From Nonomuraea lactucae (lineage in GTDB: Bacteria > Actinomycetota > Actinomycetes > Streptosporangiales > Streptosporangiaceae), in the NCBI RefSeq assembly GCF_003313395.1, contig NZ_QNFZ01000160.1, positions 1 to 32,077 of the forward strand: a DNA stretch of 32,077 nt. The letters run 5' to 3'. Made by a program: the position numbers and the translations under genes. Of this stretch, positions 1-32,077 are shown one piece after another; position 1 is the first letter of the stretch; each line of letters starts with the position of its first letter. Below the pieces are notes generated by a model. It was not told the origin of the DNA, made no database searches, and saw only the letters and a program-made list of their open reading frames with translations.

Positions 1-105
1 CGCCGTGGCGGCGGCCGCGGTGACCGCGCCCCCAGGAGCGAGGCGGCCCCGCAGGCCGCCCCCGAGACCGGCCCGGCTGCGCAGCCGGGTGCTGAAGGGA
101 GCTGA
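1..105 (+). CDS. rpsC: 30S ribosomal protein S3, C-terminal end (partial)
   Basis: Only the last 34 codons are in the window; the frame starts at base 1 and ends with TGA at 103-105. The visible peptide is a low-complexity Arg/Gly then Ala/Pro/Glu-rich tail, as is usual for the C-terminus of actinobacterial S3. The call rests mainly on position, since S3 precedes L16 in nearly all bacterial S10 clusters and only 2 nt separate this stop from rplP. No KH-domain sequence is visible, so identity is inferred. S3 sits on the 30S head at the mRNA entry channel. Confidence 0.82.
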
Positions 106-107
106 CC

Positions 108-527
108 ATGCTGATCCCGCGCAGGGTCAAGCACCGTAAGCAGCACCGGCCTGACCGCAGCGGAGCCGCCAAGGGCGGCACGAGGGTCGTGTTCGGCGAG
201 TTCGGCATCCAGGCGCTTGAGCACTCCTACGTGACCAACCGCCAGATCGAGTCCGCCCGAATCGCGATGACCCGTCACATCCGCCGTGGCGGAAAGGTGT
301 GGATCAACATCTACCCCGACCGTCCGCTCACCAAGAAGCCGGCCGAGACCCGCATGGGTTCCGGTAAGGGTTCTCCCGAGTGGTGGATCGCCAACGTCAA
401 GCCCGGACGCGTGATGTTCGAGCTGTCCGGCGTGGCGGAGCCGATCGCGCGCGAGGCGCTTCAGCGCGCGATCCACAAGCTGCCGATGAAGTGCAAGATC
501 GTTAAGCGTGAAGTGGGTGAGGCGTGA
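108..527 (+). CDS. rplP: 50S ribosomal protein L16
   Basis: The product has 139 residues, close to the usual L16 length. It begins [15 protein letters not shown] and carries the family signature around [12 protein letters not shown] (about residues 82-93). L16 binds 23S rRNA near the peptidyl transferase centre and A-site tRNA and helps the final maturation of the 50S subunit. The gene starts 2 nt after rpsC, so its ribosome site lies in the end of rpsC (AAGGGAG, 96-102). Its TGA overlaps the ATG of rpmC by one base, which implies coupled translation in the S10 operon. Confidence 0.98.
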
Positions 528-763
528 TGGCTAAGGGCCTGACCGCCGGCGAGCTGCGGCTCGAGGACCAGGACACCCTGGTCCAGAAGCTGAAGGAGGC
601 GAAGGAGGAGCTGTTCAACCTCCGCTTCCAGGCGGCGACCGGTCAGTTGGAGAGCCACGGGCGGCTGCGCGCCGTCCGCCGCGAGATCGCCCGTATCTAC
701 ACCGTGATGCGCGAGCGCGAGCTGGGCATCGTCACGGTCGAGAAGGAGACGAGCGATGGCTGA
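527..763 (+). CDS. rpmC: 50S ribosomal protein L29
   Basis: L29 is a small two-helix protein (78 residues) beside the exit tunnel, next to L23. The ATG at 527 overlaps the rplP stop in a TGATG junction; a GTG one codon earlier (524) is possible but would only add one Met. The helical motif with [20 protein letters not shown] matches the L29 core. The 3' end overlaps rpsQ by 8 nt, so L16, L29 and S17 are probably translated as a coupled set. Confidence 0.97.
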
Positions 764-1061
764 GACCGAGACCACCGAGACCACCGAGACCACCCAGGAC
801 GCCGGGACGGCGCGCAACTTCCGCAAGGTCCGCGAGGGCCTGGTCGTCAGCGACAAGATGGACAAGACCGTCGTCGTCGCCGTCGAGGACCGCGTGAAGC
901 ACCGGCTGTACGGCAAGGTCATCCGCCGTACGACCAAGTACAAGGCGCACGACGAGTCCAACGCCTGCGGCGTGGGCGACCGGGTGCTCCTGATGGAGAC
1001 CCGGCCGCTGTCGGCCACCAAGCGCTGGCGGGTCGTCGAGATCCTCGAGAAGGCCAAGTAG
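756..1061 (+). CDS. rpsQ: 30S ribosomal protein S17
   Basis: S17 is a primary 16S rRNA binding OB-fold protein. The 101-residue product has the diagnostic stretch [19 protein letters not shown] and [15 protein letters not shown]. It has an actinobacterial N-terminal extension of about 20 residues rich in Thr and Glu, built by a 9-bp repeat (GAGACCACC) in the DNA. The ATG lies inside the end of rpmC. This is the last gene of the S10 block; 199 nt follow before rplN. Confidence 0.97.
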
Positions 1062-1260
1062 GCCCTCTCGGACATACCGCGCCTCGTGGGGGGTGGAGAC
1101 ACCCCCCATGACGGTGTCCAAGGACGCGAGGGCTCTCGCGTCGCCTGCGGTGCGGCCCCCCAGGGGCTGTGGCCGGAGGACCAAGACAACAGCAGGTTCC
1201 GCCAGGCTCATCGGACGAGAGCTCGTCAGATGAGAACCGGCGCGACTAACAGGAGTGAAC
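1062..1260 (+). promoter_or_regulatory. Structured spacer and leader between S10 and spc blocks
   Basis: This 199-nt gap before rplN holds three good hairpins. The first is an 8-bp stem (TGGGGGGT 1087-1094 with ACCCCCCA 1101-1108, loop GGAGAC). The second is an 8-bp perfect stem (GACGCGAG 1123-1130 with CTCGCGTC 1135-1142, loop GGCT). The third is a two-part stem (CTCATC 1207-1212 with GATGAG 1229-1234, enclosing GACGA 1214-1218 with TCGTC 1223-1227 and one G/A mismatch). None has a following T-run and I see no TAnnnT promoter. Read-through with attenuation or protein binding is inferred. Confidence 0.55.
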
Positions 1261-1632
1261 GTGATCCAGCAGGAGTCGCGGCTCAAGGTCGCCGACAACA
1301 CGGGTGCCAAGGAGATCCTCTGCATCCGTGTTCTCGGTGGCTCGGGCCGACGCTACGCCGGTATCGGCGACGTCATCGTCGCCACTGTCAAGGACGCGCT
1401 GCCCGGCAGCACGGGCGTCAAGAAGGGCGACGTGGTCAAGGCCGTCATCGTCCGCACGGTCAAGGAGCGCCGCCGGCCCGACGGCTCCTACATCCGTTTC
1501 GACGAGAACGCCGCCGTCATCATCAAGGACAGCGGTGACCCTCGCGGCACTCGTATCTTCGGCCCGGTCGGCCGCGAACTGCGCGACAAGAAGTTCATGC
1601 GCATCATCTCGCTCGCCCCGGAGGTGCTGTGA
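1261..1632 (+). CDS. rplN: 50S ribosomal protein L14
   Basis: L14 binds 23S rRNA at the subunit interface, near L19, and is the target of the silencing factor RsfS. The start is GTG at 1261, giving [18 protein letters not shown] and 123 residues. An upstream in-frame GTG at 1255 is rejected because the AGGAG site (1251-1255) would overlap it, while spacing to 1261 is 5 nt. Conserved blocks such as [20 protein letters not shown] and [14 protein letters not shown] are intact. The stop overlaps the rplX start in a TGATG junction. Confidence 0.98.
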
Positions 1633-1943
1633 TGTCGAAGCTGCACGTGAAGAAGGGTGACCTGGTCAAGGTCATCGCCGGCAAGGACAAGGGTGCCAAG
1701 GGCCGTGTGATCGCCACCCACCCGCGCGAGGACCGCGTGGTCGTCGAGGGCGTCAACATGATCAAGAAGCACTCCAAGGAGACCCACCAGGGTCCGCGCG
1801 GCGCCAAGACGGGCGGCGTGCAGACCATGGAGGGCCCCATCCACGTGAGCAACGTGAAGAAGCTCAAGGACGACAAGCCCGCCGCCAAGAAGGCCGCCGA
1901 CGAGAAGGTCGACGACGCCGCCGAGACGGGTGAGGACAGCTGA
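1632..1943 (+). CDS. rplX: 50S ribosomal protein L24
   Basis: L24 is an assembly-initiator protein of the large subunit. Its KOW-type SH3 fold is recognised in [20 protein letters not shown] (residues 7-26). The 103-residue product ends in a Lys/Asp/Ala-rich tail of about 25 residues. The ATG at 1632 shares its A with the rplN stop; the in-frame GTG at 1629 is not favoured. The gene ends in another TGATG overlap with rplE. Confidence 0.97.
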
Positions 1944-2518
1944 TGACTGCCACGACCACCGAGACCGAGCGTCCGACGCCGCGCCTCAAGACGAAGTACC
2001 GCGAGGAGATCGCGGGGCAGCTTCGCGAGCAGTTCGGCATCGAGAACGTCATGCAGATCCCCGGCCTGGTGAAGATCAAGGTCAACATGGGTGTCGGCGA
2101 GGCGGCTCGCGACTCGAAGCTCATCGAGGGCGCAGTCCGCGACCTGACCGTGATCACCGGCCAGAAGCCGGCCGTCGTCCGGGCCCGCAAGTCCATCGCC
2201 CAGTTCAAGCTGCGCGAGGGCATGCCGATCGGCGCGCACGTCACGCTCCGCGGTGACCGGATGTGGGAGTTCCTCGACAGGCTGCTGTCGCTGGCGCTGC
2301 CCCGCATCAGGGACTTCCGCGGCCTGTCGCCCAAGCAGTTCGACGGCAACGGCAACTACACGTTCGGTCTGACCGAGCAGGTCATGTTCCACGAGGTCGA
2401 CCAGGACAAGGTCGACCGGCCGCGGGGCATGGACATCACGGTCGTGACCACCGCGAAGAACGACGACCAGGGCCGGGCGCTGCTGAAGCTCCTCGGCTTC
2501 CCCTTCAAGGAGGCCTGA
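1943..2518 (+). CDS. rplE: 50S ribosomal protein L5
   Basis: L5 binds 5S rRNA in the central protuberance and contacts P-site tRNA and S13. The product has 191 residues with a short Thr/Glu-rich N-terminal extension, then the conserved [20 protein letters not shown] and the [20 protein letters not shown] region. It overlaps rplX by one base and is followed 2 nt later by rpsN. In E. coli S8 represses this operon near the L5 start; whether that applies here is not visible. Confidence 0.98.
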
Positions 2519-2520
2519 TC

Positions 2521-2706
2521 ATGGCGAAGAAGTCGCTGATCGCCAAGGCGGGGCGCAAGCAGAAGTTCGAGGTCCGGGCCTACACGCGGTGCTCCCGCTG
2601 TGGCCGGCCGCGCGCCGTCTACCGGAAGTTCGGCCTGTGCCGTGTGTGCTTCCGTGAAATGGCGCACCGGGGCGAGCTGCCTGGCATCACCAAGTCCAGC
2701 TGGTAG
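2521..2706 (+). CDS. rpsN: 30S ribosomal protein S14, short zinc-binding form
   Basis: A 61-residue S14 of the short type (often named rpsZ) begins [16 protein letters not shown]. It has two CxxC pairs, C24/C27 and C40/C43, forming a zinc knuckle, so this is the C+ form. It binds 16S rRNA in the 30S head. The start ATG is 2 nt after the rplE stop. Many actinobacteria carry a second, zinc-free, Zur-controlled S14 elsewhere; that is family knowledge, not seen here. Confidence 0.98.
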
Positions 2707-2893
2707 TTACCCTTGGGGGCGGCACACGTCGCCCCCGAGCGGTGCCTCACCGGCCGTACGTATCGAATCAATGTCAAACCAGGGGGCTCTCGCGGAGAGC
2801 TCCCATGACCACGCCGAAGGTCCACCGGCAGAGCAGTGCTGACGCACTGGATGCTTGGCCGACTGGAAACCGCGGCGAGGAAGGCCACTGGCC
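2707..2893 (+). promoter_or_regulatory. Structured rpsN-rpsH spacer with two strong hairpins
   Basis: This 187-nt gap begins with a terminator-like hairpin of 12 pairs (2712-2723 with 2728-2739, loop ACAC, two wobble pairs). A second hairpin of 10 pairs follows (GGGGGCTCTC 2782-2791 with GAGAGCTCCC 2795-2804, loop GCG, one G-U). No T-run follows either stem. The second stem contains GGGCTCTCGCG (2784-2794), the same 11-mer found in the rplN leader at 1130-1140. A ribosome site GAGGAAGG (2877-2884) precedes rpsH. Regulatory function is inferred. Confidence 0.55.
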
Positions 2894-3292
2894 ATGACGA
2901 TGACCGACCCCATCGCAGACATGCTGACGCGTCTGCGCAACGCGAACTCGGCGTACCACGACAGCGTGTCGATGCCGTACTCCAAGATCAAGGCGCACAT
3001 CGCCGAGATCCTCCAGCAGGAGGGCTACATCCAGTCCTGGAGCGTCGAGGACGCCAAGGTTGGCAAGAACCTCGTGGTTGAGCTCAAGTTCGGGCCGACC
3101 CGTGAGCGGTCGCTCGCGGGCCTGCGCCGGGTCTCGAAGCCCGGTCTGCGGGTCTATGCGAAGAAGGACAATCTGCCTCGGGTCCTGGGCGGGCTCGGCG
3201 TCGCGATCATCTCGACGTCCGCCGGTCTCATGACCGACAAGCAGGCCGGCAAGCGTGGTGTGGGCGGGGAAGTCCTCGCCTACGTCTGGTAG
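2894..3292 (+). CDS. rpsH: 30S ribosomal protein S8
   Basis: S8 binds helix 21 of 16S rRNA in the 30S platform and is the classical autoregulator of the spc operon in E. coli. The product from ATG 2894 has 132 residues, starting [18 protein letters not shown]. The ribosome site GAGGAAGG ends 9 nt upstream; longer in-frame starts (2855) are rejected for lack of homology. The C-terminal motif [12 protein letters not shown]...GGEVLAYVW is intact. Its long structured leader is discussed separately. Confidence 0.98.
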
Positions 3293-3308
3293 AGGGGAGG
3301 AACCCAGC

Positions 3309-3851
3309 ATGTCGCGAATCGGACGGCTGCCCATCCCTGTGCCCAACGGCGTAGACATCACGATCAACGGCCGGGATGTCCAGGTCAAGGGCCCGAAGGG
3401 CGCGCTTTCGCACACGGTCGCCGAGCCCATCTCGGTGGCCAGGGACGATGACGGCGCCATCGCCGTCACCCGGCCCAACGACGAGAACAAGGTCCGTGCG
3501 CTGCACGGCCTGTCCAGGACGCTCATCGCCAACATGGTGCAGGGCGTGACCCAGGGCTACTCCAAGACCCTGGAGATCGTCGGCGTCGGTTACCGCGTCC
3601 AGGCCAAGGGGCCGACGCAGCTGGAGTTCGCTCTGGGCTTCAGCCACCCGGTCATCGTCGACGCCCCCGAGGGCGTCACCTTCCGCGTCGAGAAGCCGAC
3701 CCTGTTCCACGTGGACGGCATCGACAAGCAGAAGGTCGGCGAGGTCGCGGCCAACATCCGCAAGCTGCGCAAGCCAGACCCGTACAAGGGCAAGGGCGTG
3801 CGCTACCAGGGCGAACAGATCCGCCGCAAGGTCGGAAAGGCTGGTAAGTAG
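3309..3851 (+). CDS. rplF: 50S ribosomal protein L6
   Basis: L6 binds 23S rRNA near the GTPase-associated region and the sarcin-ricin loop. The 180-residue product starts [17 protein letters not shown] and includes the L6 signature [16 protein letters not shown] near the C-terminus. The ATG at 3309 is preceded by GAGGGGAGG (3292-3300); the frame opens earlier at 3255 but that extension overlaps rpsH and is not conserved. The gene is 2 nt from rplR. Confidence 0.98.
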
Positions 3852-3853
3852 GC

Positions 3854-4237
3854 ATGGCTCCGAAGACTGCGTTCAGCAAGCACACGGCTGCCCGCACGGT
3901 CTCGCGGTCCCGCCGTCACCGCCGCGTCCGCAAGAAGGTCGTCGGTACGGCCGCGCGTCCGCGCCTGGTCGTCAACCGCTCGACCCGTCACCTGTTCGTG
4001 CAGATCGTGGACGACACGGTCGGCCACACGCTGGTCAGCGCGTCCACCATGGACGCCTCGCTGCGCTCGCTCGAGGCGGACAAGACCGAGAAGGCCAAGA
4101 AGGTCGGCGAGCTCCTCGCTCAGCGGGCCAAGGAAGCCGGGATCACCGCTGTCGTCTTCGACCGCGGCGGTAACCGCTACGCGGGCCGCATCGCCGCTCT
4201 CGCGGACAGCGCCCGCGAGGGCGGGCTCGAGTTCTGA
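3854..4237 (+). CDS. rplR: 50S ribosomal protein L18
   Basis: L18 binds 5S rRNA together with L5 and anchors it to the central protuberance. The 127-residue product has a basic N-terminus rich in Arg and Lys, then [20 protein letters not shown] and the C-terminal [28 protein letters not shown], all typical of the family. It follows rplF by 2 nt. A 49-nt gap with a GAGG site precedes rpsE. Confidence 0.98.
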
Positions 4238-4286
4238 TGAGGGCCCGAGGATCGCAACTAATGGCAACTGAGATGAGGAACCACTG

Positions 4287-4919
4287 ATGGCTGCAGCTCC
4301 GCGTCGCGGTGGCGGCACCGGTGGCGAGCGGCGGGACCGTCGTGACGATCGCCGCGGTGGCGCCGCCGACAAGGGCGTCTCGTACATCGAGCGCGTAGTG
4401 AAGATCAACCGAGTGGCCAAGGTCGTGAAGGGTGGTCGTCGCTTCAGCTTCACCGCCCTGGTCGTCGTCGGCGACGGCAACGGCCTGGTCGGCGTCGGCT
4501 ACGGCAAGGCCAAGGAAGTCCCCGCGGCCATCGCCAAGGGCGTCGAGGAGGCGAAGAAGCACTTCTTCAAGGTGCCTCGCATCCAGGGCACGATCCCGCA
4601 CACCGTGCAGGGCGAGGAGGCGGCGGGCGTCGTCTTCCTGCGTCCGGCCTCGGCCGGCACCGGCGTCATCGCCGGCGGCCCGGTGCGCGCCGTCCTGGAG
4701 TGCGCGGGCATCCACGACGTGCTGTCCAAGTCGCTCGGCTCGGACAACCCGATCAACATCGTGCACGCCACCGTGGCGGCTCTGAAGGGCCTTTCCCGGC
4801 CCGAGGAGATCGCCGCCCGTCGTGGACTGCCGATCGAGGACGTCGCGCCGGCTCGCATGCTCAAGGCTCGCGCCGAGGGCATCGCCGAGGCCGCCGCGGC
4901 GGCTAAGGCGGTGAGCTAG
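4287..4919 (+). CDS. rpsE: 30S ribosomal protein S5
   Basis: S5 forms part of the mRNA entry tunnel and affects decoding fidelity; its N-terminal loop region is the site of spectinomycin resistance changes in other bacteria. The 210-residue product has a Gly/Arg-rich N-terminal extension (about residues 1-35), a dsRNA-binding-like fold starting near [20 protein letters not shown], and the [15 protein letters not shown] motif. ATG 4287 has GAGGAACC upstream (4275-4282). rpmD follows after 2 nt. Confidence 0.98.
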
Positions 4920-4921
4920 TC

Positions 4922-5104
4922 GTGGCACGCCTGAAGATCACTCAGGTTCGCTCGAAGATCGGTGGCAAGCAGAACCAGCGCGACTCGCTGCGTTCGCTTG
5001 GCCTGAAGCGAATCGGCGACGTCGTCGTCAAGGAGGACCGGCCCGAGATTCGCGGGATGGTCGCCGTGGTGACGCACCTCGTCGAGGTGGAAGAGGTCGA
5101 CTAG
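4922..5104 (+). CDS. rpmD: 50S ribosomal protein L30
   Basis: L30 is a small ferredoxin-like fold protein of the large subunit. The product has 60 residues starting at a GTG codon (4922), [20 protein letters not shown], with the family pattern [15 protein letters not shown]. It lies 2 nt after rpsE and 2 nt before rplO, so all three are in one translational run. No separate ribosome site is obvious, which suggests coupling to rpsE. Confidence 0.97.
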
Positions 5105-5106
5105 TC

Positions 5107-5562
5107 ATGACTGACAAGGCTCCGCTCAAGATTCACGACCTGCGTCCCGCCCCCGGCGCCAACAAGGCCAAGATCCGCAAGGGTCGGGGCGAGGCGTCCA
5201 AGGGCAAGACGTCCGGTCGCGGCACCAAGGGCACGAAGGCCCGCAACACGGTGCACCTCGGGTTCGAGGGTGGCCAGGTGCCGCTGCAGAGGCGTCTGCC
5301 GAAGCTCAAGGGCTTCTCCAACGCGCTGTTCAAGACGACCTACCAGGTCGTCAACCTGGACAGGCTCGGCGAGCTGTTCCCCGAGGGTGGCGAGGTCACC
5401 GTCGAGGCGCTGGTCGCCAGGGGCGCTGTTCGCAAGAACCAGCTCGTGAAGGTGCTCGGCACCGGGGAGATCTCGGTCGCGGTCAACGTGCAGGCTCACG
5501 CCTTCTCGGCCACCGCGAAGGAGAAGATCGCCGCTGCGGGTGGTTCCGTTACCGAGCTGTAA
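5107..5562 (+). CDS. rplO: 50S ribosomal protein L15
   Basis: L15 is an early-to-mid assembly protein with a long extended basic N-terminus. The 151-residue product starts [20 protein letters not shown] and has the conserved [17 protein letters not shown] and [18 protein letters not shown] stretches. It closes this ribosomal block. A 13-bp hairpin follows 12 nt after the stop, before secY, so some transcripts may end or pause here. Confidence 0.98.
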
Positions 5563-5574
5563 GAGCTATTACGA

Positions 5575-5607
5575 GGCGTGGGGGCCCTGACAATGGGCTC
5601 CCACGCC
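5575..5607 (+). terminator. Terminator-like hairpin between rplO and secY
   Basis: The arms GGCGTGGGGGCCC (5575-5587) and GGGCTCCCACGCC (5595-5607) form 13 pairs including one G-U, with loop TGACAAT. There is no following T-run, as is common in high-GC actinobacteria. A smaller hairpin (GCAGGA 5634-5639 with TCCTGC 5645-5650) lies further on in the secY leader. Partial termination or attenuation between ribosomal genes and secY is inferred. Confidence 0.65.
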
Positions 5608-5731
5608 CGTAGTGCGTTAGAGTTCGCGAGACGGCAGGATTCTGTCCTGCTCGTTTGTACCTGAGACTTCAGATGGCAGATCCCCGCTCCATCGCATACT
5701 CACACCGCCGAAAAGGCGCGCAGGAGGGACC

Positions 5732-7042
5732 GTGCTGACCGCGTTTACCCGAGCGTTCCGGACGCCGGACCTGCGCAACAAGTTGCTCTTCACCTTGGGC
5801 ATCATCGCGCTGTTCCGCCTTGGCTCGGTTCTTCCGACCCCAGGTGTTCACGTAGAAAACCTGGCGGCCTGTTACGACCAGGCCCGTTCCGGTCAATCCG
5901 GCAACATTTACGGGATGGTGCAGCTCTTCAGCGGCGGCGCGCTGCTGAAGCTGTCAGTGTTCGCGCTGGGCATCATGCCGTACATCACGGCCAGCATCAT
6001 TCTTCAGCTGCTGGTCGTCGTGATCCCCCGTCTTGAGGCGCTGAAGAAGGAGGGCCAGGCCGGTCAGGCCAAGATCACGCAGTACACGCGTTATCTGACG
6101 ATCGGCCTCGGTGTCCTCCAGTCCACCGCCTTCATCGCGCTGGCCCGTTCCGGCCAGCTCTTCCCCGACTGCCAGCAGAGCGTGCTGATCAAGCCGGACG
6201 ACATCTTCCAGATCGTCACGATGGTCGTCATCATGACGGCCGGCACCTCCGTGATCATGTGGCTGGGTGAGATCATCACCGACCGCGGCGTCGGCAACGG
6301 CATGTCCATCCTGATCTTCACCTCCGTGGTCTCGGTCTTCCCCTCCGAGCTGGCCAACATCTTCCAGGCGAACAAGTTCACCTTCGGCGTCGTCATGGTG
6401 GTCGGCATCTTCATGATCGCCGCGGTGGTCTTCGTCGAGCAGGCGCAGCGCCGCATCCCCGTGCAGTACGCCAAGCGGATGGTCGGCCGCAGGATGTACG
6501 GCGGCACGTCCACCTACATCCCGCTGAAGGTCAACCAGGCCGGCATCATCCCGGTCATCTTCGCCTCGTCGCTGCTCTACCTGCCGCAGCTGGTGACCTC
6601 GCTGTTCGCCAACGCCGAGAAGCCCAACCCGGTCGTGCAGTGGATCGCGCAGAACCTCGCCACGGGCGACACGCCGATCTACATGATCACGTTCTTCGTG
6701 CTGATCGTGTTCTTCACGTACTTCTACGTGTCCATCACTTTCAACCCCCCTGAAGTCGCCGACAACATGAAGAAGTACGGTGGGTTCATTCCGGGCATCC
6801 GCCCGGGCCGGCCGACGGCTGAATACTTGAACTACGTGCTCACCCGTCTGACCGCGCCCGGCGCGCTCTATCTGGGTCTGATCTCCATGGTCCCGATCGT
6901 CGCGCTGTCGGTGGCCGGTGCGAGCCAGAACTTCCCGTTCGGAGGGACGAGCATTCTGATCATGGTTGGTGTCGGCCTGGACACGGTCAAGCAGATCGAG
7001 AGCCAGCTCCAGCAGCGTAACTACGAAGGTTTCCTGCGGTAG
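5732..7042 (+). CDS. secY: Preprotein translocase channel subunit SecY
   Basis: SecY forms the membrane channel of the general secretion system with SecE and SecG. The 436-residue product has the expected length and about ten hydrophobic segments, beginning [21 protein letters not shown]. Family motifs seen include [17 protein letters not shown] (plug/TM2 region) and [26 protein letters not shown]. The start is GTG 5732 with AGGAGG at 5722-5727. It has a 169-nt structured leader, and its TAG overlaps the GTG of adk by one base. Confidence 0.98.
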
Positions 7043-7692
7043 TGCGTCTCGTTCTGGTCGGGCCCCCCGGAGCGGGAAAGGGGACGCAGGCCCAGTACAT
7101 CGCATCGAACCTGTCTATCCCGAAGATCTCGACAGGTGACATTTTCCGTGCCAACGTCTCTGGCGGCACGGAGCTCGGCAAGCTCGCCAAGACCTACATG
7201 GACCGCGGTGACCTGGTGCCTGACAAGGTCACCATCGCCATGGTCCGTGACCGCCTCTCGGAGGACGACGCGCAGGACGGGTTCCTGCTCGACGGCTTCC
7301 CGCGCAACGTGCCCCAGGCAGAGATCCTGCGTGACATGCTCAAGGAGTGGGGCCAGGCGCTCGATCTGGTGCTGGAGCTCGTCGTCGACGACGACGAGGT
7401 GGTCAGGAGGCTGGCCGGGCGGCGCACCTGCAGCCAGTGCGGACGCATCTGGCATGTGGAGTTCGACGACAAGCAGGACGACCGGTGCGACGCCTGCGGC
7501 GGCGCGCTCTTCCAGCGCGACGACGACAAGGAGGAGACCGTCAGGCACCGCCTGGAGGTCTACCAGGAGCAGACGGCGCCGCTCGTCGCCTATTACGCCG
7601 ACGAGGACATCCTCGTCGGGGTCGACGCGACGGGTCCGGTCGAGGAGGTCACCGAGCGGGCCATGGAGGCGATCCGCCCTTTCATGGGGTAG
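7042..7692 (+). CDS. adk: Adenylate kinase, long-lid zinc type
   Basis: Adk catalyses ATP + AMP to 2 ADP in the cytosol. The 216-residue product has the P-loop GPPGAGKGT (residues 7-15), the AMP-binding [12 protein letters not shown] stretch, and a long lid carrying four Cys (C130, C133, C149, C152) that should bind structural zinc. The GTG start overlaps the secY stop (TAGTG), the widespread secY-adk pairing. A 12-bp perfect hairpin follows, so adk probably ends the transcript. Confidence 0.98.
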
Positions 7693-7721
7693 TTCGTGGC
7701 ATGGCTCTACGGACCGACTGA

Positions 7722-7751
7722 CGAGGTGGCACGGATTCTCGTGCCACCTCG
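7722..7751 (+). terminator. Strong hairpin terminator after adk
   Basis: A perfect 12-bp inverted repeat, CGAGGTGGCACG (7722-7733) and CGTGCCACCTCG (7740-7751), encloses a 6-nt loop. It lies 29 nt after the adk stop and ahead of map. There is no T-run. It probably ends most spc-operon transcripts. Confidence 0.75.
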
Positions 7752-7795
7752 CGGCTATTGTGGGGGGAATTGGGCTCCCGCGTCCGCCCGTTGCA

Positions 7796-7801
7796 TACCC
7801 T
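7796..7801 (+). promoter_or_regulatory. Possible map promoter -10 element
   Basis: TACCCT fits the actinobacterial TAnnnT -10 pattern and would start RNA near 7808, 8 nt before the map GTG. The nearest -35-like sequence, TTGGGC at 7770-7775, is 20 nt away, longer than ideal. The strong terminator upstream makes a promoter here likely, but the exact element is a guess. Confidence 0.35.
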
Positions 7802-7815
7802 GGGGGTGCCGAGAC

Positions 7816-8625
7816 GTGTTCAAGAAGAACAGGCATGGAATTCAGATCAAGACGGCCGAGCAGCTCGACAAGATGCGCGCTGCCGGCCTTGTCGTCGGGC
7901 GCACGCTGGAGCTGCTGAGGCGCTCGGTCGAGCCCGGGATGACGCCGCTCGACCTCGACGTCATCGCCGAGAAGGCCATCAGGGACGAGGGGGCCATCCC
8001 GTCTTTCAAGGGATACCAGGGATTCCCGGCGACCATCTGTGCCTCCGTCAACGACCAGGTCGTGCACGGCATCCCGACGAACGCCCGCAAGCTGCGCGAG
8101 GGCGACATCATCTCCATCGACTGCGGCGCCATCCTCGACGGCTGGCACGGCGACTCCGCGGTGACGGTGCCCGTCGGCGAGGTCGATCCCAAGCTGACCG
8201 AGCTCATGCGCATCACCGAGGAGGCGATGTGGCGGGGCATCGCGGCGCTGACCGTCGGCCGCCGCCTGTCGGACATCGGCTACGAGGTCGAGAGGTACGT
8301 CCGCGGCCAGGGCCGGTTCGGCATCCCGCCCGAGTACGGCGGCCACGGCATCGGCACCGAGATGCACATGGACCCGTGGATCGCCAACCACGGCAGGCCC
8401 GGCCGCGGCCCCACCCTGGAGGAGGGGATGTGCCTGGCCATCGAGCCCATGGTCAACCTCGGCACCGAGCGGACACGCGTGCTCGCCGACGACTGGACCG
8501 TCGTGACGGTCGACGGGAAGCCGTCCGCACACTTCGAGCACAGCGTCGCGGTGACACATAATGGACCTTGGGTGCTCACCGCCCTAGACGGGGGTGCGGA
8601 GCGCCTGGCGCAATTGCATAACTAG
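7816..8625 (+). CDS. map: Type I methionine aminopeptidase
   Basis: This metalloenzyme removes the initiator Met from nascent proteins. From the GTG at 7816 the product is 269 residues, starting MFKKNRHGIQIKTAEQLDKMR. Metal ligands are recognised at D102 and D113 (IDCGAILDGWHGDSA), with the GGHGIG histidine and the EPM and FEH glutamates further on. The reading frame is open from 7696, but that extension has no homology and crosses the adk terminator. It is the usual third member of secY-adk-map, here with its own start region. Confidence 0.96.
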   Translation: MFKKNRHGIQIKTAEQLDKMRAAGLVVGRTLELLRRSVEPGMTPLDLDVIAEKAIRDEGAIPSFKGYQGFPATICASVNDQVVHGIPTNARKLREGDIISIDCGAILDGWHGDSAVTVPVGEVDPKLTELMRITEEAMWRGIAALTVGRRLSDIGYEVERYVRGQGRFGIPPEYGGHGIGTEMHMDPWIANHGRPGRGPTLEEGMCLAIEPMVNLGTERTRVLADDWTVVTVDGKPSAHFEHSVAVTHNGPWVLTALDGGAERLAQLHN

Positions 8626-8640
8626 CCGGGAGTGGTGGGC

Positions 8641-9078
8641 ATGACGCAGAGCCCCGAGATGCGTGCCTCCGACGTCGACCGTGACCGGGTCGCGGCCGTC
8701 CTCCGGGAGCACACCGCGCAGGGCCGGATCACCATGGACGAGTTCAACGAGCGGCTGGAGCAGCTCTACAAGAGCAAGACGTACGGCGAGCTCGCCCGGC
8801 TGACAGCCGACCTGCCCGACGTGGACCTGCGGCAGCGCCAGGTCGCCAAGGTGTCGAAGGCGCCCGCGCAGCAGAAGTCCGCGCACGCGGGTCTGCGGGC
8901 CGCGTGGGGCGCCTGGGCGATGGCGAGCGGGATCAACTGGGTGATCTGGCTGATCGTCAGCATCACCTCCGGCCACGCCGTCTACCCGTGGCCGCTCTGG
9001 GTCATGGGGCCGTGGGGCGTCATCTTGCTGGTGAGCACCGTTTTCGGTGGCGGCGGGGGCGACTCGAGGAAACGCTGA
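8641..9078 (+). CDS. DUF1707 and two-TM (2TM) domain protein
   Basis: The 145-residue product begins with MRASDVDRDRVAAVLREHTAQGRITMDEFNERLEQ, read in parts as the DUF1707 (SHOCT-like) N-terminal domain common in actinobacteria. Two membrane segments follow near residues 97-115 and 121-137, rich in Trp and Gly. Function is unknown. ATG 8641 has GGGAG at 8628-8632, 8 nt upstream; earlier GTG codons at 8632 and 8635 overlap that site. It starts 15 nt after map and is probably co-transcribed with it. The C-terminus is a short GGGGG-Lys/Arg tail. Confidence 0.85.
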   Translation: MTQSPEMRASDVDRDRVAAVLREHTAQGRITMDEFNERLEQLYKSKTYGELARLTADLPDVDLRQRQVAKVSKAPAQQKSAHAGLRAAWGAWAMASGINWVIWLIVSITSGHAVYPWPLWVMGPWGVILLVSTVFGGGGGDSRKR

Positions 9079-9081
9079 GTG

Positions 9082-9093
9082 TGCACTAGTGCA
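9082..9093. promoter_or_regulatory. 12-bp perfect palindrome upstream of secreted-protein gene
   Basis: TGCACTAGTGCA is a perfect 12-bp palindrome just after the DUF1707 gene. A TAnnnT-type -10 candidate, TAACGT, lies at 9134-9139, about 40 nt downstream. It could be an operator for the gene at 9177, but no regulator is known. Confidence 0.35.
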
Positions 9094-9176
9094 TTCTGCG
9101 TATTCCTCCACAGATTGCCTGGGCGAATCTTCCTAACGTGAGCGGTGTCGAGAAACACAGCTCCCCGGAGGAAACA

Positions 9177-9596
9177 ATGCGTAAGGTCCTCGCAGCCGCC
9201 GCCCTCACCGGCTCCATCGTCACCGGTCTCGCGCTCACCGCTCCCGCCGCCCAGGCCGCCCCCGCCACCGCTTCGGCCCCCGCCGCCGCCCAGTCGGCGC
9301 CGGTGCACAAGTGGGGCAAGTTCTACTCCAAGAACCACAAGGCCTACACCTACGGCTACACCTGGAAGTCGTCGGGCAAGGTCTACACGAAGTGGTACGG
9401 CAAGGAGTTCACGAGCAAGGCCGGCTGGGTCTGGTTCCGCTACGAGCTCCACGGCGGTGGCGGCGGCAAGTTCGCCCTCAAGTGGGACGGCTCCCACAGC
9501 GGCACCTGGTCGAAGAAGGGCATCAAGAAGCTCTACACCTACACCTGCTGGGGCGGGAAGTTCACCTACTGCGGCAAGGTGTACCGGATCTACTGA
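9177..9596 (+). CDS. Small secreted Lys/Tyr/Gly-rich protein, unknown function
   Basis: The 139-residue product has a clear Sec signal peptide: MRK, a hydrophobic stretch to about residue 20, then the AAQA-AP cleavage-type site near residue 26. The mature part (about 110 residues) is very basic and aromatic, with repeated K-W/Y-G motifs (WGKFYSKN, YGYTWKSSGK, KWYGKEF) and two Cys in CWGGKFTYC that may form a disulphide. I recognise no family. GGAGG (9167-9171) is 5 nt before the ATG. It has its own terminator and probably its own promoter, an accessory gene between map and infA. Confidence 0.8.
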   Translation: MRKVLAAAALTGSIVTGLALTAPAAQAAPATASAPAAAQSAPVHKWGKFYSKNHKAYTYGYTWKSSGKVYTKWYGKEFTSKAGWVWFRYELHGGGGGKFALKWDGSHSGTWSKKGIKKLYTYTCWGGKFTYCGKVYRIY

Positions 9597-9618
9597 TCGC
9601 TCATGCCGACCACCCCAA

Positions 9619-9649
9619 CGAAGGCCCGCCGGGTTCCGGCGGGCCTTCG
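9619..9649 (+). terminator. Strong terminator after secreted-protein gene
   Basis: CGAAGGCCCGCCGG (9619-9632) and CCGGCGGGCCTTCG (9636-9649) make a perfect 14-bp stem with a 3-nt loop GTT, 22 nt after the stop codon. It is the strongest hairpin in the window and should separate the secreted-protein gene from infA. Confidence 0.85.
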
Positions 9650-9731
9650 GCGCTCCCTCGGGGATTCTCCGCGCCTCGGTGCGCGAGTTGGCCGGAAGCC
9701 CCTGCGGCGTGGGGTAAACTGTCGGATGGTT

Positions 9732-9777
9732 GTGTCAGGACACCTGACACGCGTTTCGCGTTTTGAGCGCAGGTGTC
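9732..9777 (+). promoter_or_regulatory. Mutually exclusive hairpins in the infA leader region
   Basis: Stem A pairs GTGTCAGG (9732-9739) with CCTGACAC (9743-9750). Stem B pairs GACACCTG (9739-9746) with CAGGTGTC (9770-9777), 8 bp, and encloses a third small stem ACGCG/CGCGT (9749-9753 with 9757-9761). A and B share bases, so only one can form. The arrangement could be an RNA switch or attenuator, or at the DNA level an operator overlapping the promoter region. Function is inferred only from geometry. Confidence 0.45.
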
Positions 9778-9913
9778 GTACACTCCTTAGTCGGCTCACT
9801 ATGACCATCACGCGTCGGCGGCCTCGCCGGTCGCCGCTCTCTTCGAAGCGTGGGGTCGCGGCTGCTTAGTGAACCGGAGCCTCAGACGATCTATCAGTGA
9901 AACGCGAGGGATT

Positions 9914-10135
9914 TTGGCCAAGAAAGACGGCGCCATCGAGATCGAGGGCACTGTGGTCGAGTCGCTCCCGAACGCCATGTTCCGGGTGCAGCTCGACAAC
10001 GGCCATAAGGTCCTGGCCCACATCAGCGGACGGATGCGGATGCACTACATCCGGATCCTGCCCGACGACCGGGTGGTCGTGGAACTGAGCCCCTACGACC
10101 TCAGTCGTGGGCGGATCGTCTACCGATACAAGTAA
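9914..10135 (+). CDS. infA: Translation initiation factor IF-1
   Basis: IF-1 is an OB-fold protein that binds the 30S A site during initiation. Starting at TTG 9914 the product is 73 residues, [20 protein letters not shown]..., the exact usual actinobacterial length. The frame is open to an ATG-less upstream GTG at 9869, but that extension is not conserved. GAGG (9906-9909) is only 4 nt before the TTG, a tight spacing. The rare start codon and long folded leader suggest controlled expression. rpmJ follows after 24 nt. Confidence 0.96.
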
Positions 10136-10159
10136 GACGTCTGAGGAACACGAAGGACA

Positions 10160-10273
10160 ATGAAGGTAAAGCCGAGCGTCAAGAAGATCTGCGACAAGTG
10201 CAAGGTGATCCGCCGGCACGGTCGCGTCATGGTGATCTGCGACAACCTGCGCCACAAGCAGCGTCAGGGCTAG
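10160..10273 (+). CDS. rpmJ: 50S ribosomal protein L36, zinc-binding form
   Basis: This 37-residue protein ([15 protein letters not shown]..., too short for usual ORF cut-offs) is L36, which binds 23S rRNA. C11, C14, C27 and H32 form the zinc ribbon, so it is the C+ form. ATG 10160 has GAAGGA upstream at 10152-10157. The order infA-rpmJ-rpsM-rpsK-rpsD is the normal actinobacterial alpha cluster. Confidence 0.98.
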
Positions 10274-10509
10274 TCGCCGCAAGGCTTCTCCGAGTCCGCC
10301 CCGGGAGGGAGCGGGCTCGACGCATGAGAAGCCTGAGTCAGCAATAGCGCGTCACACCTGAGCAGGCGGCGCCGTCACCGGGTTCCGGCCCGGAGGCGGG
10401 TCCGTACCACTCAGGAGACCCCCGGTCGGAGGCCGGGGCCCTCACCCCGGGCATGGGGAGGGGAAGTGGGGCGCAAGACCTCCGCCATACCGAAGGAGAA
10501 TGCCCGACC
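10274..10509 (+). promoter_or_regulatory. rpmJ-rpsM spacer with long bulged hairpin
   Basis: The 236-nt gap starts with an 18-pair stem: AGGCTTCTC (10282-10290) with GAGAAGCCT (10326-10334), continued inward by CGAGTCCGC (10291-10299) with GCGGGCTCG (10311-10319), leaving a 6-nt bulge ACGCAT. A second stem pairs CCCCGG (10420-10425) with CCGGGG (10433-10438). I see no good TAnnnT promoter. GAAGGAGAA (10494-10502) is the rpsM ribosome site. In E. coli and Bacillus S4 controls alpha-type operons through leader structures; a similar role here is inference. Confidence 0.5.
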
Positions 10510-10890
10510 ATGGCCCGCCTGGTTGGCGTCGACCTCCCCCGCGAGAAGCGGCTGGAGATCGCTCTCACCTACATCTACGGAATCGGCCGCACCCGCGCCC
10601 AGGAGATCCTCCAGGCGACGGGCGTCAGCGGCGACCTGCGCGTGCATGAGCTCACCGACACCGAGCTCGTCCCGATGCGTGACTACATCGAGGCGAACTA
10701 CAAGATCGAGGGTGACCTGCGCCGCGAGGTCCAGGCCGACATCCGCCGCAAGATCGAAATCGGTTGCTACCAGGGCATCCGGCACCGCAAGGGCCTGCCC
10801 GTCCACGGCCAGCGCACCCAGACCAACGCGCGCACCCGCAAGGGCAAGAAGAAGACCGTGGCCGGCAAGAAGAAGCCCGGTAAGAAGTAG
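10510..10890 (+). CDS. rpsM: 30S ribosomal protein S13
   Basis: S13 lies in the 30S head and makes intersubunit bridges to L5 and contacts P-site tRNA. From ATG 10510 the product is 126 residues, [21 protein letters not shown], with the helix-hairpin-helix-like [14 protein letters not shown] and the [20 protein letters not shown] motif, ending in a Lys-rich tail. Longer starts in frame are rejected since homology begins here and GAAGGAG is 9-10 nt upstream. Confidence 0.98.
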
Positions 10891-11013
10891 TCCGCACCGG
10901 AGCGGCGAGCGCTCGGCCCGAGAGCGGTAGCTCGCGTGACCAGCGAGGGCCCAAGCGAGCGCGACCGTTCTAAACAGCCGCGAGACCGAAGACCTCAGGA
11001 GTGAAGGCAAGAG
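10891..11013 (+). other. rpsM-rpsK spacer with weak hairpins
   Basis: The 123-nt gap has two small 5-bp hairpins (10910-10914 with 10922-10926, and 10931-10935 with 10943-10947). No promoter pattern is clear. TCAGGAGTG (10996-11004) supplies the rpsK ribosome site. The genes are probably co-transcribed. Confidence 0.4.
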
Positions 11014-11418
11014 ATGCCTCCTAAGAGCCGCCAGGGCGCGCCCAAGAAGGTGCGCCGCAAGGAAAAGAAGAACGTCGCTCACGGGCACGCCCACATCAAG
11101 AGCACGTTCAACAACACGATCGTCTCGATCACCGACCCCAACGGGAACGTGATCTCCTGGGCCAGCGCGGGCCACGTGGGCTTCAAGGGCTCCCGTAAGT
11201 CCACCCCGTTCGCCGCTCAGATGGCCGCCGAGAACGCCGCTCGCCGGGCCATGGAGCACGGCATGCGCAAGGTCGACGTCTTCGTCAAGGGTCCCGGCTC
11301 CGGCCGTGAGACCGCGATCCGCTCCCTCCAGGCCACCGGCCTCGAGGTGGGTTCGATCCAGGACGTCACCCCGGTTCCGCACAACGGCTGCCGTCCGCCG
11401 AAGCGCCGCCGCGTCTGA
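11014..11418 (+). CDS. rpsK: 30S ribosomal protein S11
   Basis: S11 sits in the 30S platform near the E-site and the 3' end of 16S rRNA. The 134-residue product has a basic N-terminus, then [21 protein letters not shown] split here as [11 protein letters not shown] and [11 protein letters not shown], and the C-terminal [18 protein letters not shown] expected for S11. Start at ATG 11014 is preceded by AGGAGTGAAGG. rpsD follows after 20 nt with its own AGGAGAG. Confidence 0.98.
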
Positions 11419-11438
11419 ATTCCAGGAGAGATTGAGAA

Positions 11439-12065
11439 ATGGCTCGTTACACGGGCGCGGACTGCAAGCTCTGCCGTCGTGAGAAGACCAAGCTCTTCCT
11501 CAAGGGCAGCAAGTGCGAGTCCGCCAAGTGCCCCATCGAGATCCGTCCTTACCCCCCGGGTGAGCACGGCCGCGGACGTCCCAAGGAGTCCGAGTACCAG
11601 CTTCAGCTTCGCGAGAAGCAGAAGACCCGCCGCATCTACGGCGTCCTCGAGAAGCAGTTCCGCAACTACTACGAGGAGGCCGCCGGCAAGAGCGGCAAGT
11701 CGGGTGAGGTCCTGCTCCAGATCCTGGAGAGCCGCCTCGACAACGTCGTCTACCGCGCCGGCTTCGCCCAGTCGCGTGACGCCGCCCGCCAGCAGGTGCG
11801 CCACGGCCACATCCTGGTGAACGGCAAGAAGGTGGACATCCCGTCCTACCGCGTGCGCGAGCACGACATCATCGAGGTCCGCGAGAACAAGCGCAACCTC
11901 CTGCCGTACGAGGTGGCCCGCGCCACCGCCGGCGACCGCACGGTCCCGGCCTGGCTGGGCGTCGTGCCCGACAAGCTCCGCATCCTGGTGCACCAGCTGC
12001 CGGTCCGTCAGCAGATCGACACCCAGGTCCAGGAGCAGCTCATCGTCGAGTACTACTCCAAGTAG
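11439..12065 (+). CDS. rpsD: 30S ribosomal protein S4, zinc-binding form
   Basis: S4 nucleates 30S assembly by binding the 16S five-way junction and affects decoding accuracy. The 208-residue product starts MARYTGADCKLCRREK and holds four N-terminal Cys (C9, C12, C26, C31), the zinc-binding C+ form. The S4 RNA-binding domain is visible in LESRLDNVVYRAGFAQSR. AGGAGAG at 11424-11430 is the ribosome site. A strong hairpin follows before rpoA. Confidence 0.98.
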   Translation: MARYTGADCKLCRREKTKLFLKGSKCESAKCPIEIRPYPPGEHGRGRPKESEYQLQLREKQKTRRIYGVLEKQFRNYYEEAAGKSGKSGEVLLQILESRLDNVVYRAGFAQSRDAARQQVRHGHILVNGKKVDIPSYRVREHDIIEVRENKRNLLPYEVARATAGDRTVPAWLGVVPDKLRILVHQLPVRQQIDTQVQEQLIVEYYSK

Positions 12066-12076
12066 TCCTCACCGCC

Positions 12077-12107
12077 CGGATGGCGTGCGCGCGGCGTACG
12101 CCATCCG
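12077..12107 (+). terminator. Terminator-like hairpin after rpsD
   Basis: CGGATGGCGT (12077-12086) pairs perfectly with ACGCCATCCG (12098-12107), with two more pairs possible inside. It lies 11 nt after rpsD. A second perfect 9-bp hairpin, CTGCCGGGT (12122-12130) with ACCCGGCAG (12134-12142), follows directly. There is no T-run. Together with a promoter just downstream it suggests that rpoA expression is partly separated from rpsM-K-D. Confidence 0.65.
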
Positions 12108-12156
12108 ATCTGGCGAGGGGACTGCCGGGTTTCACCCGGCAGGGGAATCGCTTCCC

Positions 12157-12165
12157 TGTTATAGT
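12157..12165 (+). promoter_or_regulatory. rpoA: Extended -10 promoter for rpoA-rplQ
   Basis: TGTTATAGT is a near-ideal extended -10 (TGn plus TATAGT at 12160-12165) in an otherwise GC-rich gap. No TTGACA-like -35 lies at 16-18 nt, which extended -10 promoters can tolerate. RNA would start near 12172, giving a leader of about 145 nt. A second weaker -10-like TATAGC is at 12283-12288. Confidence 0.55.
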
Positions 12166-12316
12166 TCTTGTGTTCGGAAACGGGCAGGGCTTGTCCGTCG
12201 CCTACCTCAATCGAGGAAAGCGAGAAGCCGCCCCCTTCAGGGAGCGGAGGAGTCACCTAGGCTGTACATCGGAGTGACGTCATATAGCGGGCGTCACACG
12301 ACAAGGGGAGACCCGC

Positions 12317-13333
12317 ATGCTGATCGCTCAGCGTCCGACCCTTCTCGAAGAGTCGATCGACGAGACCCGGTCCAGGTTCGTCATCGAGCCTCTGGAGCCG
12401 GGCTTCGGCTACACCATCGGCAACTCGCTCCGCCGCACGCTGCTGTCGTCCATCCCGGGCGCGGCCGTGACGAGCATCCGGATCGAGGGCGTGCTGCACG
12501 AGTTCTCGACCGTTCCCGGGGTCAAGGAAGACGTCACCGACATCATCCTCAACCTCAAGGAGCTGGTCGTCTCCTCCGAGCACGACGAGCCGGTCGTGAT
12601 GTACCTGCGTAAGCAGGGCCCGGGTGAGGTCACCGCCGCCGACATCGCGCCCCCGGCCGGTGTCGAGGTGCACAACCCCGAGCTGCGCATCGCCACGCTC
12701 AACAGCAAGGCCAAGCTGGAGATGGAGCTGACCGTCGAGCGCGGTCGCGGCTACGTCTCCGCCGCCCAGAACAAGCAGCCGGGCCAGGAGATCGGTCGCA
12801 TCCCGATCGACTCCATCTACTCCCCGGTGCTCAAGGTCACCTACAAGGTCGAGGCGACCCGAGTCGAGCAGCGCACCGACTTCGACCGCCTGATCCTCGA
12901 CGTCGAGACCAAGCCGGCCATGAAGCCCCGCGACGCGGTGGCCTCCGCCGGCAAGACGCTCGTCGAGCTGTTCGGCCTGGCCCGCGAGCTCAACGTCGAG
13001 GCCGAGGGCATCGACATCGGCCCGTCGCCGACCGACGCCGCCCTCGCCGCCGACCTGGCGCTGCCGATCGAGGAGCTCAACCTCACGGTCCGCTCCTACA
13101 ACTGCCTCAAGCGCGAGGGCATCCACACCGTGGGTGAGCTCGTCGCCCGCAGCGAGCAGGACCTCCTGGACATCCGCAACTTCGGCGCCAAGTCCATCGA
13201 AGAGGTCAAGCAGAAGCTGCACGAGATGTCGCTGGCGCTCAAGGACTCCCCGCCCGGGTTCGACCCGAGCGCGGTGGCCGGCGCCGGTTACGACGACGAC
13301 GACAGCGCGTACGTCGAGACCGAGCAATACTGA
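12317..13333 (+). CDS. rpoA: RNA polymerase alpha subunit
   Basis: The 338-residue product is the dimerising alpha subunit that nucleates core RNA polymerase assembly. The N-terminal domain shows [23 protein letters not shown]; the C-terminal DNA-binding domain shows [24 protein letters not shown] flexible linker and an acidic C-terminal tail ([14 protein letters not shown]) complete it. GGGGAGA (12304-12310) is the ribosome site for ATG 12317. It is the usual fourth gene of the alpha cluster, here with its own promoter candidate. Confidence 0.98.
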
Positions 13334-13486
13334 TCCCGGCGGGAGCCCCGGCTCCCGCCCATCCCGCGCCGTGCGGCACCGCCGTGCGGCGCGGGCGACA
13401 GTAACGGATCGCACCGAACGACCGCGATCCGGCCCGACTCCGGTACCTGGCACGGCCGGGGCGGGTTCACACACAAGGAGAACGCA
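13334..13486 (+). promoter_or_regulatory. rpoA-rplQ spacer with three consecutive hairpins
   Basis: Three stems fill this 153-nt gap. Stem 1 is GGCGGGAGC (13338-13346) with GCTCCCGCC (13351-13359). Stem 2 is CCCGCGCCG (13363-13371) with CGGCGCGGG (13387-13395), holding an inner CGGC/GCCG stem. Stem 3 is CGGATCGC (13405-13412) with GCGATCCG (13424-13431). No promoter pattern is seen. This may be an attenuation or RNA-processing region that sets rpoA and L17 to different levels. AAGGAG (13475-13480) is the rplQ ribosome site. Confidence 0.5.
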
Positions 13487-14068
13487 ATGCCCAAGCCCAC
13501 CAAGGGCGCACGTCTTGGCGGCAGCCCGGCTCACGAGCGGCTGATCTTGGCGAACCTCGCCACGGACCTGTTCCGCCACGGCAAGATCCGCACCACGGTT
13601 GCCAAGGCCAAGCGCCTCCGCCCGGTGGCGGAGCGCCTGATCACCAAGGCGAAGAAGGGCGACATCCACAACCGTCGCCAGGTGCTCACGGTCGTCAAGG
13701 ACAAGGGCGTCGTCCACCACCTCTTCACCGAGATCGCGACGACGTTCGCTGAGCGTCCCGGCGGCTACACCCGCATCACCAAGATCGGGCCGCGCAAGGG
13801 CGACAACGCCCCGATGGCGGTCATTGAGCTGGTGAGCGAGCCGCTGAACTCGGTCCAGGTCTCGCGCACCGACGCCCCGGCCGCCGCCGCGGCTCCCGCT
13901 CCGGCCGCGGCTGAGGAGAGCGAGGCCGCCGCCGAGACGGAGGCGCCGGCCGCCGAGGTCGCCGAGGAGGCTCCCGCGGCGAAGGCCGACGAGGCTCCGG
14001 CTGACGAGCCCGCTGCCCCGGCCGAGCAGGCCGAGGCCAAGGACGAGGCGAAGAAGGACGAGGCCTGA
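13487..14068 (+). CDS. rplQ: 50S ribosomal protein L17 with long acidic tail
   Basis: L17 lies near the exit tunnel on the large subunit. The first 120 residues match the family ([25 protein letters not shown] begins it, read in parts; then ELVSEPL closes the fold). A tail of about 70 residues follows, almost only Ala, Glu, Pro, Asp and Lys, as in many actinobacterial L17 proteins but long here (193 residues in all). The tail is probably disordered. A terminator follows. Confidence 0.97.
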
Positions 14069-14088
14069 TCCGTCAGGCTCCGCCGAAC

Positions 14089-14123
14089 CGGGTCCGGACC
14101 CCCAGCACGGGGTTCCGGGCCCG
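14089..14123 (+). terminator. Terminator after rplQ, with T-rich tail
   Basis: CGGGTCCGGACCCC (14089-14102) pairs with GGGGTTCCGGGCCCG (14109-14123) with one wobble and one bulged T. TTTCTCGTT follows, making it the only hairpin in the ribosomal part that resembles a standard intrinsic terminator. It ends the alpha cluster. An 11-nt direct repeat TTCTCGTTCAC (14125-14135 and 14143-14153) follows. Confidence 0.75.
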
Positions 14124-14165
14124 TTTCTCGTTCACCGGCCTCTTCTCGTTCACTGGAGGTAGCTC

Positions 14166-15158
14166 GTGATACGGCTCCGCCTCGACCTCGGGTACGACGG
14201 CACCGACTTCTCAGGGTGGGCCCGCCAGCCCGGGCGGCGTACCGTACAGGGCGAGATCGAGCAGGCGCTCGGCCGGATCCTGCGGCTGCCCGAGCCGCCC
14301 GCGCTGACGGTGGCCGGGCGCACGGACGCCGGTGTGCACGCCCGGGGGCAGGTGGCGCACGTGGACGTCCCGGTGGCGTGCCTGGGCGAGCTCTCCCGCA
14401 GACCGCTCGCGGATGCGCGGGGCCCGCAGGACGGGCGGGACGCGCGGGGCCCGCAGGGCGGCCAGGGTGCGCGGAACGGGGAAGGTGCGCGGAACGGGGA
14501 GGAGGCGCGGGGCGAGCGAGCGCCTCTGGACGTGGATGAGCGGCTCGCTGCGCTCGTGCGGCGGCTGGGCGGGGTTCTGGAGCCGGATGTACGGGTTCAT
14601 CGGGTCTGCGTGGCCTCTGAGGGATTCGACGCGCGTTTCTCCGCTCTGTCCCGCCGCTACGCCTACCGGGTGAGCGACGCGGCGGGAGGCGGCGATCCGC
14701 TGCGGCGGCGCGAGGTGGTGTGGCACAACCGGCCACTCGACCCGGACGCGATGAACGCGGCGGCCACGCGGCTGCTCGGGGAGCACGACTTCGCGGCCTT
14801 CTGCAAGAAGCGCGACGGGGCCACCACCATCAGGGAGCTCCAGCGGCTCTACTGGGAGCGCGACGGCGACGGGCTCCTCGTGGCCACCGTCGTGGCCGAC
14901 GCCTTCTGCCACTCGATGGTCCGGGCGCTGGTGGGAGCCCTGCTGGCGGTGGGCGACGGGCGGCGGCCGGTGGAGTGGCCGGGCCACGTGCTGTCGCGGT
15001 CCGTACGGGACTCCGGGGTGCACGTGGCGCCCGCCCACGGGCTGTGCCTGGAGGAGGTCACCTACCCGCCGGAGGAGGAGCTCGCGGCGCGCGCCGCCGC
15101 GACGCGGCGGGTGCGCACGAAGTCAGCCGTTGGCGATGCGGCGTTCGAGGACGAGTGA
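14166..15158 (+). CDS. truA: tRNA pseudouridine synthase A
   Basis: TruA makes pseudouridine at positions 38-40 of tRNA anticodon arms. The 330-residue product starts at GTG 14166 (GGAGGT at 14155-14160) with [14 protein letters not shown], and has the catalytic Asp54 in GRTDAGVHA. Later blocks include [12 protein letters not shown] and [12 protein letters not shown]. It carries an unusual low-complexity insert of about 38 residues (near residues 80-118) rich in ARG/NGE, made by in-frame tandem repeats. The 3' end overlaps the opposite-strand gene by 36 nt. Confidence 0.96.
14411..14513 (+). repeat. In-frame tandem repeats inside truA
   Basis: Two repeat families lie here. A 27-nt period unit containing GCGCGGGGCCCGCAGG occurs twice (from about 14415 and 14442), and an 18-nt period unit GGTGCGCGGAACGGGGA occurs twice (14466-14482 and 14484-14500). 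Both periods are multiples of three, so the frame is kept and the enzyme gains a hydrophilic loop. Confidence 0.75.
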
Positions 15159-17903
15159 CATCTCGTCCCTGAACGCGTCGCTCACCTTGCCCAGCGTCTT
15201 GTCCTTGGTCGCCGGGGTGTGGCCGTCGGCGTACGTGGCGTAGCTGAACACGATGTAGCGGCCCCACACCAGCCCCGCCGCGTAGCCCCCCGCGATGTGG
15301 ACGCGCTCGCCTCCGCTGCCCGGGGCGCCGGGCAGGGGGCGGAACCAGACATTGCGGCTGAGGTTCTTGGCCCGGTCGGCCCGCAAGGCGGCGTCCCTGG
15401 AGGGGAAGACCGCGATGCCGCTCGTCACGGCGTAGCGGCGCTTGGCGTCCACGTACGTGGCGCGCAGCACCCGGCTGCACTTCTCGTCGCGCAGCGCCTC
15501 CGCGAACGGGCCCGAGGCGGCCTCCTGGCACGTGGACTCGGTGTGCGTCTTGATCTTGGTGAACTCCGCACCCGCCGCCTCGACCTCCTTCTCGGGGAAC
15601 GCCTCGCCGGCCGACATCTTCTTCGGGTCCGTCTCCTGCGTGTCGAGCATGGCCGCGGCGGGGACGCTGGGCGCCAGGGCGGCCGTGGGGGAGGCCGAAC
15701 CCGCCGGAGTGGGCGGCGGCGTCGGTGCCGTGGCGGCCGTCGTCGCACGGGGAACGGGGGCGTTCAGCGACCTGTACGCGAAGAAGCCGCCGGTGGTGAC
15801 TCCCGCCAGCACCAGCACGCCGAGGGTCGCGAGCAGGGCCCGCTTGCCCTTGCCCGGCTGCTCCTGCTGGGCCGTGAGCGGCTGCTGGACCGGGGGCTGC
15901 TTGAACGGGCCCTGCTGGAGTCCCGGGGTGCCGTGCGGCGGCGTGGGAAGATCGAAGGTGGTCAGGGGCTGGGTCGAGCGCTGATGGGGTGGGGGAATGT
16001 CTGGTTTGCCCCAGATGTCGCGGGTGAAGGGGAGCTCGGGGAGCTGCTCCTCCTGACGTTGCTCCTCGGTCTGGGGCGGGGGCGGCCAGGATGTGGACCC
16101 GGGGACGGCGGCCGGGCCTCCTTGAGCTGGGACGGCGGATTGGGCGTTGGCAGGAGGCGTGCCGGTAGGGCCTTGGGGCGTGGCTGCCGTGCCAGGTGGT
16201 GTCGTGCCTGGTGGTGTGGTGCCGAGTGGTGTCGTGCCTGGTGGTGTGGTGCCTAGTGGTGTCGTGTCGGTGGGGGCAGGGTTGGTAGGGGCAGGGTTGG
16301 TAGGGGCCAGGCCGGTGGAAGCAGTGCCGGTAGGGGGCGTGGTCGTGGAGGCCGCGCTGGCGGGGGTCGCTTCCGCGCGTGCCGTTCCGGTGCGTGCCGG
16401 ACCCTCGGGGGCCGGGCCGTCGGGCTGCGGCCCCGGGGAGGCAGCAGAGTGGGCGGCGGGAGGCTGGGAGGTGGCCGGGGGCGGTGACCAGGTGGCGGGC
16501 TTCGGTCCGGTCGGGGCCGGCGACTCGGTGTCGCGAGGCGGGGCGGGCTGCTGGGCCCGCGCGGGAACGGGGGGCCAGACCGGTACGTCGCCGGGCTCGG
16601 CGGGGCGCGGGGTGCCCCTGATCGTGCGGCTGGTGGGGGTCTTCGCGGTATCGGGCGCCATGTCCGTCGGCGTGTGCTTCCCGGACGCCTCGGGGCCGGC
16701 GGCGGGAGGTGCGGGTGTGCGGCCCCCCTCGATGGGGTGACCCTCGATCGGGTGAGGCGCGGTCAGGCCCGGGGCTGCCAGGTTGGTGGCCGCCGGGTGG
16801 GTGACTGCCGTGTCGGGGGATGCCTCGGGCGGTGGCGGGGTCTCCGCGGGCGCCGGGTGGGGAGCCGTCGCGTCCGGGGACTGGGCGCGCGGGGATGATG
16901 TGGCGTCCGGGGGCCGGACCGGCGGAGCCGTCGCGTTGGAGGGCTGGACCGGCGGAGCCGTCGCGTTGGAATGCGGGACGGGCGGCGGGGGCGTGGCGTT
17001 CGGGGGGAGGACCGGTGGGGGTGCCGGGTTCGGCGGGAGGAGGCGCGGGGCCGTCGCGTTCGGGTCGAAGGCGTCGTCGCTGTCCAGGCCGGGTACGGGC
17101 TCGCCCGTCGCGGCGGGCCATGGGGGCATTGAGGGCGTGTCAGCGACCGGGGCCGGCCACACCTGCATGCCCGCCGCCGCGGCCGTGAAGGCGGGCGGTG
17201 GCTCCCAGCGCGGCGCGCCGGGCACGACCGGGCCGCCTGTCCAGGGTTGCGGCCTCTCGACGGGCTCGGGCACCTCCGCCGCCGTGGGAGGAGCGCTACG
17301 CCGCGTCGGAGGAGCACCCTGAGGTGTCGGAGGAGCACCCTGAGGTGTCCAGGGATCGGGGCGCCGTGTTCTGGGGTCGGGCTGCTGCCCGTGGCGGCCG
17401 GGGTGGTTCTCGTCGGCGAACCAGTCGTACGGCGCGGTGTCGTCGGCCGGGACCTCCCACGGATGCGCCGCCTGTCCTGCCCGGCGTCCCGGCCCTCCCG
17501 GAGGCAGGTGAACCCCGGCCGCGGGATCCCCGGCCACGGGTGCCTGGTCGCCGGCCGACAGGGGGCCTTCGGCGCGCCTCGTGGTGGCGGGTCCTGGCCG
17601 GCCGGCATCCGGTGCGGGCGTCGCTGACCCGGCAGACCGCCCGGAGATCGGGGAATCGGGGAAGGGCGCGGACGTCGGGGAATCGGGGAACGGCGGGAAG
17701 GGCGGCGAGGAGTGCGTGCGTCCGGGCAGAGTCTCGTCGGACGGGTGCATGAGGCCGGGCGCCGTGTCGTCGGACGGCACGCCGTACGGTGAGGGGGCGT
17801 GGTGCTCGGCGGGCCGGCCGAAGCTGGGCGGTGGCGTCGCCGCTGCTGCCGAGCCGTCGGCTGGCCCACGATCGTGCTCAGACCTGGGTTCCTGGCCACG
17901 CAT
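15123..17903 (-). CDS. Large Pro-rich type II membrane protein with outer domain, unknown function
   Basis: The 926-residue product has a huge N-terminal part (about residues 1-685) that is Pro/Ala/Thr-rich and probably disordered in the cytoplasm, with short repeats such as [10 protein letters not shown] and QGAPPTP. One membrane segment follows (about 689-710), then an outer domain of roughly 190 residues with Cys pair STC...EKC. That domain is clearly similar to the C-terminal domain of the neighbour at 18007-19209, including the TDP...FP...K start and the C-x16-17-C spacing. I recognise no named family. ATG 17903 is set by a leaderless-type promoter. The stop overlaps truA tail to tail. 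Confidence 0.8.
16190..16270 (-). repeat. 15-bp repeats coding for Thr/Pro/Gly units
   Basis: Units related to GTGGTGTCGTGCCTG recur about five times at a 15-bp period, coding (on the - strand) for alternating TTPLG and TTPPG. They lie within the disordered part of the large membrane protein. A separate 21-bp direct repeat (GGAGCACCCTGAGGTGTC core) occurs twice near 17310-17348. Confidence 0.65.
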
Positions 17904-17938
17904 AAGGTGGAGCCTAGCGAGAGACGCTAGATCGTCAT
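17904..17938 (-). promoter_or_regulatory. Leaderless-type promoter with inverted repeat, membrane protein gene
   Basis: On the - strand the order is ATGACG (-35-like, 17933-17938), 16 nt, TAGGCT (-10, 17911-17916), 7 nt, then ATG, so RNA should start at the ATG itself. There is no Shine-Dalgarno site. The inverted repeat CTAGCG-N5-CGCTAG (17914-17930) overlaps the -10 and could be an operator. The 10-mer TCGCTAGGCT recurs at the coaA promoter. Confidence 0.6.
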
Positions 17939-18006
17939 GGCGGTATGGGTGTTCCCGGCCGGATCCGACGTCTGGTTTGTGGCGTTATCTCGCTGGAAGG
18001 GTGGTT

Positions 18007-19209
18007 TCAGCTCGCCGGGTTGCCCGTCAGGGAGCGGGCGTCGAGGGCCTTGTAGACGGTCGCCTTGGTGATGTCCTTGGCGACGAGGGTGATCGCCTTC
18101 CGCTCCTTCTTGTCGGGCTTGCTGCCGTCCTTGTTCTGGAACCAGATCATGACCGCGTAGTGGCCGTGCATCCACACGTTGGCGCCGCCACTGCCCGAGC
18201 CGACGAGCTTGGTGACCTCGTCCTTGCCCGCGAGCGGCTTGACGTAGTTGGAGTCACTGCCGGCGGAGGCCACCTTGGTGGCCGCCTTGCTGGACTTGAG
18301 GTTGGCCACGCCGACCGTGCCGATCACCTTGCCCGCCTTGTCGCGGAAGCTGGCGCGGATGAGCTGCGTGCACTTGCCGTCCTTGAGGGCCTTCTGCATC
18401 TTGGTGCCCACCGCGCCGTCGGAGCACTTCTTGACCTTGCTGGTGACGGTCATCTCATAGGCGCGCCCGGAGAAGCTGACCTTCTTCGAGGGGAAGAGCT
18501 CCTTCACCGTGAGCGGCTCGGGGTCCGTCGAGCGCTCGCCCGCGTACGAGAACTCGCCGGGCGGGGCCGACGGCAGGGGCGCGGAGCTGCGGCGGCTTGA
18601 CTCGCCGGCGGTGGGGTCGCTGCCGCCCGACTTGAACATCACGACCAGGGCGGCGACCAGCAGGCCCAGCACAGCGAGGCCGCCGAGCGTGAACCAGAGC
18701 GGCCCTCGCGACCGGTTGCCCTCGCTGTAGGGGCTCCACATCTCGCGGCGTGGTGAGCTCTTCGCGTCCTCGGGTTCTCCGCCCGGCCCTCCCGGCTCGG
18801 TCGCCCCGGGCCCGTCCGCCCCGCCCGGGTTCGGCCCTGCCCCGGTCGCGCTCGGTGCCGCCACGCTCGGTGCTGCCCCGCTCGGTGCTGCCCCGCTCGG
18901 TGCTGCCCCGCTCGGTCCTGCCCCGGTCTGCCCAGGCCCGGTCTGCCCAGGCCCGGTCGGCCCCAGCCCGTACGGCCCAGACCCGCTCGGCGCAGATCTA
19001 TTCGGTCCTGGCCCGCTCGGTCCTGCCCCGGCTGGGCTGAACGCGCCGAACGCGTCGGCTGAAGCGGCGGGCGCGGGGGGCGCGGCCGGATCGGCGCGGT
19101 GCCTGCGCGAACGCCGGGGAGCGCTCTCGGAGGTGTCGTCACCCTTCTTCTTCAGGAAGCGGCGGCCCTTGCTCTCCGTGCTGTTCTCGCGGTCATCGGG
19201 AAAACCCAT
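18007..19209 (-). CDS. Pro/Gly-rich type II membrane protein, paralogue of neighbour
   Basis: The 400-residue product has a cytoplasmic region (1-168) with a Lys/Arg-rich start and GAAPS and GPGQT repeats, a membrane helix (about 169-191, LWFTLGGLAVLGLLVAALVV) and an outer domain of about 190 residues. The outer domain aligns by eye with that of the 926-residue neighbour: TDP, FP, C at the same spacing (KKC...DGKC), the A/S-rich strand region, then Val-x-H/G-Tyr and a W-x-x-Y/N near the end. Function is unknown. ATG 19209 has no ribosome site but a TAnnnT 6 nt upstream. Confidence 0.8.
   Translation of the reverse strand: MGFPDDRENSTESKGRRFLKKKGDDTSESAPRRSRRHRADPAAPPAPAASADAFGAFSPAGAGPSGPGPNRSAPSGSGPYGLGPTGPGQTGPGQTGAGPSGAAPSGAAPSGAAPSVAAPSATGAGPNPGGADGPGATEPGGPGGEPEDAKSSPRREMWSPYSEGNRSRGPLWFTLGGLAVLGLLVAALVVMFKSGGSDPTAGESSRRSSAPLPSAPPGEFSYAGERSTDPEPLTVKELFPSKKVSFSGRAYEMTVTSKVKKCSDGAVGTKMQKALKDGKCTQLIRASFRDKAGKVIGTVGVANLKSSKAATKVASAGSDSNYVKPLAGKDEVTKLVGSGSGGANVWMHGHYAVMIWFQNKDGSKPDKKERKAITLVAKDITKATVYKALDARSLTGNPAS
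18850..18960 (-). repeat. 15-bp tandem repeats coding for Gly/Ala/Pro/Ser units
   Basis: GCTGCCCCGCTCGGT-type units repeat about four times (18855-18915), followed by two CCGGTCTGCCCAGGC units. They code for GAAPS and GPGQT on the - strand. Repeat number is likely to vary between strains, as in the neighbour gene. Confidence 0.7.
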
Positions 19210-19215
19210 GCGGTG

Positions 19216-19221
19216 ACATTA
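19216..19221 (-). promoter_or_regulatory. -10 element 6 nt before the start of the 400-aa gene
   Basis: On the - strand TAATGT is followed by 6 nt (CACCGC) and the ATG at 19209-19207, the geometry of a leaderless mRNA. No good -35 is seen 16-18 nt upstream. The upstream CAP gene ends 23 nt away, so read-through is also possible. Confidence 0.45.
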
Positions 19222-19232
19222 CCGCGAGGCCG

Positions 19233-19982
19233 TCACGAGTATCCGAAGTCCTGCGTCCACCACGGGCCTCCGGGGCCGTCCGCGACGCCGACGCCGATGG
19301 CCTGGATGCGGCAGTTGAGGATGTTCTGGCGGTGGTCGGGGTTGCCGAGCCAGCCGCTGACCGCCTCCTCGGGGCTGGTGTAGCCGCGCCCGATGTTCTC
19401 GGCGGCGCCCGCGCGGTATCCGGCCCGCTCCATCCGGTCCCATGGCGACGAGCCGTCGGGGGAGTCGTGCCCGAACCGGCCGCTCCTGGCCATCTCCAGC
19501 GAATGGACGCGGGCGGAACGGGTGAGCCGGGCGTCGACGCGGAGCGGCCCGCAGCCCTTCTTCGCGCGGGCCGCGTTGGTGAGCGAAACGACCTGGGACG
19601 CCATCGCGGGAGACGTCTGGACCGTCTCCTCGCCGTGGACGCGGGTGGGGTCCTCGGCGGTGAACCCGCGGACCTCGTCCGTCGGCGACGGGGTCGGCCT
19701 GACCGCCCTGGCCTTGCCGCGGGGGGCGCCCGTCGTCACCTCCCTGGCGATCCGGTCCGCCCGCGGCTGCGCCCTCTTGGGGGACGGCGTGGTCTTCTTG
19801 GCGGCGGCGGGCGGGGCGGTCTCGCTGAGGTAGATGTGTCCGGGCGGGGGCTGGTCGTCGCTCAGCCGCCCGAGCAGGACGCCCGTGAAGAACAGGGCCG
19901 CCATGAGGCAGAACAGGACACCCAGATGACTCCGGCGCCGTGCGCTCTGCTGGGTGTGCCGGGTGTGTGAGGTCTGCCGCAT
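19233..19982 (-). CDS. Membrane-anchored CAP/SCP domain protein (YkwD type)
   Basis: The 249-residue product has an N-terminal signal anchor (about residues 19-38), a Pro/Lys-rich linker of about 80 residues, and a C-terminal CAP domain from about residue 128. Family features seen are SLTNAARAKKGCGPL, FGHDSP, GAAENIGRGY, HRQNILN and GVGVADGPGG, with His and Glu of the CAP cavity. Bacterial CAP proteins are secreted or surface proteins of mostly unknown role, some linked to spores or cell envelope. It lies upstream of and on the same strand as the two paralogous membrane proteins. Confidence 0.88.
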   Translation of the reverse strand: MRQTSHTRHTQQSARRRSHLGVLFCLMAALFFTGVLLGRLSDDQPPPGHIYLSETAPPAAAKKTTPSPKRAQPRADRIAREVTTGAPRGKARAVRPTPSPTDEVRGFTAEDPTRVHGEETVQTSPAMASQVVSLTNAARAKKGCGPLRVDARLTRSARVHSLEMARSGRFGHDSPDGSSPWDRMERAGYRAGAAENIGRGYTSPEEAVSGWLGNPDHRQNILNCRIQAIGVGVADGPGGPWWTQDFGYS

Positions 19983-20089
19983 ACCGGATCCAACGATAGA
20001 GATGTCGGGTAGTGGTAAAGAAGAGATTGCAGGGAAACGAAATAGAACCGTTCTGTGGTCGGGTAGACTCGGCCAGGGTTACCGGTCTT

Positions 20090-20119
20090 TTGACCTGCGT
20101 CCGCAAGGGCAGGTAGCCT
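20090..20119 (+). promoter_or_regulatory. Promoter of rplM-rpsI-glmM
   Basis: TTGACC (20090-20095) and TAGCCT (20114-20119) are separated by 18 nt, the best housekeeping-type promoter in the window. RNA should start near 20126, giving a leader of about 166 nt before the rplM start. Confidence 0.8.
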
Positions 20120-20236
20120 GTTCGTTCGTTGTGTGCATAGGTCCGCGTGACCGATGCGCGGCGCGTCCGGCGTCATCTCCCATCTGTGCGGAGACGGAAG
20201 GTCCGGGCCGTCGTGTGCCCGCACCGACCGACCCCA

Positions 20237-20258
20237 GCGCTGCCGCATCCGGCAGCGC
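20237..20258 (+). promoter_or_regulatory. 9-bp hairpin in the rplM leader
   Basis: GCGCTGCCG (20237-20245) pairs perfectly with CGGCAGCGC (20250-20258), loop CATC, ending 33 nt before the GTG. It leaves the GAAGG ribosome site (20279-20283) free. L13 autoregulates its operon in E. coli and has a leader in Bacillus-type bacteria; a similar role here is inference. Confidence 0.5.
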
Positions 20259-20291
20259 GCCGAAGACGCGAGCATAAAGAAGGCTACGACC

Positions 20292-20735
20292 GTGCGCACG
20301 TACTCACCGAAGCCCGCCGACGTCCAGCGTCAGTGGTACGTCATCGACGCGACCGATGTCGTGCTGGGCCGGCTGGCCAGCCACGTCGCGACCCTGCTCC
20401 GCGGCAAGCACAAGCCGATCTTCGCCCCCCACGTCGACACCGGTGACTTCGTCATCGTCATCAACGCGGGCAAGGTCGCGCTCAGTGGCAACAAGCTTGA
20501 GCAGAAGAAGGCCTACCGTCACTCGGGCTACCCGGGCGGTCTGCGTTCTGTGAGCTACGGCGAGCTCATGGAGAAGCGGCCGGAGAAGGCCATCGAGAAG
20601 GCCGTCAAGGGCATGCTGCCGAAGAACTCCCTCGGCCGGAAGATGGCCAAGAAGCTGAAGGTCTACGCGGGGGCCGAGCACCCGCACCAGGCCCAGCAGC
20701 CGGTGCCGTTCGAGATCACCCAGATCGCCCAGTAG
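20292..20735 (+). CDS. rplM: 50S ribosomal protein L13
   Basis: L13 is an early assembly protein of the large subunit. Start is GTG 20292, giving 147 residues beginning [20 protein letters not shown], with the family blocks [19 protein letters not shown] and [19 protein letters not shown]. An open upstream extension to 20154 is rejected, since homology begins here and GAAGG is 8 nt upstream. rpsI follows after 26 nt. Confidence 0.98.
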
Positions 20736-20761
20736 TAGTTCGAAAGAGTTAGAGGAGAACC

Positions 20762-21283
20762 GTGGCTGAGCCCACCGGTGTCGAGACGGCCGTCGAGGCC
20801 GAGCTGGAGGACTACTCCGGCGAGGATTTCCCGTCCGAGTACACCACCGAATCCGCTGCCAGCGCTGACGCTCCCGTGCGCAAGCCCGTCACCACGGGCA
20901 ACTCGTACGGCACCGGCCGCCGCAAGGAGGCGATCGCCCGGGTGCGCATCGTCCCCGGCACCGGCAAGTGGACGATCAACGGTCGTTCGCTTGACGTCTA
21001 CTTCCCCAACAAGGTCCACCAGCAGATCGTCAACGAGCCGTTCGTGGTGCTCGGCGCCGAGGAGGCGTTCGACGTCATCGCGCGCATCGACGGCGGCGGC
21101 GTGACCGGCCAGGCGGGCGCGCTCCGCATGGGCCTGTCCCGCGCGCTGGCGATCCTGGACGTCGAGGTCAACCGCCCGCCGCTGAAGAAGGCCGGCTTCC
21201 TCACCCGTGACGCCCGCGCCACGGAGCGGAAGAAGTACGGCCTCAAGAAGGCCCGCAAGGCTCCGCAGTACAGCAAGCGCTGA
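20762..21283 (+). CDS. rpsI: 30S ribosomal protein S9
   Basis: S9 has a C-terminal tail that reaches P-site tRNA. The 173-residue product starts at GTG 20762 (AGAGGAG upstream) and has an acidic N-terminal extension of about 45 residues typical of actinobacteria. The core begins at [20 protein letters not shown] and ends with the usual [12 protein letters not shown]. Its TGA is one base from the TTG start of glmM, so the two are tightly linked. Confidence 0.98.
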
Positions 21284-21284
21284 G

Positions 21285-22631
21285 TTGGCGCGCCTTTTCG
21301 GCACCGACGGGGTACGTGGGGTCGCGGGACGCGACCTCACCGCCGAGCTTGCCATGGACCTGGCGGTCTCGGCGGCTCACGTCCTCGGCGATGCAGGCGC
21401 GTTCGCCGCTACCGGACGCCGTCCGATAGCGGTCGTGGGCCGGGACCCGCGTGCCTCGGGAGAGTTCCTCGAGGCCGCCGTGGTCGCCGGCCTCGCGTCG
21501 TCCGGAGTGGATGTGCTGCGCCTCGGCGTGCTGCCCACCCCGGCCGTCGCCCACCTCACCGCCGCGCTCGGCGCCGATCTCGGCGTCATGCTGTCGGCCT
21601 CGCACAACCCCGCGCCGGACAACGGCATCAAGTTCCTGGCCCGTGGCGGCTTCAAGCTGTCCGACGCGGTCGAGGACGAGATCGAGCGGCGGCTGGGCGA
21701 GGACTGGACCTTCCCCGTCGGCTCGGCCGTCGGCCGGGTGCGCGACGCGTACGGTGAGGCAGACCGTTACATCAGCCACGTGCTGTCCACGGCGCGGGGC
21801 GCGCTCGACGGCCTGCACATCGTCGTCGACTGCGCGCACGGGGCCGCCCACATGGTGGCGCCCGAGGCGCTGCTGCGCGCCGGGGCCAGGGTCGAGGCGA
21901 TCGGCGCCAGGCCCGACGGCCTCAACATCAACGACGGCTACGGCTCCACCCACCTCGACAAGCTGCGGCAGGTCGTGGTCTCGCGCGGCGCCGACGCCGG
22001 CATCGCCTACGACGGCGACGCCGACCGCTGCCTGGCGGTCGACCACACCGGCGCGGACGTCGACGGCGACCAGATCATGGCGATCCTGGCCGCCGCCATG
22101 CACGCCGAGGGCGCGCTGGCCAAGGAGACCGTGGTCGCGACCGTGATGTCCAACCTGGGCTTCAAGCTGGCCATGCGCGAGGCGGGCATCCAGGTGGTGG
22201 AGACCGCGGTGGGCGACCGCTACGTGCTCGAACGGATGAAGGCCGACGGCTACAACCTGGGCGGCGAGCAGTCCGGCCACGTCATCATGCTCGACCACGC
22301 CACCACCGGAGACGGCCTGCTGACCTCGCTCCACCTCATGTCGGTGGTGGCGGCCTCGGGCCGGTCGCTCCGGGAGCTGGCGTCGATCATGACCCCGCTG
22401 CCGCAGGTCCTGATCAACGTCACGGACGTCGACAAGGGCAAGGCCAGGTCGGCGGAGCTCGCGACGGCGGTGGCCGAGGCCGAGACGGAGCTGGGCGACA
22501 CGGGCCGGGTCCTGATCCGGCCGAGCGGCACGGAGCCGATGATCCGCGTCATGGTCGAGGCCTCCTCGGAGGGCCAGGCCACCAAGGTGGCCGAACACCT
22601 CGCCGACGTGGTGCGCGCCGTCTGCGTCTGA
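21285..22631 (+). CDS. glmM: Phosphoglucosamine mutase
   Basis: GlmM converts glucosamine-6-phosphate to glucosamine-1-phosphate for peptidoglycan precursor synthesis. From TTG 21285 the product is 448 residues, [18 protein letters not shown], of usual length. The phosphoserine is S106 in [14 protein letters not shown]; the Mg site is DGDADRC; the sugar loop is GGEQSGH; and the phosphate loop is [12 protein letters not shown]. The frame is open from 21207 but that part lies inside rpsI. Only one base separates it from rpsI and there is no clear ribosome site, so coupling is likely. Confidence 0.97.
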
Positions 22632-22643
22632 CGCTGCTCTTCA

Positions 22644-22671
22644 GGGGTACGGCACGCGGGTGCCGTACCCC
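22644..22671. terminator. Bidirectional terminator between glmM and the PIN gene
   Basis: GGGGTACGGCAC (22644-22655) pairs perfectly with GTGCCGTACCCC (22660-22671), loop GCGG. It lies 12 nt after glmM and 5 nt after the end of the opposite-strand PIN gene, so one element can serve both convergent units. Confidence 0.85.
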
Positions 22672-22676
22672 GTCCA

Positions 22677-23144
22677 TCACGAATGAGATCTCAGCTGGTC
22701 GTCGAGTGTCCAAATGCCTACCTCTACGCCGGTGACGCGGCTTCGGTACAGCTCTCGCTCGGCGAGGATACAAAGATCGCCCAAGCCGAGTTTGCTCATG
22801 GCATGATCTGACAGGGGTATTCCGGTCCCCGCACCCGCGATGAGTGAGCGCAGGAAATCAGCGCCCCAGACCACTGTGTGGAGCACCCAAGGCGCTCGAC
22901 CGTCGATGACGATTTCGAGCAGCTCGGAGAGCTTCCCTGCGTAATCGCGGCGTAGCCGGCCGTCAGGTAGCTGGGCGATGTGGTTTCCGGCTTCGATGAC
23001 CGCGGTGACAGGCAGGATCAGGCGGCAACCGCGCTTGTCCTCGGTAAGTTGTCGTGTCACCGCGTCACGGTCTTGGTTCTTACCGGGAATGTCGAGGAGG
23101 TTGCACAGGACCGAGGTGTCGACGAACTCGACCTTGCGGCTCAC
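22677..23144 (-). CDS. PIN-like nuclease domain protein
   Basis: The 155-residue product looks like a single PIN domain: FVDTSVLCNLLDI at the start with D9, then E51 in VIEAGN, D123 in GLGDLCIL and D148 or D149 in WTLDDQL, matching the four acidic metal-binding positions of VapC-type RNases. The GTG start at 23144 overlaps the stop of the ATPase gene (GTGA), so it should be made only with the ATPase. No antitoxin-like gene is next to it. Function as an ATPase-controlled nuclease is inferred. Base composition is lower in GC than its neighbours. Confidence 0.72.
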   Translation of the reverse strand: MSRKVEFVDTSVLCNLLDIPGKNQDRDAVTRQLTEDKRGCRLILPVTAVIEAGNHIAQLPDGRLRRDYAGKLSELLEIVIDGRAPWVLHTVVWGADFLRSLIAGAGTGIPLSDHAMSKLGLGDLCILAERELYRSRVTGVEVGIWTLDDQLRSHS

Positions 23145-24490
23145 CGTGGGCCGATCCCCATGAGGTGATCGAAGGCGGTGAAGTCCTGCTCCCCGGCCGG
23201 TCTCTGGTCCAGTAGTCCGGAGGTCACCACGGTGCCCAGATCGCCTTGAGCCATGAGGCTCGGGTAGCCCTCTACTTCTGGGAGTCTCGTCAGCCTTGAT
23301 ATTCCGGTAGCACGGTCTCGGCTGCTGACCACGACGTGGTCGTGGTCTTTGGGCGACAGTGCGGAGAGCAGGGCGGGGCTGTGCGTCGTGAAGACGACCT
23401 GCGCGGCGATCGTCTCCTTCACCAGCGACAAGAGCTGAGAGGCCTGCGCGGGATGCAGGCCGTTCTCGAGCTCTTCGATCACCAGCATGGGCGATCCGGT
23501 TTCCCCGGGGAGGTCGCGTCGGCTCAGGTCCAGATCCTGTCCCTGGCGGAGCAGCGTCGTGGCGATGGCCATGAACCGCAGGAGGCCGTCGCTCATCTCT
23601 CGAGCCGGTGTGGTCGCGGTGCCTTCTCTGAGGGCCAGCATCACATCGCCGAGATCCGACCGGATGAGTTCGATACCGGAAACATCATGATCCACCAGCG
23701 CTTGGGTATGGCGGACCAGTTTTCGGAAGCTCTGCGGATCCAGCTCCCGCATGTGACTGATGACGGCCGAGAGATTCTCGGCTGTCCTGCGGAGACGGAT
23801 GTCCCGGCCCGGCGTGTACTGGCGCATGAGGTGCGGGACGGGATCCAGATGGAATACGCCGCGCAGGGCGCTGAGCACGTCGTGAGCCGCTGCTGTGATT
23901 TGGCGCTGGACCTCGTCCGTCCCCTCCAGGCGGAGCGGTAGTTGGGCGGTGACCAACCGAGAGGAGCGAAAGGTTGCTCGGGGACCGCGGCCGGGCCGGC
24001 CGTTGTACCAGCTCGCCTCAATCGTGCCTGCTCCGGCCGACACGCTCTTGGCGTCAAGCAAGGCGTGCATACTATTTCTTTTCGGATCCTGGGTTTTCCT
24101 GCGTTTTCCGGAGAAGCCGGTGAGGGTTTCGCGGACGATCTCCGGTTCGGGCCCCACGCGAACGGTGACATCGAACTCGAGCCAGAAATAGCCCTCCCCT
24201 GCGGCCTCGGGGTTCACCACGGTGCATCCCAGCTTGAACTGATCCTCACCATGTGGCGGGCAGCCCGCGATACCGCCACGCAGTGGGCCCTCGTCGCCGC
24301 GCCTGCTGTCGAGCGCGTCCGCGAGGTCACCACCTTCGGCAAGGCGGGACAGGACGTCGAGCCCGTCGAGCGCGTTGGACTTACCGCTGCTGTTGCGGCC
24401 GATGAGGATGGTCATGTCGTTCAGCGGCAGCACAGCGTCGCGGAAGGTCTTGAACTCGGTCAGGCGCAGCTCGGTCAGGCGCGCGGACAT
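23141..24490 (-). CDS. AAA/SMC-like ATPase (AAA_21, OLD-like)
   Basis: The 449-residue product from ATG 24490 has Walker A GRNSSGKS (31-38), an ABC/SMC-like signature MSDGLLRFMAIATTLL, Walker B LVIEE (336-340) and a THSP motif (369-372), as in AAA_21/RecF-type ATPases. It ends about 80 residues after THSP, with no TOPRIM domain, unlike OLD nucleases. Its effector is thus probably the coupled PIN protein. Stretches are only about 52% GC (24061-24120) against about 72% nearby, which suggests transfer. The frame opens at TTG 24511, but a -10 element sits 6 nt before the ATG. Confidence 0.82.
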   Translation of the reverse strand: MSARLTELRLTEFKTFRDAVLPLNDMTILIGRNSSGKSNALDGLDVLSRLAEGGDLADALDSRRGDEGPLRGGIAGCPPHGEDQFKLGCTVVNPEAAGEGYFWLEFDVTVRVGPEPEIVRETLTGFSGKRRKTQDPKRNSMHALLDAKSVSAGAGTIEASWYNGRPGRGPRATFRSSRLVTAQLPLRLEGTDEVQRQITAAAHDVLSALRGVFHLDPVPHLMRQYTPGRDIRLRRTAENLSAVISHMRELDPQSFRKLVRHTQALVDHDVSGIELIRSDLGDVMLALREGTATTPAREMSDGLLRFMAIATTLLRQGQDLDLSRRDLPGETGSPMLVIEELENGLHPAQASQLLSLVKETIAAQVVFTTHSPALLSALSPKDHDHVVVSSRDRATGISRLTRLPEVEGYPSLMAQGDLGTVVTSGLLDQRPAGEQDFTAFDHLMGIGPR

Positions 24491-24496
24491 AGGTAA

Positions 24497-24502
24497 ACAG
24501 TA
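24497..24502 (-). promoter_or_regulatory. -10 element 6 nt before the AAA ATPase start
   Basis: TACTGT on the - strand is followed by TTACCT and the ATG, predicting a leaderless mRNA for the ATPase-PIN pair. I see no -35 match. This favours ATG 24490 as the start and gives the pair its own transcript, apart from the ABC genes that end at 24530. Confidence 0.5.
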
Positions 24503-24529
24503 CACGGGCAAGGTCGCGCCGACCGGTGG

Positions 24530-25249
24530 CTACTCATCACCCGTGAGGGAGTAGGCGCGCAGGCGGCGGCCGGCGAGGAAGACGGCGGCCACAGTCGCGA
24601 TGACCAGGGCCGGAACGGCGAAGCCGAGCGTCACGTCGGCCTGCAGGAACGGCGAGGTGGAGATCTGGTCGGCGATCGACTGGGCCCACTGCTGGATCGA
24701 GAACTTGCGTGCGCCCTGGACGAAGCCGCCGACGAGGCTCTCCCAGACCAGGGCGTAGATGATGCCGACGGTCACCGCGTGGCGGGTGACGACGCCGAGC
24801 AGCAGGAAGACCGCGGCGTAGGCGACGCCCGCCACCAGGGCCCCCAGGGCGAACCCGGAGGCGATGCCGTCCTCGGTGCCCACCAGCAGCCAGGCCGCGA
24901 GGTAGGTCGGTACGGCGGCGAAGACGGCCAGCAGCGAGGCCGCGACCAGGAACTTGGTCTGGGCGATGACCGGGCGGGAGATCGGCTTGGACATCAGGTG
25001 GATGATCGTGCCGTCGTCGATCTCGGGGGCGATCACGCCCGTGCCGGCGATGAGGCCGAGCAGGGGCAGCATGGTCCCGATGGCGAACTTGTCCATCAGG
25101 AGCATGGCCGAGCGCTGGTCGGCGCTGCCGGCCAGGCGCAGGAGCAGGGCCAGGCCGAGCAGGGCGAGCGGCAGCAGGAGGAGCAGGACGATCCTGCGCC
25201 GGCCGAGCAGCGCCCGGTAGGTGATGCCCGCCACGACGGTGTTCATCAT
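24530..25249 (-). CDS. ABC-2 type transporter permease
   Basis: The 239-residue product has about six membrane segments (starting RRRIVLLLLLPLALLGLALLL) and the ABC-2 permease pattern APEIDDGTIIHLMSKPISR. Its start ATG overlaps the stop of the upstream ATPase in an ATGA junction, so it should pair with that ATPase. Substrate is unknown. It is the last of four overlapping ABC genes. Confidence 0.87.
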   Translation of the reverse strand: MMNTVVAGITYRALLGRRRIVLLLLLPLALLGLALLLRLAGSADQRSAMLLMDKFAIGTMLPLLGLIAGTGVIAPEIDDGTIIHLMSKPISRPVIAQTKFLVAASLLAVFAAVPTYLAAWLLVGTEDGIASGFALGALVAGVAYAAVFLLLGVVTRHAVTVGIIYALVWESLVGGFVQGARKFSIQQWAQSIADQISTSPFLQADVTLGFAVPALVIATVAAVFLAGRRLRAYSLTGDE

Positions 25250-26163
25250 GAGGTGCTCCGGGTGATCAGGTAGGAGAAGACGCTCTCCAGGTCCTCGTCG
25301 GCGGGGGAGACCTCCAGCAGGCGGATGCCCTCCGCGCGGGCCACCCTGGGCAGCAGCCAGGCGAAGCGGCGCAGCTCGATGGCCCGCACCTCCAGCCCGT
25401 CGGCGCCGAGCGCGACGCCGCCCGCCGAGCTGTCGAGCATGAGGGCGGCGGCGAGCCTGCGGTCGTCGCTGGAGCGGATCCTGAACAGGTGGGGCCGGTC
25501 GGTCATCAGCCGGCGGATCTCGCGGAAGTCGCCCGAGGCGGCGTGCCTGCCGGCGACGAGCACCTCGATGTGCTGGGCGACCCGCTCGACCTCCTCCAGG
25601 ATGTGGGAGCTGAACAGGATCGTCTTGCCGGCCGTGCCCATGGTGCGGATGAGGTCCATCAGGTGGAGCCGCTGGCGCGGGTCCATGCCGTTGAACGGCT
25701 CGTCGAGCAGCAGGACGGGCGGGTCGTGGACGAGCGCCGCGGCGACCTTGACGCGCTGGCGCATGCCCTTGGAGTAGGTCTCGACGCGGCGGTCCTTGGG
25801 CTCCTCCATCTCGACGATGGCCAGCGCCTTGCGGGCGGCCTCGACGGGGTCGGGCAGGCCCTGGAGCCTGGCCGCCGACAGGACGAACTGCCAGCCGGTC
25901 AGGAAGCCATACACCCCTTCCCGCTCCGGGACGAGACCGATATTTCGATAGATGTGATGGTTCTTCCAGACCCTGGTGCCGTCCAGGGTGACCGTGCCAC
26001 CCGACGGGGCCAGGAACCCGGCCATCATGTGCAGCAGCGTCGACTTGCCCGCCCCGTTGGGGCCGAGCAGCCCGGTGACGCCTGGACCGATGGTCATGGT
26101 GACGTCGTTGACCGCGACGACGTTGCCGTACCAGCGCGAGGCCTGCGACAGCTCCATCTTCAC
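25246..26163 (-). CDS. ABC transporter ATP-binding protein
   Basis: The 305-residue product has Walker A GPNGAGKST (34-42), signature YSKGMRQRV, Walker B VLLLDEPFNGMDP and the H-loop SSHILEE, then a C-terminal extension of about 90 residues seen in ABC-2 exporters. The start is taken as GTG 26163, which overlaps the permease stop (GTGA) and has GGAAGG 10 nt upstream; ATG 26157 is the alternative. The frame is open to 26343 but inside the permease gene. Confidence 0.92.
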   Translation of the reverse strand: MKMELSQASRWYGNVVAVNDVTMTIGPGVTGLLGPNGAGKSTLLHMMAGFLAPSGGTVTLDGTRVWKNHHIYRNIGLVPEREGVYGFLTGWQFVLSAARLQGLPDPVEAARKALAIVEMEEPKDRRVETYSKGMRQRVKVAAALVHDPPVLLLDEPFNGMDPRQRLHLMDLIRTMGTAGKTILFSSHILEEVERVAQHIEVLVAGRHAASGDFREIRRLMTDRPHLFRIRSSDDRRLAAALMLDSSAGGVALGADGLEVRAIELRRFAWLLPRVARAEGIRLLEVSPADEDLESVFSYLITRSTS

Positions 26164-27017
26164 CGCGAGGCCGCCTTCCGGTAGCGGAGCGCGAGGGCCG
26201 CCAGCCCGACGGCGATGAGCGCGACGACGACGAGGCCGCAGTAGGGCCCGGCGGGGTATTCGCCCTCGGCGTTGGGCGTCGTGCCGAACAGCCACACCTG
26301 CACGGCGTCGACCAGCCAGAACGGGTTGAGCAGCCAGGCCCACCTGGCGCCGGCGTCGTTGCCCGTGGACGCGAGCGTGCTGTAGACGATCGGGACCGAG
26401 GCCGAGGACAGCAGGTAGACGGCGATCACCGAGGCGACGCCCAGCCCGCGCCGGGGCGTGAGGGAGGCGATCGCCAGGCCGACCGACGACAGCAGCAACG
26501 ACAGCAGCAGCCCGGTGACCAAGGCGCCGAGGTATTCCTTGGTCTGCGGCGGCCCGTCGAGGTCGATGACCAGCTCGCCCACGTAGATCAGCGTCACCGG
26601 CGCCGCGACCAGCAGGGACATCGCCGCGGTCATCGCGGCGACCTTGGCCCCGACGTACTGGGTGATGGTGACGGGGCGCGACAGGTAGAGGGGCAGCACC
26701 CGGAAGCGCAGGTCGGGCGCGACGACGGTGGGCGCCTGCGAGGCCAGGAAGATGGCCAGCACCGGCTGCATGAAGACCGCGAAACCGCTGTAGGGCATGC
26801 CGCGCCGCCCCATCATGGCCATCATCGCGATCGACACGATGGCGGGCAGCAGCATGACGGCGGCCAGGCTGAACGGCATGATCTTGCTGCGGGCCGTGCG
26901 GCCGAGCCCGAAGACGCCGCGCAGGCTGTGGACCGCCAGGGCGCGGGTCGAGTGGCCGGGGCCGAGCCGGGGCCCGTCGTAGTGGCGGTAGCCGATGTCG
27001 TAGATCTCAGACGACAC
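26160..27017 (-). CDS. ABC-2 type transporter permease
   Basis: The 285-residue product starts at GTG 27017 (MSSEIYDIGYRHYDGPRLG) and has about six membrane segments. The N-terminal motif IYDIGYRHYDGPR is seen in a group of actinobacterial ABC permeases. LPLYLSRPVTITQYVGAK is the cytoplasmic coupling region. It overlaps the upstream ATPase by 11 nt and the downstream ATPase by 4 nt. It probably works with one or both flanking ATPases; the substrate is unknown. Confidence 0.88.
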   Translation of the reverse strand: MSSEIYDIGYRHYDGPRLGPGHSTRALAVHSLRGVFGLGRTARSKIMPFSLAAVMLLPAIVSIAMMAMMGRRGMPYSGFAVFMQPVLAIFLASQAPTVVAPDLRFRVLPLYLSRPVTITQYVGAKVAAMTAAMSLLVAAPVTLIYVGELVIDLDGPPQTKEYLGALVTGLLLSLLLSSVGLAIASLTPRRGLGVASVIAVYLLSSASVPIVYSTLASTGNDAGARWAWLLNPFWLVDAVQVWLFGTTPNAEGEYPAGPYCGLVVVALIAVGLAALALRYRKAASR

Positions 27018-27918
27018 TTTCGACCTCCTCCCTGAAGACGTCCTCGATGCGGTGGCGGCCCCGCTCCAGCCGGATGAGGCAGAGGCCGAGGTCGGCCGCC
27101 GCGTCGCGGATCGCGTCGAACGTCTCGGGACCGGTCGCCTTGACCAGCAGCAGCCGCCCGTGCGGGGTGACGGCGTGGCCCAGCCCGGTCAGCCTCTCGG
27201 CCAGCGGCCCGGTGCCCTCGTCGACCTCGACCGTGACGCTCTGGGTGGCCTGGGTGAACTCGCCGATCGCGGACGACCGCAGCAGCCGCCCGGCGTCGAT
27301 GACGATCACGTGGTCGCAGACGCGCTCCAGCTCGCCGAGCAGATGGGAGGTGACGAGCACGCTGATGCCGAACTCGGTGCCGATGCGCCGGATCAGCGTC
27401 AGCATCTCGTCGCGCCCGCGCGGGTCGAGCCCGTTGGTCGGCTCGTCCAGCAGGATCAGCTTGGGGTCGTGGACGAGCGCCTGGGCCAGCTTGACCCGCT
27501 GTTTCATGCCGGTGGAGTAGCCGCCGACCGCGCGGTAGCGCTCCTCGGCCAGGCCGACGTGGCGCAGCACGTCGGCGGCTCGCTCGCGGGCGGCCGTGCG
27601 CGGCAGCCCGGACATGCGGGCGAGGTGGACCACCAGCTCGGTGGCGGAGACGTCGGGCGGGAGGCAGTCGTGCTCGGGCATGTATCCGACGAGCCTGCGG
27701 ATCTCCGCGCCCCGCGTCGTGACGTCGAGGCCGAGCACCCGCGCCCCGCCCGCGGTGGGCGGGAGCAGGCCGAGCAGGATCTTGATGAGCGTCGACTTGC
27801 CCGCTCCGTTGGCCCCCACGAGACCGGTGACGCCGGGCCCGGCGGTGACCGTGAGCTGGTCGAGCGCCGTGACTGTCGGGAAGCGTCTGGTCAGCCCCTC
27901 GGTGTCGAGGATGTGCAT
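27007..27918 (-). CDS. ABC transporter ATP-binding protein
   Basis: The 303-residue product starts at ATG 27918, MHILDTEGLTRRFPTVTAL, with Walker A GANGAGKST (35-43), signature YSTGMKQRV, Walker B LILLDEPTNGLDP and H-loop TSHLLGE. A C-terminal extension of about 95 residues follows. Upstream in-frame codons to 27954 are rejected because TAGGGT lies 7 nt before the ATG (leaderless geometry). It is the first gene of the ATPase-permease-ATPase-permease quartet, which may form one four-part exporter or two related ones. Confidence 0.93.
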   Translation of the reverse strand: MHILDTEGLTRRFPTVTALDQLTVTAGPGVTGLVGANGAGKSTLIKILLGLLPPTAGGARVLGLDVTTRGAEIRRLVGYMPEHDCLPPDVSATELVVHLARMSGLPRTAARERAADVLRHVGLAEERYRAVGGYSTGMKQRVKLAQALVHDPKLILLDEPTNGLDPRGRDEMLTLIRRIGTEFGISVLVTSHLLGELERVCDHVIVIDAGRLLRSSAIGEFTQATQSVTVEVDEGTGPLAERLTGLGHAVTPHGRLLLVKATGPETFDAIRDAAADLGLCLIRLERGRHRIEDVFREEVESVV

Positions 27919-27925
27919 GATCGGG

Positions 27926-27931
27926 ACCCTA
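27926..27931 (-). promoter_or_regulatory. -10 element 7 nt before the first ABC ATPase
   Basis: TAGGGT on the - strand, then CCCGATC and ATG at 27918. No Shine-Dalgarno site is present. It predicts a leaderless mRNA that starts the ABC quartet, even though the DUF389 gene ends only 39 nt upstream. Confidence 0.5.
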
Positions 27932-27957
27932 CCCGCCGCCGCGGGGCGCCGCATCGG

Positions 27958-28884
27958 TCACACGGATGAGCCACGTCCTACTTGAGGCCAGAATCTGCGC
28001 TGTACGGCGAGCGTCGCGGTGCCGGCGAGCAGCATGCCGGCCACGTTCAGCGCGAGCTGGGCCACCGAGCCCGCGACCTCGGCCCACTCGCCGAGAGCCA
28101 GCGCCACCGCCACGTAGCCGGCGGCGGGCACCGTGGTCACCGAGATGAAGACGCCGATCAGCGCCGACGACTTGCCGCCGGTGACCGACAGCACCCCGGC
28201 CACGCCCGCCAGCATCGCCACGATGAACGACCACCGGTCGGGCTTGACGATGAACTGGACCTCCTCGTTGACCGCCAGGTTGCCCGGCCCGATCCACCCC
28301 AGCCAGTACGAGACCAGCGCGCACGCGTACGTCACCGCGATGGCCAGCGCGAACCCGACGACCAGCGCCCTGAAGGCGTTGACCACCAGGCCCCAGCCAC
28401 GGTGCAGCAGGCCGAAGCAGATGGCCGCGATGGCGCCGAACTCCGGGCCGAGCACCATCGCGCCGACGATCAGGATGATGGAGTTCTGCAGCACGCCGAT
28501 GCCCGCGAGCTGCGTGGCGATGGCCAGGAACGCGAGGTACGCCCAGGTGATCCTCGAATCGGCGTGGAGCCGGTGGGCGAGCTGTTCCCAGATCACCGCG
28601 TCGTCTGGGTCGCCCGGCGCCTCCTCGATCGCCTCCTCGGCGACCTTTGAGAACGCCAGGTCTATCTGCTCGGCCGCGATCGAGCCCTCCTCGCGCAGCC
28701 ACGCGAGCTGCCCGATGACCTCGTTGGCCGATTCGCGGGCCACGTCGGCCTGGACGAGATCGCCCTTCGGGGCGCGGGCCGCGCCGGGCAGCACGACGAC
28801 GTTGGTGACGCCCGAGCACTCCTGGAGCACGGCCAGCACCTCGCCGGTGCGGTCGCCGGGGCTGATCAGTCGCAGATGGAGCAT
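27958..28884 (-). CDS. DUF389 family membrane protein
   Basis: The 308-residue product from ATG 28884 starts MLHLRLISPGDRTGEVL, as is usual for actinobacterial DUF389 proteins. A soluble part of about 110 residues precedes about six membrane segments, with the family stretch GVLQNSIILIVGAMVLGPEFG (read in parts) and GGKSSALIGVFISVTTVPAAGY. Function of the family is not established. An upstream ATG at 28902 would add six residues (MEDNGP) and cannot be excluded. It follows coaA by 40 nt on the same strand. Confidence 0.85.
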   Translation of the reverse strand: MLHLRLISPGDRTGEVLAVLQECSGVTNVVVLPGAARAPKGDLVQADVARESANEVIGQLAWLREEGSIAAEQIDLAFSKVAEEAIEEAPGDPDDAVIWEQLAHRLHADSRITWAYLAFLAIATQLAGIGVLQNSIILIVGAMVLGPEFGAIAAICFGLLHRGWGLVVNAFRALVVGFALAIAVTYACALVSYWLGWIGPGNLAVNEEVQFIVKPDRWSFIVAMLAGVAGVLSVTGGKSSALIGVFISVTTVPAAGYVAVALALGEWAEVAGSVAQLALNVAGMLLAGTATLAVQRRFWPQVGRGSSV

Positions 28885-28924
28885 CGGGCCATTGTCTTCC
28901 ATCGAAGAGGCGGCGCGGCGCGGC

Positions 28925-29842
28925 TCAGGTGCGGCGCAGCCGTACTCGCCGGACCGAGTGGTCGGCTCCCTTCTTCATCACCAGGTCGGCGCGTCCGCGC
29001 GTGGGCGCGATGTTCTCGACGAGGTTGCGCTCGTTGATGTCGCGCCAGACGTCGACCGCGAAGTCCGTCGCCTCCTCGTAGGACAGGTCGGCGATGTACT
29101 TGAAGTACGACTTGGGGTCCTCGAAGGCGGTGCGGCGCAGCTTGTGGAAGCGCTCCACGTACCAGGTGCGGATGTCCTCGACCTTGGCGTCGACGTAGAT
29201 GGAGAAGTCGAAGTAGTCGTTGACCGCGAGGGAGGTGGGCGGGGCGGGCTGGAGGACGTTGAGCCCCTCCATGATCAAGATATCCGGACTTTTCACGACC
29301 TGGTGTGCGCCGGGCACGATGTCGTACTCCAGGTGGCTGTAGACCGGCGCCAGGGCCTCCGCCGTGCCCGCCTTCACCTCCGCCACGAACCTGACCAGCG
29401 CCCGCCTGTCATAGCTCTCGGGGAAGCCCTTGCGGTGCATGATGCCCTTGGCCTCCAGCACCGCGTTGGGATAGAGGAAACTGTCGGTGGTGATCAGCTC
29501 GACGTGCGGGTGCTCCGGCCAGCGCGCCAGCAGCGTGTGCAGCAGCCGGGCCGTCGTGGACTTGCCGACCGCGACGCTGCCGGCGATGCCCAGGATGTAC
29601 GGCACGCGCCGTTCCTCGTGGCCGAGGAACGCGCTCAGCACGCTGCTGCGCTGCTTGGACCCGGTGTAGTGCAGGTTGAGCAGCCTGGTCAGGGGGAGGT
29701 AGATGTCGGTGACCTCGACGAGATCGATGGGATCGTCGACGCCGCGCAGCTCTTCCAGCTCTTCTGCGGTGAGAGTCAAGGGCGTGTTCTTGCGGAGATC
29801 GCTCCACTGCTCCCTGCTCAGTTCCACGTAGCCGTTGTTCAC
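28925..29842 (-). CDS. coaA: Type I pantothenate kinase
   Basis: CoaA phosphorylates pantothenate, the first step of CoA synthesis. The 305-residue product from GTG 29842 has Walker [10 protein letters not shown] (88-96), the [12 protein letters not shown] block, KGFPESYD, and [12 protein letters not shown], all typical of bacterial type I PanK. Length is normal. No ribosome site is seen; a TAGGCT -10 sits 6 nt before the GTG, suggesting a leaderless mRNA. The opposite-strand PhoX-like gene lies 191 nt away. Confidence 0.97.
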
Positions 29843-29848
29843 CCAGGC

Positions 29849-29854
29849 AGCCTA
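29849..29854 (-). promoter_or_regulatory. coaA: -10 element 6 nt before coaA
   Basis: TAGGCT on the - strand, then GCCTGG and the GTG start. The 10-mer TCGCTAGGCT is identical to the one in the promoter at 17911-17920. An inverted repeat CCAGGC (29843-29848) and GCCTGG (29864-29869) flanks it. Confidence 0.55.
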
Positions 29855-29893
29855 GCGACGCCCGCCTGGCCGCTCTCGGCCGGGTGGGGCAGG

Positions 29894-29914
29894 TTGTCCA
29901 CAGGCTGTGGACAG
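29894..29914. promoter_or_regulatory. Pair of inverted DnaA-box-like 9-mers
   Basis: TTGTCCACA (29894-29902) equals the high-GC actinobacterial DnaA-box consensus; the inverted TGTGGACAG (29906-29914) differs at one position. They are 3 nt apart and sit between the divergent coaA and PhoX-like genes. They could bind DnaA as a regulatory or titration site; a transcription hairpin is the alternative. Confidence 0.5.
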
Positions 29915-30033
29915 AAACGGGGGATTACCGAGACTCAGTTCGGGGAACGGCGCCCTGCCCTCTCATCGCGATCTCGCCGAATCCGGCATGTCATGGAAAA
30001 TCGGCAGCTACTGTTCGGGGGAAGGAGGGCTTC

Positions 30034-31449
30034 ATGGACCGTCGTCACTTCCTGGCCAGGACAGCCGCCGCGGCCGTCGGCTTCGCCGGGCCCTTCGCGG
30101 GCGTCGCGTGCGCGGGCGAGAACGGCGGGGCCAGGCCGGTGCGCGGCTACGGCCCGCTGCGCGCGGTGCCCGACCTGCGTGACGGCAAGGTCAGGCTGCA
30201 CCTGCCCGACGGGTTCAGGTACCGCTCCTTCAACGCCGTGGGCGACACCTTCTCCGACGGCTCGCCCGTGCCGGGACGGCACGACGGGATGGCCGCGTTC
30301 CCCGGCCCGCGCGACACGGCGTACCTGGTGCGCAACCACGAGGTGAACGGCCCCGTCGGCGCGTTCGGCGACAAGGACCGCGCCTACGACAGGATGGCCG
30401 GCGGCGGGACGGCGACGCTGCAGGTCACCCGCCACGGCGAGGTGCTGAGCAGCAGACCCTCCCTCACCGGCACCATGATGAACTGCTCCGGCGGCCCCAT
30501 GCCCTGGAACGCCTGGGTGACCTGCGAGGAGACCGTCAACGGGCCCGACGTGGGCGACGACTTCTCCGGCGGCGACAACTCCAAGCTGACCCGCAAGCAC
30601 GGCTACATCTTCGAGGTGCCGCTCCGGGGCGCCGCGACGGCCAGGCCGATCAGGTCGGCCGGGCGGTTCGCGCACGAGTCGGCCGCGTTCGACCCGAAGT
30701 CGGGTGCGCTGTACCTGACCGAGGACTGCTTCGGCTTCCCGTCCGGCCTCTACCGCTACCTGCCGCCCGAGAGCCCGCTCAAGGCCGGCCGCCTCCTCGA
30801 CGGGGGCCGCCTGCAGATGCTCGCGGTGCGGGGCTCGCCGCGCGCCGACCTCTCCGCCGGCCAGCGCGCCCGTACGGCGTACGAGACGCGCTGGGTGGAC
30901 ATCGACGACCCGGACCCCCGCTTCACCGGCAAGCCCTCGAACGAGGAGGCGGTCCAGGCCGTCGGCAGGCAGGGACGCGCCAAGGGGGCGGCGATCTTCT
31001 CCCGCCTGGAGGGCGCGATCCACCACCAGGGCACCGTCTATTTCGTCTCCACCCAGGGCGGGGCCACCGCGCCGGGCGACAAGCCGCCCTCCGGTTTCGG
31101 CAAGGGCCGGGGCCAGGTCTGGGCGTACGAGACGTGGAGCGGCCGGCTCAAGCTCGCCTACGAGTCGCCGCGGTCGTCGGTGCTCGACCTGCCCGACAAC
31201 GTGACGGCCAGCCCGCGCGGCACGCTCGTGCTGTGCGAGGACGGCGACGGCGCCAACTACCTGCGCGGCCTCACCCGGCACGGCGAGATCTTCGACTTCT
31301 GCCGGCTGGCCGCGATCGAGGGCGACCCGGGGGCGGAGTTCGCGGGCTCCACGTTCGGCCCCGGCGGCCACACCCTGTACGTCAACGTCCAGTCCAAGGC
31401 GGGCACCTCGTTCGCCATCTGGGGGCCGTGGCAGCGCGGCGCCTTCTGA
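30034..31449 (+). CDS. PhoX/DUF839 family phosphatase, Tat-exported
   Basis: The 471-residue product starts MDRRHFLARTAAAAVGF, a twin-arginine signal (RRHFL) followed by a hydrophobic stretch, so it should be exported folded. The body matches the DUF839/PhoX family (YLVRNHEVNGPVG, NCSGGPMPWNAWVTCEE, HGYIFEVPL, LPDNVTASPRGTLVLCEDG). PhoX enzymes are metal-dependent alkaline phosphatases. GAAGGAGGG (30021-30029) precedes ATG 30034; TACTGT (30009-30014) is a -10 candidate. An open upstream part to 29884 is rejected. I see no PHO box (GTTCACC repeats). Confidence 0.9.
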   Translation: MDRRHFLARTAAAAVGFAGPFAGVACAGENGGARPVRGYGPLRAVPDLRDGKVRLHLPDGFRYRSFNAVGDTFSDGSPVPGRHDGMAAFPGPRDTAYLVRNHEVNGPVGAFGDKDRAYDRMAGGGTATLQVTRHGEVLSSRPSLTGTMMNCSGGPMPWNAWVTCEETVNGPDVGDDFSGGDNSKLTRKHGYIFEVPLRGAATARPIRSAGRFAHESAAFDPKSGALYLTEDCFGFPSGLYRYLPPESPLKAGRLLDGGRLQMLAVRGSPRADLSAGQRARTAYETRWVDIDDPDPRFTGKPSNEEAVQAVGRQGRAKGAAIFSRLEGAIHHQGTVYFVSTQGGATAPGDKPPSGFGKGRGQVWAYETWSGRLKLAYESPRSSVLDLPDNVTASPRGTLVLCEDGDGANYLRGLTRHGEIFDFCRLAAIEGDPGAEFAGSTFGPGGHTLYVNVQSKAGTSFAIWGPWQRGAF

Positions 31450-31465
31450 GCGCCGGGGTGGCGGC

Positions 31466-31471
31466 TAGCCT
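31466..31471 (+). promoter_or_regulatory. acpS: -10 element 6 nt before acpS
   Basis: TAGCCT, then GGGGAC and the ATG. GGGGA could serve as a weak ribosome site but is too close, so leaderless translation is likely. The hexamer matches the rplM -10. Confidence 0.5.
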
Positions 31472-31477
31472 GGGGAC

Positions 31478-31828
31478 ATGATCCTGGGCATCGGGGTGGA
31501 CGTGGTCGACATCGCACGGTTCGAGGCGGCGCTGGAGCGCACGCCGGGCCTGCGCGGGCGGCTGTTCACCGAGGGGGAGCGGGATCTGCCCCCGCACTCC
31601 CTGGCCGCCAGGTTCGCCGCCAAGGAGGCCGTGGCCAAGGCGCTCGGCGTGCCCAAGGGCGTCGGCCACCTGGAGGCCGAGGTGCGCCGCGACGAGGACG
31701 GGCGGCCCGAGGTGCACGTGACGGGCAAGGCGGCCGAGGTCGCCTACGGGCTCGGGGTCAAGCGATGGCACCTGTCGCTCAGCCACGACGCGGGCGTGGC
31801 CGTGGCCTACGTGATCGCGGAGGGATAG
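31478..31828 (+). CDS. acpS: Holo-[acyl-carrier-protein] synthase
   Basis: AcpS transfers 4'-phosphopantetheine from CoA to apo-ACP. The 116-residue product starts [16 protein letters not shown] and has D8 and E50 ([12 protein letters not shown]) as metal ligands, and the C-terminal [19 protein letters not shown]. Length is normal. It is 28 nt after the PhoX-like gene and 10 nt before nnr, a pairing common in actinomycetes. It uses CoA, linking it to coaA across the same locus. Confidence 0.97.
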
Positions 31829-31831
31829 CTT
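31826..31831 (+). promoter_or_regulatory. Possible -10 element overlapping the acpS stop
   Basis: TAGCTT includes the acpS TAG and lies 7 nt before the nnr ATG. It fits the TAnnnT leaderless pattern, but could be chance, as co-transcription with acpS is also plausible. Confidence 0.3.
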
Positions 31832-31838
31832 CGGACCC

Positions 31839-32077
31839 ATGCTCACCGCCTACACCGCCGACCAGATCCGGACCGCCGAGCGCGAGCTGATGGCGCGCCT
31901 GCCCGAGGGCACGCTCATGCGGCGCGCCGCGTCCGGGCTCGCCGCCGTCTGCGCCGCGGTGCTCGGCACCGTGTACGGTGCTCGCGTGCTGCTGCTCGTG
32001 GGCGGCGGCGACAACGGCGGCGACGCGCTGTACGCCGGAGCCGGGCTGGCGCGGCGCGGGGCCCGGGTCGAGGCGGT
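31839..32077 (+). CDS. nnr: NAD(P)H-hydrate repair enzyme, N-terminal part (partial)
   Basis: The window ends inside this gene; 79 codons are visible, starting MLTAYTADQIRTAERELMA. The YjeF_N epimerase domain is recognised by TADQIRTAE and the VGGGDNGGDALYAGAGLARRG nucleotide loop (read in parts). In actinobacteria the gene usually also codes a C-terminal ADP-dependent dehydratase; that part is outside. The enzyme repairs hydrated NAD(P)H. Order acpS-nnr is conserved. Confidence 0.9.
   Translation, partial: MLTAYTADQIRTAERELMARLPEGTLMRRAASGLAAVCAAVLGTVYGARVLLLVGGGDNGGDALYAGAGLARRGARVEA

Follow-up and report, generated by a model that had tools for sequence, protein, structure and literature searches.

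An ABC ATPase–PIN protein pair beside glmM in Nonomuraea lactucae, catalogued as PDC-M07, is a candidate anti-phage switch

WonAB (V. cholerae WASA-1) and PD-T4-4 combine an OLD-type ABC ATPase with a small separate nuclease in one operon (PMC12137116). According to that report, WonB is a PD-(D/E)xK nuclease, WonAB causes translation arrest, and the nuclease is toxic only when the ATPase is active; the authors propose that paired ABC-ATPase sensors form a larger family (PMC12137116). The same arrangement of an ABC ATPase without TOPRIM (A) and a separate small nuclease (B) is found in Nonomuraea lactucae, in the 32,077-nucleotide stretch of DNA analysed here (the window), where the nuclease is of the PIN type. 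Judged by this likeness of parts, WonAB is the closest worked-out analogue of the pair. PARIS (AriA/AriB) also joins an AAA_21/AAA_15-type ATPase to a separate effector gene, but its effector is a TOPRIM protein (PMC10568477); PARIS was rejected as an assignment because B has a PIN fold and matches only the PDC-M07B models in PADLOC (E up to 1). PIN nucleases needed for phage defence are reported for the DefensePredictor systems DS-3 and DS-5, which differ from an ATPase–PIN pair in that DS-3 is one protein and DS-5 joins PIN to a DUF5830/AcrIF4-like-domain protein (PMC13092281). PIN endoRNases are also listed among the nucleases around the ABC-ATPase–DndE core of Dnd neighbourhoods; these are DNA-modification operons, and the available part of that source contains no dedicated two-gene ATPase–PIN unit (PMC10853773). 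Fusions of PIN to ATPase domains are described in mobile elements (PMC8297831).

The preliminary description of this locus, whose ATPase/PIN pair, promoter-like element, shared hairpin and co-occurrence all stand, was mistaken in finding no named system: PADLOC-DB 2.0.0 already lists the pair, as PDC-M07A/B. Both proteins match near full length, A with PDLC04389 (E 1.5e-179, residues 2-446 of 449, profile positions 3-442 of 443) and B with PDLC04394 (E 9e-53, residues 3-154 of 155). The pair agrees with the entry in its models and same-strand adjacency, with no difference in what was tested, and the entries carry no description. In two studies that rely on PADLOC, its PDC entries are described as candidates that are unpublished or putative (PMC11811056, PMC12988326). 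In the literature searched, the term PDC-M07 was not found, although an earlier description in Payne and others 2024 or Krishnan and others 2020 is possible; nor did the search return phage, toxicity or RNA-cleavage data for PDC-M07 members, the source preprint excepted, or a paper naming a PIN domain and AAA_21 together with phage or anti-phage. PDC-M07 is a catalogued defence candidate without a described mechanism that could be found.

The two proteins and their operon

The features of the locus are collected in Table 1. Coordinates, strand and GTGA overlap of A and B proved correct on re-reading the sequence, and the overlap would couple their translation. The convergent neighbour is presumably glmM, as it was labelled earlier.

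Table 1. Features of the pair and its surroundings, in window positions
Feature	Position	Strand	Remark
A: ABC/AAA_21 ATPase, PDC-M07A	23141..24490	-	ATG start, 449 aa
B: PIN-domain protein, PDC-M07B	22677..23144	-	GTG start, 155 aa
GTGA overlap of A stop and B start, 4 bp	23141..23144	-	sequence
-10-like TACTGT, ending 6 nt 5' of the A ATG	24497..24502	-	position kept across the family
Perfect 12-bp hairpin between the convergent glmM and B stops	22644..22671	.	likely bidirectional terminator
glmM (presumed), stop at 22631	21207..22631	+	fixed neighbour marking the site
Membrane protein gene, ABC-transporter permease by eye	24530..25249	-	upstream neighbour of A

A is an ATPase head of the ABC type in which the motifs are intact: the Walker A lysine K37 (lysine in 12 of 12 aligned A sequences), the signature S300-D-G, the Walker B glutamate E339 and the H-loop histidine H370. 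Its Pfam match to AAA_21 (E 3.6e-37) and the absence of any TOPRIM family among its eight Pfam matches (E up to 1) uphold the earlier reading of an OLD/AAA_21-like ATPase lacking TOPRIM. OLD classes 1-3, in which ATPase and TOPRIM share one chain, do not fit A, whose chain stops 79 aa past H370. Among the PDB structure matches listed, the predicted structure of A is Rad50/SMC/PtuA-like; a PARIS entry is absent from the best 50 listed, which excludes nothing. The PADLOC AriA match of A (PDLC02980, E 1.9e-41) is identical in span and in profile length to the generic Pfam AAA_21 match.

B consists of a PIN domain whose acidic quartet is intact. Its predicted structure has the PIN fold, so that the absence of such a fold, which would have spoken against the preliminary description, is excluded; the nearest PIN matches are VapC toxins, and VapC20, titled a sarcin-ricin-loop cleaving toxin, is among the structural matches. 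Across 55 homologues the acidic residue is kept at D9 in 54, at E51 in 54, at D123 in 53 and at D148 in 55, with all four present in 52. Fold and conservation thus bear out four of the acids named earlier; D148 is the fourth, and the alternative D149 falls away because it is aspartate in only 6 of the 55. We consider B probably a VapC-like RNA-cutting enzyme, a prediction from a fold that by itself does not tell the substrate. In the B homologues at L025, L045 and L069 the quartet is changed by substitution of one or two acids; that of L069 carries V in place of E51 and S in place of D123, and its nuclease activity may be altered or lost.

By sequence profile, Pfam gives no PIN match for the window's B alone; the sole match, DnaB_bind (E 0.0019, under the family cut-off), was taken as chance. 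Across the 55 homologues, PIN (PF01850) matches 13 and PIN_12 matches 7, with best E values of 0.0014 and 2.1e-4, respectively. No convincing PDB relative of B was found by sequence, the single match having an E of 0.51. The PtuA–PtuB pairs of Septu and retrons differ from this pair in their partner nuclease, PtuB being of the HNH type; this assignment was rejected, B having a PIN fold and no HNH match in Pfam (E up to 1).

The preliminary description also gave the pair its own promoter-like element, which is supported by a TANNNT hexamer lying 6-7 nt 5' of the A ATG in 16 of 17 family members scored (one a relic), against 6 of the window's 628 ATG triplets. For the sole miss, G058, scoring had started at a wrong codon farther downstream; TACCGT sits 6 nt before its ATG. 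The Streptosporangium locus L014 was scored from the ATG at 6700, where tblastn begins; a first look had taken 6685. A -10 spacing of 6-7 nt to the ATG fits a leaderless transcript in actinobacteria, and we infer such a transcript for A. Read-through is also possible, since A starts 39 nt past the stop of the upstream same-strand gene. Immediately 5' of the -10 in L134, L136, L137, L138 and L014 lies a G/C-rich inverted repeat, either the upstream gene's terminator or an operator. At the opposite end, the terminator held to be common to glmM and the pair corresponds to the perfect hairpin between their stops, which folds at -27.2 kcal/mol on one strand and -25.9 kcal/mol on the other; strong hairpins also fold at the glmM 3' side of empty-site relatives (5 looked at).

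GC3 is 0.79 in A and 0.72 in B, against 0.85-0.99 for 13 other genes of the window; in other family members, for the pair genes taken without their neighbours, it is 0.68-0.85 in A and 0.72-0.89 in B. No Rfam match lies within 22500-24700 at E up to 1. Elsewhere in the window, two minus-strand genes (15123-17903 and 18007-19209) have long proline/alanine-rich N-terminal parts and, by eye, similar C-terminal parts, and are perhaps tandem paralogues.

Linkage, distribution and neighbourhood

A and B are found together with great regularity. A is directly upstream at all 13 B loci from one scan of genome contigs and precedes B in 10 of 10 plasmid records. Across 56 distinct loci with near-full-length B (reaching from model position 9 or lower to 145 or higher), most of them found through B and L131-L146 through A, A lies upstream in every one; 54 are spaced by -13 to +21 nt, and 14 of the 56 have the spacing of -4. 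The steady co-occurrence proposed earlier as a check is thus observed, and rare pairing of the two genes is excluded. A is interrupted with B present at L019 and L047, both outside the window's family, and is missing or reduced only where B itself is a partial copy or the contig ends (L064, L066, L067, L086, L087/L092, L093).

The pair recurs across distant bacteria and on plasmids. It is present in 3 of 396 genomes sampled from the window's phylum, including the window's own, the other two being fragmentary; in 15 of 398 genomes of Pseudomonadota, the phylum of the Methylibium genome G488, with up to 9 candidates per genome scored; and in 19 of 194 from the phylum of the cyanobacterium G490. 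In the order, A is found in 16 of 298 sampled genomes (E up to 1e-60), all within the window's family; B or its remains adjoins A in every one, unbroken in 13. The window's B has no match in 50,697 phage records at E 1e-5, and a pattern scan of viral contigs gave one relative. On Photobacterium pAQU1 and Vibrio plasmids a type I restriction operon houses the pair between its hsdS and hsdR genes; on the Lactococcus plasmid pUC06D, an hsdS gene lies ~5 kb upstream of the pair.

This embedding in restriction operons on some plasmids, the Rad50/SMC/PtuA-like head of A and the fact that PIN folds can serve DNA nucleases are what an ATPase-guided DNA restriction system would offer, in which A senses foreign DNA ends or structures and B nicks DNA. 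We regard that reading as highly improbable: the VapC toxins nearest to B are RNases, and Pfam shows no DNA-binding domain above cut-off in either protein.

A toxin–antitoxin-like addiction or stress module that mainly serves to maintain its plasmid or locus, with A the antitoxin holding a VapC-like toxin B, would account for the VapC fold and the presence on plasmids. It would also suit the toxin–antitoxin genes nearby: a RelE/ParE-type gene pair just downstream on an Acinetobacter plasmid, a TumE gene just downstream on a cyanobacterial plasmid and tumA ~7 kb away on another plasmid. A further point in its favour is that B is broken beside an intact A in three family genomes, by a stop in G019 and by frameshifts in G037 and G058. 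Loss of B before A is a hint of B toxicity; as proof of toxicity it was set aside, given the reverse case at L019 and L047, the 63%-complete draft of G019 and possible assembly errors. We judge the toxin–antitoxin reading unlikely. B shares fold and acidic quartet with the toxin of VapBC, but VapBC has a VapB antitoxin as partner, whereas the gene directly upstream of B is an ABC ATPase in all 56 loci and never a small VapB, which rules out VapBC membership. Median dN/dS is low in both genes (0.19 for A, 0.18 for B, at a dS of about 1.3, near saturation). In WonAB, moreover, the available account has the ATPase required for toxicity, which argues against sequestration there (PMC12137116).

Defence-gene enrichment around the pair is weak. 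The comparison set 105 genes near the pair, from 21 of 28 loci, against another 105 from hand-picked, non-random control stretches of the same genomes, of which 21 of 27 were used; seven loci (L165, L169, L170, L172, L183, L186, L187) were left out where the simple ORF caller lost B. At a PADLOC E of 1e-20, the AbiLi, AriA and mad3 models each match 4 of the 105 neighbours and no control among the best 25 of 74 families, while the PD-T4-6 and mad6 kinase models match 2 in each set, and the control stretches also held DruE, MkoA and Cas12f matches. AAA_21 (Pfam, 1e-8) occurs in 6 of 105 neighbours against at most 1 of 105 controls among the matches listed. The defence neighbourhood proposed earlier as a check is borne out as a defence-like setting on some plasmids and not as more than weak enrichment among neighbours. 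The cyanobacterial loci L070, L072, L083 and L089 carry a second, weaker A-type ATPase close to the PDC-M07 pair, and two DUF4276 genes are among the 105 scanned neighbours, which suggests clusters of different OLD-type ATPase systems.

History at the glmM site

The 3' side of glmM was read in 38 Nonomuraea genomes, including the window's. The pair or its remains occupies the same spot in the same orientation in 7 of them, as pair loci in the window, G016, G019 and G037 and as relics in G011, G012 and G021. In 20 the site is empty, the permease gene that abuts glmM in genomes without the pair lying within ~200 bp; another 10 have other content (G030 lacks the permease in the stretch read), and in G031 the contig ended at the site. 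Inserts at this position include NACHT ATPases in G003 and G009 (L113, L114; Pfam E 1.2e-12 and 5.1e-16) and a CHAT-domain protein in G013 (L123; Pfam E 2.8e-21), none with a PADLOC match up to E 0.001. The glmM–permease junction is thus variable in the genus, and it may be an unlisted hotspot for immune-type genes.

Of the 16 A loci in the family, 9 from 4 genera show glmM close by, in the short flank, and it was not seen in the flanks of the others; in the Microbispora locus L015 it is ~4 kb from the pair. The groupings in the trees of A and of glmM, each with 9 taxa, coincide; one glmM node has a support of 0.15. Identities of A and glmM correlate with a rho of 0.62 over 36 non-independent pairs, and those of A and B with a rho of 0.68 over 15 family members, two genomes being present twice among them. 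The genus g5 group of the B tree, by contrast, takes in the window and G016 as well (support 0.86-0.88). The window is no closer to G016 (A 0.70, B 78%) than to g5 (A 0.69-0.70, B 79%), whereas its glmM identity is 0.86 to G016 and 0.75 to g5. This placement and similarity speak against strict vertical descent of B, and exchange between genera at the glmM site is possible. Strictly vertical, housekeeping-like inheritance, which the preliminary description held would count against it, agrees with the behaviour of A relative to glmM and disagrees in part with the B tree; the pair is not housekeeping-like, since it is patchy (7 of 55 Nonomuraea genomes, relics included) and eroding. We read it as an old resident of the glmM site that was lost repeatedly.

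These data also bear on a host chromosomal pair for RNA processing or stress response, not (or no longer) directed at phage and mainly vertical in the family. The groups shared by the A and glmM trees, the recurrence of glmM in the flanks and the conserved promoter-like element are in keeping with it. We nevertheless hold it to be quite improbable, given that A is present in 16 of the 298 genomes sampled from the order, that of the 38 genus genomes 20 show the glmM site empty and 3 show relics, and that relatives occur on plasmids and inside a restriction operon.

Proposed function and its meaning

We consider it reasonably probable that the PDC-M07 pair is an ATPase-gated PIN ribonuclease acting as an abortive anti-phage (or anti-plasmid) switch. 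By analogy, the logic of WonAB would apply with a PIN effector. A would form ATP-bound head-to-head dimers and hold or position B, and an infection cue would shift its ATPase state. B would then cut host and/or phage RNA (tRNA, rRNA or mRNA), halting translation, and the arrested infected cell would release no phage. A cell-stress role is possible, as the pair lies beside housekeeping genes with no defence island and the A tree follows glmM.

More tentatively, PDC-M07 may be a distinct type of abortive defence, in which an SMC/Rad50-like ABC ATPase sensor licenses, and does not merely sequester, a VapC-like PIN ribonuclease. One widespread ATPase chassis would on that proposal drive interchangeable nucleases (TOPRIM, HNH, PD-(D/E)xK and PIN), and in the window's family the pair would be a standing innate-immune unit that keeps to one chromosomal site and has a leaderless promoter of its own.

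A candidate that had a name but no description now has a concrete effector fold (PIN) and active-site residues, along with a logic for its operon, a promoter element and a traced history, which makes its mechanism directly testable. The locus also shows that a defence-type ATPase pair can persist over long times at one fixed housekeeping site, away from defence islands and so out of sight of guilt-by-association searches.
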